From contig NZ_CP061035.1 in assembly GCF_016743815.1 (NCBI RefSeq), forward strand, positions 1,366,501 to 1,430,500: a stretch of 64,000 bases of DNA, in the 5' to 3' direction. The translations under genes were made by a program, and so were the position numbers. Each line of letters opens with the position of its first letter. Position 1 is the first letter of the stretch. This stretch comes from Sphingomonas aliaeris. GTDB lineage: Bacteria; Pseudomonadota; Alphaproteobacteria; Sphingomonadales; Sphingomonadaceae. Below are positions 1-64,000 of the stretch, in pieces. The notes beneath the pieces were generated by a model, which was given only the letters and a program-made list of their open reading frames with translations, was not told the DNA's origin and made no database searches.

Positions 1-9
1 GGACGCGCC

Positions 10-834
10 ATGCCTGCTCTGAACGCCATCACGCCCGATAAACTCGCCCGCCTTCTGGCCGCGCCCGATGCGCCGCGCATCCTCGATCTGCGTGGTGAAA
101 GCGAGACGGCGATCCCCGCATCGCGCTTCGCTGCCTCGGGTCTACCGGCGGGATGGGCAACGCACCCCGACCGGTCGATCGTGGTCGTCGATCACGACGG
201 CGGGGCGCAGGCGGTCGCGACCGCTGCGATCCTGCGCAGTGACGGGCGCGCCGCGGAGATACTGGTCGGCGGCTTTTCCGGCTGGACGGCGGCTGGGCTC
301 CCGACGATGTCGCTGGAGCATCTACCGGCACGGCATGACGATGGCCGAACGTGGTGGGTAACGCGGGCGCGGCCCAAGGTCGATCGGATCGCCTGTCCGT
401 GGCTGATCCGCCGCTTCGTCGATCCCGACGCGCGCTTCCTGTTCGTCCCGCCGGGCGAGGTGCTGGCGGTCGCGCGGCAACGGGATGCCGAACCGTTCGA
501 CATTGCCGACGACGGCGTGTTCTGGAGCCATCGTGGCGATCTTTGCACGTTCGACGTCATGGTCGATGCGTTCGGCCTGGCAACGCATGAGCCGCTGGTC
601 CGCCTTGCTGCAATCGTGCGCGGGGCGGACACGGACCGGCTGGACGTCGCGCCCGAAGCGGCCGGCCTGTTGGCGATCTCGCTCGGCCTGTCGCGATTGC
701 ATGGCGACGATCATGCCCAGCTCGACGCCGGCATGGCGATCTATGATGCGCTGTACCGATGGTGCCGCGATGCGCAGGGCGAAACGCACAACTGGACCTC
801 GCATCAGCCGCCGCGCGCAAAGGTGTCCGCATGA
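10..834 (+). CDS. chrB: Chromate resistance protein ChrB-like (rhodanese-like + ChrB C-terminal domain)
   Basis: The 274-residue protein has a rhodanese-like N-terminal part (about residues 1-105) and a ChrB C-terminal domain (about 110-270) with the run TRARPKVDRIACPWLIRRF typical of that family. In the rhodanese part the active-site loop reads DHDGGAQ around residues 61-67, so the usual catalytic cysteine is absent and sulfurtransferase activity is unlikely. Its stop overlaps the start of the chromate transporter gene by 4 bases (ATGA), so the two are probably translationally coupled. ChrB proteins are known as chromate sensors or regulators of chrA. Which role this one plays is inferred. 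The start at 10 lies at the window edge, so the promoter is not visible. Confidence 0.85.
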   Translation: MPALNAITPDKLARLLAAPDAPRILDLRGESETAIPASRFAASGLPAGWATHPDRSIVVVDHDGGAQAVATAAILRSDGRAAEILVGGFSGWTAAGLPTMSLEHLPARHDDGRTWWVTRARPKVDRIACPWLIRRFVDPDARFLFVPPGEVLAVARQRDAEPFDIADDGVFWSHRGDLCTFDVMVDAFGLATHEPLVRLAAIVRGADTDRLDVAPEAAGLLAISLGLSRLHGDDHAQLDAGMAIYDALYRWCRDAQGETHNWTSHQPPRAKVSA

Positions 835-2231
835 CCGCCGCGACGATCGCACCGGCCGTCGCTGCTTCGCGGCCCGAACCGGTCACGCTCGGCCAGGCTT
901 TCTGGGTGTGGTTGCGCATCGCTTTGCTGTCGTTCGGCGGGCCGGCCGGACAGATCGCCGTGATGCACCGGATCCTGGTCGATGAGAAACGCTGGATCGG
1001 CGAACAGCGATTCCTGCACGCGCTCAACTATTGCATGCTCTTGCCCGGCCCCGAGGCGCAGCAACTCGCCACCTATATCGGCTGGCTGATCCATCGAACC
1101 AGGGGCGGCATCGTCGCCGGCGTGCTGTTCATCGTTCCCGGCGTGGTTTCGATCATGGCGCTCAGTTGGGTGTACGTGCTGTATGGCCGCGTCGGCATCG
1201 TCTCCGCATTGTTCTTCGGCCTTAAAGCCGCCGTGCTCGCGATCGTGCTGCAGGCGGTAGTGCGGATCGGCGGCCGCGCGCTCACCACCACGCCCGCACG
1301 ACTGCTTGCGGCGGCGGCGTTCGTCCTCATCTTCTTCCTCGGCGCGCCTTTCCCGTTGATCGTCCTTGGTGCCGGCCTGATCGGCTGGTGGTCGGGTCGC
1401 ATGGGATATGCGGCCTTTCGCGGCGGTGGACATGGCGGAGCAAAGGGCGGGGGCGTCGCCGATACCGACACGCTGCTGGGCGAGGACCTGCCGGCACATG
1501 CCCGGCCCGGCTGGCGAGAGACAGTGCGGACCGCGCTGGTCTGGCTCGCCTTGTGGCTTGTGCCGGTCGCCGCCCTGCTGATCGCGCTCGGTCCCGACCA
1601 TGTCTTCAGCCGCATCGCGACCTTCTTCTCTACGATGGCGATGGTGACGTTCGGGGGTGCATATGCGGTGCTTGCATATGTCGCTCAGCAAGCGGTCGAG
1701 CAGTACGGATGGCTCGCCCCGCGTGAGATGCTTGACGGTCTCGGCATGGCGGAAACGACGCCCGGGCCGCTGATCATGGTGCTACAATTCGTCGGCTTTC
1801 TCGGTGCTTACCGCGACCCCGGCGGCATGTCCCCCTTGCTCGCCGCCACTCTCGGCGGCCTGCTCGCAACCTGGGTCACCTTCACACCCTGCTTCCTTTG
1901 GATCTTCCTTGGCGCCCCCATAATCGAACGCCTCCGCAATAACTTAGCTGTCGCCGCTACGCTTTCCGCAATCACGGCGGCGGTCGTCGGCGTCGTGCTC
2001 AACCTCGCGGTCTGGTTCGCGCTCCACACGCTGTTTCGCCAGACCAGCGCGCTGGCGATCGGGCCGATCCGCTTCGACGCGCCGGTCCTGTCCACTATCG
2101 ATCCGTGGGCGGGGATACTGGCGTTCGGAGCGGTGATCGCGGTGTTCGTCCTGCGCGCGAACGTTATCGTGACGTTGCTCGGCGCATCGGCAGCAGGCGC
2201 GATATTGTATTTCGCCGGCGCGCTCGGCTGA
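831..2231 (+). CDS. chrA: Chromate transporter ChrA
   Basis: This 466-residue inner-membrane protein has two homologous CHR halves. The first carries FGGPAGQIAVMH near residue 38. The second carries FGGAYAVLAYVAQQAV near residue 275, followed by EMLDGLGMAETTPGPLI. Several hydrophobic segments fill each half. The family exports chromate, and sulfate homologues are known. The start ATG at 831 is chosen because it overlaps the chrB stop (ATGA) and gives a normal N-terminus; the longer frame from 759 would run inside chrB. Long-type, two-domain ChrA proteins average about 400-450 residues, so the length is normal. Confidence 0.93.
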   Translation: MTAATIAPAVAASRPEPVTLGQAFWVWLRIALLSFGGPAGQIAVMHRILVDEKRWIGEQRFLHALNYCMLLPGPEAQQLATYIGWLIHRTRGGIVAGVLFIVPGVVSIMALSWVYVLYGRVGIVSALFFGLKAAVLAIVLQAVVRIGGRALTTTPARLLAAAAFVLIFFLGAPFPLIVLGAGLIGWWSGRMGYAAFRGGGHGGAKGGGVADTDTLLGEDLPAHARPGWRETVRTALVWLALWLVPVAALLIALGPDHVFSRIATFFSTMAMVTFGGAYAVLAYVAQQAVEQYGWLAPREMLDGLGMAETTPGPLIMVLQFVGFLGAYRDPGGMSPLLAATLGGLLATWVTFTPCFLWIFLGAPIIERLRNNLAVAATLSAITAAVVGVVLNLAVWFALHTLFRQTSALAIGPIRFDAPVLSTIDPWAGILAFGAVIAVFVLRANVIVTLLGASAAGAILYFAGALG

Positions 2232-2261
2232 ACGAGGGAAATCCGGCCAACGGCCTTCGTC

Positions 2262-2870
2262 CTACCGTTTCGGTGCCGCCTCGAGCAAGGTCCTGGCCGC
2301 GTCCTTGCAGGCACTGGCGATCCCCGGGTCCGCCGTCGCCTGCGCCAACACGATCGATCCGTTTACCAGCGTCAGGACCTGCAACACCGCTTTCTCCGGT
2401 TCGGCCAAACTTAACGGAGCGATCACCCCGGCGACGAGCGCGTGCAACTTTTCGAAATACGTCGCGATCGTCGCTTTCACGTCCGGAGAATCCGCCTCGG
2501 GGCCGAACTCGGCAAGCCCTTTTACGAAGGGACAGCCGCGAAACGGTGGCGTCCGGAACGGCCCGTCCAGGGCATCGAAAATGGCCTCGACCCTCGCGAT
2601 GGGCGAAAGACCGGGCTGGTCCGCCGCGGCGGCAAGCATACCCAGCCAGCCGACCGTCTTATGTCGCAGATAATCGGCGACCAGCTGCGCTTTCGATGGA
2701 AAGTATTTGTAGAACGTCATCTTCGCGACGCCGCTTTCGGCGATGATCCGGTCGATGCCGATCGTGTGGACGCTGTACCGATAGAACAGGTCGGACGCGG
2801 TCCTCAGTATGCGCTCGCGGGCCGGCAGCGTCGCGAGCGGCGGGGCCTCCAAATCGATCAAGTCCTGCAT
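2262..2870 (-). CDS. TetR/AcrR family transcriptional regulator
   Basis: About 202 residues. The N-terminal helix-turn-helix spans roughly residues 17-60 and includes GIDRIIAESGVAKMTFYKYFPSK, the classic TetR recognition helix. The C-terminal ligand domain is of the TetR_C type, with FRGCPFVKGLAEFG. The start at 2870 (MQDLID) is preferred to the longer frame from 2912 because the 10-base half-site CTGTCTACTC at 2877-2886 lies just upstream and would otherwise be coding. The same sequence forms both arms of a perfect dyad at 2946-2967 ahead of the divergent SDR gene. This strongly suggests a local repressor of itself and of the dehydrogenase. The inducer is unknown. Confidence 0.9.
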   Translation of the reverse strand: MQDLIDLEAPPLATLPARERILRTASDLFYRYSVHTIGIDRIIAESGVAKMTFYKYFPSKAQLVADYLRHKTVGWLGMLAAAADQPGLSPIARVEAIFDALDGPFRTPPFRGCPFVKGLAEFGPEADSPDVKATIATYFEKLHALVAGVIAPLSLAEPEKAVLQVLTLVNGSIVLAQATADPGIASACKDAARTLLEAAPKR

Positions 2871-2876
2871 GTCGCG

Positions 2877-2886
2877 CTGTCTACTC
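2877..2886. promoter_or_regulatory. Operator half-site in the TetR gene leader
   Basis: CTGTCTACTC here is identical to one arm of the perfect dyad at 2946-2967. It lies 6 bases upstream of the proposed TetR start codon. No matching second arm was found, so it is read as a secondary or weaker binding site. Confidence 0.5.
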
Positions 2887-2945
2887 CGCATCGCTCGGGT
2901 GACGCAACGCACGCCGCCCGAGCCTTCCGACGATTGCTATTGCAA

Positions 2946-2967
2946 GAGTAGACAGGTCTGTCTACTC
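2946..2967. promoter_or_regulatory. Perfect 22-bp palindromic operator between TetR and SDR genes
   Basis: GAGTAGACAG-GT-CTGTCTACTC has two perfectly complementary 10-base arms around a 2-base centre. It lies in the divergent gap, about 37 bases upstream of the SDR start. Size and placement fit a TetR-family operator. That the neighbouring TetR protein binds it is inferred. Confidence 0.75.
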
Positions 2968-3003
2968 CGTCGTCATTCTTCAACGAATGAACGGAAAGTC
3001 CAC

Positions 3004-3882
3004 ATGAGCAACAAAGTGGTGGTCGTAACCGGCGCGAGCAGCGGCTTCGGAAAGCTTACGGTGCTGGAACTCGCACGACGCGGACATACCGTCGTGGCGA
3101 CGATGCGGGATGCCGACGGACGGAACAGCGCGATTTGCGACGAGTTGCTCGACACCGCGAAGGCGGACGGCAATCCGTTGCATGTGCTGGAAATGGACGT
3201 CGCGGACGACGCGTCGGTACAGTCGGCCATCAATGCCGTCATCGCGCAGCACGGTCGGATCGATGTATTGGTCAACAATGCCGGTTTGATGCCGATCGGC
3301 GTGACGGAAGCGTATACGGTCGCGGACGTCGAACGCCTGTTCGCGGTCAACGTATTCGGCGCCGTCCGTACAGATCGCGCCGTCCTGCCCTACATGCGCG
3401 CCGCGGGCAGCGGGTTGCTGGTGCAGGTGACGTCGCTGATGGGGCGCTTCACGGTCCCGTTCTTCGGTGTCTATGCGGCCAGCAAGTTCGCGCTGGAGGC
3501 GCTAGCTGAAACCTACCGCTACGAACTGCGTAGCTTCGGCATCGACTCCGTGATCGTCGAGCCGGGTCCGTTCCCGAGCAACCTGATCTCGTCCAGCCCG
3601 CAGCCATCGGATGCAAAAGTGCTCGAAGCCTATGGCGACGTGGCCGCCGTCCCCGGGCAGATTCGCGAACATTCGGACCAGCAGTTCGATCCCGCTAACC
3701 CGCCGCGCCCGCAACTGGTTGCCGACGCGATTGCCACGTTGGTCGATGCGACGGATCGCCGGCCGCTGCGCACCGTAGTGATGCCGGATGGAATGGACTT
3801 CGGCGTGGAGCAGATCAACGCCGCCGTCGCGCCGATCCAGAATGGCGTTCTCACCGCCATGGGCATGGAAGCGATGATCTGA
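3004..3882 (+). CDS. Short-chain dehydrogenase/reductase (SDR), NAD(P)-dependent
   Basis: This 292-residue classical SDR has the cofactor motif TGASSGFG at residues 9-16, the structural NNAG near residue 91, and catalytic Ser and YxxxK (VYAASKFALEA) around residues 140-165. The start at 3004 (MSNKVVV) is used because the frame upstream of it crosses the operator and lacks SDR character. The gene is divergent from a TetR regulator and preceded by a perfect operator dyad, so it is probably induced when that repressor binds its ligand. The substrate is not deducible; similar TetR-SDR pairs often handle xenobiotic carbonyls or alcohols. Confidence 0.9.
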   Translation: MSNKVVVVTGASSGFGKLTVLELARRGHTVVATMRDADGRNSAICDELLDTAKADGNPLHVLEMDVADDASVQSAINAVIAQHGRIDVLVNNAGLMPIGVTEAYTVADVERLFAVNVFGAVRTDRAVLPYMRAAGSGLLVQVTSLMGRFTVPFFGVYAASKFALEALAETYRYELRSFGIDSVIVEPGPFPSNLISSSPQPSDAKVLEAYGDVAAVPGQIREHSDQQFDPANPPRPQLVADAIATLVDATDRRPLRTVVMPDGMDFGVEQINAAVAPIQNGVLTAMGMEAMI

Positions 3883-4052
3883 ACCTGCGGCGGTCCGGCG
3901 GGGGACCTGCTCCCGCCGGGCCGCAACTTGCGATCTACGCCCCTTTGCCACTGCCACGCTTCCTGGCCCCTGCGAAACGAAAGCGAGATCGCAATAGGAA
4001 CCGTGCGACATCACTCGCGGTTGACCGCCCGAACCGTTACGGAAGGGCAATC

Positions 4053-4568
4053 ATGGACATCACCCAACTCATCCTGGACGAACACGCCCAGCAGCGCAGC
4101 CTGTTCGCGCAGATCGACAGCATCGATCCAAAAAATGTCGAGGCGCTCACCGCCATCTGGGGTCGCCTGAAGAACCTGCTGGATTCGCATGCGGAGGCGG
4201 AGGAACGCTTCTTCTACCCGCGTCTGATGAAGATCGGCACGGGCGGAAACGACGCGCCTTCCGCGGCGGAAGAAACCGAGGACGCGATCGAGGATCATAA
4301 CGACATCCGCGATACCGGCGAGGCGGTACAGAAGCACCCGGTCGGGTCGCCGGAATGGTTCGCAGCGGTCGGCGAATGCAACAAGGCGAACAGCGATCAT
4401 ATGGCCGAGGAGGAACGTCAGGGCCTGACCGACTTCCGCCAGCACGCGACGCTGGAGGAACGCCATGAGCTGGCCGTGCAGTTCGCGACGTTCGAGGCGC
4501 AGCATCTGAACGGCGTCAAGGTCGTCGACAAGGACCCCGACGATTATGTGAAGAAGCACGCCGCCTGA
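4053..4568 (+). CDS. Hemerythrin HHE domain-containing protein
   Basis: The 171-residue soluble protein contains repeated His/Glu helices expected of an HHE diiron domain: DEHAQQR near the N-terminus, DSHAEAEERFFYP around residues 48-60, DHNDIRD around residue 85, and SDHMAEEERQ around residue 113. These would supply the iron ligands. The family binds oxygen, nitric oxide or iron and is often linked to stress responses. The upstream 170-base gap (3883-4052) shows no other gene. It stands alone between the SDR gene and folA, both on the same strand. Confidence 0.85.
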   Translation: MDITQLILDEHAQQRSLFAQIDSIDPKNVEALTAIWGRLKNLLDSHAEAEERFFYPRLMKIGTGGNDAPSAAEETEDAIEDHNDIRDTGEAVQKHPVGSPEWFAAVGECNKANSDHMAEEERQGLTDFRQHATLEERHELAVQFATFEAQHLNGVKVVDKDPDDYVKKHAA

Positions 4569-4614
4569 TCGACGGAAGGCTCGCCTTCGTCCGGCGCCCG
4601 GGGCATGAAGCGGT

Positions 4615-5085
4615 ATGATAACCTTCATCCTTGCCCGTGCCGAAAACGGTGTGATCGGTCGTGACGGAAAGCTGCCCTGGCACCTCCCGGCCGACTTGAA
4701 ACGCTTCAAGGCGCTGACCGCCGGCAAGCCGATGATCATGGGCCGCAAGACGTTCGACAGCTTCCCGGCGCCGCTGCCCGGACGGCGGCATATCGTGCTC
4801 ACGCGCGATTCCGACTGGTCGGCTCCGGGCGCGGAGCCGGCGCAGTCCGTCGAAGAGGCGCTGGAACTGGCAGGGAGGGGGGATGTCAGCGTGATTGGCG
4901 GCGCGGAAGTCTATGCGCTGTTCCTCGATCGTGCGGATCGTATCGAAGTGACGGAGGTACATGCGACGCCCGAGGGCGATGCGCTGGTCCCCGCGTTCGA
5001 AGGCTGGCACGAAGTCGTACGGCAGGATATGCCCGCCGAAGGAGATCGGCCCGCTTACAGCTTCGTAACGCTGGGGCGCGGCTGA
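4615..5085 (+). CDS. folA: Dihydrofolate reductase
   Basis: The 156-residue protein begins ITFILARAENGVIGRDGKLPW, the standard DHFR N-terminus. It has LPADLKRFK with the active-site acidic residue, then GRKTFDSF, LTRD and VIGGAEVYALFL. It reduces dihydrofolate to tetrahydrofolate with NADPH in the cytosol. Length matches chromosomal bacterial DHFRs (about 155-165 aa). It lies 47 bases after the hemerythrin gene and 15 bases before the dipeptidase gene, so the three could be cotranscribed. Confidence 0.96.
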   Translation: MITFILARAENGVIGRDGKLPWHLPADLKRFKALTAGKPMIMGRKTFDSFPAPLPGRRHIVLTRDSDWSAPGAEPAQSVEEALELAGRGDVSVIGGAEVYALFLDRADRIEVTEVHATPEGDALVPAFEGWHEVVRQDMPAEGDRPAYSFVTLGRG

Positions 5086-5100
5086 CACACGGGGGAATGC

Positions 5101-6267
5101 ATGCGGAAGTGGCTGTACGGTATCGTGGCGCTAGTCGTCGTTGCGCTCGCTGCGTTCCTGATCTTTGCACCCGGTATTGCCGAGCGATCGATGAACAAGG
5201 TCGTGCCTGTGGCGCTGAAGATCACCCCGGCGGCACGGCAGGTGCATCTCGGCCTCGACATTGCCGACATGCATGCCGACACGCTGCTGTGGAAGCGCGA
5301 CCTGCTGGAACGATCGACGCGAGGACAGGTCGATCTGCCGCGGCTGCAGGACGGCAATGTCGCGCTCCAGATATTCTCCTCGGTCACCAAGACGCCCAAG
5401 GGGCAGAATTACGACTCGAATTCCGCCGACACGGATAACATCACCACCCTCGCAATCGCCGATCTCCAGCCGATCCGTACCTGGAATTCCTTGCTCCAGC
5501 GATCCCTGTGGCATGCGACCAAGCTCGATCGCTTCGCCGCCGCCTCGAACGGTGCATTGCGTGTAATCCGTTCGCCCGGCGACCTCGACACATTGCTCGC
5601 CGAACGCGCAAAAGGGGCCAAGATCACCGGCGGTATGCTGTCGATCGAGGGCTTGCAGGATATCGAGGGCAACCTCGCCAATCTCGATACGCTGTACAAG
5701 GCCGGGTTCCGCATGGCCGGCATGGCGCATTTCTTCGACAACGAAGTTGCGGGATCGATGCATGGCGAGCGCAAGGGCGGGCTGACCCCGCTCGGTCGAC
5801 AGGTGATCGCCCGGATGGAGAAGATCGGGATGATCGTCGATATCGCGCATTCCAGCCACGAAACAGTCGCCGAGATCCTGAAGATCGCAACGCGTCCCGT
5901 CGTCGCCAGCCACGGCGGCGTGCAGGCGACGTGCAAGGTCAACCGCAACCTGACCGACGACGAGATCCGCGGTGTCGCGGCGACCGGCGGAGTCGTCGGT
6001 ATCGGCTATTGGGACGGCGCGGTCTGTGGCACGTCGCCTGCGAAGATCGCCGATGCGATCGCGCATGCCCGCAATGTTGGCGGGATCGATCATGTCGGTC
6101 TGGGGTCCGATTTCGACGGCGCGGTGACGACGGGGTGTGATACGAGCAAGCTGGCCGCGGTGACGCAGGCGTTGATGGACCGTGGTTTTGCGCGCGGCGA
6201 CATTGCGAAGGTGATGGGCGGCAACGTGCTGCGCGTGATCCGCGCCGGGATCGCGCCCCGGCCCTGA
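5101..6267 (+). CDS. Membrane dipeptidase (renal dipeptidase family, M19)
   Basis: This 388-residue protein has an N-terminal hydrophobic segment (residues 5-24), which fits a membrane anchor or uncleaved signal. The M19 metallopeptidase domain follows. Zinc-ligand motifs are visible: DMHADTLLW near residue 56, IVDIAHSSHETV near residue 243, VASHGGVQA near residue 263, and DHVGLGSDFDG near residue 330. The family cleaves dipeptides, including D-amino-acid containing ones, outside the cytoplasm. It follows folA by 15 bases. Confidence 0.92.
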   Translation: MRKWLYGIVALVVVALAAFLIFAPGIAERSMNKVVPVALKITPAARQVHLGLDIADMHADTLLWKRDLLERSTRGQVDLPRLQDGNVALQIFSSVTKTPKGQNYDSNSADTDNITTLAIADLQPIRTWNSLLQRSLWHATKLDRFAAASNGALRVIRSPGDLDTLLAERAKGAKITGGMLSIEGLQDIEGNLANLDTLYKAGFRMAGMAHFFDNEVAGSMHGERKGGLTPLGRQVIARMEKIGMIVDIAHSSHETVAEILKIATRPVVASHGGVQATCKVNRNLTDDEIRGVAATGGVVGIGYWDGAVCGTSPAKIADAIAHARNVGGIDHVGLGSDFDGAVTTGCDTSKLAAVTQALMDRGFARGDIAKVMGGNVLRVIRAGIAPRP

Positions 6268-6330
6268 CTGAGCACGGTACCCGGTACGGAGAGTCTGGCG
6301 CGCCGCAATCCGCCACCCTATAGCGCGACT

Positions 6331-7266
6331 ATGCAGCGGCTGGACGGCAGCGCGGCGGTCCCTTCGCATTTCGCAGGCGGCATCGTCGCGCTCGGCAATT
6401 TCGACGGATTTCATCTTGGCCATCAGGCGGTGGTCGGTCGTGCCGTGGACCGTGCGCGGGCCGAGGGTCGCCCGGCGATCGTCGCGACGTTCGATCCGCA
6501 TCCCGTGCGCTATTTCCGCCCCGATACCCCGCCGTTCCGCCTGACCACGCTCGACCAGCGGCAGGAACTGTTCGCGGCGGCCGGCGCGGATGCGATGGTC
6601 GTGTTCGGGTTCGACGCCGCCTTTGCCGAACTGACCGCCGAACAGTTCGTCACCGATCGGCTGATCGCCTGCCTGGATGTCGGCGGCGTGGTGACGGGAG
6701 AGGACTTCACCTTCGGCAAGGGCAAGCAGGGCAATGTCCAAACGCTTGCCGAATTCGGTGCAGACTTCGGCTTCTCCGCGGAAACGGTCGGCGCCGTGAC
6801 CTTGGACGGGACCGCTGTGTCCTCGACATTGGTCCGGCAGGCGCTCGTCGCCGGCAACCCGCGCGAGGCGGCGCGTCTGTTGACCCGCCCCTTCGCGATT
6901 CGCGGACCGGTGCAGCATGGCGACAAGCTGGGCCGCACGATCGGATACCCGACCGCCAACGTCGACATGGGCAAGTACCTTCGCCCCGCTTACGGCATCT
7001 ATGCGGTCCGCGGGCGGCTGCCCGACGGACGCGTGGTGAATGGCGCGGCCAATCTCGGCATTCGCCCGACCTTCGACCCGCCCAAGGAATTGCTCGAACC
7101 GTATTTCTTCGACTTTGCGGAGGATCTGTACGGGCAGGAGATCGAGGTCGAGTTGATCGAATTCCTGCGGCCGGAGGCGAAGTTCGATACGCTGGACGCG
7201 CTGACCTCCCAGATGGATGCCGATTGCGACCGCGCGCGCGCGATCCTGACGGACGGCGCCGCGTAA
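6331..7266 (+). CDS. ribF: Bifunctional riboflavin kinase / FAD synthetase
   Basis: The 311-residue enzyme has an N-terminal nucleotidyltransferase domain with GNFDGFHLGHQ (residues 18-28, the HxGH-type motif) and a C-terminal flavokinase domain containing GRTIGYPTANV near residue 200. It phosphorylates riboflavin to FMN and then adenylates it to FAD. It precedes ileS and lspA, the usual proteobacterial order ribF-ileS-lspA. The start at 6331 gives a normal N-terminus (MQRLDG). Confidence 0.96.
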   Translation: MQRLDGSAAVPSHFAGGIVALGNFDGFHLGHQAVVGRAVDRARAEGRPAIVATFDPHPVRYFRPDTPPFRLTTLDQRQELFAAAGADAMVVFGFDAAFAELTAEQFVTDRLIACLDVGGVVTGEDFTFGKGKQGNVQTLAEFGADFGFSAETVGAVTLDGTAVSSTLVRQALVAGNPREAARLLTRPFAIRGPVQHGDKLGRTIGYPTANVDMGKYLRPAYGIYAVRGRLPDGRVVNGAANLGIRPTFDPPKELLEPYFFDFAEDLYGQEIEVELIEFLRPEAKFDTLDALTSQMDADCDRARAILTDGAA

Positions 7267-7334
7267 GACGGCGTTTCCGGACCGTTACGGAATAGATGAC
7301 GCGCGGTATATCCCGCGCTAAAGCCGCAGCACTT

Positions 7335-10250
7335 ATGACCGACAGCACCGACAGCCAAGCCGATTGGCGCGACACCGTCTTCCTGCCGAAGACCGATTTC
7401 CCCATGAAGGCGGGTCTTGCCGCAAAGGAACCCGCGATCCTGGCGCGCTGGGCGGCACTCGGCATTTACGATCGGCTGCGCGAACAGCGCAAAGGCCGCG
7501 AACGCTTCATCCTGCATGATGGCCCGCCTTACGCCAATGGCGACATCCATATGGGCCATGCGATGAACAAGGTGCTGAAGGACATCATCGTCCGCAGCCA
7601 ATCGTTGATGGGCAAGGATGCGCCTTACGTTCCGGGCTGGGATTGCCACGGCCTGCCGATCGAATGGAAGGTCGAGGAAGCGTATCGCGCGAAGAAGCTG
7701 AACAAGGACGAGATGCCCGTCGCGCAGTTCCGCGCCGAATGCCGCGCCTATGCCGAGAAATGGGTCGCAGTGCAGCGCGAACAGTTCCAGCGGCTGGGCG
7801 TGATGGGCGACTGGGCCGATCCCTACCTGACGATGAAATACGACGCCGAGGCATCGATCGTTGGCGAACTACTCAAGTTCGCCGAAAGCGGCCAACTGTA
7901 TCGCGGCGCGAAGCCCGTGATGTGGTCCCCGGTCGAGAAGACCGCTTTGGCCGAGGCAGAGGTCGAATATGAGGACGTCGTATCGACGCAGATCGACGTC
8001 GCGTTCGAGATCACGGACGCGCCGAACGCGCCCGAACTGGTCGGCGCGCATGCGGTGATCTGGACTACGACGCCGTGGACGATTCCGGTCAATCAGGCGC
8101 TGAGTTATGGGCCGGATATTGAATACGCTGTTGTCGAAGTTCGCTTCGAGAGTGGAAGCCGGGGCAGATACTTAATCAGCCCGGAGTTGTGGCGTCCGTT
8201 TCTTGCTCGTCTGCGAGCCAACAGTCCGTTGGGTCTGCCGCTGTTCGGCGACGAAGAGTTTTCAAGCATTGAAAACGTGACATGGCGGGGCAAGGGTTCG
8301 CAACTCGAAGGTGCGACCGCCCGTCACCCGATGCACGAACTCGGCGGCTTCTTTGAGAAGCCGCGCCCGTTCCTGCCGGGCGATTTCGTCACGACCGACG
8401 CCGGCACCGGCCTCGTTCACATGGCGCCTGACCACGGCGAGGACGACTTCCTGCTGTGCAAGCGATATGGCATCGATCCGGTCTTCGCGGTCGACGGCGC
8501 TGGCATGTACCGCGCCGACTGGGCGTGGCTCGGCGGTCAGGGCAGCGTGATCAACAAGAAGTTCGTGGCTGCGGATGGCCCGATCTGCACGGACCTGCGC
8601 GCGAAGGGCGCGTTGCTCGCGGCCAGCGACGATTTCCCGCATTCCTATCCGCACAGCTGGCGGTCCAAGGCGAAGGTCATCTTCCGCGCCACGCCGCAAT
8701 GGTTCATCCCCATGGACCGCGATACGGCCGGTACCGGTCAGGCGCTGCCCGGCGCGGCCCTGTCCGGTCCAGAGGGATCGCCGACGAACGTCGATGTTCC
8801 GGCCTTCGAGGATACCGGCCCCGGCAACGGCGCGACGTTACGAGAGGTCGCGCTCGACGCGATCGCCCGCACGCGCTGGGTCCCGGCGCGCAGCGAAAAC
8901 CGCATCCGCGCGATGGTCGAGGGGCGCCCGGATTGGGTGATCAGCCGCCAGCGCGCCTGGGGCGTGCCGATCGCATTGTACGTCAATCGCGCGACGGGCG
9001 AATATCTGAACGATCCTGCGGTGAACGCGCGCATTCTCGACGCATTCAGGGCCGGCGGCGCAGACGCGTGGTTCGCCGCCGATCACCAGCAGTTGCTCGG
9101 TGCCGATTATGATCTCGCCGAGTATGAGGTGATCAACGACATTCTCGACGTCTGGTTCGACAGCGGATCGACGCATGCCTTCGTGATCGAGGCGCGCTAC
9201 GGCGAGGGCGTCCGCGCCAACCTGTATCTCGAAGGGTCCGACCAGCATCGCGGCTGGTTCCAGTCGTCATTGCTCGAATCGTCCGGAACGCGCGGGCGGG
9301 CACCGTATGACGCGGTCCTGACGCACGGTTTCGCGCTGGACGGGCAGGGGCGCAAGATGTCCAAATCTCTCGGCAACGTGGTCGATCCGCTCAAGATCAT
9401 CCAGGAATCGGGTGCCGACATCCTGCGCATGTGGGTCGCGTCGACCGATTATTTCGACGACGTGAAGATCGGCAAGGAAGTGCTTGGCACGGCGGGCGAT
9501 GCGTATCGCAAGCTGCGCAACACGTTCCGCTATCTGCTCGGCGCGCTGGACGGCTTTACCGATGCCGAAAAGGTCGCGGTGAAGCATATGCTCGATCTGG
9601 AGAAATACGTTCTCCACCGGCTGGGCATGATCGACGTCGAACTGCGTGCGGCGGCGACCGGATACGAGTTCAATCGCTACCTGCGCTTGCTGACCGATTT
9701 CGCGCAGGAGGACCTGTCGGCCTTCTTCTTCGATATCCGCAAGGATTCGCTCTATTGCGACGCGCCGGACGACATCAAACGCCGCTCGTATCGCACGGTG
9801 CTGGACATCCTGTTCCACGCACTGGTCCGCTACGCCGCGCCCATCCTCTGCTTCACCGCCGAGGAAACGTGGCAGGCGCGCTTTCCGAGCGAGGACGGAT
9901 CGGTGCATTATCTCGAATGGCCGGAACTGCCCGCGCTACCGGGCGACGATGCCGTGTCGACGCAGTGGAGCGACGTCCGTGCCTTGCGTGTCCAGGTGAC
10001 GGAAGCGATCGAGCCGCTCCGCCGCGAAAAGCGCGTCCGCTCCAGCCTCGAGGCGGAAGTGACCGTGCCGAATGCGATCCTGTCCGAGGAAGCATTGGCC
10101 GAACTGTTCATCGTCGCGAAAGTCTCGACCGCCGATGGCATCGGCGTGACCCCGACCGACTATCACAAATGCGGCCGCTGCTGGCGCCACCTTCCCGAGG
10201 TGGATACAGACGGCTTGCTCTGCGATCGCTGCACGAAAGTCGTCGCATGA
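7335..10250 (+). CDS. ileS: Isoleucyl-tRNA synthetase
   Basis: About 971 residues. The class I signature HMGH is at residues 72-75, KMSKS in DGQGRKMSKSLGNVV about two-thirds through, and a C-terminal zinc-binding element CGRCWRH...CDRCTK. It charges tRNA-Ile and has a CP1 editing domain. The start at 7335 (MTDSTDSQ) is preferred; an in-frame ATG at 7296 would add 13 residues. Around 8100-8300, within the editing domain, the DNA is visibly AT-richer than its surroundings and the protein contains an unusual stretch (RFESGSRGRYLISPELW). The reading frame stays intact. Its stop overlaps lspA by 4 bases. Confidence 0.96.
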   Translation: MTDSTDSQADWRDTVFLPKTDFPMKAGLAAKEPAILARWAALGIYDRLREQRKGRERFILHDGPPYANGDIHMGHAMNKVLKDIIVRSQSLMGKDAPYVPGWDCHGLPIEWKVEEAYRAKKLNKDEMPVAQFRAECRAYAEKWVAVQREQFQRLGVMGDWADPYLTMKYDAEASIVGELLKFAESGQLYRGAKPVMWSPVEKTALAEAEVEYEDVVSTQIDVAFEITDAPNAPELVGAHAVIWTTTPWTIPVNQALSYGPDIEYAVVEVRFESGSRGRYLISPELWRPFLARLRANSPLGLPLFGDEEFSSIENVTWRGKGSQLEGATARHPMHELGGFFEKPRPFLPGDFVTTDAGTGLVHMAPDHGEDDFLLCKRYGIDPVFAVDGAGMYRADWAWLGGQGSVINKKFVAADGPICTDLRAKGALLAASDDFPHSYPHSWRSKAKVIFRATPQWFIPMDRDTAGTGQALPGAALSGPEGSPTNVDVPAFEDTGPGNGATLREVALDAIARTRWVPARSENRIRAMVEGRPDWVISRQRAWGVPIALYVNRATGEYLNDPAVNARILDAFRAGGADAWFAADHQQLLGADYDLAEYEVINDILDVWFDSGSTHAFVIEARYGEGVRANLYLEGSDQHRGWFQSSLLESSGTRGRAPYDAVLTHGFALDGQGRKMSKSLGNVVDPLKIIQESGADILRMWVASTDYFDDVKIGKEVLGTAGDAYRKLRNTFRYLLGALDGFTDAEKVAVKHMLDLEKYVLHRLGMIDVELRAAATGYEFNRYLRLLTDFAQEDLSAFFFDIRKDSLYCDAPDDIKRRSYRTVLDILFHALVRYAAPILCFTAEETWQARFPSEDGSVHYLEWPELPALPGDDAVSTQWSDVRALRVQVTEAIEPLRREKRVRSSLEAEVTVPNAILSEEALAELFIVAKVSTADGIGVTPTDYHKCGRCWRHLPEVDTDGLLCDRCTKVVA

Positions 10251-10804
10251 GCGGCCTGCCACAAAACGGGATGCCGAAAGCCGGCGTGATCGCCGCCGTG
10301 TCGCTGTTCGTCGCGGATCAGGTGTCGAAGGCGATCGTCGTCGGGCCGCTCGGCATCGACCGGCTCGGCCAGTATCGCGAGATCGTGTCCTTCTTCGACC
10401 TGCGTTTTGTGCCGAACATCGGCATCTCGCTCGGGCTCCTTCAGGCGAACAGCGATACGACGCGCTGGGCCTTGGTCGCGCTGACCGCGGTGATCGCGAT
10501 CGGTGTCGCGATCTGGATGACGCGCGAACGCAACCGCTACGATCAGATGGCGCTGGGCTTGGTTCTGGGCGGCGCGCTGGGCAATATCCTCGACCGGATC
10601 AGGTTCGGCTACGTCGTCGATTTCGCGGATTTCCACATCGGGAACTGGCGACCATTTCTGGTCTTCAATCTTGCCGACGCCGCGATTACGATCGGCGTCA
10701 TCATCTTGCTGGTGCGCGCGCTTCTGATCCGCGATACAGACAAGACCAATTCAAGCGACGTGCAGGACGCCGGCAAGGCGCCAGTGGAGAATTCTAATGC
10801 GTAA
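10247..10804 (+). CDS. lspA: Lipoprotein signal peptidase (SPase II)
   Basis: The 185-residue membrane protein has four hydrophobic segments and both catalytic aspartate motifs: GNILDRIRFGYVVDF near residue 109 and FNLADAAI near residue 142. It removes the signal peptide from diacylated prolipoproteins. The start at 10247 overlaps the ileS stop (ATGA), so translation is probably coupled. Its last codons overlap the next gene, itself a lipoprotein gene and therefore a likely substrate. Confidence 0.95.
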   Translation: MSGLPQNGMPKAGVIAAVSLFVADQVSKAIVVGPLGIDRLGQYREIVSFFDLRFVPNIGISLGLLQANSDTTRWALVALTAVIAIGVAIWMTRERNRYDQMALGLVLGGALGNILDRIRFGYVVDFADFHIGNWRPFLVFNLADAAITIGVIILLVRALLIRDTDKTNSSDVQDAGKAPVENSNA

Positions 10805-11215
10805 ATTCGTTATCGTCGCCACTGGCCTCGCGCTGGTCGCATCGCTCTCCGCCTGCGGCAAGCGTGGCTATGACCGCGCACGCCCGGACGAATTCGCCGT
10901 CGCGCGTCAGGCCCCGCTGGTCATCCCGCCCGATTTCTCGCTCGTCCCCCCACGCCCGGCGCGGCGGCGACGACGGCCGGCAACCCCAACGCGCAGGCGC
11001 TCGACGCGCTGTTCGGCGGCACCTCGGCGCGTAGCGCGTCCGAAACCGCAGTCGTCGATGCGGCCGGCGGCGATGCGACTGCGGACGGTATCCGTTCCGA
11101 CGCCGGCGATCCGGGCACCGTCGTCGTCGATAAGGCCGGCACCACGCGCGACATCGTCGCCGCGCCGGAAGGCGACGGACAGGATGCGCGGGCAAGCGCG
11201 ACGCCGAAGAACTGA
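10797..11215 (+). pseudogene. DUF3035-type lipoprotein, frameshifted in this sequence
   Basis: The first 50 residues give a lipoprotein signal with lipobox LSAC, then RPDEFAVARQAPLVIPPDFSL, which is highly characteristic of DUF3035 proteins. At the C run 10946-10951 (six C) the reading frame is lost. With one extra C the protein continues AAATTAGNPNAQALDALFGG... to a stop at 11213-11215, giving about 139 residues and a normal family C-terminus (VVVDKAGTTRDIVAAPEGDG). Both sides are conserved, so either the assembly lost a C or the mutation is very recent. The gene overlaps lspA by 8 bases. Function is unknown; the protein is an outer- or inner-membrane lipoprotein. Confidence 0.8.
10946..10951 (+). 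other. Frameshift site in the DUF3035 lipoprotein gene
   Basis: Six consecutive C where seven are needed to join the two conserved reading frames. This is a single-base deletion in a homopolymer. Confidence 0.8.
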
Positions 11216-11265
11216 ACGGTTCGGGCGGACTGGCTCCGGTCTGTTCGGCTACCCAAATGTGTAGA

Positions 11266-11293
11266 GGGGCTGCCGGCGAGGCGGCCCCTTTTT
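11266..11293 (+). terminator. Rho-independent terminator after the ribF-ileS-lspA-lipoprotein operon
   Basis: GGGGCTGCC, a 5-base loop, GGCGGCCCC (one wobble pair), then five T at 11289-11293. It lies 50 bases after the lipoprotein stop. Confidence 0.8.
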
Positions 11294-11360
11294 CGTTGGG
11301 TTGGAATGGCCTCAGGCGTCCGATGTCGCCCGAGTTTCTGACACGGCCCTACTCACCCAC

Positions 11361-11436
11361 CCGTTCGTTTCGAGCGAAGTCGAGAAACCGGCTAACGGGC
11401 CACCCCGAGTTTCTCGACTACGCTCGAAACGAACGG
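11361..11436. repeat. Inverted repeat element, family A (CCGTTCGTTTCGAGCG type)
   Basis: The left arm 11361-11388 starts CCGTTCGTTTCGAGCGAAGT. The right arm 11409-11436 is its near-perfect reverse complement, ending CTCGAAACGAACGG. The same sequence recurs at 29006-29142. It sits between two convergent genes, so it may act as a bidirectional terminator. It is probably a dispersed REP-type element. Confidence 0.8.
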
Positions 11437-11472
11437 ATGTATGTGAGTAGCACCGTCCGAAGGTCGCAAGCC

Positions 11473-12668
11473 TTACCCAAGGGCAGCCCCGAACCTTTCC
11501 AGTCCGGCCGCCAGATCCGCGATCAGGTCGTCCGGATCTTCCAGCCCGATCTGTAAACGAACGATCGGCCCAGCATCGGTCCGCCGCGTGACGCTGCGAT
11601 ACCGTTGCGGATCGACCGGTAGCGCAAGGCTTTCGAATCCGCCCCAGCTATAGCCGATGCCGAACAGCGCCAGCCCGTCGATCAACGCCGCGCGCTCGGC
11701 CTCTCCGCCGCCATTCAGCACGAACGAGAACAGCCCCGACGATCCCTTGAAATCGCGCACGAAAAACTCGTGGCCGGGGCAGGAGGGCAAAGCGGGATGC
11801 AACACGGTCGAGACCTGCGGCTGTTCCGCCAGCCAGCGAGCGATCTTCAGCGCGCTCGCCTCGTGCTGCTTCAACCGCACCGACATCGTGCGCAAGCCGC
11901 GCGATCCCAGCCAGCAATCGTCCGGACTCGCGACCTGCCCGAGTTGGAAGCTGGTATCCTGCAGGCGTCCGAAATGGCCGGGTGCCGCGGTGACGGAGCC
12001 CAGCATCACGTCCGAATGCCCGACGACATATTTGGTGCAGGCAAGGATCGTCAGGTCGACGCCCGACGCGATTGCCGAGAACAGCAGGGGGTGGCCCAGG
12101 TATTGTCGATCAGCGTGGTGACGCCGCGGGCCTTCGCGGCGGCGACGATCGCGGGCACGTCCTGCACCTCGAACGTCAGGCTGCCGGGGCTTTCCAGCAG
12201 GATCGCCCTGGTCTGGTCGCCGATCAAGTCGGCAATGCCCGCGCCGATCATCGGGTCGTAAAACCGCGTCCGGATGCCCATCCGCTTGAGCAGTCCGAGC
12301 GCTAGACCGCGCGTCGGATCATAGGCGCTGTCGGGCAGCAGTAATTCGTCGCCGGGCGACAGGACGGACAGCAATGCCGCCGCCACCGCCGCCACGCCCG
12401 AGCAATAGAGGAACGTGCCCTCAGCCCCCGGTTCCAGTTCGGTCAGCGGATCGGCGAGCGCCCACTGCGTCGGCGTGCCCTTGCGGCCGTAAAACAGACG
12501 GTGATGCGTGTTCGAGCCGCGCTCGCGCAGGCTCGCCACATCGTCATACAGGATCGTCGAGGCGCGCCATACCGGCGGGCTGACAATCCCCTGCGTCCAT
12601 TCCGGACGCCGGCCCGCCGATACGACGCGTGTCGCGTCGCTGACGGGCCGGTCGCTATCGCGGCTCAC
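11473..12668 (-). pseudogene. metC: Cystathionine beta-lyase-type PLP enzyme (Cys/Met metabolism), frameshifted
   Basis: Conserved in two frames. The N-terminal part contains SPPVWRASTILYDD, YGRKGTPTQWAL, CSGVAAVAAALLS and TLIDNTWATP. The C-terminal part contains HSDVMLGSV, SPDDCWLGSRGLRTM and GYSWGGFESL. The join is at the G run 12087-12091 (C run on the coding strand, five where six are needed). With the repair the protein is about 398 residues, normal for the family, and would convert cystathionine to homocysteine. The start is GTG at 12668 (VSRDSDRP), overlapping the sulfurtransferase stop by 4 bases (GTGA). Similar C-S lyases exist, so the exact substrate is inferred. Confidence 0.85.
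12087..12091 (-). other. Frameshift site in the metC-like gene
   Basis: Five G on the plus strand. One more base restores ATPLLFSAIASG and joins the two conserved halves. Confidence 0.8.
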
Positions 12669-13504
12669 GCCGCGCCGGTAGCCTTCGGCGTGTCGCTCGC
12701 GGCGCCCCATTCGGACCAGCTACCGTCATAGACGGCGGCTTCGTTGCCGAGCAGGTGCGCGCCGAACGCCAGCACCGACGCGGTGATGCCCGAACCGCAG
12801 GTCGTGACGAGCGGCTTGGCGACGTCGATCCCCGCGCCCTCGAATTCCGCCTTCAATGCGTCGCCCGTCTTGTACGTGCCGTCATCGTTGAACAACTGGC
12901 CGACCGGCAGGTTCTTCGAACCCGGAATGTGGCCGGCATGCGTCGCGGGGCGCGGATCGGGTTCCTCGCCGGTGAAGCGGGCAGCGGAACGGGCATCGAC
13001 CACCTGCTCCGCCTTGCTGTCAATATTCGCCTTCAGCTGGTCCTTGGTGCGGACGCCCTTGTCGTCGGCCCAGACGGTGAAGTGGCGGTGGCGCAGCTGC
13101 TCCTTGCCGCTGGCGACGTCGCGCCCCTCGGCCTGCCATTTCGCGAAGCCGCCATCCAGGATCGCGACATCGTGCGCGCCGAATGTGCGGAGCATGAACC
13201 AGGCGCGCGCCGCCGTGTGATAGGGCGAGTTATCATACAGCACGATCCGGCTGCCATCGCCGAGCCCCAGCGACTGCATGCGGCTGGCGAACTTTTCGGG
13301 GGCGGGCAGCATCGACGGCAGATCGCTCGACGTATCGGCGATCTCGCCCAGATCCATGAACACCGCGCCTGGAATATGCGCCTTCTCATATTCGGCCGCG
13401 GCATCGCGGTCCCCGAAGCCGGCGAAATACGTCGCGTCCACGACGCGCAGGTCGTTTGCGCCCAATTCGCCTGCCAGCCATTCCGTCGTTACCAGCGAGT
13501 CCAT
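12665..13504 (-). CDS. sseA: 3-mercaptopyruvate / thiosulfate sulfurtransferase
   Basis: The 279-residue protein has two rhodanese domains. The second carries the active-site loop CGSGITASV with the catalytic cysteine; CGSG-type loops are typical of 3-mercaptopyruvate sulfurtransferases, whereas thiosulfate rhodaneses usually have CRKGVT. Other family motifs are HIPGAVFMDL, LYDN and DGGFAKW in the first domain and HIPGSKNLP in the second. The start at 13504 (MDSLVTTEW) is chosen because the frame upstream is non-conserved filler. Its stop overlaps the downstream metC-like gene, so sulfur-amino-acid turnover seems coordinated. Confidence 0.92.
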   Translation of the reverse strand: MDSLVTTEWLAGELGANDLRVVDATYFAGFGDRDAAAEYEKAHIPGAVFMDLGEIADTSSDLPSMLPAPEKFASRMQSLGLGDGSRIVLYDNSPYHTAARAWFMLRTFGAHDVAILDGGFAKWQAEGRDVASGKEQLRHRHFTVWADDKGVRTKDQLKANIDSKAEQVVDARSAARFTGEEPDPRPATHAGHIPGSKNLPVGQLFNDDGTYKTGDALKAEFEGAGIDVAKPLVTTCGSGITASVLAFGAHLLGNEAAVYDGSWSEWGAASDTPKATGAA

Positions 13505-13673
13505 GCCGTCTCTCCAAATTCCGTTCCCGCCTTCCCTAGCCAGTGCCGCACGTCCCGTCGAGTGAGGGCGTCGGCGGAAGATCGGGCTCGGGCACTGCCG
13601 CGACTGGAGCCGACCGGGCGCGTCGGTCCGGCGTCGGTTCCAATTATGCGCCGCATTTCCTAGATAGGCGCGC

Positions 13674-14132
13674 ATGACCGTTCCAGACACAATGGCCCAT
13701 CTGGGCAAGACCAGCGCGCTCCCCGCATCGCCCGAGGAAGCGATCCTCGATTACGTCCCCAATCCGCGGACCGGACGGCCCTATCTCGTGCGCTTCACCG
13801 CGCCCGAATTCACGTCGCTATGCCCGGTCACCGCACAACCCGATTTTGCGCATCTCGTGATCGATTACGCACCTGCAGCAACGATCGTCGAATCCAAGTC
13901 GCTCAAGCTGTTCCTTGGCAGCTTCCGAAACCACCAGGCATTTCACGAGGATTGCACCGTCGGAATAGGCGAACGCCTCTTTTCCGAGATGCAACCTCTA
14001 TGGTTGCGGATCGGCGGATACTGGTATCCGCGCGGGGGCATTCCCATCGACGTCTTCTGGCAATCGGGAATGCCGCCGGAAGGACTTTGGCTGCCGCCGC
14101 AGGACGTTCCCGGCTACCGGGGACGTGGTTGA
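13674..14132 (+). CDS. queF: NADPH-dependent 7-cyano-7-deazaguanine (preQ0) reductase
   Basis: This 152-residue unimodular QueF has the catalytic cysteine in [13 protein letters not shown] (about residue 43) and the substrate-binding [15 protein letters not shown] motif (about residues 65-79). It reduces preQ0 to preQ1 in queuosine synthesis. No preQ1 riboswitch is recognisable upstream. A queuosine-precursor transporter gene is present in the same window at 59740, which suggests both synthesis and salvage. The stop codon overlaps a TTGATT-TC-AATCAA dyad. Confidence 0.95.
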
Positions 14133-14142
14133 TTTCAATCAA
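14129..14142. promoter_or_regulatory. TTGATT dyad upstream of the glycosyltransferase gene
   Basis: TTGATT-TC-AATCAA, a perfect 14-bp palindrome at the start of a locally AT-rich gap ahead of the GT4 gene. It could be an operator; no regulator can be named. Confidence 0.4.
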
Positions 14143-14169
14143 TATTTCAAAATTTCATCGCAGCAACGA

Positions 14170-14204
14170 TGCGAACTATCGAGATTCGCACGTTGCGCTG
14201 CAAC
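14170..14204. promoter_or_regulatory. Clustered dyads in the queF-GT4 gap
   Basis: TGCGAA...TTCGCA (14170-14190, 9-base loop) is followed directly by GTTGC-GCT-GCAAC (14192-14204). Together they could form an operator cluster or a leader RNA fold. The rest of the gap to 14288 shows no gene. Confidence 0.35.
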
Positions 14205-14288
14205 ATGATTGCAACCATATTCTCATGAAGCCGTTCGAGGGAGGCAGAGTCGGGGCTCCCAGCCCCCATTTCATGTTGAGGTAATTCG

Positions 14289-16559
14289 ATGGCGCTCGCG
14301 ACAGAAGTAGGTTCCGGCATCGATCACATCGCACTGATCGGCAATTTCCTGCCGCGCAAATGCGGCCTTGCAACATATACGACAGATACCTTCACCGCCT
14401 TGAAGGATCGGTTCCCGGAAATGCAGGTCGACGTCTATGCGATGGACGACCATCCCGGCCGATACGACTATCCCTCCGAAGTGACGATGAGCATCCCGGA
14501 CAAGGATCGGACGGCCTATCTTTCCGCCGCCCGCGCGATCGAGGCGAGCGGTGCGAAGGCGATCTGGCTTCAGCACGAATACGGCATTTTCGGCGGTGCG
14601 GCGGGGGAGCTCATTCTCTCCCTGCTCGACCGCGTGTCGATCCCGGTCATCGTCACGCTGCACACGATCCTCGAAAAGCCGAGCGCCGATGAGCGTCGCG
14701 TGATGGAGGGCCTGCTGCGCCGGGCATCGCGCGTCATCGTCATGGCCGAGCGCGGTCGCGAGATTCTGGAGCGCGTCTATGGTGCGAGCGGCCGTTTGAT
14801 CGTCATGATCCCGCATGGCGTTCCGGACCGTGCACTGGTGGACCCCGAAACGCTCAAATCGAAGTTCGGCTGGGAAGGCCGTAAGGTCGTCCTGACGTTC
14901 GGCCTTCTCGCCCCCAACAAGGGCATCGAGACTTTGATCGAGGCAATGCCCGCCATCGTCGCAGAACATCCCGACGTGCTTTACGCGGTGCTCGGTGCCA
15001 CCCACCCGAACCTCGTTGCGCATGAGGGCGAGAAGTATCGTGATCGCCTGAAGACGTTGGCGGCGAACCTCGGCGTCGGCGCGAATGTCGAGTTCATCGA
15101 CCAGTTCCTCGAGCATGAGGAACTGATCGATTATCTGCAGGGCGCGGACATCTACGCGACACCCTATAACAACCCGGCTCAGATCACGTCGGGCACGCTC
15201 AGCTACGCCGTCGGCGTCGGCAAGGCGGTGGTATCGACGCCGTACGTCCACGCGACCGAAATTCTCGCGGACGGGCACGGTGTGCTGGTCGATTTCGGCG
15301 ACAGCGCGGCATTCGCCCGTGAGATCAATCTGTTGCTCGGAAGTGATCGCAACCGCCAGCGTCTGTCGCAGCGTGCGTATGATCGCGGCCGGACGATGAT
15401 CTGGCCCGTTCTCGTCGAAACCGCGATGCGCGAGATCGTCGGGATGATCGCGTCCAAACCGCGCCGTCTGCCCAAGAGCAACACCGTCGCGGTCCTGAAG
15501 CCGGATTTTTCCGCGGTTGAACGCATGAGCGATTCGACCGGTATGTTGCAGCATTCGATCTATTCCATCCCCGACCGCCGTCACGGATATTGCATCGATG
15601 ACAACGTCCGAGCGCTGATGCTGCTCACGCGGATGGACGATCTCGACGAAGTGACGCGCGACAAGTGGATGACGATCTATCAGTCGTTCATCCAATATGC
15701 GTGGAACCCGGACGTGCGCCGCTTCCGCAATTTCATGAATTTCGACCGCACATGGTGCGAGGAGTTCGGGTCGGAGGATTCGAACGGCCGCACGCTCTGG
15801 TCGCTCGGCGTTACGGCCCGCGATGCGAAGCAGGCGAAGCATCGCGATTGGGCGATGTCGATGTTCGACATGACGGCATCGCTCGCGCTCGATCTCGGCA
15901 GCCCCCGCGCGCACGCTTTTTGCATGCTCGGCGCCGCCGCTGTTCTCGATGCGCATCCGGGCCACGTCATGGCGCAACAGATCCTCGCCCGTTTCTCCGA
16001 CGAACTGCTCGCCCTGCTTGCGGAAGCGCGCCGTCCGGAATGGGAATGGTTCGAAATCGTCCTGGCCTACGACAATGCCCGTCTGCCGGAAGCGATGATC
16101 CGCGCCGGCACGGCGTTGAAGCGCGCCGACCTGGTCAAGTCGGGCCTGGACACGCTCGACTGGATCATCGCCAAGCAGACTTCGCCCGAGGGACGCTTCC
16201 GCGCGGTCGGTACGGAAAGCTTCGGCCGCGTCTATGCGGATCCCTTGCCCTTCGACCAGCAGCCGCTGGAAGCGCAGGCGACCGTGGATGCGTGCGTCGC
16301 GGCCTATGATGCGACCGCCGACGTACGTTGGTTCGATGAAGCGAACCGGGCCTATCTCTGGTATCTCGGACAGAACGATCTCGACATGCCGCTGGCGACC
16401 ATGTCGGACGGGGGCTGTTTCGACGGCCTGATGCCGACCGGTTTGAACCGGAATCAGGGCGCCGAGTCGATTCTGGCGCTGCAATTGGCCTCTTGCGCCA
16501 TTTCTGGGCTTTCAAAGCGCGTCGAAAGCGTGGCAGGACCATCTAGCGCCGTCGCCTAG
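14289..16559 (+). CDS. GT4-type glycosyltransferase with C-terminal alpha-helical glycosidase-like domain
   Basis: The protein has 756 residues. The N-terminal GT-B domain (about 1-390) starts IALIGNFLPRKCGLATYT and has GLLAPNKGIETL (about 205) and the donor-site stretch LQGADIYATPYNNPAQITSGTL (about 283), as in GT family 4. The C-terminal half (about 400-750) is not a transferase. It contains HGYCIDDNVRALMLL and WFEIVLAYDNARLPEA and looks like an (alpha/alpha)6 helical glycan-active fold. The gene lies 45 bases upstream of a GH130-type gene. Together they suggest making and turning over a mannose-containing oligosaccharide. The sugar substrate is inferred, not shown. Confidence 0.85.
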   Translation: MALATEVGSGIDHIALIGNFLPRKCGLATYTTDTFTALKDRFPEMQVDVYAMDDHPGRYDYPSEVTMSIPDKDRTAYLSAARAIEASGAKAIWLQHEYGIFGGAAGELILSLLDRVSIPVIVTLHTILEKPSADERRVMEGLLRRASRVIVMAERGREILERVYGASGRLIVMIPHGVPDRALVDPETLKSKFGWEGRKVVLTFGLLAPNKGIETLIEAMPAIVAEHPDVLYAVLGATHPNLVAHEGEKYRDRLKTLAANLGVGANVEFIDQFLEHEELIDYLQGADIYATPYNNPAQITSGTLSYAVGVGKAVVSTPYVHATEILADGHGVLVDFGDSAAFAREINLLLGSDRNRQRLSQRAYDRGRTMIWPVLVETAMREIVGMIASKPRRLPKSNTVAVLKPDFSAVERMSDSTGMLQHSIYSIPDRRHGYCIDDNVRALMLLTRMDDLDEVTRDKWMTIYQSFIQYAWNPDVRRFRNFMNFDRTWCEEFGSEDSNGRTLWSLGVTARDAKQAKHRDWAMSMFDMTASLALDLGSPRAHAFCMLGAAAVLDAHPGHVMAQQILARFSDELLALLAEARRPEWEWFEIVLAYDNARLPEAMIRAGTALKRADLVKSGLDTLDWIIAKQTSPEGRFRAVGTESFGRVYADPLPFDQQPLEAQATVDACVAAYDATADVRWFDEANRAYLWYLGQNDLDMPLATMSDGGCFDGLMPTGLNRNQGAESILALQLASCAISGLSKRVESVAGPSSAVA

Positions 16560-16604
16560 CCTCGCTACCGACGCCGCTACCGGGGCGTTGAAGCGAGGAA
16601 GTCT

Positions 16605-17890
16605 GTGTCAGAGCTGTTCCACCACGCATTGCGGCTTCATGCCGATCCTTCTCGCGTCGTCGTCCGCCCGTTCCATCTCGCATGGGCGGGCAACGGCGGC
16701 AGCAGAACCGAACGGCTGGTCCGCGAGGTGCTCGAGATGGACATCCAGCAGACCCGAGCGGAGCTGGAAGTCGTTCTGAAGGATTTCGAGGCGCGGCACT
16801 GGCAGACCCGCCGCGTATTCATGACGCGCTATGACGAGATAGAGGCGATGCTCGATCTCGACGGCAGCGAGATCGGCGACGAGAAGCGTCAGCTGATCGG
16901 CGCATATTTCTGCCACGAATATTCCTACGCTGCCGCCGCGTTGATGAACCCCAGCGCCACACCGCATTTCGACCAGTCGGGCATGCCGCCTGGATCGCTC
17001 CGTATACTCATGAGCCTGCGCGCGGTGGGCGAGGGACACATCTCGTCCGTCGCCTTCCGCGAAGGCATTATCACCGACCAGAACCAGCTGAAACTCGCGC
17101 CCGAGCCACCCTTCGCCACCGCCACCGACGCGGTCGGCAAGGAAGAGGACGAGCTCCCCGTCGGTCCGATCACCGTCTATCGCCACCGCGATTCCACGCT
17201 GTCGGGCACGGTGATCTTCCCGATCACCGCGGCGCAGTCGAAAGGGCTCGAGGATCTCCGCCTCGTCCAGTTCACGCATGAGGACGGCGCCGTCGAATGG
17301 CTTGGCACCTACACCGCCTACAACGGCTCGCAGATCCAGTCCGAACTGATGCGCACCAAGGATTTCCGCGCGTTCGATCTCGTCCCGATGTCCGGCCCGG
17401 CAAGCCGCAACAAGGGCATGGCGCTGTTCCCCAAGAAGGTGAACGGCAAGTATCTGATGATCGGCCGTCAGGACGGCGAAAACCTGTTCCTGCTCGAATC
17501 CGACACGCTGACGCATTGGGAAGAGGGCACGCGCCTGCTCGAACCCAAATATCCTTGGGAACTGGTCCAGATCGGCAATTGCGGCCCCCCATCGAACTGG
17601 AGGAAGGGTGGCTGCTGCTGACGCACGGCGTCGGCGCGATGCGCAAATATTCGATCGGCGCAGTCCTGCTCGACAAGAACGATCCGTCGAAGGTCATCGG
17701 CCGCACGATCCAGCCGATCCTCGCCGCCGCCGATCAGGACCGCGAGGGCTATGTCCCGAACGTCGTCTACACCTGCGGCGCGATCCGCCACGGTGACACC
17801 TTGTTCGTGCCGTATGGCGTGGCCGACAGTTCCGTCGCCTTCGCGTTCATCCCGATCAGCACGATGCTGGCGGAAATGGCACGCGAGTGA
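16605..17890 (+). pseudogene. GH130-type beta-mannoside phosphorylase / glycosidase, frameshifted
   Basis: The start is GTG at 16605. The first frame contains family-130 features: LRAVGEGHISSVAFREG, NKGMALFPKKVNGKY and IGNCGPP. At the C run 17585-17590 the frame is lost. One extra C restores PIELEEGWLLLTHGVGAMRKYSIGA and EGYVPNVVYTCGA, ending at 17890, about 428 residues in all. GH130 enzymes phosphorolyse beta-mannosides. The upstream GT4 partner makes a two-gene anabolic/catabolic unit likely. Both flanks are intact, so the break is probably a sequence error. Confidence 0.82.
17585..17590 (+). other. Frameshift site in the GH130 gene
   Basis: Six C where seven restore the conserved GNCGPPIE motif. 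Confidence 0.8.
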
Positions 17891-17966
17891 TCGGTTGGGG
17901 TGGTGGATCACCCCGTGTCGAGGCAGCCGGTGTCGACGTCCTTGAGGTCGGCGACCTCACTCTAAC

Positions 17967-18034
17967 CCGTTCGTGCTGAGCCTGTCGAAGCACCTGTACC
18001 GGTGGCCCGCCCTTTGACAATCTCAGGACGAACG
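17967..18034. repeat. Inverted repeat element, family B (CCGTTCGT-CTGAG-CTGTCGAA type)
   Basis: The left arm at 17967-17993 begins CCGTTCGTGCTGAGCCTGTC. The right arm at 18012-18034 is its imperfect complement, ending CTCAGGACGAACGG. A second copy is at 55984-56050. It lies between the convergent GH130 and OPT genes and probably terminates both. Confidence 0.75.
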
Positions 18035-18083
18035 GTGGGTTCGGGTCGGATCACGTAACCCGGCCTATATCAGTCTGCGGTCG

Positions 18084-20072
18084 TCACCCTGCCAGCTTGC
18101 GCGTCCGCGAATACAGCCAGCCGATCAGCGCCACGAACAACACCGGCGCGACATACAGCGCGACATGTTCGAAATCTGCGCCCACCACGGCCAACGGCGC
18201 ATCGATGGCCGGCACCGGCCCGCTTCGGTTGACCCAGGCGACGATGCCGGCGAACGCCACCCCGAACAGGCTCTCGCCGACGATCAGCCCGGTCGCGGCC
18301 AGCACGCCCATCCGCTCCGCGAACTCCGGATTGCGCGACCGTTCTGCCCAGCGATTGTAGTAGTACCCGATCACCGCCCCGATCGGGATCAGCAATGTCA
18401 AGGACATCGGCAGATAGATGCCCATGCCGACCGCAAGCGGGGGCAGGCGCATCTTACCAGTGCGTCCAAGCATCTCGTCGACCGCGACGACCAATACGCC
18501 GATCAGCGCACCCGACCCGATCAGCGTCCAGTCCAGATCGCCGCCCAACACCCCCTTGGCCAGGCTGGAGATCAACGCTGCCTGGGGCGCCGACAGTGCG
18601 TTCGGCCCTGCACCGGGCATACCGACGAAACCCAACGTATCCTTCAACAGGTTCAGCACCAACGGGATCACCAGCGACCCGAAGACGACGCCCAGCACCA
18701 GGGCGACTTGCTGCTTCCACGGCGTCGCCCCCACCAGCTGCCCGGTCTTCAGATCCTGCAGATTGTCGTTCGATATCGTCGCCACCGAAAACACAATAGC
18801 GGTCGTGAACAATGCATAGGCGACCAGCGCATTGGCGCGCGACGGATCGGTACCGTGGCCAAACACCGCGACGAGCAGCAATGACGCGCCCAGCACCGCG
18901 AGGATGCCGACCCCCGATACGGGCGAATTCGACGCACCGATCAGGCCCGCCATATATCCGCACACCGCTGCGATCAGCACGCCGGCGATGAGGATGAAGA
19001 CCAGTGTCCCGCCGATCACCGCGAACGGTGCTTCGTGCACCGGCCCACCGGCGGAGAAATTCCATAGCAGCCACGCGATCGGCGGCAGCGTCAGCAACAC
19101 CGCACCCGCCACGATGCCGATCGGCAGGTCGCGTTCCGTCACGTCCAGCGTAGACCCCGCCGCGCGCGCCCGCGATGCCGCCATCGCCGACTTCAATCCG
19201 CCGAAGATCGGCCCGACGATGCGCAGCAACGACCAGATCGCCGCCACGCCGATCGTCCCCGCGCCGATGAAGCGCACCTGCCCACGGAACACGCCGCTGA
19301 CGATCGTATCCAGCGGTTCGGTAAAGGCATTGCCCGCGGTCAGATACGGCACGAGCCCGACCCACGCGATCAGCAGCCCGACGAACATCGCCAGGCCCAC
19401 CGATAGGCCAACCAGATGCCCCACGCCGATCAACGCCATGGAATAGCTGCCCGAAATCCCGCTCGCGCTGCCGCCGAAGCGGAAGTTCTTCGTCGCCTCC
19501 GCCACGACAAGCTTCATCGCGGCGAGCAGCGCATAGCCAGCCGACACGATCGATCCGAAGATGATCACGCGCAGCCCCTTGGCATTCTCGACATCGCCGC
19601 CCGCGGACTCCGTCCCCACCTTCAGCACTTCCGCCGCCGCGACGCCTTCGGGGTAGGGCAGGTCGGATCCGGTGACCAATGCCCGCCTGAGCGGTACGGA
19701 GAACATCACGCCCAGGATGCCGCCGACCATGCAGACGAACGCCGTCGTCCAGAACGGAAATCCGCTCCACCAGCCGACCAAGATCAGGCCCGGCAACACG
19801 AAGATGATCGCCGCCAGCGTGCCCGCTGCGCTCGCGATCGTCTGGACGATGTTGTTTTCCAGGATGTTCGAATTGGGCAGGAAACGCAGGATCGCCATCG
19901 AGATCACCGCCGCGGGGATCGACGTCGCGAAGGTCAGCCCGATCTTCAGTCCGAGATAGACGTTCGCCGCGGTGAACAGCACCGTGATCAACGCGCCGAG
20001 AACGACGCCCCGGATCGTAAGTTCGGCAAGCGGGTGTGCGCTGGCGGCGGGGGCGGATCGCGTATCGGTCAT
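18084..20072 (-). CDS. OPT family oligopeptide transporter
   Basis: The 662-residue integral membrane protein is made almost wholly of hydrophobic helices. The N-terminal block TIRGVVLGALITVLFTAANVY and the motif YPEGVAAAEVLKVG are typical of bacterial OPT permeases. The family imports peptides or metal-chelate substrates by proton symport. The start at 20072 (MTDTRS) is preferred to an upstream in-frame ATG at 20114, because the extension is short and not conserved-looking. It is followed on the same strand by nothing close and preceded 61 bases upstream by an amidohydrolase gene, so peptide uptake and cleavage may be linked. Confidence 0.93.
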   Translation of the reverse strand: MTDTRSAPAASAHPLAELTIRGVVLGALITVLFTAANVYLGLKIGLTFATSIPAAVISMAILRFLPNSNILENNIVQTIASAAGTLAAIIFVLPGLILVGWWSGFPFWTTAFVCMVGGILGVMFSVPLRRALVTGSDLPYPEGVAAAEVLKVGTESAGGDVENAKGLRVIIFGSIVSAGYALLAAMKLVVAEATKNFRFGGSASGISGSYSMALIGVGHLVGLSVGLAMFVGLLIAWVGLVPYLTAGNAFTEPLDTIVSGVFRGQVRFIGAGTIGVAAIWSLLRIVGPIFGGLKSAMAASRARAAGSTLDVTERDLPIGIVAGAVLLTLPPIAWLLWNFSAGGPVHEAPFAVIGGTLVFILIAGVLIAAVCGYMAGLIGASNSPVSGVGILAVLGASLLLVAVFGHGTDPSRANALVAYALFTTAIVFSVATISNDNLQDLKTGQLVGATPWKQQVALVLGVVFGSLVIPLVLNLLKDTLGFVGMPGAGPNALSAPQAALISSLAKGVLGGDLDWTLIGSGALIGVLVVAVDEMLGRTGKMRLPPLAVGMGIYLPMSLTLLIPIGAVIGYYYNRWAERSRNPEFAERMGVLAATGLIVGESLFGVAFAGIVAWVNRSGPVPAIDAPLAVVGADFEHVALYVAPVLFVALIGWLYSRTRKLAG

Positions 20073-20133
20073 TACGCCACCGTTGCACGGCGGCGGGGTA
20101 GGGAACAGCCTCAATTCGCCGTTCCCCGCGCGT

Positions 20134-21357
20134 TCAGTCGCCCAGCCCGTCGTTCAGGAACGCCTCCGCCAACGCGCAATGCATCGCGACACCCTTGGCC
20201 ATCACGCGCTCGTCGATCGTCATCTTCGTATTGTGCAGCGGCGGGTTGGTGTTGGGATCGGTGCCCTCCGGCGCCACGCCCACGAATGCCATCGCACCGG
20301 GTATGTCGCGCAGCACGTACGAGAAATCCTCGCCGCCCATCATCGGCGCGGGCATCGTGACATAGCTGCCGTCGCCGCCAAGCCGGACCGCGATGTCGCG
20401 GATCATCGCGACCGCGCGCGGATCGTTCTGCGTCACCGGATACCCCTCGTCGATGCGCAATTCGCCGACACAATTATGCGCCGCCGCGACATGCTCCACG
20501 ATCCGCTGCAACCCGGCCTTCGCCTTGGTCCGCGTCGCGTTGGACAGCGTGCGCAGCGTGCCGATCATCTGCACCTCATCCGGCACGATATTGTAGGCGG
20601 AACCCGCCGTGATCTTCGTGATCGACAGGACGGCGGGGTCGGTAACCGCAATCTGCCGCGCGACGAAGGTCGACAATGCGGTGACGATCTCGCATGCCAC
20701 CGGGATCGGGTCGATTCCGTCCTGCGGCATGGCGGCATGCGCGCCCGCGCCGCGCACCGTGATGTTGATCGCGTCGGTGGAGGCCAGCAGCGCCCCCGCA
20801 CGGCTGACGAACACGCCGGATCGCATGTTGGGCGAAATGTGCAAGGCGAACGCCGCCTCCGGCTTCGGATCGGCGAGCAGCCCATCCTCGATCATGAAGC
20901 GTGCGCCGTGATACCCTTCCTCGCCCGGCTGGAACATGAACACGATCGTTCCCGGCAAATCGGCCGCCCGCGCGCACAGCGCCCGCGCCGCGCCGACCAG
21001 CATCGCGGTGTGCAGATCGTGCCCGCACGCATGCATCGCGCCCGGCACGGTGCTGGCGAAGGGCAGTCCGGTTTCCTCCTGCATCGGCAATGCGTCGTGG
21101 TCGCCCCGAAGAAGAACGGTCCGGCCATTATCCCGCCCACCGCGAAGGATGGCGACGAAGCCGGTCGTGGACGTGCTGTCCCGGATCTCCAGCGGCAGGC
21201 CGGCCAGCGCCGCCTTGATCTTGTCCGTCGTGCGCGGGCATTGCAGCCCGATTTCCGGATCGGCATGGATCGCGCGCCGCAATGCGACGGCATCGGCGAG
21301 TTGCGCTTCGCCGACGGCGGTCCAGTCGGTGCGGCTTTCTGCGGTGATGTCGTTCAT
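20134..21357 (-). CDS. M20 family amidohydrolase (hippurate hydrolase-like)
   Basis: This 407-residue metallohydrolase has GDHDALPMQEETG, HACGHDLHTAML and QPGEEGYHGARFMIEDG, the metal-binding and catalytic motifs of the M20D amidohydrolases. A central dimerisation domain contains GAGAHAAMPQDGIDP. MMGGEDFSYVL near the C-terminus supplies the last metal-site residues. The family hydrolyses N-acyl amino acids or related amides. The start at 21357 (MNDITAE) is chosen over 21393. It precedes the OPT transporter gene on the same strand. Confidence 0.92.
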   Translation of the reverse strand: MNDITAESRTDWTAVGEAQLADAVALRRAIHADPEIGLQCPRTTDKIKAALAGLPLEIRDSTSTTGFVAILRGGRDNGRTVLLRGDHDALPMQEETGLPFASTVPGAMHACGHDLHTAMLVGAARALCARAADLPGTIVFMFQPGEEGYHGARFMIEDGLLADPKPEAAFALHISPNMRSGVFVSRAGALLASTDAINITVRGAGAHAAMPQDGIDPIPVACEIVTALSTFVARQIAVTDPAVLSITKITAGSAYNIVPDEVQMIGTLRTLSNATRTKAKAGLQRIVEHVAAAHNCVGELRIDEGYPVTQNDPRAVAMIRDIAVRLGGDGSYVTMPAPMMGGEDFSYVLRDIPGAMAFVGVAPEGTDPNTNPPLHNTKMTIDERVMAKGVAMHCALAEAFLNDGLGD

Positions 21358-21450
21358 AAGGCTCCGGGGGCTCGGTTTCTGCTGATGGTGCAAAGCTATA
21401 CCCTGCGCCGCCCGGATGTAACCCTATGTCGGATCAGGATGACGGCGCCG

Positions 21451-23115
21451 TCACCGTCCCTTGAACAACCCGCCGAGAATGCCGCGGACGAGACCGCCGA
21501 CGATTCCGGAGCCCGCGCTGCGCGATGATCCGAAAACCGCCTTGGATACTTCGTTGGCCACGGTTCGGCCGACCGCGGAGGACGCGCTCCGAGTGGCCGA
21601 CGTGACGGCGCGATTCCACGGGCTGTTCGCGGCCTCGCGTTCGGCGGCCTTCTGCTGTTGCGCGGCCAGCTTCGCCTGGCGATCCGCCTCGCGCTGATCG
21701 GCGACGCGTTTCCGTTCCGCTTCCTTCGCGGCCACCGCATCCGCCTTCGCCTGCACCGCGGCGGCCTTGTCCGCCTCGGTCTTCGCCTTGGCTTCCGCGG
21801 CGGCGGCTGCTGCCTCGCTCGTCTTCGCGGCGAGGATTTCCTCGGCGGACTCGCGATCGATCAGCGTGTCGTATTTGCTGCCGATCGGATCGGTCTGGAT
21901 CAGCACCCCGCGTTCGACCGCGGTGACGGGACCGACGCGCGAACGCGGTGCCTTGATCAGCGTGCGCTGGACGGGGGAGGGCGATCCGTCGGGCAGCAAC
22001 AGCGACACCAAAGCCTCGCCGACCTTCAGTTCGGTGATCGCGGTCGCGACATCGATGTCGGGGTTGGCACGGAACGTCGTCGCGGCGGACTTCACCGCCG
22101 CCTGATCGCGCGGGGTAAAGGCGCGCAACGCATGCTGCACGCGGTTGCCGAGCTGGCCCGCGACCGTATCGGGAATGTCGATCGGGTTCTGCGTGATGAA
22201 ATAGACCCCCACGCCCTTCGACCGGATCAGGCGAACCACCTGTTCGATCTTGTCGAGCAACGCCTTGGGGGCCTCGTCGAACAGCAGATGCGCCTCGTCG
22301 AAGAAGAAGCACAGGGTCGGCTTGTCGGGATCGCCGATCTCGGGGAGATGCTCGAACAACTCGCTCATCAGCCACAGCAGGAACGTCGAATACAGTTTGG
22401 GCGACGCCATCAGTTTGTCGGCGGCGAGGATGTTGACGATGCCGCGACCGGTATCGTCCACCCCGATAAAATCGTCCATGTCGAGCGCAGGCTCGCCGAA
22501 GAAATGGTCGCCGCCCTGGCTGCGCAATTGCAGCAGCGACCGCTGGATCGTGCCGAGGCTCACCTTGCTGACATTGCCGTACGTCGTGGTCAGTTCATCC
22601 GCACGCTCGCCGCAATGGACCAGCATCGACTGCAGATCGTCCAGGTCTAGGATCAGCAGTCCGTCCTTGTCGGCGACATGGAATGCGATGTTCAGCACGC
22701 CTTCCTGCACCTCGTTCAGATCGAGCAGCCGCGACAGCAGCAGCGGCCCCATCTCGCTGACGGTGGTGCGGATCGGATGGCCCTGTTCGCCGTACAGATC
22801 CCAGAATTGCACGGGATTGTCGCTATACGTCCAGTCGGTCTGCCCGATCTCCGCGGCGCGCGCGGCGAAGATGGCATGCGTCTTGGCAGTAGGGGAGCCG
22901 GCCATGGCCAGCCCAGACAGGTCGCCCTTCACGTCGGCGACGAAGCACGGCACGCCGCGTGCCGAAAAGCCCTCGATGATGCCTTGCAACGTTACCGTCT
23001 TACCGGTGCCGGTCGCGCCCGCGATCAGCCCGTGCCGGTTGGCGCGCTTGAGTTCCAGATTCTGGGGATCGACGCCGCCGGGGCCGCTGCCGATGAAGAT
23101 AGGTCCGTCCGCCAT
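21451..23115 (-). CDS. HerA-like / DUF853 P-loop ATPase
   Basis: The 554-residue protein has Walker A GATGTGKT at about residues 33-40 and a Walker B-like [15 protein letters not shown] at about 268, followed by [18 protein letters not shown]. This matches the DUF853 branch of the HerA/FtsK ATPases. The last 130 residues are a charged Ala/Lys/Glu-rich coiled-coil ([18 protein letters not shown]), then a short glycine-rich tail. HerA relatives pump DNA, but the role of this branch is not established. Confidence 0.88.
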
Positions 23116-23226
23116 AATTAATCCCCACGCTATACTTGACGTGGGTTATCGCGCGTTTGGCGAGGGAGGGAAACTAAAATGCGGGAGGGCGATCCGTCGC
23201 TCGACCGCCGGCCCGGCAAATGCATC

Positions 23227-23246
23227 GGGAGGGGCAAGCCCCTCCC
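23227..23246 (-). terminator. Hairpin after the hflK-hflC-degP series
   Basis: GGGAGGGG-CAAG-CCCCTCCC has perfect 8-base arms, 9 bases past the degP stop. There is no clear U tract, so it may be a terminator-like or mRNA 3'-end stabilising hairpin. Confidence 0.5.
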
Positions 23247-23254
23247 GCGCACGA

Positions 23255-24799
23255 TTACTTCTTGATCTTCAGCGGGATGAAGCCGCCTGCGCCACGTGGC
23301 CGCTGGACGAACACCAGCACCTGATCGCGACCGGCCGACTTGGCGGCGGCGATCGCCGATGCCACGTCGTTGGCAGTGCGCGTCGGCACCCGGTTGACCG
23401 AGACGATCACGTCGCCACGCTTCAGGCCCTTGGTCGCGGCGTCGCTCGACGGATCGACCGCCGCGACGACCACGCCCTGCACCGTTGCTTCCAGCTGAAG
23501 GCTGCGCGCGATCGCGGGCGTCAGCGGGACGACCTGCAGGCCAAGCGCGTTCGCGCCGGCTGCCTGGCCGCTCTGTTCGTCGTCGGTGTCTGGCAAGCCG
23601 TCATCGTCACCGCCGCCGTTCAGCGCCGCGAGTTGATCCTCGGTCGGACGCGTGCCGATCGTCGCATTCAGCGCCACCGGCTTGCCGTCGCGGATCACGT
23701 CCAGCTTGGCCGAGCTGCCCGGCGTCAGATTGGCGACCAGATAGCTGAGCGTCTGGTCGGGCGTGACGTCCTTGCCCGCGACGCGGACGACGACGTCGCC
23801 CTGCTTGAGCCCGGCCTTCGCCGCACCTTCGCCCGGCTCGACCCGCGAGACGATTTCGCCGCGATCCTTGGGAAGTCCCAGTGCCGCCGCGATATCCGCC
23901 GTCATCGGCTGGATACCGATTCCCAGATACCCGCGCTTGACCGCCACGCCCCTGCGCAGCGTATCGATCACCGGCTTGGCGTCCTCGGCGGGAATAGCGA
24001 AGCCGATGCCCACGCTCCCGCCGGTCGGCGAGATGATCTGGCTGTTGATGCCGATCACGTTGCCGTTCAGGTCGAACATCGGGCCGCCGGAATTGCCCTG
24101 GTTGATCGACGCATCCGTCTGGATGAAGCGGTCATAGGCGCCCGCAGCGCCGGTCGCGCGATGCAATGCGGAGACGATACCTGCGGTGACGGTCGAACCC
24201 AGCCCGAACGGATTGCCGATCGCCAGCACCCAGTCGCCGACGCGCGCCGACGCCGACTCACCGAACTTCACGAACGGCAAATTGGCACCGTCGATCTTCA
24301 GCAGCGCCAGATCGGATGCAGGATCGCGGCCGATCAGCTTGGCGGTATATTCCTTGCGATCGATCATGATCACCTTGATCGATTCGACCGTCGCGCCCTT
24401 CGCGCCCGGCGCGATGACGTGGTTGTTCGTCACGACATAACCGTCGGGCGAGATGATGAAGCCCGACCCCAGCGAACTGGCCTCGCGCGTCACCGGGCCG
24501 CCCTGGCCGCCGTTCATCTGGCCGAACAATTCACCCAGCGGCGTGCCCTGGAACGGGTTGGGCTGCGCCTGTTGCGTGATCTTCTGCGTGGTGGAGATGT
24601 TGACCACCGCCGGCTGCAGCTTCGCCACCATGTCGGCGAAGCTCATCGGAGCTCCCGGCTTGGGTGCGGCGGCCTGGATCGTGCCGGGTTCGTTCTGGGC
24701 GACCTGCGCGGACGCGGTCGGGTTGTAGATCATCGTCGCGGCGGTGCCGCTCAGGAGCAGTGCACCGGTGATAGCGTAAGCATAACGCACGTGGGTCAT
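23255..24799 (-). CDS. degP: Do/DegP-family periplasmic serine protease
   Basis: The 514-residue protein has an N-terminal signal/anchor (YAITGALLLSGTAATMI). The trypsin-like domain has the catalytic triad: His in VTNNHVI, Asp in ASDLALLKID and Ser in GNSGGPMF. Two PDZ domains follow (about 290-380 and 420-510). It degrades or chaperones misfolded envelope proteins. The start at 24799 (MTHVRY) follows an AGGAAATG-like spacing and drops a 9-residue extension. It follows hflK and hflC on the same strand, a common alphaproteobacterial membrane quality-control operon. Confidence 0.95.
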   Translation of the reverse strand: MTHVRYAYAITGALLLSGTAATMIYNPTASAQVAQNEPGTIQAAAPKPGAPMSFADMVAKLQPAVVNISTTQKITQQAQPNPFQGTPLGELFGQMNGGQGGPVTREASSLGSGFIISPDGYVVTNNHVIAPGAKGATVESIKVIMIDRKEYTAKLIGRDPASDLALLKIDGANLPFVKFGESASARVGDWVLAIGNPFGLGSTVTAGIVSALHRATGAAGAYDRFIQTDASINQGNSGGPMFDLNGNVIGINSQIISPTGGSVGIGFAIPAEDAKPVIDTLRRGVAVKRGYLGIGIQPMTADIAAALGLPKDRGEIVSRVEPGEGAAKAGLKQGDVVVRVAGKDVTPDQTLSYLVANLTPGSSAKLDVIRDGKPVALNATIGTRPTEDQLAALNGGGDDDGLPDTDDEQSGQAAGANALGLQVVPLTPAIARSLQLEATVQGVVVAAVDPSSDAATKGLKRGDVIVSVNRVPTRTANDVASAIAAAKSAGRDQVLVFVQRPRGAGGFIPLKIKK

Positions 24800-24889
24800 T
24801 TCCTCTCGACTGCCGGATGGCAACATCCGGACCTTTCGCCGGTGGTTGCTGAACGGAGATTGAATGTGAACGGACCGACAGCTTGCCGA

Positions 24890-25765
24890 TTATCGACCAC
24901 GGCCCTGGAATTCACGTAGGTAGGCATTGTTCGGGGACAAGACCAACGAAGTATTCCCACGCGGCTTGCCGTCGTTATTTGCCCCGAACGTATAACGATA
25001 GGACTGCATAGCGCGGTAGAAGTCGTAAAAATCCGCATCCTTGTTGAACGCCTCGGCATAAATCTTCGCCGCACCCGCATCCGCTTCGGCGCGGATGATC
25101 TGCGCCTGTTGCTGGCCGCGCGCGGTGATCGTCGCCGATTCCTGCTGACGCGCCGTCCGCATGCGCTGCAACGCGCTTTCCAGCGGGCTGCCGTCCGGAA
25201 GATCCGCACGCTTGATCCGCACGTCGACGATCTGCACGCCGTACTGGCTCGCCTGACGCTGCAATCCCGCCTGGATATTATCCATCACCTGACCACGTTC
25301 CGGGCTCAGCAGTGCCGCGAACGGCCGCTTGCCGAGTTCGTTACGTAGCGCCGAGCCGAGCAGCGGGCTGAGCTGCGCGATGATGCGTTCCTCGGTATTG
25401 CTCGTGCTGCCGGTGGAGACGACCGCCTTCAGCGGATCGACCACCCGGAACCGCGCGAACGCATCGACCGACAGACGCAGCTGATCGGTCGAGAGAACCT
25501 GCGTATCGCCCTGTTCGACATCGAGGATGCGCTTGTCGACCCAGACCAGACGATCCGCGAACGGCAGGCGGAATACGACGCCCGCGCCAGTCCGCCCGAA
25601 CGGCTGGTTCGGCTGCCAGCGATTGACCGTGCGATACGGCTGTTCGAAGCGCAGCACGACGACCTGCTTGGTTTCCGGAACGATGCTGATCGTGCTGGCG
25701 ATCAGGATCAGGACCAGCAGCGCGATGGCGACCGCGACGATCGGATTGCGGGGAAAGGCGTTCAC
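24890..25765 (-). CDS. hflC: HflC, SPFH-domain regulator of FtsH protease
   Basis: The 291-residue protein has one N-terminal transmembrane segment (VAVAIALLVLILIASTISIV), then an SPFH domain with FEQPYRTVN, PFADRLVWVDKRIL and a helical tail containing RIKRADLP and the conserved RMRTARQQESATITARGQQQA motif. HflC forms a complex with HflK around FtsH and modulates membrane-protein turnover. Its start overlaps the hflK stop by 4 bases. Confidence 0.95.
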   Translation of the reverse strand: MNAFPRNPIVAVAIALLVLILIASTISIVPETKQVVVLRFEQPYRTVNRWQPNQPFGRTGAGVVFRLPFADRLVWVDKRILDVEQGDTQVLSTDQLRLSVDAFARFRVVDPLKAVVSTGSTSNTEERIIAQLSPLLGSALRNELGKRPFAALLSPERGQVMDNIQAGLQRQASQYGVQIVDVRIKRADLPDGSPLESALQRMRTARQQESATITARGQQQAQIIRAEADAGAAKIYAEAFNKDADFYDFYRAMQSYRYTFGANNDGKPRGNTSLVLSPNNAYLREFQGRGR

Positions 25766-26901
25766 TGGGCGGCTCCCGTCGTCGGCGCGGGCGTCGGCTT
25801 GGCCGGGGCAGGGGCGGGCGCCGCGTCGGGCAGGCTGCGCGCAGCCCCCGGCAGCGGCAGATACGGCACCACGCCGGGCGCTTCCACGATCGTCTTGTCG
25901 CTCTTGGCCAGCACGGCCTCCATCGTCTCGTAATACATACGGCGGCGAGTCACTTCGGGGGCCAGGCGATACTGTTCGTACACCTTGTCGAACGACGTCG
26001 CTTCACCCTGTGCGAAGGCCAACGTCTGCTGCGCATAACCGCGCGCAAGGTTGATGTTGCTCTGTGCCGCCTGTTGCGCGGCGGACACCGCCTTGAAGTC
26101 GTCGATCACCGCGTTCGGCGCCTGCGACTGGCGGATCGCGACACCGCGGATGCGGACGCCGGAATTATAGCTGTCGAGCACTTCCTGCATCAGCTGCTGG
26201 ACACGCGCCTCCACCACGCCGCGCCCGGAACCGATCGCATCGTCCAGCGGCGTCGTCGCGATCACCGCGCGCATCGCGCTCTCGGCGGTCGCACGCACGG
26301 TTTCCTTCGGATCGGCGATCTGGAACACGAAATCCTGCGGGTTCGAAATGTCCCAGCGCACCGAATAAGCGAGATCGATGATGTTCTGGTCTGCGGTCAG
26401 GACCAGATTCTCGCCACCCGAACCACTCGGGAAATCGTCGGTCTGGATGTTCTGGACGTCCACCTTGAACACGTTCGCGAACGGCGCGGGGAGGGTCAGG
26501 CGGATACCCGGTTCCAGCGTACCCGAATACCGGCCCAGGCTGGTCACGACGCCGCGCTGCTGCGGCCCGATCTGCCACACGCTGGTCAGCAGTATCCACG
26601 CCAGCAGGATCAGACCCGCACCGATCAGCCACAGGTTCCGCGCGCCGGGCGTGCCGGGCATGCCGGAAAAACCGCCGCCACCGCCGCCGCCGTCGGTTCC
26701 GCGCGCACGACGCAGGAATTCGTCGAGTGCGGTCGGCTTGCTGCCCCGCGCGCCGCCGGGCGGAACCGCCCACGGATTGCGCGGCCCACCGCCGTCGCCG
26801 CCGGTGTTGTTGCTACCGCCATTGCCATTACCCCAGGGGCTTTTCGGCGCATCGGAGAAGTGGATATTGAAGCGCTGGAGCCAGCCGGTAAGGATCGTCA
26901 T
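25762..26901 (-). CDS. hflK: HflK, SPFH-domain partner of HflC
   Basis: The 379-residue protein has a Gly/Asn/Pro-rich cytosolic N-terminus (SPWGNGNGGSNNTGGDGG), a transmembrane segment near residue 90-110 (NLWLIGAGLILLAWILLT), then an SPFH domain with the VVTSLGRYSGTLEPGI start. A Pro/Ala-rich C-terminal tail follows. The start at 26901 (MTILTGWLQRF) is favoured over an upstream ATG at 26943. It is divergent from the Mrp ATPase gene across 71 bases, which must hold both promoters. Confidence 0.94.
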   Translation of the reverse strand: MTILTGWLQRFNIHFSDAPKSPWGNGNGGSNNTGGDGGGPRNPWAVPPGGARGSKPTALDEFLRRARGTDGGGGGGGFSGMPGTPGARNLWLIGAGLILLAWILLTSVWQIGPQQRGVVTSLGRYSGTLEPGIRLTLPAPFANVFKVDVQNIQTDDFPSGSGGENLVLTADQNIIDLAYSVRWDISNPQDFVFQIADPKETVRATAESAMRAVIATTPLDDAIGSGRGVVEARVQQLMQEVLDSYNSGVRIRGVAIRQSQAPNAVIDDFKAVSAAQQAAQSNINLARGYAQQTLAFAQGEATSFDKVYEQYRLAPEVTRRRMYYETMEAVLAKSDKTIVEAPGVVPYLPLPGAARSLPDAAPAPAPAKPTPAPTTGAAQ

Positions 26902-26972
26902 GCAGTCTTTATAGGGGTGCGTGTTTACGAAAAACAGTGGCAAGCACCCTTAACGGTCCTATCTGCGCGGCG

Positions 26973-27926
26973 ATGGCACAGAATATTACAATCGCCGATG
27001 CTCTTGAACGCATTGCAGGAACCCGCGCGACCGTACGGATGGACGATGACCGCGCGAGCATCATCCTCGACGTCACCGGGTTGGACGAGCCGCAACGTGA
27101 AGCACTGGAAGCCGATGTCCGCACCGCCGCGCTCGCCGTTCCGGGCGTCGCGACCGTCCGCGTCGCGCAGACGAGCCAGCGCACCACGCGCCGGATCGTC
27201 GCGGTGGCGAGCGGGAAGGGCGGGGTCGGCAAATCCACCGTCTCGACCAATCTCGCACTCGGTCTGCACGCGCTCGGACGGCGCGTCGGGCTGGTCGATG
27301 CTGACATTTACGGCCCGTCCCAGCCGATGCTGATGGGTGTGGAAGGCACGAAGCCGACCGCGCACGACAAGCAGTTGCAACCCGTCTCGACGCCATACGG
27401 CGTGCCGATCCTGTCGATGGGGCAATTGGTCGCCGCGGATCAGGCGGTCGCGTGGCGCGGGCCGATGGCGGCGGGGGCGCTCGGCCAGATGCTCGATGCC
27501 AATTGGAGCAACCAGGACGTGATCGTGGTCGATCTGCCGCCCGGCACCGGCGACGTGCAGTTGACGATGGTGCAGAAACACCGTCCGGCGGGCGCGGTGA
27601 TCGTCTCCACCCCGCAGGACCTGTCGCTGATCGATGCGAAGCGCGCGATCGACTTCTTCGTCAAGGCCGGCGTACCGATCATCGGGCTGGTCGAGAATAT
27701 GGCCGGCTATGCCTGTCCGCATTGCGGCGAGATATCGGACCCGTTCGGCAATGGCGGAGCCGAGGCGGCGGCCGGCGTGCTGGGCATCCCGTTCCTTGGC
27801 CGCATTCCGCTAGACATCGCGATTCGGATGGCCTCGGATGCGGGCGTCCCCCCGGTGTCGGGGAACGGGGCGGAAGCGACTGCGTTCAGGCAAGTGGCGG
27901 CCAAGGTGGACACGTGGCTGGGCTGA
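26973..27926 (+). CDS. apbC: Mrp/NBP35-type iron-sulfur cluster carrier ATPase
   Basis: The 317-residue protein has an N-terminal DUF59/MIP18-like part (about 1-80) and a P-loop ATPase domain with the deviant Walker A SGKGGVGKSTVSTNLALGL (about residues 90-110), GLVDADIYGPSQP, and VVDLPPGTGDVQLT. A CxxC pair (YACPHCGE) near residue 250 likely holds the Fe-S cluster. It loads Fe-S clusters onto target proteins. The start at 26973 (MAQNIT) is chosen over 26937 because the extra residues fall in the divergent promoter gap. Confidence 0.94.
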   Translation: MAQNITIADALERIAGTRATVRMDDDRASIILDVTGLDEPQREALEADVRTAALAVPGVATVRVAQTSQRTTRRIVAVASGKGGVGKSTVSTNLALGLHALGRRVGLVDADIYGPSQPMLMGVEGTKPTAHDKQLQPVSTPYGVPILSMGQLVAADQAVAWRGPMAAGALGQMLDANWSNQDVIVVDLPPGTGDVQLTMVQKHRPAGAVIVSTPQDLSLIDAKRAIDFFVKAGVPIIGLVENMAGYACPHCGEISDPFGNGGAEAAAGVLGIPFLGRIPLDIAIRMASDAGVPPVSGNGAEATAFRQVAAKVDTWLG

Positions 27927-27963
27927 TGCCCGCGCTCCCGCCGGACCGATAGGAGATTTCACG

Positions 27964-28401
27964 ATGCCCCTGACATCCGACGCAGAGATCAAGACGCTGC
28001 TCGAAAACGCCCGCACCATCGCGATGGTCGGCGCATCGGACCGCCCCGACCGCCCATCCTACCGCGTGATGCAGGCGCTGCAGGACCACGGCTACCGCGT
28101 CATCCCGGTCAATCCGCAGATCACCGGCGAACATATTCACGGCGAATTCGTCTTCCGCGATCTCGAACAACTCGGCGACCCGATCGATATCGTCGATATC
28201 TTCCGCAATTCGGCAGCGGCGGGCGACGCGGTCGATCAGGCGATCGCAGCCGGCGCGAAGGCGGTCTGGATGCAGCTCGGCGTCGTCAACGAGGATGCGG
28301 CGGCACGAGCCGAGGCGGCGGGCCTGCAGGTCGTGATGAACCGCTGCCCGGCGATCGACATCCCGGCGCTCGGCGTCGCTAGGGTTCCGGCCGACGCCTG
28401 A
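27964..28401 (+). CDS. CoA-binding domain protein (YccU-like)
   Basis: The 145-residue protein is a single Rossmann-type CoA-binding domain with TIAMVGASDRPDRPSY near residue 18, GYRVIPVNP near 45, and VWMQLGVVNEDA near 100. Such stand-alone domains resemble the CoA-binding part of succinyl-CoA synthetase. Their ligand role is not well defined. It follows the Mrp ATPase gene by 37 bases and carries a good purine-rich ribosome site (AGGAG at 27952-27956). Confidence 0.88.
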   Translation: MPLTSDAEIKTLLENARTIAMVGASDRPDRPSYRVMQALQDHGYRVIPVNPQITGEHIHGEFVFRDLEQLGDPIDIVDIFRNSAAAGDAVDQAIAAGAKAVWMQLGVVNEDAAARAEAAGLQVVMNRCPAIDIPALGVARVPADA

Positions 28402-28433
28402 ATCTCGCCACGATTGCCGCGCATCCTCCGGTC

Positions 28434-28874
28434 ATGCTAATGGCGATCCTTCTGGCGCAAGCCGCAACGGCATCCGGCGCCGACAACCCCAAGGGCGAGT
28501 CCTGGTCGATCCTGGAGCCGGTCGGAAACGAGCCGTGCCGTCCGGCAAGCTCCACCGTCGAAAAGGACCAGGACATCATCGTCTGCGGCCAGCCCCTGCC
28601 GTCGCAGACCTTGCCCTATCCGAACGAGGTGATCCCCAAAGGGCCAAAGCCGTCAAATCCCGACATGCGCGCGACCACCGCGATGAACGCGGAAAACGCG
28701 CCCTGCACCACGCAGATGAGGGGGTGCACGGTCGGTTTCGGCCCACCCATCGTGCCGATCATCGCCGGCGCGGTCGATCTCGCCAAACGGGCCTTCGCGA
28801 AGAAACCGGATAAGACTGGCCGCGTACCGATCGATCTCGACGCGCCGATGCCGGCCAGCGTGATCCTGCCCTGA
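28434..28874 (+). CDS. Hypothetical secreted or periplasmic protein
   Basis: The 146-residue product starts MLMAILLAQAATASG, a short hydrophobic run that may be a weak signal peptide. It contains four cysteines, two in CTTQMRGCTVGFG, which suggests disulfides. A second start at 28440 is possible. No family was recognised. Coding potential looks real: codon choice is strongly GC-ending and no competing frame is conserved. Sphingomonads often carry such small Cys-containing proteins. It is followed by a region of inverted repeats and converges on hom. Confidence 0.65.
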   Translation: MLMAILLAQAATASGADNPKGESWSILEPVGNEPCRPASSTVEKDQDIIVCGQPLPSQTLPYPNEVIPKGPKPSNPDMRATTAMNAENAPCTTQMRGCTVGFGPPIVPIIAGAVDLAKRAFAKKPDKTGRVPIDLDAPMPASVILP

Positions 28875-28980
28875 CGCCGCGACGCTCTATGCGGCCTGAT
28901 CGATGCCGCTCAAGCCAACGCCGCTTAGCCCACCGCTGACAAGCCGCCGATAAGAGCACATTCTGCACCCATCCTTAGGT

Positions 28981-29142
28981 CCGTTCGGACAATCCATTCG
29001 CCCCTCCGTTCGTTTCGAGCGCAGCGTCCATCTCCCGGCCCGTTCGAACAATCCATCCTGATCCGTTCGTTTCGAGCGAAGTCGAGAAACAGGCCCGGCG
29101 GGCACGCGGAACAGCTTTTTTGACTACGCTCGAAACGAACGG
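28981..29142. repeat. Inverted/direct repeat cluster, family A
   Basis: The 311-base gap 28875-29185 has no gene but is filled with repeats. CCGTTCG-ACAATCCAT...CCGTTCGTTTCGAGCG occurs at 28981-29021 and again at 29040-29078. The second copy extends to the full family A arm at 29063-29090, and the complementary arm is at 29122-29142. This is a multi-copy version of the element at 11361-11436, again between convergent genes. Confidence 0.78.
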
Positions 29143-29185
29143 AAAAGGTGGGGCAATCTCAGGCTCACAGCCAGCGACCCCGATC

Positions 29186-30485
29186 CTACCCCAGAATATG
29201 CATCCATACCGGCTGGCCCAGCAGGCTCTGCGATCCGCGCAGCTTCTCCAGCGCCTGCGCGACGGAGCGTTCCGGCCCCTCATGCGTCACGATCGCGACC
29301 AGCACGCTGCCATCCTCGCTGCCCGATCCGCGCTGGATCAGGCTTTCGATCGACACGCCCGCGTCGCGCATCGCTGCGGCGATCTCCGCCAGCACGCCGA
29401 CCTTGTCCGCCACGGTGAAGCGGACGTACGCACGGCCGCGGCGCTCGCCCGCGTCGGCGGGTTTCTGCTCGACTAGCAGAATCGGCCGGCATCGCGAAGG
29501 CGGGGCCATATTCCCCACGCGCAATGTCGATCAGGTCCGCGACGACGGCGGATGCGGTCGGCCCGTCACCGGCACCCGCCCCCTGGAACAGCAGGCGGCC
29601 GACGAAATTCCCTTCCGCCACCACCGCGTTAGTCGCGCCGGTGACATGCGCCAGCGGATGGCTGACGGGGACGAGATGCGGATGCACGCGCTGGAACAAT
29701 CCGTGCGGGCCATCCTCCGCGATGCCGAGCAGGCGGATGCGATAGCCGAGCGCCGCCGCCTCCGCGATATCCGCTGCGATTACGTGGCGGATGCCGTTCG
29801 CGACCACGCCGCCGAAAGCCGGTTGCGTACCGAACGAGATGCTCGACAGGATCGCAAGCTTGTGTGCCGCATCGATGCCGTCGATGTCGAACGTCGGGTC
29901 GGATTCGGCATAGCCCAGCGCCTGCGCCTCGCTCAGCACTTCCGCAAAATCGCGGCCTTCCGCTTCCATTTTCGACAGGATGAAATTGCACGTGCCGTTC
30001 AGGATGCCGTAGACCCGCGCGATCTCGTTCGCCGCGGCGCCTTCGCGCAGCCCCTTGATCACGGGAATGCCGCCCGCCACCGCCGCCTCGAACTTCAGCG
30101 CCGCTTTGGACTCTTCCGCCGTGCGCGCGAGTTCCAGCCCGTGATGCGCGATCATCGCCTTGTTCGCGCTGACGAACCCCTTGCCCGACTTCAACGTCGC
30201 GCGCGCCAGCGTCAGGGCAGGGCCATCCGATCCACCGATCAGTTCGACCACGACATCGGCTTGCGCATGGCTCGCCAGCGCGCTCGTGTCGTCGACCCAT
30301 TCGAAACGCGACAGGTCAACGCCGCGATCCTTCGACCGGTCGCGCGCGGACACCGCGACGATCTCGATTGGCCTACCCGCGCGACGCGCGATCAGCGCGG
30401 CATTGGCATCCAGCAAGCGAACGACGCCGCCGCCGACCGTGCCCAGACCGGCAAGCGCGATGCGTAAAGGTGTTGTCATGGCCAT
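29186..30485 (-). pseudogene. hom: Homoserine dehydrogenase, frameshifted
   Basis: The first frame covers the NAD-binding domain (LRIALAGLGTVGGGVVRLL) and the catalytic part (AAVAGGIPVIKGLREG, YGILNGTCNFIL, DPTFDIDGIDAAHKLAIL). The C-terminal ACT domain (GRAYVRFTVADKVGVLAEIAA) is in another frame ending at 29186. The join falls at about 29478-29482 and needs a +1 correction (one surplus base or two missing). Repaired length is about 432 residues, normal for the family. The enzyme reduces aspartate semialdehyde to homoserine for threonine and methionine synthesis; loss would normally cause auxotrophy. Confidence 0.88.
29478..29482 (-). other. Frameshift site in hom
   Basis: Conserved frames meet at AMPAD / LLVEQKP. 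The shift equals one extra base or a missing dinucleotide. Confidence 0.7.
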
Positions 30486-30521
30486 ACCCCCGAATTCAAG
30501 CCGATGCCCTAAGCGAGGCAG

Positions 30522-30568
30522 CCCACCCCTGAAAAGCCCCTCCCCTTCAGGGGAGGGGTTGGGGTGGG
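30522..30568. repeat. C/G-rich nested hairpin repeat, family D
   Basis: The inner stem CCCCTCCCCT / AGGGGAGGGG (30537-30546 and 30549-30558) is enclosed by an outer stem CCCACCCC / GGGGTGGG (30522-30529, 30561-30568). It lies between the oxygenase stop and hom start, both genes on the minus strand, so it could separate or attenuate transcription. Confidence 0.65.
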
Positions 30569-30593
30569 GCAGTTCCGCAAGCGTGAAGCTCCG

Positions 30594-31547
30594 CTACTTT
30601 TTCACCAGCCCGATCTCGACCAGCCGTTCGTGCAGATAATCGTGCGCAGTGATCGGCTCGGGATAGCGGTTGGGATTGTCCGGCGTGATGCACGACGGCA
30701 GCGTCTCGATCAGGAAATCGGGTGCGGGATGCAGGAAGAACGGCATCGAATAGCGCGAATGTCCGCGGCGTTCCGGCGGCGGGTTGACGACGCGGTGCGT
30801 AGTCGATGGCAGGACGTGATTGGTCAGCCGTTGCAGCATGTCGCCGACATTGACGACCATCGCACCTTCCGGCGGCTTGATCGGCAACCACATGCCGTCG
30901 CTGCCGAGCAGTTCCAGTCCCGCCTCTTCCGCACCCAGCAGCAGCGTGATCAGGTTGATGTCCTCATGCGCGCCCGCCCGCACGCCCTCGGCATCCACGG
31001 GAATCGGCGGATAATGGAGCAGCCGCAGGATCGAATTGCCGTCCTTCACCGCCGGGTCGAACCAGTGTGCGTCCAGCTTCAGATGCCGTGCGATCGCCGA
31101 CAACAGCCGGTCGCCCGCCGTATCGAACGCCGCGAACAATTCCTCGAACACCGGGCGGAACCCCTCTGGCCGCGAAGGCCAGATGTTGGGCGGCATCACG
31201 TCGGAATATCTATGCCCCTCGGGCAGGCCGCGCCCGACATGCCAGAATTCCTTCAGATCGACCGCGCTCGCGCCCTTGGCGATTTCGGTCTTGAACGGCG
31301 TATAGCCCCGCTGCCCGCCGCCGGCGGCGGTGTAGTAGCTGCGCTTCTCCTCATCCGGCAGCGCGAACAGCTCCTTCGTTTCTTCCCAGGCCCGCGCGAT
31401 CAGATCATCGGAAATACCGTGATCGGAGACCACCGCAAACCCGAACCGCTCGAACGATCCGCCCAGCGCCGCGGCGAAGGCGGCCGGGTCGGCGGCCTCG
31501 TCCTTCAACGATAAAGCGGGAACCTGGGCGGCTGGTGTGTCGAGCAT
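30594..31547 (-). CDS. Isopenicillin N synthase-like 2-oxoglutarate/Fe(II) oxygenase
   Basis: The 317-residue enzyme has an N-terminal DIOX_N-type segment (FAVVSDHGISDDLIARAW) and a double-stranded beta-helix core with the iron ligands HxD in AGAHEDINLITLLLG (about residue 188) and a distal His in STTHRVVNP (about 245), followed by the RYSMPFF motif for 2-oxoglutarate. The substrate is unknown. Related genes are common in alphaproteobacteria. It lies upstream of hom on the same strand and diverges from glnE. Confidence 0.88.
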   Translation of the reverse strand: MLDTPAAQVPALSLKDEAADPAAFAAALGGSFERFGFAVVSDHGISDDLIARAWEETKELFALPDEEKRSYYTAAGGGQRGYTPFKTEIAKGASAVDLKEFWHVGRGLPEGHRYSDVMPPNIWPSRPEGFRPVFEELFAAFDTAGDRLLSAIARHLKLDAHWFDPAVKDGNSILRLLHYPPIPVDAEGVRAGAHEDINLITLLLGAEEAGLELLGSDGMWLPIKPPEGAMVVNVGDMLQRLTNHVLPSTTHRVVNPPPERRGHSRYSMPFFLHPAPDFLIETLPSCITPDNPNRYPEPITAHDYLHERLVEIGLVKK

Positions 31548-31646
31548 CTTACATGATCCGTTTCGAAATGATGACGCAGCATATCGTCTCGACGGCGCTA
31601 CGAACAGAGCGGCGTTAGCGACGCATGCGGAACGGAAATATGTCGA

Positions 31647-31820
31647 TCAATCGATCCGGTCGAGGCAGTCCAGCAGCGACATCCAATCGTCCGGCAGCTC
31701 GTCTCGCCCGTCATAGGCGCAATGCAGCGCGCCGGACACGACGTCCCCGGCATAAGGCGTCGCGACAAGCACTGAGCCCTCCGCGGCGTCGTATGTCGAT
31801 ATGGTTTGGCCGTGAGACAT
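31647..31820 (-). CDS. Possible small protein between oxygenase and glnE
   Basis: A 57-residue frame (from 31820; an adjacent ATG at 31823 is equally possible) reading MSHGQTISTYDAAEGSVLVATPYAG and ending DWMSLLDCLDRID. The composition looks protein-like and it fills the 352-base divergent gap between the oxygenase and glnE. No family was recognised, and no strong ribosome site is visible. Coding is plausible but unproven. Confidence 0.45.
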   Translation of the reverse strand: MSHGQTISTYDAAEGSVLVATPYAGDVVSGALHCAYDGRDELPDDWMSLLDCLDRID

Positions 31821-31899
31821 CATGCACGTTAAAACGGCCGAAAAGGCCATTTGTTGCTTGCCAACCGGCAGCGGGAGCGCCGATGCAATGCTTCGTCGC

Positions 31900-34591
31900 A
31901 TGAACAGCCGCTCGCCAGACCCCCGGATCATCGAAGCCCTCGCACGGGCGCGGGCGGAATCGCCGTTCCTGGCGATGGCATTGGGCCGCGAAACCGATCT
32001 CGCCGCCGACCTCGAAGCCGGCCACCTTCCGCCGTTCGACCTGCCCCTCCCGATCGCGGACGATCAGCCTGTATCCCGCACGTTGCGGCTCGCGCGACGC
32101 CGTATTTCGGTACTGGTGGCGATCGGCGATCTCGCCGGGCTGCTCGATCTGACCGCGGTCACCCGCGCGCTCAGCGACTTTGCCGACCGCGCGCTCGATC
32201 TCGCGATCCGCACCGCGATCGAGGAACGCACGCCGGGTGCCGAGCCCGTCGGCTTCACCGCGATCGCACTCGGCAAGCAGGGCAGCCACGAACTCAATTA
32301 CTCGTCGGACATCGATCCGATCCTCTTGTTCGATCCGTTGACCTTGCCCCGCCGCCCGCGCGAGGATGCGCAGGAAGCGGCGATACGCATCGGCAAGCGC
32401 GTCGTCGAACTGCTCCAGGCGCGCGACGGCGACGGCTATGTCCTGCGCGTCGACCTGCGCCTGCGCCCGTCTCCGGAAGCCACGCCGCTCGCGCTGCCGA
32501 TCGACGCCGCGATCGGCTATTACGAATCGCAGGCGCTGCCGTGGGAGCGCGCCGCCTTCATCCGCGCCCGCGCCGCCGCCGGTGATGTCGCGCTCGGGCG
32601 GCGTTTCCTCGACACGATCCGCCCGTTCGTCTGGCGCCGCGCGCTCGATTTCGGCGCGATCGGCGAAATCCGCGGCATCTCGCGCCGCATCCGGGATCAT
32701 CACGCGCAGGGCCAGGCGTTCGGCCCCGGCTTCGATCTCAAGCGCGGGCGCGGCGGCATCCGCGAAGTCGAGTTCTTCGCGCAGATCCATCAGTTGATCC
32801 ACGGCGGCCGCGATCCCGCCCTGCGCGCCCCGGCCACTCGCGACGCACTGTCGGCGCTCGCCGGCGCCGGATGGATCGGCGCGGACGAAGCAAGGGCGAT
32901 GGCCGACAGCTACACGATCATGCGCACGATCGAACACCGCGTGCAGATGATCGACGACCGCCAGACGCATCGCCTGCCGACCGGTCCGGCGCTGGACGGC
33001 GTCGCGCGGTTGCACGGCCTGCCGGACGGGCCCGCCTTGCTCGATCTGTTGCGCCCGCACGTCGCCGGCACCGCCCGCATCTACGATCTCGATCGAACCT
33101 GGCGAAACCGACGGGCTGTCGCACGATGCCGCGCGGCTGGCCGATCAGCTCGCCGCTGCCGGATTTGCCGACACGACCGGCGCGGTACAGCGGATCGAAC
33201 AGTGGCGCGCGGGCTCCTATGCCGCGTTGCGCAGCCCGGCGGCGTTGCAGGCGCTGGAGGCGGTGCTGCCCGGCCTGATCGACGCGCTCGGCACCGCGCC
33301 CGATCCGCACGCCGCGATCCTGCGGCTGGACGCGATGCTCGCGCGCCTGCCCAGCGCGATCAACTTCCTGCGCCTGCTTGAGGCGCGCCCCGCGCTCGCG
33401 CGGTTGCTCGGCGCGATCCTCAGCCATGCCGAGCCGTTGGCGGACGCACTCGGCCGCCGCGCCGAACTGCTCGACGGCCTGATCGACGCGACCGCGCTGG
33501 AGGCGGTCGGATCGATCGACGCGCTCGCCGCCGAAATGGGGGAGGGGGCGGACTATCAGGCGCGGCTCGATCACGTGCGCAAGGTCGTTGGCGAAAAGCG
33601 CTTCGCCCTGGGCGCGCAGATCGTTGCCGGCGTCTCCGATCCGCTAGACGTATCGGCCGGCTATGCGCGCGTGGCGGAGGCGGCGATCCGCGTGCTGGCC
33701 GAGGCGACGGTCGCCGAATTCGCATCGAAACACGGGCGTGTGGCGGACAGCGAACTCGTCGTGCTGGCACTTGGACGGATGGGCGGGGGCGCCCTGACGC
33801 ACGCTTCCGATCTCGACCTGATCTATCTCTTCACCGGCGATTTCGCTGCGGAGTCCGACGGCGAAAAACGCCTCGGTGCAGTGCTATACTATAACCGCCT
33901 CGCACAGCGCCTGACGGGCGCGCTGTCCGTCGCCACCGCCTCCGGTCCGCTGTACGAGGTCGATACCCGCCTCCGCCCATCGGGCACGCAGGGGCCGCTC
34001 GCCGTCTCGCTCGACGGTTTCGCGCGGTATCAGCGGGAAAGCGCATGGACGTGGGAGCATATGGCCTTGACGCGGGCACGCCCCGTTTTCGGCTCCACAT
34101 CGGCGCGCGCGGAAACGATCCGCGTGATCGACGCGGTACTGAACGGCGACCGTCCGGAGCGCGACCTGATTGCCGACGGCACCAAGATGCGCGCCGACAT
34201 GGCCGCGCACAAGCCGCCCGCCGGTCCGCTGGATGCCAAGCTGTCCCCCGGTGGACTGGTCGATCTCGAATTCGCCACGCATCTCGCGCAGCTCACGCAT
34301 CGCACCGGCTTCGACCCTAATCTGGGTCGTGCGATCGACGCGTTGATCGCCGCCGGGCATGCGCCGCCGGACATGCGGGCCTGCCACGACCTGCTCACAC
34401 GATTGATCGTGACCCTCAGGCTCGTCGCCCCCGACGCGCAGGTGCCCGAACGGACCACGCAGGCGCTGGTCGCGCGTGCCGTCGGGCTTCCCGACTGGCC
34501 CGCGACGCTTGCCGCGTTCGACCGCACACGGCAGGAGGTTATGCAATTCTGGGCGGATGTCGGAGGTGGCGATGACGATCGAAACGGGTGA
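31900..34591 (+). pseudogene. glnE: Bifunctional glutamine synthetase adenylyltransferase/deadenylase, frameshifted
   Basis: Two nucleotidyltransferase domains are visible. The N-terminal one has GKQGSHELNYSSDIDPI and RVDLRLRPSPEATPL. The C-terminal one has LGRMGGGALTHASDLDLIYLF and VDTRLRPSGTQGPL. The reading frame breaks at about 33085-33091 (after RIYD; the next conserved part is EPGETDGLSHDAARLADQL). A +1 correction restores one protein of about 896 residues, normal for GlnE. The enzyme adenylylates and deadenylylates glutamine synthetase in response to PII, controlling nitrogen assimilation. The start at 31900 (MNSRSPDPRII) is chosen; 31885 is an alternative. Confidence 0.88.
33085..33091 (+). 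other. Frameshift site in glnE
   Basis: The conserved frames join if one base near 33088 is surplus, or two are missing. It is not in a homopolymer. Confidence 0.7.
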
Positions 34592-35039
34592 TACGATGCC
34601 GGACGTCACGCTCGTCCGACCGGACGGGACGGACCTCGCGCTGCGCACGTTCATCGGCAAGCCGCTGGTGCTGTATTTCTATCCGAAGGACGACACGCCG
34701 GGCTGCACCAAGGAAGCGCAGGAATTCGGTGCGCTCTATCCGGAGTTCCGGGCACTTGGGTTCGAACTGCTCGGCGTATCGAAGGACACGCCAGCCAAGC
34801 ATGTGAAATTCGCCGCGAAATACGATCTCGCCGTACCGCTCGCCAGCGATATGGACGGCACGGTGACGGAGGCGTTCGGCGTCTGGGGCGAGAAGCAATT
34901 GTACGGGAAGACCTATATGGGCATCGACCGGTCGACATGGCTGTTCGATGCCGCCGGAACGCTCGTCCGGTCGTGGCGCAAGGTGAAGGTGCCGGGTCAC
35001 GCCGCGGCCGTTCTGGACGTCGCGCGCGCATCCGCCTGA
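34572..35039 (+). CDS. bcp: Peroxiredoxin, BCP/PrxQ type with one cysteine
   Basis: The 155-residue thioredoxin-fold peroxidase has the peroxidatic cysteine in YPKDDTPGCTKEAQEF (about residue 45). It has no other cysteine; in E. coli BCP a second, resolving Cys sits five residues later, and here that place is Gln. The start at 34572 is supported by GGAGG at 34562-34566 and overlaps the end of glnE. It reduces hydroperoxides; the reductant must supply the resolving thiol. Confidence 0.9.
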   Translation: MTIETGDTMPDVTLVRPDGTDLALRTFIGKPLVLYFYPKDDTPGCTKEAQEFGALYPEFRALGFELLGVSKDTPAKHVKFAAKYDLAVPLASDMDGTVTEAFGVWGEKQLYGKTYMGIDRSTWLFDAAGTLVRSWRKVKVPGHAAAVLDVARASA

Positions 35040-35068
35040 CGCGCGATTAACCACCGCGAACGTCGCAA

Positions 35069-35091
35069 ATCGGTCGAACGAAACGACCGAT
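35069..35091. promoter_or_regulatory. Hairpin ATCGGTCG/CGACCGAT after bcp
   Basis: Perfect 8-base arms around a 7-base loop, 30 bases after the bcp stop and without a T run. It could be a terminator-like hairpin or an operator for the M23 gene. The rest of the 286-base gap to 35325 shows only an AGTTAACT dyad near 35206-35213. Confidence 0.45.
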
Positions 35092-35325
35092 CCTGCCCAT
35101 GAAGATTTTGCGGCGCATCATGAAGTTCGCGAAACGTTCACCCACGATTTAACGACTCACCGCTTAAGTCCTGCGGTTGGCCGCTCATTCCAACCGACAG
35201 GGTTGTTAGTTAACTACTTCGCGGGTCAGAAAGGCTGCGTCAGAACGCGGAGGGGCTGCGATCTCGACACTTCAAGGTTCGGATGCCGGATATTCCGGTG
35301 TCCCTAGCAAGATCGCCGGGGATTA

Positions 35326-36120
35326 ATGACCAAGATTTCTATCGCGGATACCGCGGAAAATGCCGCTGGTACGTTCGCGCAAGGCCGGGCCTGGTTCACC
35401 GCCCGGAACATGATCGCAGCCGTCACAATGAGCGTATCGGCTTGCGGCGTTGCCCATGCCGTCCCCAACGCCCCGGCAGGCGCTGCAGCCTCCACCGGCA
35501 TCGTCGCAGCGAAGACCGTCGCGGTGGGTGGTCCGTTCGAAGCCGCCGACAGCAACGAAGCCAGCATCGATCTTCAGGCCGACCAGCAGTTCCGCTCGCT
35601 GTTCATGACCTGGAAGAAACTCGACACGCTCGAACAGACCGTCATCGCCATTCCGTCGGCACAGCCGGTGGAACGGCTCAGCTTCACCAGCAATTACGGC
35701 GTCCGCTCCGATCCGTTCCGCGGCACCGCTGCAATGCACGCCGGCGTGGATATCCCCGGTCCCGTCGGTACCCCGATCTATGCGACGGCCGACGGCTATG
35801 TCGATCGCGCCGAGCGTTCGGGCGGCTATGGCAATCTGGTCGAGATCGATCACGGCAAGGGTATCCAGACGCGCCACTGCCATCTGTCCAAGATCCTCGT
35901 CGCACCCTTCACGCGCGTGAAGCGCGGCCAGTTGATCGCATTGATGGGCTCGACCGGCCGTTCGACCGGCCCGCACCTCCATTACGAAGTCCGCATCGAC
36001 GGTCACGCGGTCAATCCGATCCCATTCCTGCAGACCGCCGATTATCTGAACAACACGCAGAACGGCGTGAAGATGACCCCGGTCGCAATGGGCGGTCCGG
36101 CGGTCGCTTCCGCTGACTGA
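35326..36120 (+). CDS. M23-family peptidoglycan endopeptidase
   Basis: The 264-residue protein has an N-terminal hydrophobic region (MIAAVTMSVSACGVAHA, about 29-45) suited to export. It also has a C-terminal LytM/M23 domain with zinc-ligand motifs HAGVDIPG (about 140) and GPHLHYEV (about 216), plus SNYGVRSDPF at the start of the domain. The second metal-site motif reads RHCHLSK. Such enzymes cut peptidoglycan peptide bridges or regulate amidases. The signal starts later than usual, so the true start might lie further downstream. Confidence 0.88.
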   Translation: MTKISIADTAENAAGTFAQGRAWFTARNMIAAVTMSVSACGVAHAVPNAPAGAAASTGIVAAKTVAVGGPFEAADSNEASIDLQADQQFRSLFMTWKKLDTLEQTVIAIPSAQPVERLSFTSNYGVRSDPFRGTAAMHAGVDIPGPVGTPIYATADGYVDRAERSGGYGNLVEIDHGKGIQTRHCHLSKILVAPFTRVKRGQLIALMGSTGRSTGPHLHYEVRIDGHAVNPIPFLQTADYLNNTQNGVKMTPVAMGGPAVASAD

Positions 36121-36126
36121 TCGTCA

Positions 36127-36151
36127 GGGATCGGCCCCGGTTGCCGATCCC
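36127..36151 (+). terminator. Hairpin after the M23 gene
   Basis: GGGATCGGC / GCCGATCCC with perfect 9-base arms and a 7-base loop, immediately after the stop, but no T run. Probable mRNA 3' hairpin. Confidence 0.5.
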
Positions 36152-36175
36152 CGCGCGACGGCCTATCTCCACCCT

Positions 36176-36517
36176 ATGGCCACCATCGCTCCCGCTCCCG
36201 TATCGCTGACCCCGTCCGCTGCCGCTCGCGTCGCGGCGATTGCCGAGCGGCAGGGCAAGCCCGCCATTCTGCGTCTTGCTGTCGATGGCGGCGGCTGCTC
36301 CGGCTTCCAGTACAAGTTCGAGCTCGCCGACACGGTCGCGGATGACGATGTCGTCGCGGAAACCGGGGCGGTAAGATTGGTTGTCGATTCGATCAGCCTC
36401 GATCTCGTTCGCGGCTGTGCCGTCGATTACGTCGGATCGCTCGGCGGCGCGGCGTTTCGCGTGGAAAATCCCAACGCCGCGTCCGGTTGCGGCTGCGGCT
36501 CCAGCTTTTCGGTCTGA
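36176..36517 (+). CDS. HesB/IscA/ErpA-type iron-sulfur assembly protein
   Basis: The 113-residue A-type carrier has the three conserved cysteines: one in DGGGCSGFQYKF and two in SGCGCGSSFS near the C-terminus. It holds and transfers Fe-S clusters. It is followed 12 bases later by the exonuclease III gene. Which of IscA/ErpA/SufA it corresponds to cannot be told from sequence alone. Confidence 0.93.
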   Translation: MATIAPAPVSLTPSAAARVAAIAERQGKPAILRLAVDGGGCSGFQYKFELADTVADDDVVAETGAVRLVVDSISLDLVRGCAVDYVGSLGGAAFRVENPNAASGCGCGSSFSV

Positions 36518-36529
36518 TCGCGCCGCTAC

Positions 36530-37303
36530 GTGAAGATCGTCACCTACAACATCAACGGTATCAAGGCGCGGCTGCCGCGTCTGGTCGAGTATCTTGCCGA
36601 GCAGCAACCCGATGTGGTGTGCCTGCAGGAATTGAAGACCAGCGACGAAACCTTCCCCGAAGCGGACATCCGCGCCGCGGGCTATGGCGCGGTCTGGCAC
36701 GGACAGAAAAGCTGGAACGGCGTGGCCGTGCTTGCCAAGGGCGCCGACCCGGTCGAGCGCAAGCGCGGTCTGGACGGCGAACCGGAGGACGAACATAGCC
36801 GCTATCTGGAATGCGACATCGACGGCACCGTCGTCGCCTCCATCTATCTGCCCAACGGCAATCCGCAGCCGGGTCCGAAGTTCGATTACAAATTGCGCTG
36901 GATCGATCGGCTTGCCGATCGTGCCCGCGTCCTGCTCGCGGAGGAAAAGCCCGTCGTGCTGGCGGGTGATTACAACGTCATCCCGAACGACGATGATACG
37001 TTTTCGGTCCGCGCCATGTCCGACGATGCACTGATGCAGCCCGAAAGCCGCGAAGGGTTTCGTCGTCTCGTCGCACAGGGTTGGACCGATGCCTTGCGCA
37101 CGCGCTACCCGAAGGGCGGGGTGTGGACGTTCTGGGATTATCAGGCGGGTGCGTGGCAGCGGGATGCCGGGTTCCGCATCGATCATCTGCTCCTGTCGCC
37201 CGTCGCCGCCGATCGGCTGGCCGACGCCGGTGTCGACAAGGACTATCGCGGTCGCGAAAAGGCCAGCGACCATGCCCCCACCTGGGTCAAACTGCGCTCG
37301 TAA
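36530..37303 (+). CDS. xthA: Exodeoxyribonuclease III (AP endonuclease)
   Basis: The 257-residue EEP-family nuclease starts at GTG 36530 (VKIVTYNINGIKARLPRLVEYL). It has CLQELKT (metal-binding Glu), LAGDYNVIP (Asp/Asn catalytic pair), WTFWDYQ and the C-terminal DHAP motif (SDHAPTWV). It acts in base-excision repair on abasic sites and 3' ends. Confidence 0.95.
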   Translation: MKIVTYNINGIKARLPRLVEYLAEQQPDVVCLQELKTSDETFPEADIRAAGYGAVWHGQKSWNGVAVLAKGADPVERKRGLDGEPEDEHSRYLECDIDGTVVASIYLPNGNPQPGPKFDYKLRWIDRLADRARVLLAEEKPVVLAGDYNVIPNDDDTFSVRAMSDDALMQPESREGFRRLVAQGWTDALRTRYPKGGVWTFWDYQAGAWQRDAGFRIDHLLLSPVAADRLADAGVDKDYRGREKASDHAPTWVKLRS

Positions 37304-37307
37304 GGAC

Positions 37308-38105
37308 ATGAACATGCGTTGGATGCTGGCCGGACTTCTCATCGCCTCGGCCACGCCCGCGCTGGCGCAGGATCGGGATTACTGCCCCAATCGATCCGGG
37401 CTGGGCACGCCCGCCTGCACGATTGCGCCGGGCCATGTCTCGGTCGAAACTGCGCTCGGCGACTGGACCCGCGACGACAATTCCGATCAGCGCAGCGATA
37501 CCGTCCTGATCGGCGACACCCTGGTGCGGATCGGCGTCGGTAACGCGGTGGAATTGCAGGCGGGGTTCACGCCGTTCGGCCATATGCGGTCGCGGGACAA
37601 GGCCAGCGGCGATGTGGATCGCGCCAACCGCGTCGGCGATGCGCTGTTGGGGGCCAAGCTCAATCTGCGCAATCCGGACGGCAATGGCCTGTCCGTCGCG
37701 CTACAGCCGTTCGCGACGCTTCCGGTCGGCCGCCAGCCGGTCGGGGCAGGGGATTGGGGCGCGGGCATGCTCGTGCCCGTCACCTACGATCTGAACGACG
37801 CGCTCAATCTGGAGGCCACGTCGGAGGTCGATGCTGCCGTCGATCAGGACGGGCACGGCCGCCACTTGGCCTATAGCGAGACCGCCGGCCTCGCCTGGGC
37901 GCTCAGCAAGACGCTGACCGCCACCGCCGAACTTCAGGTTTCGCGTGACGACGATCCGACCGGTGGGACGACGCAGGCACTCGCCGGGCTGTCGCTCGCC
38001 TCGATGGTCGGCAAGACGCTGCAATTCGATGCGGGCGCGAATGCCGGACTGAACCACAATTCGCCCGATCTCGAACTTTATCTCGGCGTGTCGAAGCACT
38101 TCTGA
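37308..38105 (+). CDS. Outer-membrane transporter-like protein (phenol MetA-pathway family)
   Basis: The 265-residue protein has a signal peptide (MRWMLAGLLIASATPALAQ). A beta-strand-rich remainder follows, with alternating hydrophobic residues and a terminal aromatic (VSKHF), as in outer-membrane beta-barrels. Resemblance to the MetA-pathway-of-phenol-degradation/transporter family is the best guess, from DTLVRIGVGNAVELQAGF and EVDAAVDQDGHGRHL patterns. It starts 4 bases after the xthA stop. Substrate unknown. Confidence 0.72.
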   Translation: MNMRWMLAGLLIASATPALAQDRDYCPNRSGLGTPACTIAPGHVSVETALGDWTRDDNSDQRSDTVLIGDTLVRIGVGNAVELQAGFTPFGHMRSRDKASGDVDRANRVGDALLGAKLNLRNPDGNGLSVALQPFATLPVGRQPVGAGDWGAGMLVPVTYDLNDALNLEATSEVDAAVDQDGHGRHLAYSETAGLAWALSKTLTATAELQVSRDDDPTGGTTQALAGLSLASMVGKTLQFDAGANAGLNHNSPDLELYLGVSKHF

Positions 38106-38276
38106 AAAATTTCCCGAACGTTGGCGTCCAGTCCTCGATCTTCGCACGCCACACGCCCTTTCCGGCGGTCAAAATCGGCTAAGCCATTGATCTAGCACGG
38201 TTCAGGTGTTTGGCATGACTAATGCACTAACACGGTTACGACCGGCATGAAGCCGGATCGATCGATGGAGGACACC

Positions 38277-38531
38277 ATGATCAAGACCGCCGCTTTCGCC
38301 CTGACCGCCGCCCTGATGAGCGTCGCCCCCGCCGCCTTTGCAGAACCCGCCAAGACCGCGCCGGAACCCGCCACGGAGCAGACCGAAGCCGCCCCGGCCC
38401 CCGCCGCCCGTGCCGCCAAGCCGGTCCGCTACTGCGTGATCGAGACGTTCACCGGTTCGCGCATCCCGGTGAAGCATTGCCAGACCCGCGCAGACTGGCT
38501 TGCACAGGGCTTCGATCCGCTCGCCAAATGA
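38277..38531 (+). CDS. Small secreted protein
   Basis: This 84-residue product has a clear signal peptide (MIKTAAFALTAALMSVAPAAFA), a Pro/Ala/Glu-rich linker, and a compact C-terminus VRYCVIETFTGSRIPVKHCQTRADW with two cysteines. GGAGG at 38267-38271 fixes the start. Similar small exported proteins are common in sphingomonads. No function is assigned. It converges on the GNAT gene, with only 45 bases between them. Confidence 0.78.
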   Translation: MIKTAAFALTAALMSVAPAAFAEPAKTAPEPATEQTEAAPAPAARAAKPVRYCVIETFTGSRIPVKHCQTRADWLAQGFDPLAK

Positions 38532-38576
38532 TCCGATCGGCCCGCGGTGGTTTCGCCCGCCGCGGGCATCGCTCCG

Positions 38577-39746
38577 TCAGAGCGTCCGTTCGTAAATCTC
38601 GTACTTCTTGTTCACCGTGCATTCGATGATATCGGCGATCGACCGCATCCCCTGATTATCTTCGAGGATCCAGCCGATCTCGCCCCGCGACGCGCCATAA
38701 TCCTTCACCGATGCGCGGCGGATATATTCGATCATCATCAGCGCCAGCTGGCTCGCCAACCGCGACGATTGCAGCCGCTTGACGACGCCCATCAGCGGCA
38801 CGCGCATCGTCCGCACCTTCGGCTTGCGCAACCACCACAGGATCTTCGCCCAGCCGAACGGGAACAGGCTGCCGTTCAGCGGCGCGATCGCCTCGTTCAG
38901 GTCGGGCAGCGTGATCATGAACGCGACCGGTTCGCCATCCACCTCCGCGATGCGGATCAGATCCTCATAGACGATCGGCTTCAGCTTCACCCCGACGTCC
39001 GCGATTTCCGGTTCGGTCAGCGGGACATAGCCCCAATTGTCCGACCATGCATCGTTCAGGATCGACAGGATGATTCGCGCCTCCTCGTCGAACTTCGACT
39101 TGTCGACCTTCCGGATACGGATCCGCGGATTCTTCTCTCCGCTCGCGATGATCCGCCCGCAGATCGGTGGAAACTCCTTCGTGATATCCAGCTCGTACGT
39201 GAACAGCGTCTTCACGACGTGATAGCCGGCAGATTCGATCCATTCCTGATAATGCGGCTTGTGATGCCCCATCATCACGGTCGGCGGATGATCGAACCCC
39301 TCCACCAGCAGCCCGGGCTCCTCCCAGACGGACATGCTGATCGGCCCCAGCGCACGCACCATCCCCTTGCCGCGCAACCACTCCTCCGCCGTCGCGATCA
39401 GCGTGTGCGCCAGCGCGCGATCCTCCGCCTCCAGCAGTCCCCAACAGCCGACCCCCGGCCCGAACCCCTGTTCCGGCGGCAGCGTCAGCGCCAGCGTATC
39501 GATATGCGCCGAAATCCGCCCCACGACCTTCCCGCCGCGTTCGGCCAAATACAGTTGCGCCTCGGCATGGCTGAACCACCCGTTCTTCTCCGGCGTGATC
39601 AGCCCCAGCGCCTCGCCCTTCAGCGGCGGCACCCAGTTCGGATCGTCCGCATTCAGCCGGAATGCGAGATCGATGAACGCCTTCCGATCGGCCTTGCTGC
39701 TGATCGGACGGATGGTGAGCAGTGGGTCGGTCAAGGCGCGCCTCAT
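38577..39746 (-). CDS. GNAT-fold acyltransferase, candidate bacterial ceramide synthase
   Basis: The 389-residue protein has GNAT-like parts: LYLAERGGKVVGRISAHIDT (about 66-85), GPISMSVWEEPGLLVEGF (about 135) and, in the C-terminal half, IAEVDGEPVAFMITLPDLNEA, like the core of a second acetyltransferase module. It is longer than simple GNAT enzymes. A GNAT-superfamily ceramide synthase that acylates 3-ketosphinganine has been described in Caulobacter. Size, the sphingolipid genes about 7 kb away and the adjacent desaturase make this a candidate, but I cannot prove orthology. It diverges from the desaturase gene. Confidence 0.6.
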   Translation of the reverse strand: MRRALTDPLLTIRPISSKADRKAFIDLAFRLNADDPNWVPPLKGEALGLITPEKNGWFSHAEAQLYLAERGGKVVGRISAHIDTLALTLPPEQGFGPGVGCWGLLEAEDRALAHTLIATAEEWLRGKGMVRALGPISMSVWEEPGLLVEGFDHPPTVMMGHHKPHYQEWIESAGYHVVKTLFTYELDITKEFPPICGRIIASGEKNPRIRIRKVDKSKFDEEARIILSILNDAWSDNWGYVPLTEPEIADVGVKLKPIVYEDLIRIAEVDGEPVAFMITLPDLNEAIAPLNGSLFPFGWAKILWWLRKPKVRTMRVPLMGVVKRLQSSRLASQLALMMIEYIRRASVKDYGASRGEIGWILEDNQGMRSIADIIECTVNKKYEIYERTL

Positions 39747-39870
39747 GCGAAGGACGGGATGCGAAAACTGGCCGTGTCAGTCCCGCGTGCGCGCCCCGCT
39801 GTCAAGCGTGCCGGGTCGCAGCGCCACCGCACCCCTGTTGCTGCCACGGTGCCGCCACTATCTAGGGCTA

Positions 39871-40974
39871 ATGGAACGCCTTATGGAAAGCTCTGTCGCC
39901 CTCGATCGCCGCTCGCGCCCGGCTCCAGCCATAGAGGCGCGCGCCACCCGGGAACGGATCGCCGACGATCGCGCGATGCTCCGCGCCGCCGCCGATCTGA
40001 CCCGCGATATCCTCGCGCATCGCCCGGCGATCTACTGGACAGACCTGATCGCCTCGGCCGTCGTCGGGTACGCCGCCTTCGCCGCGGCCGTGATCGCACC
40101 CGGCGCGTGGGCGATCCTCGCCGCGATCGTGTCCGTCCTGGCACTCTACCGCGCCGGATCGTTCATCCACGAACTGACGCACTTCAAGCCATCGGCGGTG
40201 CCCGGCTTCCACGTCGCGTGGAACCTGATCGCCGGCATCCCCTTGCTCGTGCCCAGCTTCATGTACGAAGGGGTGCACAATCTCCACCACGCCCGCACGC
40301 GCTACGGCACCGCGGAGGATCCCGAATATCTCCCGCTCGCGCTGATGAAGCCGTGGACGCTGCCGCTGTTCATCGTGATCTCGGCGCTCGGTCCGGTCGC
40401 CTTGGTGTTCCGCTTCGCCGTGCTGACGCCGCTGTCGATCATCCCCGCCGTGCGCCGTCTGGTGATCGAGCGCTATTCGTCGCTGTCGATCAACCCCGGC
40501 TTCCGCCGCCGTGCACCCGAAGGAGCCGCGCGCACGCAATGGCTGTGGCAGGAAGTGCTGGCCAGCGTATGGGCGATCGCGATCGTCGTGATGGTCGCGA
40601 CCGGCACGGTTCCGCTCCGCACCTTCCTGATCGGCCTCGGCATCGCGTCCGCCGTCATGGTCATCAATCAGGTCCGCACGCTCGTCGCGCATCTGTGGGA
40701 GAATGAGGGCGAGGCGATGACCGTCACCGCGCAATATCTCGACACCGTCAACGTGCCCCCGCCGGCATTGCTGCCGATGCTGTGGGCGCCGGTCGGCCTG
40801 CGCTATCATGCGCTGCACCATCTGCTGCCGGGCCTGCCCTATCATGCCCTCGGAGAGGCCCACCGCCGCATCTCCGCCGCGCTGGAGCAGGAATCGCCCT
40901 ATCACAAGGCGAGCTATCCCGGCCTGCCGGGGCTGGTCGCCAAGATCGCCCGCAGCACGATGGTCGCCCGCTGA
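39871..40974 (+). CDS. Fatty acid / sphingolipid desaturase family protein
   Basis: The 367-residue integral membrane enzyme has the three histidine boxes HELTH (about residue 100), HNLHH (about 136) and HALHH (about 310), which hold a diiron centre. Hydrophobic segments lie between. The family inserts double bonds or hydroxyls into lipid acyl or sphingoid chains. The location, divergent from a GNAT protein that may be a ceramide synthase, suggests a membrane-lipid or sphingolipid substrate; this is inference. The start at 39871 or 39883 is possible. Confidence 0.82.
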   Translation: MERLMESSVALDRRSRPAPAIEARATRERIADDRAMLRAAADLTRDILAHRPAIYWTDLIASAVVGYAAFAAAVIAPGAWAILAAIVSVLALYRAGSFIHELTHFKPSAVPGFHVAWNLIAGIPLLVPSFMYEGVHNLHHARTRYGTAEDPEYLPLALMKPWTLPLFIVISALGPVALVFRFAVLTPLSIIPAVRRLVIERYSSLSINPGFRRRAPEGAARTQWLWQEVLASVWAIAIVVMVATGTVPLRTFLIGLGIASAVMVINQVRTLVAHLWENEGEAMTVTAQYLDTVNVPPPALLPMLWAPVGLRYHALHHLLPGLPYHALGEAHRRISAALEQESPYHKASYPGLPGLVAKIARSTMVAR

Positions 40975-41348
40975 GTCAGGGGTAGGGTCCGTTTTCGGCG
41001 CAAGCGGACTGGCGGCCTCTGGGGACGTCCCATAGCGAAGCGGGCATTCCGCGACAGCCTTTTGCAACAGTCAAGTCACTGATTTTTCGGCTGGTCGGTG
41101 ATCGTGCAAAAGCGAACCCCTGTGCGACGGAACTGACGCCGGGTGGTCGATCCGTGTGTCGGGAACAGCCTTCCGGCAGCGCGTCACCGTCGTCCGGGCA
41201 ACGGCGCAGTGACCCGATCGGGGACACAATGCCCAGGAGAGACCCGGTCTTGTAGGTCATTGACCTACAGCGCTTGCGAGTAAGTGCTGCTACTGCGCGT
41301 CACGCGAAAGCGGGGGCTATGCGGCCGCTGGAATTAGGGCTGGGGTTT
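40975..41348. other. 374-base gap before the PEP-CTERM gene
   Basis: No reading frame with coding character was found. The only clear structure is the 19-bp palindrome at 41251-41269. The region presumably carries the promoter of the PEP-CTERM gene. Confidence 0.6.
41251..41269. promoter_or_regulatory. Perfect 19-bp palindrome upstream of the PEP-CTERM gene
   Basis: TGTAGGTCA-T-TGACCTACA, perfect 9-base arms around one central base, about 80 bases before the start codon. Form and position fit an operator for a dimeric regulator. Confidence 0.65.
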
Positions 41349-42173
41349 ATGAAAAAGATCAATCGGGTTGCTGCGAAGTTGGCTTTGGGCGTCTGCCTGT
41401 TGACCGCCGCTACCGGTGCGCAGGCCACCAAGGTCATTACCGACAGCCCCTTCGATCGATTCGCCGCTGCGGAGGCCAGTCAGCCGGGCATTTACACCAA
41501 CCAACTCACCGGATGGCTTGGAAAAGGGTCTCTGACGCTCACCAGCATTTTTGACTTGGGCCTTTGGGGCAACAAGCACTACGCGGAAACAGGAGAGAAA
41601 CGCTTTTGGCCCTATCCCTCCGAACTAAACGCGATCGTCTCGGGCAAGGGGCCAACCTTCACCATTATGCATGTCACGTCGGCTAGCATGCAAGTTAGCG
41701 CCGTCGTGGGATGGTATAACCCACTCAACGGCGTAACCGCTGCCGGTGGCAATGCTGGCGAGGACAGCTATGATTCCTTCATTTTCAATTTCACGACCGA
41801 TCGTATCTTAAGGCCAGAGTTTTACCCATTTTACTCTGAGGACCAGCGCGTATCGAACGTTTACGCCGGAAGCGATTTGGTGTTATCAGAGCGGCCTGGC
41901 TACGCTGAGTCCTATATGGATACCTTTTCGGATTCATTGTCTTATTCGGGCTATCCACATGGACTGCTCTGGAATCCAACGCACCGTCTGCCTTTTGAAT
42001 CCTACGTCATGACGATCAACGATCTCGCGGTTTACTCGATCAGCGTGGACTCGTTGGCATCGGCGGCGGCCGTGCCAGAACCTGCCACATGGGCGATGAT
42101 GATCGTCGGCTTTGGCCTGACCGGCTGCGTGTTGCGTCGTCGTCGCATCAGCACGAAGGTCAGCTTCGCTTAA
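41349..42173 (+). CDS. PEP-CTERM sorting-domain protein
   Basis: The 274-residue protein has a signal peptide (KKINRVAAKLALGVCLLTAATGAQA, cleaved near residue 26) and, at the C-terminus, VPEPATWAMM followed by a hydrophobic helix and RRRR. This is the PEP-CTERM/exosortase sorting signal of the sphingomonad PEPxxWA type. The body is rich in Ser, Tyr and Phe and has no recognised domain. Its coding DNA is AT-richer than its neighbours, which hints at transfer or relaxed selection. It is probably exported and anchored or released at the surface. No exosortase is seen in this window. Confidence 0.85.
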   Translation: MKKINRVAAKLALGVCLLTAATGAQATKVITDSPFDRFAAAEASQPGIYTNQLTGWLGKGSLTLTSIFDLGLWGNKHYAETGEKRFWPYPSELNAIVSGKGPTFTIMHVTSASMQVSAVVGWYNPLNGVTAAGGNAGEDSYDSFIFNFTTDRILRPEFYPFYSEDQRVSNVYAGSDLVLSERPGYAESYMDTFSDSLSYSGYPHGLLWNPTHRLPFESYVMTINDLAVYSISVDSLASAAAVPEPATWAMMIVGFGLTGCVLRRRRISTKVSFA

Positions 42174-42199
42174 GCGAAATCAGGCATTTCGAGATCGGA

Positions 42200-42236
42200 A
42201 GAGCCGTCAGCCACCATCCGGCTGGCGGCTCTTTTT
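42200..42236 (+). terminator. Rho-independent terminator after the PEP-CTERM gene
   Basis: AGAGCCGTCAGCC / GGCTGGCGGCTCT (one wobble) with a 7-base loop, then five T ending at 42236. Confidence 0.85.
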
Positions 42237-42408
42237 GCGTTTACCGCACGCCAGTTCGCGTCGGCTTCCACCGGATCAGGGCATTCAGGATACGGGTGTG
42301 AAAGGGACACCTTTTGCAACGCCCCGGCCGACCGCTCTCGGAAATCACGAACTCGGCGACGGATGCCGTCAACCGGCCGCAAGCGGCCACATCACCCCGC
42401 CCCGCGCG

Positions 42409-43497
42409 CTATTCCTCAGTCCGAACCAAAACCGCTTCACCAATCAAAAAGAACAGCAAAAACGGCGCCCAGGCTGCCAGAAACGGCGGATACGCCCCCA
42501 GATTGCCCATCGCCAAGGCGAAGTTGTCGGCGACGAAATACGTAAAGCCCAGCCCCATCCCGATCGCCGCGCGCAGGAACAGCTTGCCAGATCGCGCCAG
42601 CCCGAACGCGGCGACCGCCCCCAGCAGCGGCATCAGGATCGACGACAGCGGCCCCGACAATTTGTGCCACGCCGCCCCCTCCAGCGATTTCGTCGGGCGC
42701 CCCGCATCGGCAAGATCGCCGATCGCACTGCGCAACGCCCCGAACGACAGCGATTCCGCCTCGACCTTCGCCAGCGTGAACTGGTCGGGCCGCACGCTCT
42801 TCGCGACCACCGGATTGCCGATCGCCGACCGCTTCCCGCTCTTCACGTCGAACCGCGTCGCACCGAAGATCTGCCAGCCCGGCGCGGCATAGCGCCCGCG
42901 CTTCGCCTCGATGATCCCGACCAGATTGCCGTTCTCGCGATCGTACAGCGTCACCCCGCCAAGCTGTGCCGCATCGCCCCGGCCCTTGATCTGGTCCACC
43001 TGGATCAGATCGTCGCCGTCGCGCACCCACACGTTGGACCGATCCCCGCGATCGATCGGCATCGGCCCGTAATTGACCTGCTGCCACTGGTTCAGCGCCG
43101 ATGTCGCGCGCGCGACGATCCGGTCGTTGAACGTGAAGGAGATGATCGCGACAACGAAGCTCGCCAGCATCAGTGGCGCCAGCACCTGATGCGCCGACAG
43201 GCCCGACGCCTTCAGCGCGATGATCTCGCTATTCTGGTTCATCTGCGTCAGCGTCAGGATCGTGCCGAGCAGCACGGAGAACGGCAGCACGAACGATATG
43301 ATCTGCGGCGCGCGCAGGCTCATATAATGCCACACCTGCGCGTCGCCGTTGCCGGGATAGGCCAGGATGTTGCCCGACTGGCCCAGCAGGTCCAGCGCCT
43401 GCAACACCAGCACCAGCCCCGCCATCACTGCAAAGGTGCGGACGACGAACAGGCGCGCCATGTAGATCGCGACGACGCGGGACGGGAAGAAGTTCAT
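42409..43497 (-). CDS. lptG: LptG, permease of the Lpt lipid exporter
   Basis: The 362-residue YjgP/YjgQ-family permease starts MNFFPSRVVAIYMARLFVVRTF. It has two N-terminal and several C-terminal transmembrane helices around a periplasmic beta-jellyroll domain. The ATG at 43497 overlaps the lptF stop by 4 bases, which fixes the start. LptF-LptG form the ABC permease that extracts lipid from the inner membrane for transport to the outer membrane. Sphingomonads lack conventional LPS and use glycosphingolipids, so the substrate may differ. Confidence 0.92.
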   Translation of the reverse strand: MNFFPSRVVAIYMARLFVVRTFAVMAGLVLVLQALDLLGQSGNILAYPGNGDAQVWHYMSLRAPQIISFVLPFSVLLGTILTLTQMNQNSEIIALKASGLSAHQVLAPLMLASFVVAIISFTFNDRIVARATSALNQWQQVNYGPMPIDRGDRSNVWVRDGDDLIQVDQIKGRGDAAQLGGVTLYDRENGNLVGIIEAKRGRYAAPGWQIFGATRFDVKSGKRSAIGNPVVAKSVRPDQFTLAKVEAESLSFGALRSAIGDLADAGRPTKSLEGAAWHKLSGPLSSILMPLLGAVAAFGLARSGKLFLRAAIGMGLGFTYFVADNFALAMGNLGAYPPFLAAWAPFLLFFLIGEAVLVRTEE

Positions 43498-44726
43498 ACC
43501 GCGCTTGCCCCGGTGGAAGCCGCCTGTTCGTCCGCGATCGGATCGCGGCGACGGCCGGGCAGTCGACGGACGATCCACTTGCCGATCTTGCCGAACACGC
43601 GTTCCAGCGCGCCGATCGGCTGGCCGTCGGGAACATATGCGATCGTATAATACATCCAGCCGACCAGCCCCGCAAACACCGCGAACGGCGCCCACAATGC
43701 GATCAGCGGGTCGATCTTGCCCAGGCCCCCGATCGCTTCGGCATATTGGTTGATCTTGTGATAGGTGACGACCATCACGATCGCCAGGAAAACGCCCAGC
43801 GCGGAGGTCGATCGCTTCGGCGGTATGCCCAGCGCCAGCGCCAGCATCGGCAGCAGGAACATCGTCGCAATCTCCACCACGCGGAAGTGGAAGGCGGATC
43901 GGCTGGTGTCGCGCACTTCCTCGCTGGTCGCGGGATTGCTGCCGATCCGCACCAGTTCGGGCAGCGTCAGTTCCATGTTGCCTTCGCCGCGCTGCCGGAA
44001 ATTGCCGTATTTCGGCAGCGGGATCGGCAGGTTATGCGTCGTGAACGTCAGCACGCGCGGGGTCGGGATGTTCGGCGCCTGGCTGATCAGTACGCCGTTG
44101 GTCAGCTGGAACACGATCTCGTCCGGATTGTCCGTCGCAAGGAACTTGCCGCTTTCCGCCGTCACGGCGAACGACGTGCCGTCCTTGCCCACCGCCTGAA
44201 CGAAGATGCCCGACAGCTTGCGGCCTTCCTCGCGGCTCCGTTCGATGCGGATCGTCATCTTCTCGCCGAAATGCGTGAATTCGCCGACCTTTATCGACGC
44301 ACCCAGCGCGCCCGTGCGCAGCTCGAACCGCAGCCCTTCATAGGCGTAGCGCGCCTTTGGCTGGATGAACCCGACGATCGCCAGATTGGCCAGCGCCAGC
44401 ACGATCGCGAACATGTACGGCACGCGCAGCAGCCGCCAATAGCTGATCCCCACGCCGCGCATCACGTCCAGTTCGGAACTCGTCGCCAGCTTGCGGAACG
44501 CCAGCAGTACCCCCAGCAGCAGCCCGATCGGAATGCCGAGGCCCAGATATTCCGGCAGCAGATTGGCGAGCATCTTCCACACCACCGTCACCGGTCCGCC
44601 CTCCGTCGCGACGAAGTCGAACAGCCGCAACATGCGGTCCAGCACCAGCAGCATCGCCGAAATGACCAGCGTCGACAGCAGCGGCACCAGGATCAGCCGG
44701 ACCATGTAGCGATCGATCGACTTCAT
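43494..44726 (-). CDS. lptF: LptF, permease of the Lpt lipid exporter
   Basis: The 410-residue partner of LptG starts MKSIDRYMVRLILVPLLSTL, the classic LptF N-terminus, with DVMRGVGISYWRLLR in the coupling region after TM2 and C-terminal helices. The jellyroll domain lies between. A long charged C-terminal tail (RRLPGRRRDPIADEQ) is cytosolic. It follows the hybrid histidine kinase gene by 111 bases on the same strand and overlaps lptG. Confidence 0.93.
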   Translation of the reverse strand: MKSIDRYMVRLILVPLLSTLVISAMLLVLDRMLRLFDFVATEGGPVTVVWKMLANLLPEYLGLGIPIGLLLGVLLAFRKLATSSELDVMRGVGISYWRLLRVPYMFAIVLALANLAIVGFIQPKARYAYEGLRFELRTGALGASIKVGEFTHFGEKMTIRIERSREEGRKLSGIFVQAVGKDGTSFAVTAESGKFLATDNPDEIVFQLTNGVLISQAPNIPTPRVLTFTTHNLPIPLPKYGNFRQRGEGNMELTLPELVRIGSNPATSEEVRDTSRSAFHFRVVEIATMFLLPMLALALGIPPKRSTSALGVFLAIVMVVTYHKINQYAEAIGGLGKIDPLIALWAPFAVFAGLVGWMYYTIAYVPDGQPIGALERVFGKIGKWIVRRLPGRRRDPIADEQAASTGASAV

Positions 44727-44837
44727 GGGGCTGTGCGAGGCTTTCGGCTGGGGCGCAGGATGATGCGGGAGGGGGACGGGAGGGGGCGGGAAGGCCGCTA
44801 TATCGGTGCGATACGGCCACGTCAGCCGCTAAATGGC

Positions 44838-46808
44838 CTATTCGGCCGCGACGCTATCGATCGGCAGGGGCCGGAGCGATTCCGGCGCAGGCCGTTCGGC
44901 CGCCATCGCCATGCCGACCGCACGTTCCAGCCCGGCGATCGTGAACGGTTTGCGCAACACATGGTGTCCGCCGAATTCCGCCTCGCCACCCGCTTCGCCC
45001 GCATATCCGGTGACGAACAGCACCGCGACCTGCGGGTAATCCTGCGTCACCTCGGCGATCAGTTCGGGTCCGGTCTGGCCCGGCATCAGCACGTCCGACA
45101 CGATCAGGTCCACCGGGCCCGCCGTCGCCAGCATCGCCGGGGCCTCGCGCGGGTCGTTGCACGCGATCGGGCGATGCCCCAGATCCTCCAGCGCGCCCAT
45201 CGTCGCGGTCAGCACGCGCGGATCGTCCTCGACCACCAGGATGTCGAGCGCGGTGGCCGGGCGGACGTCGGGCAGGGGGGCGGGGCTGTCCGCAATCTCC
45301 TGCGGCTGCGCGATGTGGCGGGGCAGGTACAACGTCACCGTCGTTCCCTTGCCGGGCCGCGATTGCAGCCCGATCTCGCCCTGCGCCTGCCGGACGAAGG
45401 CGAAGATCTGGCTCAGGCCAAGGCCCGTGCCCTGACCGATCGGCTTGGTCGTGAAGAACGGTTCGAACACGCGCTCCATCACTTCGGGGGTCATGCCGTG
45501 GCCCGTGTCCGTCACTGCGATCGTGACATATTGCCCCGCCGGGCAGCGTCCGACCGCATGTTCCGCCAGATGGGTGCCCGCCGTCACGATCGTCAGCCGC
45601 CCACGACCCTTCATCGCATCGCGTGCATTGACGGCTAGGTTCAGGATCACGTTCTCCAGCTGATGCCGGTCGGCGCAGGTCAGCCATTCGCGGCCACGAT
45701 CGCGTGCTTCCACGGTGATCGCATCGCCCAGCGTGCGATCCAGCAGGTCGGACATGCCCGTGATCAGTTCGCCCGCCGCGATCGGCTCCAGTTTCAGCGT
45801 TTCCTCGCGGCTGAACGCCAGCAACTGGCGCGTCAGCGCGGCGGCGCGGTTCGCGCCCTCCATCGCATTGTCGATGTGACGCGGCGCCGCCTCGGGATCC
45901 TTGTCCAGGCTGCGTTTGGCGAGTTCCAGTCCGCCCAGAACCACGGCCAGCATGTTGTTGAAATCGTGCGCTATGCCGCCGGTCAACTGGCCCACGGCCT
46001 CCATCTTCTGGACCTGGCGCAGTTTGCTTTCCTGTTTGCGCAATTCGTTCGTCGCGCGCTCGACCGCGGATTGCAGTTCGTGCGACCGCTCGCGTTCCTG
46101 GTCCGCTTCGGCGCGCGCCGCGGCCCGCTCGCCCAAGGCGTTGACCGTCAGCCATCCGAGCACGATCGCGCCGAACACGATCAGCATGCCGAACACCGCC
46201 AGCACCGCCGCGGACCGGTTCGATCGCTCGGCCGATTGCATCGCGCTGCTGGTCCGCTGGTCCAGCAGGCTGCGTTCCTGTGCGATGATCCTGTCGAGCA
46301 GCTCGTTGATTCTGACGAGCGACACCGCCGTCCCCGCGCGGTAGAAGCGCTTCAGCGCCATGTCGTTCTTGCCGTAATTGGTGCTGAGTGCCGTATCCGA
46401 CAATTCCGACCCGCGCGCGTCATAAGCTTCAAGAAGCTGCGCAACCGACTGATTTTGGACGCCATTATCCCGAGTAACCCGGTCCAGCTTCCCTATCAGA
46501 TTCCCTGCCTTCTTCCACTCCTCCGAATACAACCGCCCCAATTGCTTGTCCGTGCTGATCACGTAGCGGCCGAGCGATGCTTCGGATTGCGCGATCGTGC
46601 TCGACAGCGTCCGCGCGAGGATCATCACTTCGTAGCTGTGCGACTGTAGCCGCAGCGCCCGGTCGCGCTGACGATTGGCCTCGCCGAGCGTAAGCGTCAG
46701 GGCAAACAGCACGGCGGCACCCGACACTGCCATCACGACCAGCATCCTGGTCCGCCATGCGGTCTTGCGCTCCCCAGGAGCAGAGATGTCGCCCTCGATC
46801 CCCCTCAT
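44838..46808 (-). CDS. Hybrid sensor histidine kinase with C-terminal receiver
   Basis: The protein has 656 residues. There are two transmembrane segments (about 22-42 and 203-222) around an extracytoplasmic, CHASE3-like helical sensor domain. Then come a coiled-coil, a HisKA phosphoacceptor His281 in GGIAHDFNNML, an HATPase with NARDAMKG (N box), DTGHGM and GTGLGLSQ, and a C-terminal receiver with phospho-Asp in VSDVLMPG (about residue 583). No DNA-binding output is present, so the phosphate must pass to a separate regulator. It lies between the serine palmitoyltransferase and lptF genes, all on the same strand. Confidence 0.93.
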   Translation of the reverse strand: MRGIEGDISAPGERKTAWRTRMLVVMAVSGAAVLFALTLTLGEANRQRDRALRLQSHSYEVMILARTLSSTIAQSEASLGRYVISTDKQLGRLYSEEWKKAGNLIGKLDRVTRDNGVQNQSVAQLLEAYDARGSELSDTALSTNYGKNDMALKRFYRAGTAVSLVRINELLDRIIAQERSLLDQRTSSAMQSAERSNRSAAVLAVFGMLIVFGAIVLGWLTVNALGERAAARAEADQERERSHELQSAVERATNELRKQESKLRQVQKMEAVGQLTGGIAHDFNNMLAVVLGGLELAKRSLDKDPEAAPRHIDNAMEGANRAAALTRQLLAFSREETLKLEPIAAGELITGMSDLLDRTLGDAITVEARDRGREWLTCADRHQLENVILNLAVNARDAMKGRGRLTIVTAGTHLAEHAVGRCPAGQYVTIAVTDTGHGMTPEVMERVFEPFFTTKPIGQGTGLGLSQIFAFVRQAQGEIGLQSRPGKGTTVTLYLPRHIAQPQEIADSPAPLPDVRPATALDILVVEDDPRVLTATMGALEDLGHRPIACNDPREAPAMLATAGPVDLIVSDVLMPGQTGPELIAEVTQDYPQVAVLFVTGYAGEAGGEAEFGGHHVLRKPFTIAGLERAVGMAMAAERPAPESLRPLPIDSVAAE

Positions 46809-46860
46809 CGTTCAGGCCGTATACACGCTCCCGCGACTCGTGGAAAGACGCGCAAACGGT

Positions 46861-48117
46861 CTAGCCGATGACGCCTACGGCCTTGCCCGCGGACTCGAAC
46901 ATGCCGAGCACCGTGTCGATCTGGGCGGGCGTATGTTCCGCACATAGCGAGCAGCGCAACAGGTACGTGCCGGCGGGCGTCGCGGGCGGGCGCGCCATGT
47001 TGACGTACAGCCCGCCGTCCAGCAGCGCCTGCCACATCGTGACCGCCTGTTCCTGGTCCTCCAGGATGATCGCGATGATCGCGCTGTCCGGCTTTTCCGT
47101 CCCCAGGCGGAACCCGAGCGACTTCAGTCCGCCGTGCAGTTTGCGGGCGTTATCCCACAGTTGCTCGCGCTTCTTCGTCGCGGTCATCAGCTTGCAGATC
47201 GACATCGCCGCCGTCGCGACGACCGATGGCGGCAGCGATGCGGTGAAGATGTACGGACGGCACGCAAGCCGGATCGCCTCGAACTTCGGATGATTCGACA
47301 CGCAGAAGCCGCCGACCGTCCCGACCGACTTGGAGAAGGTGCCGACGATGAAATCGACGTCGCAGCCCTGATCCTCATACACGCCGCGTCCGTTCGGGCC
47401 GTAAAAGCCCATCGAGTGCGCTTCGTCGCTCAGCACCATCGCATTGTGCTTCTTCGCGACGGCGACCATCTCCCTCAGCGGCGCGATATCGCCGAGCATC
47501 GAATAGACGCCCTCCAGCACGACCAGCTTGCCCGGTTCCTTCGGCAACCGGCCAAGCCTCTTGTCGAGATCCTCGACGCTGTTGTGCCGGAACCGCACGA
47601 TCTCGGCATTGCCCTGCTGGCATCCATCATAGATCGACGCGTGGCTGTCGGCGTCGAGAATGACGTATTCGCCCTTGCCGACCAATGTAGATATCATGCC
47701 GAGATTGGCCATGTATCCGGTCGAGAACACAATGGCGCCGGACACGCCGTAAAAGTCGCGCAAAGCCTCCTCGACGTCCATATGGTCTCGGAACGTGCCG
47801 TTCAGCATCCGGCTGCCGTTGGTGCCCGATCCGAACTGGTCGAGCGCATCCTTCCCCGCCTTGATGACGTCCTCGTCGAACGTCATGCCCATGTAATTGT
47901 ACGTGCCCAGCAGGATCGTGTCGCGGCCCGCGATTACCGCTTCGGTCGGCGACTTGACCCGTTCCATCACGATCGCGAACGGGTCCGTCACGCCGGTATC
48001 GATCAGCGCCTTGCGCTCGGCGATCAACGCATCGAACTTCGACATCAGGTCGGTTTCTGGGGGCACGGCCACGGGGTCGACGGGCAGCTTCTCGGTCACA
48101 AGTCCGGCGTCGGTCAT
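46861..48117 (-). CDS. spt: Serine palmitoyltransferase (alpha-oxoamine synthase)
   Basis: The 418-residue fold-type I PLP enzyme has Lys263 in GTFSKSVG as the expected aldimine lysine, His159 in DADSHASI stacking on PLP, and DEAHSMGFYG upstream. These positions closely match the well-studied Sphingomonas enzyme (His159, Lys265). It condenses serine with an acyl thioester to 3-ketosphinganine, the first step in ceramide synthesis. The gene follows a dedicated acyl carrier protein by 4 bases and a reductase gene further upstream. 5-aminolevulinate synthase or KBL are possible relatives, but the context makes SPT much the best call. Confidence 0.95.
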   Translation of the reverse strand: MTDAGLVTEKLPVDPVAVPPETDLMSKFDALIAERKALIDTGVTDPFAIVMERVKSPTEAVIAGRDTILLGTYNYMGMTFDEDVIKAGKDALDQFGSGTNGSRMLNGTFRDHMDVEEALRDFYGVSGAIVFSTGYMANLGMISTLVGKGEYVILDADSHASIYDGCQQGNAEIVRFRHNSVEDLDKRLGRLPKEPGKLVVLEGVYSMLGDIAPLREMVAVAKKHNAMVLSDEAHSMGFYGPNGRGVYEDQGCDVDFIVGTFSKSVGTVGGFCVSNHPKFEAIRLACRPYIFTASLPPSVVATAAMSICKLMTATKKREQLWDNARKLHGGLKSLGFRLGTEKPDSAIIAIILEDQEQAVTMWQALLDGGLYVNMARPPATPAGTYLLRCSLCAEHTPAQIDTVLGMFESAGKAVGVIG

Positions 48118-48121
48118 CCGC

Positions 48122-48364
48122 TCAACCCTTCAGCTTGGCGACCGCATCGACCAACTGGCCGACCGTTTCGATCTCCGCCTGCATGTTCATCGTTATGATA
48201 ATGTCGAACTCGTCTTCGATCGCAGCGACGAAATCCATCACGGTCAGGCTGTCCCATTCCAGATTGCCCTGGAACGTGGTAGCATCGGTAATCTCGACGC
48301 CCTTCTTGTCGAAGGGTTCGATCTGGGCGGCGACGGTGTCGAAGATGGCGGTGCGGTCGGTCAT
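48122..48364 (-). CDS. Acyl carrier protein for sphingolipid synthesis
   Basis: The 80-residue acidic four-helix protein has the phosphopantetheine serine in NLEWDSLTVMDF (Ser39). It differs from the fatty-acid ACP in sequence (WDSL instead of DSLD). It sits 4 bases upstream of the serine palmitoyltransferase gene, and SPT-linked ACPs are known to supply the acyl thioester to SPT in alphaproteobacteria. Confidence 0.92.
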   Translation of the reverse strand: MTDRTAIFDTVAAQIEPFDKKGVEITDATTFQGNLEWDSLTVMDFVAAIEDEFDIIITMNMQAEIETVGQLVDAVAKLKG

Positions 48365-48426
48365 GCAAAGTCCTTATCGGCTTGCCCCCGGCCTTGCCAA
48401 GGGATTGCGGCGGGAAGGGGGCGGGG

Positions 48427-49329
48427 TCAGCCGAGCAGGCCGTTCGCCCGGTACCAGTCGGCGGTCGCGGCGAGCCCGGCGCGCGTCGGAATTTCCGGCG
48501 TCCACAAAGCCTTGTCGGGCCGGTGCGCAGGGTCGATCGTCCAGTCCGGATGCACCATATAGCCCACCCGATCAGGCGTCAGTTTCGCTTTCGCACCCCG
48601 CACCATCCTGTCGATCCGCGCGGCGATCGACAGTGCCTTGGTCGGCAGCGCGAACGGCATCACCTTGCGTCCGACCGCCGCGCCCACCGCGCGGGCGAAG
48701 TCCTCGTGCGACCAGCCGCCGGGGACGCCGTCGTCGGGATCCAGGATGATGCGGCCCGGATCGTGATCGACCAAGGCGATCAGCAGCCGTGCGAGATCGT
48801 CGACATGGACGATCGACATTCGGCCCGGCGGCGGAAGCAGGGCAAGCCCCAGCCGCGCCATGCGGAACACGTCGCGCATCTCCATGTCGCCGGGACCATA
48901 GATCGCCGGAGGCCGGACGATCGTCCAATCCAGTTTCGATGCCCGGACCTCAGCCTCGGCAAGTTGCTTCGATTGTCCGTAATGGGAAAGCAAAGGCTTG
49001 CGCGCTGACAGCGAGGATACGTGCACGAACCGGCGCACCCCGGCCTGCTCCGCCGCCGCAACCATATTGGCCGTTCCACCCGCATTGCCGCGCAGGAAAT
49101 CGGGCAGGCTGGGGGCGTTGACCACCCCTGCGACATGCACGACGGCGTCCGCGCCTTCCACCAGCCGCGCGAGGCTTTCGGTATCGTCGAGGCTACCCTC
49201 GACCCAAGCAATGCCATTCGCGTCCGGTTGGGGGCGGCGGGTCAACGCTCGCACGCCGTAACCGCGCGCCAAGGCGAGATCGATCAGCCGCTTGCCGATG
49301 AAGCCCGTGCCACCGGTGATCGCCAGCAT
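48427..49329 (-). CDS. NAD-dependent epimerase/dehydratase, likely ceramide (3-ketosphinganine) reductase
   Basis: The 300-residue extended SDR starts MLAITGGTGFIGKRLIDLAL (Rossmann motif), with VHVAGVVNAPS near 70, VHVSSLSARKPLLSHYGQSK with the YxxxK catalytic pair near 130-145, and RPPAIYGPGD. It is adjacent to ACP and SPT on the same strand. In Caulobacter a reductase beside these genes (CerR) reduces the 3-keto group of the sphingolipid precursor, and this is the likely role. The start at 49329 begins 2 bases after the proB stop. Confidence 0.86.
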   Translation of the reverse strand: MLAITGGTGFIGKRLIDLALARGYGVRALTRRPQPDANGIAWVEGSLDDTESLARLVEGADAVVHVAGVVNAPSLPDFLRGNAGGTANMVAAAEQAGVRRFVHVSSLSARKPLLSHYGQSKQLAEAEVRASKLDWTIVRPPAIYGPGDMEMRDVFRMARLGLALLPPPGRMSIVHVDDLARLLIALVDHDPGRIILDPDDGVPGGWSHEDFARAVGAAVGRKVMPFALPTKALSIAARIDRMVRGAKAKLTPDRVGYMVHPDWTIDPAHRPDKALWTPEIPTRAGLAATADWYRANGLLG

Positions 49330-49331
49330 GG

Positions 49332-50438
49332 TCACAGCATCGCCATATGGTTGCGATGCACCAGCGCACCCCGCGGCGCATAGCCGAGTATCTCTGCCAG
49401 CGCGCCGCTCCGCTGTCCCGTAATGCGAACCGCATCCGCCGCATCGTATTCCGCAAGCCCGCGTGCGAGCACTGCGCCGTCCGGACCCGCCACCGCAACC
49501 AGGTCGCCGCGCGCGAAGCTGCCCTCGATCCGCGTGGCGCCTGCCGCCAGCAGGCTGTTGCCTGCACGCAACGCCGCGACCGCGCCAGCATCGATATGCA
49601 CCGTGCCGCGAGCGGTCAGTCCGCCCGCCAGCCACGCCTTGCGCGCCGGTGCGGATTTTTCCGCGACGAACAGCGTGTGCCGCGCGGCAGTCGATAGCGG
49701 TCGATCGATTCGTCCGCTGGCGATCGCAAGATGCGCGCCTGCCGCATTCGCGATGCGCGCCGCCGCGATCTTCGACACCATCCCGCCCGATCCCATGCCG
49801 GACGCCGATCCACGATCCGCCATCGCCTCGATGGTGCCGTCGATCCGCTGGATCCGGCCGATATGCTGTGCATCCGGCAGCGCGGGGTTGCGGTCGTACA
49901 ATCCGTCCACGTCGCTCAACAAAACGACACCCTGCGCGCCCGCCGCCTGCGCTACCCGAGCCGCCAGGCGGTCATTGTCGCCAAAGCGGATTTCCTCGGT
50001 CGCGACGCTGTCATTTTCGTTCAGCACGGGCACCACACGCAGCCCCAACAGCCGGTCCAGCGTCGCGGCTGCATTCAAATACCGGCGACGGTCCTCCAGA
50101 TCGTCCAGGGTGACCAGTATCTGCGCCGCCGTCAGTTCTTCGGCGCCGAGCGTTTCTGCCCAGACTTGACTCAAAGCGATCTGGCCCACCGCGGCGGCAG
50201 CTTGCGCATCCTCGAGGCTCGCCCGTCCGCCCTTTGCGAGCCCAAGGCGGCGCGCGCCAAGCGCGATAGCGCCCGAAGAGACGACCGCAACCTGCTGACC
50301 GGCTCGCGCGCGCGCAGCGATGTCGGCGGCGATCCCGGCCAACCAGTCGCGCCGCACGCCGCCGTCGGGATCGACAAGCAGCGCCGACCCGATCTTCACG
50401 ATCAGCCGCGGACAGGATTCGGGCGGGAAGAGCGACAT
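49332..50438 (-). CDS. proB: Glutamate 5-kinase
   Basis: The 368-residue enzyme has an amino-acid kinase domain (LIVKIGSALLV, VVSSGAIALGARRLGL, NENDSVATEEIRFGDNDRLAA, GSGGMVSKIAAARIA) and a C-terminal PUA domain (about 280-365). It makes glutamyl-5-phosphate for proline. The start at 50438 (MSLFPPES) excludes a long, non-conserved extension. In many alphaproteobacteria obg-proB is followed by proA; here the sphingolipid genes take that place. Confidence 0.95.
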   Translation of the reverse strand: MSLFPPESCPRLIVKIGSALLVDPDGGVRRDWLAGIAADIAARARAGQQVAVVSSGAIALGARRLGLAKGGRASLEDAQAAAAVGQIALSQVWAETLGAEELTAAQILVTLDDLEDRRRYLNAAATLDRLLGLRVVPVLNENDSVATEEIRFGDNDRLAARVAQAAGAQGVVLLSDVDGLYDRNPALPDAQHIGRIQRIDGTIEAMADRGSASGMGSGGMVSKIAAARIANAAGAHLAIASGRIDRPLSTAARHTLFVAEKSAPARKAWLAGGLTARGTVHIDAGAVAALRAGNSLLAAGATRIEGSFARGDLVAVAGPDGAVLARGLAEYDAADAVRITGQRSGALAEILGYAPRGALVHRNHMAML

Positions 50439-50535
50439 CAGACGATGCGGTAGCGCGTGGGCGCCAGTCGTGCCACTCGCTGCCCCACGGATCCGCAAGG
50501 GCGGCGGCGCGACCACGCGCCCGGACGCAAACCGA

Positions 50536-51582
50536 TCAGACCGGCGACCAAGCGATCTCGTCCTCGCCTTCGTCGTCGGGACCCACCACGCCGCCCTTCG
50601 GCCCGATCGCTTCCAGCAACCGATCGAGCACCCAGTCCACGCCCGTTCCGGCCGCGCCCGAGATCGGAATGACCTCCGCACCGCTCGCCTCTTCCAGTTC
50701 GGCGGACAGCGCTGCGATCAGCTCGTCGTCCAGCGTATCGATCTTGTTGAGCGCGACGACCACCGGCTTGTCGATCAGCCCCCCGCCATACGCTTCCAGT
50801 TCGTCGCGCACGATGCGGTAGCTTTCGGCCACATCCTCGTCGTTCGCATCGACCAAGTGCAGCAGCACGCGGCACCGCTCGATATGTCCAAGGAACCGGT
50901 CGCCGATTCCGGCCCCTTCGGAGGCGCCCTCGATCAGGCCGGGAATGTCCGCGACGACGAACTCGTTATTCTTGTGCCGCACGACGCCAAGCTGCGGACG
51001 CGTGGTCGTGAAGGCATATTCGCCGACCTTCGCCTGTGCATTGGTGACCGCGTTGATGAACGTCGATTTGCCCGCATTGGGAAGCCCGACCAGCCCGGCA
51101 TCGGCGAGCAGCTTCAGCCGCAGCCAGACCCACATTTCCTGTGAAGGCCAGCCCGTACCATGCTGGCGCGGCGTGCGATTGGTGCTAGTCTTGTAGCTCG
51201 CATTGCCGCGCCCGCCATCACCACCGCGCAGGAACACGACACGTTCGCCCGCCTCGGTGAAGTCGGCAAGGACCTCGTCCTTGTCTTCGCTCAGCACCTG
51301 CGTGCCGATAGGAACCTGGATCACCAGATCGTCGCCACCCGCGCCGGTCATGTTCGATCCCGCGCCGCCATGTCCGCGCGGCGCGCGGAAATGCTGCGTA
51401 TAACGGAAATCGATCAGCGTATTCAGGCCGGGTACCGCGACGAACACGATGTCGCCGCCCTTGCCGCCATTGCCGCCGTTCGGCCCGCCATATTCGATGA
51501 ACTTTTCGCGCCGGAAACTGACGGCCCCGGGGCCACCCGCGCCCGATCGAACGAAGATCTTTGCTTGGTCGAGAAAATGCAT
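50536..51582 (-). CDS. obg: GTPase Obg/CgtA
   Basis: The 348-residue protein has the glycine-rich Obg fold (FRREKFIEYGGPNGGNGGKGG, then RGGDGGRGNASYKT) and a GTPase domain with P-loop GLPNAGKSTF, DIPGLIEGA and NKID. It acts in ribosome maturation and stringent control. It starts the downstream series proB, reductase, ACP, SPT. Confidence 0.95.
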   Translation of the reverse strand: MHFLDQAKIFVRSGAGGPGAVSFRREKFIEYGGPNGGNGGKGGDIVFVAVPGLNTLIDFRYTQHFRAPRGHGGAGSNMTGAGGDDLVIQVPIGTQVLSEDKDEVLADFTEAGERVVFLRGGDGGRGNASYKTSTNRTPRQHGTGWPSQEMWVWLRLKLLADAGLVGLPNAGKSTFINAVTNAQAKVGEYAFTTTRPQLGVVRHKNNEFVVADIPGLIEGASEGAGIGDRFLGHIERCRVLLHLVDANDEDVAESYRIVRDELEAYGGGLIDKPVVVALNKIDTLDDELIAALSAELEEASGAEVIPISGAAGTGVDWVLDRLLEAIGPKGGVVGPDDEGEDEIAWSPV

Positions 51583-51642
51583 GGCGCTGCCTACCGCTTT
51601 AGCGCGGCTAAAGCGAGACCGAAGCGCGCTGCGCGCCCCTGC

Positions 51643-52230
51643 CTAAACCGCCGGCGAACTCAGATGCGACATCACCAGCGACTTCAACGCCAGTTCTCGC
51701 GCCGTCTCGCGCGGTAATCCCAGCGCCTTGGCCATCGGCCCGCCGAGCAACGCATCGCCCAGCGCGGTCAACACGAGTTGCAACGTCTCCTCGTGTATCG
51801 AAGACCGCCCCGGCTCGTGCCCCTCCGACAGATCATCGACCAACCGATGGATCGCTTCGAGAATCGGGTCTAGCGCGTCCTGGTTGCCGCTCAGGATCAT
51901 CCAGCTCGCCATCGCGCCAGCGCCCCGCGCAAAGGCGTCGAACGTCATGTCGACCACTTCTCGCGGGTTCTGGTCGCCCGCGCGCGCGCGTTTCGCCGCC
52001 TCGCCGATCTGCGCGGTGATCGTATCCGCCAGGTGCGTGATCAGCGCCTTCTGCAGGTCAGCCGCCGACCCGAAATGGTGGAGCAGGTTGGCGTGCGTGC
52101 GACCGATCCGTGCGGCGACCGCCTTCAGCGTGACGGCCTGCGGGCCGCTTTCGACCAGCAGCGCACGCGCCGCCTCGATCGCGGCATCGCGGGACTGTTC
52201 GGGGGACAGGCGTTTGCGAATTGTTGACAC
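51643..52230 (-). CDS. TetR/AcrR family transcriptional regulator
   Basis: The 195-residue protein begins at GTG 52230 and has an HTH with VAARIGRTHANLLHHFGSAADL around residues 40-60. The C-terminal ligand domain is helical. It is divergent from the PF10118 hydrolase gene. Two dyads of the same 5-4-5 design, TGACA-N4-TGTCA (52225-52238) and TTACA-N4-TGTAA (52250-52263), lie at its start and in the gap, which suggests it represses itself and the hydrolase. Confidence 0.88.
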   Translation of the reverse strand: MSTIRKRLSPEQSRDAAIEAARALLVESGPQAVTLKAVAARIGRTHANLLHHFGSAADLQKALITHLADTITAQIGEAAKRARAGDQNPREVVDMTFDAFARGAGAMASWMILSGNQDALDPILEAIHRLVDDLSEGHEPGRSSIHEETLQLVLTALGDALLGGPMAKALGLPRETARELALKSLVMSHLSSPAV

Positions 52231-52263
52231 TTTTGTCAGTAGAGCCTATTTACATCATTGTAA
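52225..52263. promoter_or_regulatory. Two operator-like dyads between TetR and the hydrolase
   Basis: TGACA-CTTT-TGTCA at 52225-52238 overlaps the TetR start codon. TTACA-TCAT-TGTAA follows at 52250-52263. Equal arm and spacer lengths suggest the same binding protein. Confidence 0.65.
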
Positions 52264-52297
52264 GTTAAACGATCGATAGTCCTTTCTGGAGGTTTCC

Positions 52298-53167
52298 GTG
52301 GCGAAAGCAACTACTCCCGCCGATCTGACGATCACGCCCCGCGATCTGCGCTTCGGGCGCGGCTCTGCGATTCGGCGCTGGTGGCTCAACGACGATCCTA
52401 TCGCGACCGCCTTCTACAATGCCTTGTCGGTCACTTTTCCGAAGGGTGAGGGCTTTTTCGTCGATAGCGTTCGTAATTTTCGTGAAGGAACGCCGCCCCG
52501 CCTGCAGGCCGAAATCCAGGCTTTCATCAAGCAGGAAGTGATCCACACCCGTGAACACGTCGCGTTCAACCGCCATGTCGTCGACCAGGGCTATGACGTC
52601 GCGCCGCTGGAACGCGATGTCGATCGCGCGCTCGCGCTCACTAAGGGCAAGCCGCAGATTGCAAGCCTCGCTGCGACGATGGCGCTGGAACATTTTACCG
52701 CAATGCTGGCCCACGAATTGATCGCCAATCCGAAGCATCTCGCCGGCGGCGACGAACAGGCAGCGGCTTTGTGGCGCTGGCACGCCGCCGAGGAAATCGA
52801 GCATAAGGGCGTCGCCTACGACACGTGGATGCACGCGACGAGGGACTGGACCCGTTGGAAACGCTGGAAGATCAAGTCGATCGTCATGGTGGCGACGACG
52901 TTCAAGTTCTTCCAGGGCCGTCGCCGCGGCATGATCGAACTGTTGCGCCAGGACGGCCTGACCGGTCCGAAGGTCTGGGCGCGGATGGCGTGGTATGCGT
53001 TCGGCAACCCCGGCATGGCGCGCAAGATCCTCGGCGCGTGGATCGCTTTCTTTCTGCCCGGCTTCCACCCGTGGAAGCATGACGACCGCGAACTGATCGG
53101 TCTGGCGGAAAGCGATTATGCCGCGGCTATACTGCCGCGTGCGGCGAAGACGCCCGTACCGGCCTGA
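52298..53167 (+). CDS. PF10118-type metal-dependent hydrolase
   Basis: The 289-residue protein is helical, with ferritin-like diiron motifs EVIHTREHVAFN (about 75), ALEHFTAML (about 130) and HAAEEIEHKG (about 165). The family is annotated as predicted metal-dependent hydrolases, and its reaction is not known. It starts at GTG 52298 behind GGAGG at 52288-52292. It is divergent from its probable TetR regulator. Confidence 0.88.
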   Translation: MAKATTPADLTITPRDLRFGRGSAIRRWWLNDDPIATAFYNALSVTFPKGEGFFVDSVRNFREGTPPRLQAEIQAFIKQEVIHTREHVAFNRHVVDQGYDVAPLERDVDRALALTKGKPQIASLAATMALEHFTAMLAHELIANPKHLAGGDEQAAALWRWHAAEEIEHKGVAYDTWMHATRDWTRWKRWKIKSIVMVATTFKFFQGRRRGMIELLRQDGLTGPKVWARMAWYAFGNPGMARKILGAWIAFFLPGFHPWKHDDRELIGLAESDYAAAILPRAAKTPVPA

Positions 53168-53220
53168 TGGTCGTCGGGGAGGGCGTGCAAGGCGGCGCAC
53201 CCGCGGGCCCTCATCCCCCC

Positions 53221-53313
53221 GTCATCCCCGCGCAGGCGGGGATCCATAAGCACGCTGTCTCGCCTTGAAGCGAAATGTTAGCCACTATGGATTCCCGCCT
53301 GCGCGGGAATGAC
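53221..53313. repeat. Inverted repeat element, family C
   Basis: Arms GTCATCCCCGCGCAGGCGGG...CCATA (53221-53248) and TATGGATTCCCGCCTGCGCG...GAATGAC (53286-53313) are almost complementary. The core CCCGC...GCGGG is a common extragenic element in proteobacteria. It lies in the 213-base gap between convergent genes. Confidence 0.78.
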
Positions 53314-53380
53314 GATCACAGGAAACGCAGCCTCGACAGGCGCTCGCCGAGCAGCTGCCAAGCACCCCGGCCACCCAGCC

Positions 53381-53932
53381 TCAAGCCGCCAGCAGTTCCT
53401 CGCAGCATCGCTCGACCTCAAGATCGAGCTCCATCATCACCGATGGCGCCAACCCGCCCCGCGCGAGCGAAGGACGCGGCTCGACACGCCCCGTCGGCCG
53501 GAAGCCAAGCTTCTCGAGAACACGACCGGACGCCGGATTGTCGACGAAATGGAACGCCGTGAGCCGCTTCAGCCGCAATGCATGGCGCGCGATCTCGATC
53601 ACCTGCCGGCCCGCCTCGGTGGCGTAACCGCGCCCCCATGCGTCGGGCGTGACCCAATAGCCGAGATCATACTGGCCGAGCGTCTCGCCCGGCTGCAACC
53701 CGATCCCGCCAACGAGCCGCGGCGCGACGGTCGGCGATTCGAACATCAGGAAACCGGGGGCGTCGAACGGACGTGCCCGGGACAGGAACGCCTCCGCATC
53801 GCCAAGCCCATAAGGCCAGGGAACGCGCGCAAGCTTGTCCGCCACGTCGGCATGCCCGATCGCGCGGGTCAGTGCGGCGGCATCTTCCGGCCAGCCCGGC
53901 CGTAACGTCAATCTCTTCGTGCGAGCGAACAT
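53381..53932 (-). CDS. GNAT N-acetyltransferase (RimJ/RimL-like)
   Basis: The 183-residue protein has the GNAT core: TKRLTLRPGWPEDAAAL at the start, LVGGIGLQPGETLGQYDLGYWVTPDAWGRGYATEAGRQVI with the acetyl-CoA loop RGYATEA (about 110), and FHFVDNPASGRVLEKLGF. It resembles ribosomal-protein N-terminal acetyltransferases. In alphaproteobacteria a GNAT gene often sits between rpmA and obg, as here, which supports a translation-related role. Confidence 0.86.
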   Translation of the reverse strand: MFARTKRLTLRPGWPEDAAALTRAIGHADVADKLARVPWPYGLGDAEAFLSRARPFDAPGFLMFESPTVAPRLVGGIGLQPGETLGQYDLGYWVTPDAWGRGYATEAGRQVIEIARHALRLKRLTAFHFVDNPASGRVLEKLGFRPTGRVEPRPSLARGGLAPSVMMELDLEVERCCEELLAA

Positions 53933-54009
53933 TGTCTACTCTCCTCGTCGCGACGCCGCCTAAGCACGTCGATGTGACGAACCGGCGACAGGGCAGGGGA
54001 GGGAGCAAT

Positions 54010-54040
54010 AAAAAAGGGAGCCGGGGTGGACCCGTCTCCC
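54010..54040 (-). terminator. Rho-independent terminator after rpmA
   Basis: On the minus strand GGGAGACGGG / CCCGGCTCCC (one mismatch) with a 5-base loop, then six T (plus-strand A at 54010-54015). Confidence 0.85.
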
Positions 54041-54103
54041 TTGTTCGGACCGCTTGCGCGGACCCGGGTCACCCTGGTGGGCAACCCGTCCGGTTACCCG
54101 ATG

Positions 54104-54376
54104 TTATTCGGCGGCAATCGCTGCCGGCATCTCGACCGAGCAGAACTTTCGGCCAAGCTTGCCCTGCTTGAACGTCACGCGACCTTCGGTCAGCGCGAAC
54201 AGGGTGTGATCCTTGCCAATGCCGACATTGGTGCCGGGATAGAATTTGGTGCCGCGCTGACGCACGAGAATGTTGCCCGGAACGACCGATTCGCCACCGA
54301 ACTTCTTGACGCCAAGGCGACGACCGGCCGAATCGCGACCGTTGCGCGATGAACCGCCTGCTTTCTTATGTGCCAT
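54104..54376 (-). CDS. rpmA: 50S ribosomal protein L27
   Basis: The 90-residue protein starts [20 protein letters not shown] and contains [20 protein letters not shown], all standard L27. It follows rplU by 13 bases and is followed by a terminator. Confidence 0.98.
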
Positions 54377-54389
54377 CTCGAACTACTCC

Positions 54390-54764
54390 TTACGCCTGAG
54401 CGGCCGGGGCTTCTGCGCCCGTCGCTTCGGTTGCGGCCTTCTTGGGGGCGGCCTTCTTCTTCTCTTCCGAACCGATCGCCGTGATCTTCAGGATCGTGTG
54501 CTGCTGGCGATGGCCGTTCTTGCGGCGATAGTTATGCCGGCGCTTCTTCTTGAAGACGACGATCTTGTCGGCTTTCGCCTGGGCGATGATCTCGGCGGAG
54601 ACGGTCAGCCCCTCGACCGACTTCAGTTCGGCGCCTTCGCCAGCGAGCAGAATGTCGCTGAACGAGATGGACGAACCTGCTTCGCCATCGAGCTTCTCGA
54701 CGACGATCTTGTCTCCGGCGGCGACGCGGTATTGCTTGCCGCCTGTGCGCACGACTGCGAACAT
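54390..54764 (-). CDS. rplU: 50S ribosomal protein L21
   Basis: The 124-residue protein starts [18 protein letters not shown] and contains [19 protein letters not shown], the L21 C-terminal signature. A Lys/Ala-rich extension ([20 protein letters not shown]) follows, as in many alphaproteobacteria. Cotranscribed with rpmA. Confidence 0.98.
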
Positions 54765-54907
54765 GGCCTTACATCACTTTCAAAATAACGAACCCCACGT
54801 CGAGCGAACCCGGCGCGGGAAAGAAGCGCCACCTATGCAAGGGGGGGCGTCGCTGTCAACCGATTCACGTCACGAAAGCGACGCAAATCGATCGATCGCA
54901 TCCGCCT

Positions 54908-55289
54908 TCAATGCTTGTGCTGTGGCCGCAAAGTATACCGTCCGTCGGCATAATCCATGAACAGCCCGGATATCGCGGGATGATCGACCGGCTCGTCGCT
55001 ATCGTCGGGAATCAGATCTCTGCTGGCTGACATAGGCGACATAGGTCGACTCCATGTTCTCCGCGAGCAGGTGATAGAAAGGCTGGTCCTTGCGCGGGCG
55101 CAGGTCGAGCGGGATCGCGTCATACCATTCCTCGGTATTGGCGAAGATCGGATCGACGTCGAAGATCACGCCGCGGAAATCGAACATGCGATGCCGCACG
55201 ACTTCACCGATGCCGAATTGCGCGGTGGCGACCGGGGGCAGGGGGATTTCGGTGGACGCGGGGGTCATTGGGATATGGGCACGGGACAT
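54908..55289 (-). pseudogene. hspQ: Heat-shock protein HspQ, frameshifted
   Basis: The first frame contains AQFGIGEVVRHRMFDFRGVIFDVDPIF and QPFYHLLAENMESTYVAYVSQQ, the HspQ/YccV hemimethylated-DNA-binding domain. The last 30 residues (LIPDDSDEPVDHP) are in another frame. The frames meet at 55016-55020 and need a +1 correction, most simply removal of one base so that AGAT reads as an Asn codon. The repaired length is about 126 residues. HspQ is an adaptor for Lon-type proteolysis in enterobacteria. Confidence 0.82.
55016..55020 (-). other. Frameshift site in hspQ
   Basis: The conserved frames join after SQQ with one surplus base (or two missing). Confidence 0.7.
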
Positions 55290-55468
55290 GCGCGTAATCT
55301 AATGCGCTTTCCGCGCGGCACAAGTTTCGTGGCGCGCCACGCTCGATGCGAGTTGCCTGCGATGTGAATGGCGGGGTTGCAAGGGCCGGGATAGTTCATT
55401 AGACGCCCGCCTTCATCGACCGGTGCCGGCCGCAGGATCATGTCCTTGGCTGCATCTTATGACCTCGC

Positions 55469-55558
<90 letters not shown>

Positions 55559-55600
55559 CGGTATCGATTGAAGAACAGTGCCCGAAAGGCCCCAAGACGA

Positions 55601-55930
55601 ATGGCGTATAAGGAACCGACCTTCCAGGATCGCGCGGCGCTCGCCGCCCAGGCGAAGCAGAAGGCGATCGAGAAGCTGAAGGCGAAGCCGCCGGTCGATC
55701 CGGCTGTCGCCGCCGCGCGCGCCGCCGCGCGCGAGGCCAAAGAAGCCGCCCTCGTCAAGAAGCGTGAGGAAAAGGCCGCTGCGATCGAGCAGGCCCGTTT
55801 GGACAAGATCGCCAAGGCCGAAGCCGCCGCCGCTGCGATCGAAGCCGAGAAGCAGCGCCTGATCGACGCAGACATCGCCGCCAAGGCCGCCCGCGACGCC
55901 CGCTACGCCGCCCGCAAGGCGAAGCGCTGA
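55601..55930 (+). CDS. DUF6481-like Ala/Lys-rich coiled-coil protein
   Basis: The 109-residue, highly charged helical protein (MAYKEPTFQDRAALAAQAKQ... KAAAIEQARLDKIAKAEAAA, ending YAARKAKR) resembles the DUF6481 family of short alphaproteobacterial proteins. The start at 55601 follows the tRNA-Ser gene by 42 bases. No enzymatic motif is present; nucleic-acid or ribosome association is possible but unproven. Confidence 0.7.
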   Translation: MAYKEPTFQDRAALAAQAKQKAIEKLKAKPPVDPAVAAARAAAREAKEAALVKKREEKAAAIEQARLDKIAKAEAAAAAIEAEKQRLIDADIAAKAARDARYAARKAKR

Positions 55931-55983
55931 TCGGTTCTGGGCCGACCTGATCGTCGGCAGCAGGAACCGCTGATATGTTTATC

Positions 55984-56050
55984 CCGTTCGTCCTGAGCTT
56001 GTCGAAGGACAGGCCCAGGGCACGCGCTTCGACAAGCTCAGCGTGAACGG
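55984..56050. repeat. Inverted repeat element, family B
   Basis: The left arm starts CCGTTCGTCCTGAGCTTGTC (55984-56010). The right arm ends AAGCTCAGCGTGAACGG (56025-56050). It matches the element at 17967-18034 and sits between convergent genes. Confidence 0.78.
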
Positions 56051-56108
56051 TTGGGAACAGTGGTGCGATTGCCTCTTCAGGCGTCGTATAGGCATAATCG
56101 TACGCCCA

Positions 56109-58159
56109 TCACGGCACGTTCCGCCGCAACTCCTCCAGAAACACCGCCGCCGTCCCGTCGGACGGAGCACGCCAGTCACCGCGGGGGGACAAGGCGCCGC
56201 CCGCCGACACTTTCGGTCCGTTCGGTATAGCCGACCGCTTGAACTGGCTGGTGACGAAGAACCGCACCAGAAACTTCTCCAGCCACGACACGATCGTCGG
56301 CAGATCATATTCCGCCCGCGCCGCTGCCGGGAAATTCTTCGGCCAGCGCCCCGCCGCCGCATCCGACCATGCATGCCAGGCGAGGAACGCGATCTTCGAC
56401 GGCGCCAGCCCATGCCGGATCGTATAGTGCAGGAAGAAATCGTTCAGCGCATACGGGCCGATCTTGCTCTCCGTACTCTGGATTGCGCCGTCCGCCCCCG
56501 CCGGCACCAGTTCGGGAGAAATCTCGGTGCCTAGGATCGCTTCCAGCACCGCATCCGTCTCGCGGTCGAACTGGTCGGTCTGGACGCACCAGCGGATCAG
56601 GAACTGGATCAGCGTCTTGGGCACGCCTGCGTTCACGGCGTAGTGGCTCATCTGGTCGCCGACGCCATACGTACACCAGCCAAGGCCCAGCTCCGACAGG
56701 TCCCCGGTGCCCACCACCAGCCCGCCGCGCTGGTTGGCCAGCCGGAACAGATAGTCCGTCCGCAACCCCGCCTGAACATTCTCGAACGTCACGTCATAGG
56801 TCGGCTCGCCCGCCGCGAACGGGTGGCTCATATCGCCCAGCATCTGCCGCGCGGCCGGGCGGATATCGATCTCGTCGCCCGCAATTCCGAGCGCGCGCAT
56901 CAATTTCCAAGCATTGCCCTTGGTATCGTCGCCGGTCGCGAATCCGGGCATCGTGAAGCCCAGGATATGATCGCGCGGCCGCCCCAGCCGGTCCATCACC
57001 TTCGCCGCGACGATCAGCGCATGCGTCGAGTCGAGCCCGCCGGATACTCCGATCACCAGCCGTTCCGCGCGGGCCGCGACGAAGCGCTTCAACAATCCTT
57101 CGACCTGGATATTGAACGCCTCGTAACAATCCTCGTCCAGCTTTTCCGGCGTGTTGGGCACGAACGGAAAGCGGCGGATCTCACGAAGCAAGCCGGTATC
57201 CGCAAAGTCCGGCTGATGCTCGAACGCGATCCGCCGGAACGCCTTTTCTGGATGGCCAGCAATCCGGGCGGCGTCGTTGAACGTGCCGTTGCGCATCCGC
57301 TCCTGCTCGATCCGCTCGACATCCACGTCGGCCGATATGATCTCGGGGTCGTGTCCGAAGCGATTCGATCGGCGATCAATTCACCCAGTTCGTGGATCGT
57401 GCCTTGCCCGTCCCATGCCAGGTCGGTCGTGCTCTCCCCCGGACCTGCGGCGGCATAGACATAGGCGCATGTCGCGCGCGCGCTTTGCGACGCCGACAGC
57501 ATCATGCGCTCGCGCGACTTGCCGACCGTCACGTTCGATGCCGACAGGTTGCAGCAGATCAGCGCCCCCGCCAGCGCACCCATCGTCGATGGCGGGGTGG
57601 GGGCCCAATAATCCTCGCAGATTTCGGCATGGAATATGAACTGCTTCAGGTCGTCCGCCGCGAACAGCAGGTCGATGCCGAACGGCGCGGTCCGGCCCGC
57701 GACGGTGATCGTTTCCCCGGCAATCTCCGCGCCGGATGCGAACCAGCGTTTCTCGTAATATTCGCGGTAATTGGGCAGGAACGTCTTGGGAACGACGCCC
57801 AGGATGCGCCCGCGCGCGATCACCACGCAGCAATTGTACAGCCGCCCGTTCCTCGGCAGCGCGGCGCCCACCAGCAATACCGGCTTCAGCTTCGCGCTGG
57901 CGGTGACAACGGCTTCGATCGCCGCCTCGGTCGCCTGATGTTGCGCGGTCTGCAGGTGCAGGTCGTCGATCGCATAGGAAGTCAGGTTCAGTTCGGGAAA
58001 GACTAGCAGGTCCGCACCCGCCTCATGCCCACGTTCCGCAAGCGCGATCGTCGCGGCGGCATTGGCGGCGCAATCCCCGACGCTGGCCTGCGGCGTGCAG
58101 GCGCCGACGCGGATCAGGCCGTGGCTGTGGATCGAATGGAACGTGTGTGTCTTGGCCAT
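56109..58159 (-). pseudogene. nadE: Glutamine-dependent NAD+ synthase, frameshifted
   Basis: The N-terminal nitrilase-type glutaminase has DLLVFPELNLTSYAI (Glu), KTFLPNYREYYEKRWF (Lys) and FHAEICEDYWAP (Cys), the three catalytic residues. The C-terminal synthase has GVSGGLDSTHALI (ATP pyrophosphatase loop), TMPGFATGDDTKGNAW and GTGDLSELGLGW. The frames meet at the G run 57345-57348 (four C on the coding strand, five needed). Repaired length is about 683 residues, normal for the family. This enzyme makes NAD from deamido-NAD, an essential step, so a true loss is unlikely. Confidence 0.9.
57345..57348 (-). other. Frameshift site in nadE
   Basis: Four G on the plus strand; one more restores SDTTPEIISADVDVERIEQE across the two domains. 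Confidence 0.8.
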
Positions 58160-58248
58160 GCACCGGGTCTAGCGCGCCGAAACAGGCGAGTCATCCGCCT
58201 GGATCAACCCGCCCCGGTTCCGTTCGCCCCGGATCCGTCAGCCCGCGA

Positions 58249-59556
58249 TCAGCGCCCGCTGCCCAGCCGCGTCATCAGGATCGCCGCACGCTTCGCCTGC
58301 CGCCTGATGCTCGACAGATCCACCGTCTCGCCCGGCGCATGATCGCCGCGGCTTGCTGGCCCAAGCCCGATCAGCCCGTCCACGTCGTTCGCCACGAACG
58401 AAATGTCGCCCGCGCCACGCCGCAACGGGTCCAGCGGTTGCATCTCCGCCAAGCCCAGATCGGCATTCACCCCGTTCAGCTTGGCCAGCAACGCGCGATT
58501 ACCCGCAGTCGGCGCCATCGCCGGATAGCCGCCTTGCTCGAACACGATCTCAGCATCCGTGCCGGGCGCGTGCTTCGCGACGATCGCGGTCATCTTCGCC
58601 TTGACGCGCGCGGTCTGCTCCTCCGACAGCGTACGGAAATCGCCGCGCGCGATGCCGGTGGACGGAATGACGTTGCTCTTGCCCGTCGCCGTCGCGCGAA
58701 CGCCGTCCGCGTCCAGCGCAGCGGTCGCGCCACCGGCGACGATGCCCGTGTTGAACGTCAGGTTCGGCTCCGGCAATTCGTTCCGGAACGCGCCCAGGAT
58801 GCGCGCCAGTTCGTTGATCGCCCCGTCGCCGTACGTCGCGTTGAAGATCAGCGACGAATGGCCCGTCTTGCCCTTGGTCGTCAGTGTCCAGCTGTTCGAG
58901 GATCGCCGAGCGATCGACCCCATGTCCTTGCCATCCTCGACGAACAGCCCTTCGAAATCGAGCGCCGCGTCGGCCCTTTTGCCCGCTGCGATCAGGTCCG
59001 CGCGCGCCACGTCGATCGGATCGCCCGAATCCTCCTCGTCGCCGGTCAGCACGATCTCGAAGTTCGCCGCATCCAGCGTTCCCGCCGCCTTCATCGCACG
59101 CAGGGCGGAGATCATCACGACCATCCCGCCCTTGTCGTCGCCGGCACCCGGGCCTTCCGCTTCCTCGCCGCGCCGGACGAATTTCTGGAACGGCGAATCC
59201 TTCTCGAACACCGTGTCCAGATGCCCGATCAGCAACAGCCGCTTGGCGCCCGCTTTGCCGGTCCGCGTCGCGATGATGTGTCCCGACCGCTTCGCCGCCG
59301 CCATCGGCTTCCACACGACGGTGAAGCCCAACGGTTCCAGTTCCGCCCGCACCATCCGTCCGACCGCCTCGACCCCCGCGAAATTCATCGATCCCGAATT
59401 CTGGTCCACCAGTCGCTGCAACAACGCCACCGACCGCCCATATTCGGCATCCACCGTCTTCGCCATCACCGCCTCGGGCGCGGACAGCTTCGCCTGCGCG
59501 GGTGAAATCGCGATGATCGACATCGCGGCGATCGAAAGCGGAATCCTCATCGGCAA
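58249..59556 (-). CDS. M20-family carboxypeptidase (glutamate carboxypeptidase-like)
   Basis: The 435-residue protein has a signal peptide (MRIPLSIAAMSIIAISPAQA) and M20 metal-site motifs GHLDTVFEKDSPF (about 110), GPGAGDDKGG (about 140) and GDEEDSGDPID (about 175). A dimerisation domain and the C-terminal GPASRGDHAPGETVD follow. Similar periplasmic enzymes release C-terminal glutamate or other residues. A start at 59550 is equally possible. Confidence 0.9.
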   Translation of the reverse strand: MPMRIPLSIAAMSIIAISPAQAKLSAPEAVMAKTVDAEYGRSVALLQRLVDQNSGSMNFAGVEAVGRMVRAELEPLGFTVVWKPMAAAKRSGHIIATRTGKAGAKRLLLIGHLDTVFEKDSPFQKFVRRGEEAEGPGAGDDKGGMVVMISALRAMKAAGTLDAANFEIVLTGDEEDSGDPIDVARADLIAAGKRADAALDFEGLFVEDGKDMGSIARRSSNSWTLTTKGKTGHSSLIFNATYGDGAINELARILGAFRNELPEPNLTFNTGIVAGGATAALDADGVRATATGKSNVIPSTGIARGDFRTLSEEQTARVKAKMTAIVAKHAPGTDAEIVFEQGGYPAMAPTAGNRALLAKLNGVNADLGLAEMQPLDPLRRGAGDISFVANDVDGLIGLGPASRGDHAPGETVDLSSIRRQAKRAAILMTRLGSGR

Positions 59557-59580
59557 CGGCCTCCTGAAAGCGGAAAGGAA

Positions 59581-59657
59581 TGGCGCGCCCGGAGGGAGTC
59601 GAACCCCCGACCGAGGAGGTAGAAGCTCCTTGCTCTATCCAACTGAGCTACGGGCGC
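59581..59657 (-). tRNA. tRNA-Arg (anticodon TCT)
   Basis: The 77-nt tRNA has acceptor arm GCGCCCG / CGGGCGC, D arm GCTCAGTTGGATAGAGC, anticodon stem-loop AGGAG-CTTCTAC-CTCCT and T arm GGGGGTTCGACTCCC. CCA is encoded. Confidence 0.95.
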
Positions 59658-59739
59658 GCACGGATGCTCGTTTAGCGCGGATTGCGGGCGCGCGAAACCG
59701 GCTTCATAGTCGCTTTCGAAGACCACGGGGGAAGCGGAC

Positions 59740-60468
59740 GTGCCGGCACCGATCAACGCGCGCCATCTGGCGACCGCCAATCTGCGCTATTTCGATTTCG
59801 TCATGGCCGCGTTCGTCGCGATCATCCTTCTGTCGAACGTCATCGGTGCGGGCAAGGTCGCGCAAATCTGGCTCCCCGGAATTGGATACTGGCCGTTCGG
59901 CGCGGGCATACTCTTCTTCCCCGTTTCCTACGTCATCGGCGACGTCCTGACCGAAGTCTATGGCTATGCCCGCGCACGCCGCGTCATCTGGGCCGGGTCG
60001 ATCGCGGTGCTGTTCATGGCATTCATGTCATGGGTCGTGGTCGAACTGCCGCCCGCGCCCGACTGGGGCAATCAGGCGGCGTACGAGACGATCTTCGGAC
60101 AGGTGCCGCGCATCGTCTTCGCCTCGCTCTGCGCCTTCTGGGCGGGCGAGTTCGTCAACTCCTACGTTCTCGCCCGGATGAAGCTGTGGACCGGCGGCAA
60201 GCATCTGTGGAGCCGCACGATCGGGTCGACGATCGCGGGGCAGGGCGTCGACAGCCTGATCTTCTACCCGCTCGCCTTCCTCTATGCCGATGGCTGGACC
60301 ACCGACCTCGTGCTGAAGGTGCTGGTCACGCAATGGGTGCTGAAGGTCGGCTGGGAAGTGTTGCTGACGCCGCTGACCTATATCGTCGTCGGCTTCCTGA
60401 AGCGCCGCGAGGGCCTCGACGTCTATGACGAAGGCACCGATTTCACGCCGTTCCGGACGCAGGTGTGA
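59740..60468 (+). CDS. yhhQ: Queuosine precursor transporter (YhhQ/VUT family)
   Basis: The 242-residue membrane protein starts at GTG 59740. Family motifs include ANLRYFDFVMAAFVAIILLSN, FGAGILFFPVSYVIGDVLTEVYGY, FWAGEFVNSYVLARMK and GSTIAGQGVDSLIFYP. It imports preQ0/preQ1-type queuosine precursors. Its stop overlaps the start of the next gene. With queF at 13674 it suggests that the cell both salvages and makes queuosine precursor. Confidence 0.93.
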   Translation: MPAPINARHLATANLRYFDFVMAAFVAIILLSNVIGAGKVAQIWLPGIGYWPFGAGILFFPVSYVIGDVLTEVYGYARARRVIWAGSIAVLFMAFMSWVVVELPPAPDWGNQAAYETIFGQVPRIVFASLCAFWAGEFVNSYVLARMKLWTGGKHLWSRTIGSTIAGQGVDSLIFYPLAFLYADGWTTDLVLKVLVTQWVLKVGWEVLLTPLTYIVVGFLKRREGLDVYDEGTDFTPFRTQV

Positions 60469-60782
60469 GCGCGCTCCAGACGGTCAAGCTGTGGCTGGTC
60501 CAGCACATGCACCTCGCCAAGGATGCGCTGCACATCTATGTCGCGCTGACCTTGTTCTTCGGGTCTGCGCTGCTGTTCGGATGGCGCCTGCGCAGTTGGG
60601 GTCCCTGGCTGGTCGTCGCCGTGGCGGCGGTGGCCGGTGAACTATGGGATATCAGCGACCGTCATTCGGGCCACATACCGCAGAATTACGGCGCGAACCT
60701 GCATGATGTCTGGAATACTCTGTTCTGGCCGAGCGTTATCCTGTTGCTCGCGCGCAGGACCAAGCTGTTCGGCGGGCGCTAG
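60465..60782 (+). CDS. Small hypothetical membrane protein
   Basis: The 105-residue product starts at GTG 60465, overlapping the yhhQ stop (GTGA). It has two hydrophobic segments (about 24-40 and 45-62) and conserved-looking ISDRHSGHIPQNYGANLHDVWNTLFWP. No family was recognised. Translational coupling to yhhQ suggests a linked function, which is only inferred. Confidence 0.75.
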   Translation: MSALQTVKLWLVQHMHLAKDALHIYVALTLFFGSALLFGWRLRSWGPWLVVAVAAVAGELWDISDRHSGHIPQNYGANLHDVWNTLFWPSVILLLARRTKLFGGR

Positions 60783-60876
60783 GTCGATAAGCCGTTACGC
60801 CGGATCACGCTTTCGCCGTTTGCCCCAGATTGCGAACGGGCGCCTGCACGGATGGGCGCGACCGGTGGGACAGGAC

Positions 60877-61545
60877 TTAGGCCGAAACCAGTCCCAGCAA
60901 CCCCTCGAACAGCCCACGCCCGTCGGCTCCGCCATGCGCGGTCTCGATCCGGCGCTCCGGGTGCGGCATCATGCCCAGCACATTGCCCTTCGCGTTCAGC
61001 ACGCCCGCAATGTTGCGCGCCGATCCGTTGACCGGCTCGCCATAACGAAACGCAACGCGGCCTTCGCCTTCCAGCCGGTCGAGCGTCGCATCGTCGGCGA
61101 AGTAATTGCCGTCGTGATGCGCGACCGGCACGGAGATCGTCTGTCCCTTGGCATAGCGCCCCGTGAACATGCTGTCGGCATTCTCGACCACCAAAGGCAC
61201 GTCGCGGCAGACGAAATCGATCCCCGCATTGCGCATCAGCGCGCCTGGCAGCATCCCCGCTTCGGTCAGCACCTGGAACCCGTTGCAGACACCCAGCACA
61301 GCGACACCGCGCTCCGCCGCATCCGCCACCGCGCGCATGATCGGGGACCGCGCCGCCATCGCGCCGGATCGCAGATAGTCGCCATAGGAAAACCCGCCCG
61401 GCACGCCGATCAGGTCGAGGCCCTCGGGCAACTCGCTATCGCCGTGCCACACCATCGCTGGCGCGATACCGCCGATATCGCGGATCGCCACCGCGAGATC
61501 CCGGTCGCAGTTCGACCCCGGAAAGACGATGACGGCCGCTTTCAT
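60877..61545 (-). CDS. purQ: Phosphoribosylformylglycinamidine synthase subunit PurQ
   Basis: The 222-residue glutaminase has [16 protein letters not shown] and [17 protein letters not shown] with the catalytic cysteine (CNGFQ). The C-terminal catalytic His lies in MMPHPERR. It supplies ammonia to PurL. The start at 61545 overlaps purS by 4 bases. Confidence 0.96.
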
Positions 61546-61772
61546 GCGCGTTCCACCCGATAATTCTCGATCACGGTATTCGCGAGCAGCTTGCGGCACA
61601 TTTCGTCGATGCTCGCATCTTTCGTGTCGTCGGCGACGTCGAGTTCGATCAGCTTGCCCTGCCGGACGTCCTCGACACCGGCAAAGCCCAGGCCTTCCAG
61701 CGCCTTGTGGATCGCCTTGCCCTGCGGGTCGAGAACGCCGGGCTTCAGCGTGACGATGATGCGCAGTTTCAT
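61542..61772 (-). CDS. purS: Phosphoribosylformylglycinamidine synthase subunit PurS
   Basis: The 76-residue subunit starts [21 protein letters not shown] and contains [18 protein letters not shown], the PurS signature. It bridges PurQ and PurL. It starts 3 bases after the purC stop. Confidence 0.96.
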
Positions 61773-61775
61773 GGC

Positions 61776-62555
61776 TTACTTGCCCTTGCTCTTGCGGTGC
61801 TTTTCGAGATCCAGAACGGCGCTGTCCGCACCCTCCGGCAACAGGCCGAGACGCCGTGCGACCTCCTGATAGGCCTCCACTTCGCCGCCCAGGTCGCGGC
61901 GGAACCGGTCCTTGTCGAGCTTTTCGTTGGTCTGCATGTCCCACAGGCGGCAACCGTCCGGGCTGATCTCGTCGGCCAGGATGATGCGGGCATAATCATT
62001 GTCCCACAGCCGGCCGAATTCCAGCTTGAAGTCGATCAACCGGATGCCGACGGCCGCGAACATGCCGCACAGGAAATCGTTCACGCGGATCGCCAGGTCG
62101 GCGATGTCGTGCATCTCCTCCTGGCTGGCCCAGCCGAAGGCGGCGATATGTTCGTCGGTGATCATCGGATCGCCGAGCGCATCGTCCTTGTAATAATATT
62201 CGATGATCGTGCGCGGCAGCTGCGTGCCTTCCTCGATGCCGAGGCGCGTGCTGAGCGATCCCGCCGCGACGTTGCGGATCACGACCTCGATCGGGATGAT
62301 CTCGACCTGACGGATCAACTGCTCGCGCATGTTAAGGCGGCGGATGAAGTGCGTCGGAACGCCGATCAGCCCCAGCAGCGTGAAGACATGCTCGCTGATG
62401 CGGTTGTTCAGCACGCCCTTGCCGCTGATCGTGCCCTTCTTCTGCGCGTTGAAGGCGGTCGCATCATCCTTGAAATACTGGATCAGCGTTCCCGGCTCCG
62501 GACCCTCGTACAGGATCTTGGCCTTGCCTTCGTAGATCTGGCGGCGGCGAGCCAT
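61776..62555 (-). CDS. purC: SAICAR synthase
   Basis: The 259-residue enzyme starts [21 protein letters not shown] and has [29 protein letters not shown] and [14 protein letters not shown], all PurC motifs. It joins aspartate to CAIR in purine synthesis. First gene of the minus-strand purC-purS-purQ operon. Confidence 0.97.
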
Positions 62556-62654
62556 GCGGCATTACCCCTTGATAAGAAGCGCCCCGGCCACGCGGGATTC
62601 GCAGGGCCGGGGCGGGAAGAGCCGCGCTATATCGAAAGCCCGTGCGCTGCGCAA

Positions 62655-63497
62655 TTACGCGACGGGGTCAACGGTGCTCGCTTTCCTCCTGGGCAAAAGG
62701 TGACGCACGCGCCGCCACCCAAGCCACAACAGGAACAGCAGGATTGCGGGCGGCCCGAAGATCGCCAGCCCGCCCAGCAGGATCGCCAGCGTCGTCTGTG
62801 CCGAAGCGATCGCGGTATCCAGCGCGCTTTTCAGCGGGGCGCTCGGGTCGAACCCGCGAACCGCATTGCCGGACCGATAATCGAACGTCATCGGCGTGCT
62901 CGCCAGCGTTTCGCGCTGTTCGGCGGTACCAGCATTCGTCTGCGCGATACTCGCGACGACGTCGGCGCGCTGTCGCTGCAACTCGGCCCGTTCCCTAGCG
63001 GGCAGGTTCGTGCGCGCCAGTTCGCGGTCGATCCGCGACAGCTCTTCCCGCGCCGCGGCCTTGCCCGCTTCGAGGCTTCGGATCGCCGAACCGGCGTCGG
63101 TGCCGCTAATCTCGGCATCGACCAGCCGACCGTCCGCGGCTTCGATCGCCGCGATTCCCGATTTGCCGAAAGCGCGTGCCAGCGTCGGATCCAGCTTGAA
63201 GGCCAGCATCCCCCTTATGTCGTTCTCGCCAACCAACTGGTATCGCATGCCCGTGATCCGGCACCGCGCAACCCCCAGCCTTTCACACGCGGCGGCATGC
63301 GTCTCCTGGGCTGCGGCGATGCGCGTCGGCGGCAGGCTGAACGCATAGGCATAGGCAAAAGCGACGCCGGGTGCGGCCGTGACCGCGATCCCAGGTCCGG
63401 ATGGTGCTTGTTCCTCCCTAGAAGGCTCCGAGGCCACCTCGGCGGATCGACTGCACGCACCGAGGAGCAGGAACAGCGAAACCCAGATCGTCCGCAT
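62655..63497 (-). CDS. DUF4349-type lipoprotein
   Basis: The 280-residue protein has a lipoprotein signal MRTIWVSLFLLLGACSRS (lipobox LGAC), a central coiled-coil (about 155-200), and a C-terminal transmembrane helix (LAILLGGLAIFGPPAILLFLLWLGW) followed by basic residues. This layout matches DUF4349 proteins of unknown function. The start at 63497 drops 19 upstream residues that do not look like a signal. Confidence 0.85.
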   Translation of the reverse strand: MRTIWVSLFLLLGACSRSAEVASEPSREEQAPSGPGIAVTAAPGVAFAYAYAFSLPPTRIAAAQETHAAACERLGVARCRITGMRYQLVGENDIRGMLAFKLDPTLARAFGKSGIAAIEAADGRLVDAEISGTDAGSAIRSLEAGKAAAREELSRIDRELARTNLPARERAELQRQRADVVASIAQTNAGTAEQRETLASTPMTFDYRSGNAVRGFDPSAPLKSALDTAIASAQTTLAILLGGLAIFGPPAILLFLLWLGWRRVRHLLPRRKASTVDPVA

Positions 63498-63777
63498 ATC
63501 ATCGTCTCCAATGCCCATCGCGCCAGTAGGAGATCGTGAGCCGTCCGTTCGCATCGGTCAATCGATCTTACCTAAATGAAGGACGACGATCGCGATTGCT
63601 GGCAACATTCCGGCAACGTGTCTCTGGTCGCACGGCGGAATGCGGTCTTATGATACGGTGGAGACTCCCTGGCGCTGGCAATGCGAGTAATGGCATTCGG
63701 AACGGATCGATCCTGAATGGCAGATTGTGGCATGGCGTCACCCGCCGGGTGCGCGCCGTGCCGTGGCAAGCCGTTGA

Positions 63778-64000
63778 CTATGTTTCCCGAACCCCCTGGT
63801 ATCTGGCGTTAGCCAGCGCCGCTACGATCGCTCGCTTCGGCACCACCAGCCCTCGCTGCCGGTGCTGGACGATTCGTGGAATGCGATCGCCATCATGCTT
63901 CGGGACCGGGGTATCGCACAGTCCGCGCTCGGCGCGCTGGCTCTTCCCGGGGCGGACGCGATGTTCGCATCGGCTTCGGCGTTGATCGACGACTGGCGCC
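63778..64000 (+). CDS. Probable 5' part of a gene running off the right edge
   Basis: A frame open from 63778 to the window end has strong coding character (QRRYDRSLRHHQPSLPVLDD... IAQSALGALALPGADAMFASASALIDDW). No ATG precedes the conserved-looking part; GTG at 63862 or a start lost to a frameshift are possible, and an ATG at 63780 lies in another frame and stops at 63810-63812. The upstream stretch 63498-63777 shows nothing else. No family was recognised. Confidence 0.4.

Follow-up and report, generated by a model that had tools for sequence, protein, structure and literature searches.

By what route does a sphingolipid reach the outer membrane of a bacterium whose genome carries no detectable LpxC? 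The cited sections of a 2024 paper (PMC11324152) describe the bacterial route as unknown. A cluster of Sphingomonas aliaeris, in which ceramide synthesis genes lie beside lptF and lptG, raises the question anew. The cluster falls within a 64,000 nt stretch (GCF_016743815.1, NZ_CP061035.1, positions 1,366,501-1,430,500 of the forward strand), referred to here as the window. The run of genes described in the original prediction (cerR, acp, spt, a hybrid histidine kinase gene, lptF and lptG, all on the minus strand within 42409-49329) is real, and the features on which the argument rests are as follows:

48427..49329, minus strand: cerR-like ceramide reductase of the SDR/NAD(P)-binding family (PF13460/PF01370)
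48122..48364, minus strand: acyl carrier protein, acpR-like (acp; PF00550, 38 bits)
46861..48117, minus strand: serine palmitoyltransferase (spt; NF047603, 796 bits against a cut-off of 670)
44838..46808, minus strand: hybrid histidine kinase with CHASE3-HisKA-HATPase-REC architecture (Pfam domains)
43494..44726, minus strand: LptF of the SPT-linked lineage (PF03739; TIGR04407, 232 bits against 230; trees)
42409..43497, minus strand: LptG of the SPT-linked lineage (PF03739; TIGR04408, 290 bits against 240; trees)
39871..40974, plus strand: FA_desaturase family protein, between lptG and cerS (PF00487, 94 bits)
38577..39746, minus strand: cerS, a GNAT-like bacterial ceramide synthase homologue (from a cluster of 32 ORFs over 41 loci)

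In Caulobacter crescentus, the ceramide synthesis genes are given as aasR, cerR, acpR, spt and cerS (cited sections of PMC11324152). The window holds homologues of spt, cerR, acp and cerS, and no aasR homologue was found among the labelled ORFs of its mapped stretch, 34001-58000. Its SPT is 52% identical to that of C. vibrioides, the cerR product is 35% identical to the C. vibrioides protein in the matching position, and over 385 residues the cerS product shares 43% identity with the C. vibrioides protein encoded directly after the SPT-linked lptG. At many loci of the order acp sits between cerR and spt, and across the 41 loci a cerS homologue is often the next conserved gene past LptFG, or lies one or two genes further. 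The FA_desaturase protein is a candidate sphingolipid acyl desaturase or hydroxylase; of the 16 other f1 loci that have both LptG and cerS, 13 carry a homologue of it in the interval. Both cerS and the desaturase gene belong to the cluster and lie outside 42409-49329; they had been overlooked in the original prediction. Intergenic gaps from cerR to lptF are 62, 4, 52 and 111 nt in order, and the likely start of lptG overlaps the lptF stop. A single terminator-like site was found on the minus strand between 42000 and 49800, inside spt, and a scan for promoters and terminators returned no more sites than shuffled sequences did.

The association of SPT with LptFG extends well beyond this genome. 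Among 80 genomes of the order, 78 carry a true SPT, 74 carry LptFG, and LpxC was found in none. SPT and LptFG lie within 10 kb of each other (8.5 kb at most) in at least 59 of the 72 genomes that have both, a frequency indicating linkage beyond chance, and LptFG is downstream of SPT on the same strand in 57 of those 59. The linkage put forward for the S. aliaeris locus thus withstood a check in other LPS-free sphingomonads, LPS-free status being judged throughout from LpxC alone. In eight of nine examined genomes where LptFG stands away from SPT, it is close to cerS. LpxC-negative SPT genomes outside the order are linked as well, within about 6 kb in G103, G105 and G132 and at 12.6 kb in G119, and LptFG is near SPT in 17 of the 18 genomes behind the named loci. 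Counting against the association, Caulobacter sp. HMWF025 (G160) carries its LptFG pair and SPT on different contigs, and 14 of 80 named SPT loci, some of them short, contain no LptF/G-family ORF.

LpxC gave no match in the S. aliaeris genome (G000) but was detected in the control genomes of E. coli and Caulobacter. This genome has SPT and a single LptFG pair, the cluster's own, which is not beside lptD. LptA, LptC and LptD are all present; the sole LptC match (G000:C1:3665570) lies beside LptA, about 2.25 Mb from spt, and no companion LptC2 was found near spt among the LptC matches searched. Elsewhere, at least two LptFG sets are present in 15 of the 17 LpxC-positive genomes behind the named loci, with both types placed by trees in nine of them, and G162, which is without LpxC, has the SPT-linked pair alone. 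In G095 and G096, the LPS-bearing SPT genomes in which LptD was counted, there is one LptD each. Several genomes count against a general coupling of SPT to this pair: G126 (one contig, LpxC-negative, SPT-positive) yielded no LptFG, LptD, LptC or LptA-type domain, five of eight f2 genomes have SPT and LptD without LptFG (LptFG being gone from within the island in G009, G022 and G037), and G135 has SPT and LpxC, yet only a canonical LptFG pair. We also considered an all-or-none loss of Lpt components, under which the LptFG-less f2 genomes should have lost LptD, and rejected it because LptD is retained there. Literature searches on whether lpt genes are essential in sphingomonads or in Zymomonas turned up no paper on the question among the titles listed.

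Phylogenetic analysis places the window's LptFG with the SPT-linked set of LPS-bearing Alphaproteobacteria, including Caulobacter and others, and not with the lptD-linked LptFG; the SPT-linked pair of C. vibrioides (L173) shares this placement. The split between SPT-linked and canonical sequences has support of 100/99 for LptF and 96/93 for LptG, the paralogue-rooted clades 100/99 and 97/96, and the concatenated LptF+LptG tree 100/100. An initial AU test was ill-posed, since the split was unrooted, and the tests reported here place E. coli outside the group being held together. Uniting the window's order with alphaproteobacterial canonical sequences was rejected for LptF (p 0.0068) and for the concatenated alignment (p 0.0098), as was, for LptF, uniting the other SPT-linked sequences with them (p 0.012).

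Lineages were called from trees only, because profile scores, which separated a smaller set (156-399 bits for SPT-linked, 75-155 bits for canonical), overlapped in a larger one, where Acetobacteraceae SPT-linked LptG scored from 90 bits and E. coli LptG scored 175 bits. The LPS contacts K34 and R136 of LptG, tried as a substrate test, do not separate the lineages, since they are not conserved in alphaproteobacterial canonical LptG either. Position 40 of LptG is K or R in 32 of 33 canonical alphaproteobacterial rows as against 1 of 51 SPT-linked rows, and the window's LptG has lost the basic residue; because the LptG K40E/K41E double mutant grows (cited sections of PMC5548808), we use this position as a lineage marker and not as proof.

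These data bear on whether the pair is simply an ordinary LPS extractor, left behind when LPS was lost and re-used for sphingolipid, with the spt neighborhood acquired later. Both TIGR equivalog cut-offs for the LPS proteins are passed by the window's LptF and LptG, E. coli LptG is placed, with weak support (85/57), on the SPT-linked side, and for LptG alone the AU test did not reject grouping with alphaproteobacterial canonical LptG (p 0.33). We nevertheless regard re-use as unlikely, given that LptF and the concatenated alignment reject this grouping, that the two lineages separate in paralogue-rooted trees, and that most of the 17 LpxC-positive genomes behind the named loci hold two or more sets. 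The LPS-free, sphingolipid setting of the original prediction stands, with no LpxC found, SPT present and the cluster's LptFG as the only pair, but its description of that pair as the canonical LPS extractor was not borne out: in the trees the pair stands apart from the lptD-linked alphaproteobacterial LptFG and with an SPT-linked set that coexists with it in LPS-bearing genomes, a placement that the AU test on LptG alone neither confirmed nor rejected. A further possibility is that the pair exports some other envelope lipid or glycolipid and is close to spt and cerS only through shared envelope regulation. In keeping with this, where genomes of this order hold a second copy of the lineage (L064, L065 and L070), it adjoins a hydrophobic protein of unassigned family, and in two cases also a GT4 glycosyltransferase, rather than spt. 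Against it, LptFG is linked to spt or cerS in most of the order's genomes and also in LpxC-negative genomes from other orders or families, and in LPS-bearing genomes the extra pair accompanies SPT in most cases examined; we consider such an alternative cargo unlikely.

As a whole, the locus is probably best explained as a cluster that makes ceramide and also encodes the inner-membrane extractor for it, an old SPT-linked branch of LptFG. In the mechanism we propose, the products of cerR, acp, spt and cerS would generate ceramide, and LptF and LptG, acting like the LPS extractor, would lift the finished sphingolipid from the inner membrane. Working with an LptB ATPase, the pair would hand the lipid to the usual periplasmic bridge, LptC and LptA, and LptD would then deliver it to the outer leaflet. 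Two LptFG sets commonly occur together in LPS-bearing SPT genomes, and since G095 and G096, the two of these in which LptD was counted, have one LptD each, both sets would share this gate. In the window's order, LpxC and an lptD-linked LptFG were not found, and the SPT-linked LptFG, LptC, LptA and LptD are still there. We infer the substrate, the direction of transport, the use of LptB and the sharing of LptD. The best reading of the history is that a pre-existing sphingolipid extractor, present beside the LPS one, was retained upon LPS loss. Going further, we lean slightly toward a view in which the LptF2/G2 sphingolipid extractor predated LPS loss and fed the same LptA/LptD bridge, so that a cell could survive losing LPS and canonical LptFG without any retooling of the exporter, an exchange that seems to have been repeated in more than one alphaproteobacterial lineage.

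The hybrid kinase had been suggested to control the Lpt system. Its gene shares the strand of its neighbors; 52 nt separate it from spt upstream and 111 nt from lptF downstream, with no terminator-like site between, an arrangement compatible with joint regulation of the exporter and ceramide synthesis. The kinase, however, adjoins spt at only 6 of 29 examined SPT loci of the order (6 of 13 in its own family, 0 of 16 in others), is missing at the loci of the congeners G005 and G062, and in three of those six loci does not adjoin lptFG. Its contact with lptF looks secondary, since in G035 other genes separate the kinase from lptFG. Joint regulation by this protein is therefore highly improbable; the kinase is a lineage-specific neighbor of spt and no part of the conserved cluster.

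Nor is the transport idea itself new, although the locus had been put forward as a candidate for an undescribed system: LptC2, LptF2 and LptG2 of C. crescentus (CC_1168, CC_1156 and CC_1155) were proposed in 2024 for phosphosphingolipid transport (cited sections of PMC11324152). The C. vibrioides locus resembles the window in that lptFG is preceded by spt and followed by cerS, but c6-like and lipid-kinase genes occupy its interval from spt to lptFG, where the window has the histidine kinase gene; CPG/CPG2-type lipid kinase and c6-type genes were not found beside spt in the mapped stretch of the window. In C. vibrioides, moreover, LpxC is present, a second lptFG set falls on the canonical side and LptC gives two matches, whereas in S. 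aliaeris a single LptFG and a single LptC match were found and LpxC was not. With the E. coli LptB2FGC-LptA-LptDE exporter, the S. aliaeris system shares its protein families, matches to LptA-type, LptC and LptD proteins, and the arginines LptF R292 and LptG R301 that the LPS exporter needs for transport; it differs in lacking a detectable LpxC, in the position of LptFG away from lptD and in LptG itself, where position 40 is no longer basic. Borrelia burgdorferi, a diderm that lacks LPS, offers a parallel: its Lpt bridge has been proposed, by inference, to carry another lipid, there glycolipids (cited sections of PMC10353723). The phylum and lipids are different, however, and those sections mention a single LptF and a single LptG and no linkage to lipid-synthesis genes.

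An SPT-linked branch of the LPS-exporter family that lies beside sphingolipid genes suggests, from gene content and phylogeny, a route by which the replacement lipid may reach the cell surface. The transport idea is already published for Caulobacter, and here the same lineage is found in an LpxC-negative order, where curated models label the sphingolipid-linked pair as LPS export permeases. If the proposal is correct, one specific gene pair would carry sphingolipid to the outer membrane, and the replacement of LPS by sphingolipid could be traced as an exchange of one inner-membrane extractor for another, with the outer-membrane gate common to both.

All six genes that the original prediction placed in one cluster (42409-49329) are confirmed by Pfam and NCBIfam profile matches, and all lie on the minus strand; two further genes of interest lie outside those coordinates:

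48427-49329, minus strand: SDR reductase (cerR; Pfam/NCBIfam)
48122-48364, minus strand: acyl carrier protein (acp; Pfam/NCBIfam)
46861-48117, minus strand: serine palmitoyltransferase (SPT, gene spt; NF047603, 796 bits, cut-off 670)
44838-46808, minus strand: CHASE3-HisKA-HATPase-REC hybrid kinase (Pfam/NCBIfam)
43494-44726, minus strand: LptF (TIGR04407, 232 bits, cut-off 230)
likely start 43497, minus strand: LptG (TIGR04408, 290 bits, cut-off 240)
39871-40974, plus strand: FA_desaturase gene (PF00487), outside the predicted cluster
38577-39746, minus strand: GNAT-like cerS homologue, outside the predicted cluster

The lptG start is most likely 43497, overlapping the lptF stop, and the other intergenic gaps from cerR to lptF measure 62, 4, 52 and 111 nt; a scan of the cluster for promoter- and terminator-like sites gave no excess over shuffles. 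The GNAT-like protein shares 43% identity over 385 residues with the Caulobacter vibrioides protein encoded directly 3' of that species' SPT-linked lptG, and because the available text of PMC11324152 names CC_1154, the neighbor of lptG2 (CC_1155), as Caulobacter cerS, we use that name for the window gene. Two lipid oxygenase families adjoin cerS, PF00487 in the window and its family and PF04116 elsewhere (fetched locus L073, 5261-6022), and perhaps carry out the same acyl modification. The desaturase is separated from lptG by the gene for a PEPxxWA-CTERM protein (41274-42173), which has no counterpart among the other clustered loci.

Linkage of spt and lptFG in other genomes of the order that lack LpxC, the lipid A marker for LPS, had been set beforehand as a test of the association, and it is present. 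LpxC was found in 0/80 Sphingomonadales genomes; the control genomes (E. coli and Caulobacter) did match. Every one of the 80 has an SPT-family match at E up to 0.001; since the next listed group of that family begins at 253 bits, matches of at least 498 bits were counted as true SPT, which occurs in 78/80. LptFG is found in 74/80 (62 with exactly two matches, 12 with three or more), and in the 4.26 Mb, three-contig genome carrying the window (G000) the window pair is the only one. SPT and LptFG lie within 10 kb in at least 59 of the 72 genomes with both, LptFG being downstream on the same strand in at least 57; among the matches listed, proximity was not seen in 13 (seven on other contigs, six far apart). 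LptFG stretches were fetched from nine of these 13, and cerS is close to LptFG in eight (L055, L056, L058-L062, L071), the exception being L057 from G065. One genome with SPT and LptFG apart, G013, has an additional pair without cerS (L070).

Gene maps were drawn for the window stretch and for 40 stretches fetched from the order, with gene families assigned from Pfam and RecX by reading of the sequence. They reveal a recurrent but variable island in taxonomic families outside that of the window. It opens with RecX, an EamA transporter, an aasR-like AMP-ligase, cerR, acp and spt, continues on the opposite strand with c6 (a protein of no known family), a DAGK lipid kinase and a DUF2141 protein, and closes with lptF, lptG, a MatE-like flippase, a PF04116 hydroxylase and cerS. 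The window cluster is an eroded form of this island: the three opposite-strand genes are gone, the hybrid kinase stands in their place, and the PF00487 desaturase lies between lptG and cerS. In two Caulobacteraceae MAGs, LptF and LptG appear as a single ORF directly after spt (L181:2970-5264, 764 aa; L185:11187-13529, 780 aa).

Control of the exporter by the kinase, as originally proposed, is not supported. Of the SPT loci examined, 6/13 in the window's family and 0/16 in other families have the kinase directly 3' of spt, and G005 and G062, of the window's own genus, have none after spt. In G035 the kinase follows spt, and the three opposite-strand genes come between it and lptFG; three different ORFs do so in G039, and in G047 the kinase is at spt and lptFG elsewhere. 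Given these separations, the kinase appears to have arrived next to spt, and its adjacency to lptF in the window seems secondary; it is incidental to the spt-lptFG linkage.

Phylogenetic analysis separates the SPT-linked pairs (LptF2/LptG2) from the canonical, lptD-linked LptFG of Alphaproteobacteria. Among the SPT-linked rows are pairs recognized by cerS or lipid-kinase neighbors (e.g., L055-L061, L077, L084), as well as second pairs from three genomes of the order (L064, L065, L070). In a quick LptF tree of 91 rows the two kinds stand apart; four odd pairs are separate, and L108, a very long row, falls on the SPT-linked side. Trees built with more care from 68 rows, after 23 of the 91 were dropped (five odd, three long, 15 for speed), support the split at 100/99 for LptF and 96/93 for LptG. 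A joint, paralogue-rooted tree (70 rows) recovers SPT-linked LptF at 100/99, SPT-linked LptG at 97/96 and the alphaproteobacterial canonical clades at 100/100 and 100/99, and a concatenated tree (35 rows) gives 100/100. With groups defined after the first tree was seen, the AU test rejects a clade of the order's own pairs with the alphaproteobacterial canonical ones for LptF (p 0.0068) and the concatenation (p 0.0098), and does not reject it for LptG alone (p 0.33). E. coli, which provides the only canonical row not drawn from the class, groups weakly with SPT-linked LptG (85/57). Caulobacter vibrioides holds both kinds, L173 among the SPT-linked rows and L236 among the canonical.

Two arginines described in the available text of PMC6744409 as essential for LPS-exporter transport are kept in both groups: LptG R301 in 33/33 alphaproteobacterial canonical and 50/51 SPT-linked rows, and LptF R292 in 32/33 and 50/51. 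By contrast, LptG position 40, given there as a 4'-phosphate contact, is K/R in 32/33 canonical versus 1/51 SPT-linked rows. Of the other basic LptG contacts in that text, position 41 is conserved in most canonical rows and the rest are not conserved in that group. All of these counts omit L106, a long row, and five odd ones.

The second SPT-linked-lineage pairs of three order genomes (L064:8449-10799, L065:8928-11260, L070:8873-11310) lie away from spt and adjoin a hydrophobic protein without a Pfam match, with a GT4 glycosyltransferase in two of the three; these pairs are possibly an exporter for another glycolipid.

LptFG stretches were fetched from 20 SPT-free genomes, and 15 of them also contain an ORF resembling E. 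coli lptD, surA or pdxA. Among the best 80 of 580 named SPT loci, 66 contain an LptF/G-family ORF, some ORFs being of other types and some loci short. For 18 of these 80 the source genomes were searched, and 17 have an LptFG pair near SPT. In 16 the pair is within the locus, being of a divergent type in Acidocella and broken in Chenggangzhangella; in G151 it lies on the opposite strand, 13 kb away. The remaining genome, G160 (Caulobacter sp. HMWF025), has its SPT-linked-lineage pair on a different contig from SPT. Two or more LptFG sets occur in 15/18, both types being tree-placed for nine of the 15. LpxC was found in 17/18; the single negative, G162, carries only the SPT-linked pair, as do Hansschlegelia and Chenggangzhangella, whose LpxC matches are weak (228 and 181 bits; the other 15 at least 310). 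Weak LpxC-like matches occur in two Methylopilaceae, G149 and G154 (L244, L245), and for Hansschlegelia such a match is the only one. A third, divergent LptFG type (L165:7319-9567, L168:1617-3864, L178:1403-3591, L240) is transcribed away from the acp-spt pair in Acidocella, Nitrospirillum and Elstera.

Across 67 genomes of the class, with SPT called at E up to 1e-110, SPT is present in 11 and LpxC was not found in 11: eight have SPT without LpxC, three both, three neither and 53 LpxC alone (Fisher p 3.6e-6, overstated by kinship among genomes). Seven of the eight SPT-positive, LpxC-negative genomes have LptFG, which lies near SPT on the same strand in five (G000, G005, G103, G105, G132). G119 has LptFG 12.6 kb from SPT on the opposite strand, in one stretch with cerS; in G136 spt and lptFG are on different contigs and lptFG adjoins cerS. 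In the eighth, G126, no LptFG was found. Among the genomes with neither marker, neither LptFG nor LptD was found in G084, and G120 and G123 retain canonical pairs.

Of the rest of the Lpt bridge, LptD is found in 63/63 order genomes tested and 78/80 overall; among 28 order genomes tested, LptC was matched in 22 and an LptA-type domain in 28. In G000, LptC and LptA are adjacent, and LptD lies ~0.58 Mb from the window LptFG. LptFG is present in three of the six genomes without an LptC match (G006, G020, G058), which makes such an absence weak evidence. One LptD match each was obtained for G095 and G096, which carry LpxC, SPT and two LptFG sets; the C. vibrioides genome (G158) matches LptC twice, once on the SPT contig.

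The presence of SPT does not always require the exporter. In G126, a single contig with SPT, searches found no LpxC, LptFG, LptC, LptD or LptA-type domain; its locus L088 has SPT, cerR, acp and cerS homologues. Five of eight genomes of one order family (f2) have SPT and LptD without LptFG, all five being drafts 66 to 95% complete; in three (G009, G022, G037) LptFG is missing from inside the island (L095, L096, L098), with no LptC match either, and LptD and the LptA-type domain are retained. In G135, which has both SPT and LpxC, the sole pair is canonical. G045, of family f8, also has no LptFG, but a contig ends near the expected place.

The system is not undescribed, as had been supposed: the idea of a second LptFG moving sphingolipid is already published for Caulobacter. 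The available text of PMC11324152 calls sphingolipid transport unknown, proposes, without investigating it, that LptC2, LptF2, LptG2 and a flippase transport phosphosphingolipid, and reports that the genes are dispersed in S. wittichii (Sphingomonas) and Zymomonas mobilis. For LPS-less Borrelia, an Lpt system with a glycolipid cargo has likewise been proposed (PMC10353723, in the portion available). A literature search covering few subscription papers returned no title on order-wide SPT-LptFG linkage or an LptFG lineage tree. The spt-lptFG linkage is real, conserved and explainable. What is new here is that the sole LptFG of the LpxC-free G000, and of most of its order, belongs to the second lineage, that the second-lineage LptFG of the order mostly stays near spt or cerS, and that the kinase is an incidental neighbor; we infer that the SPT-linked LptFG transports sphingolipid.
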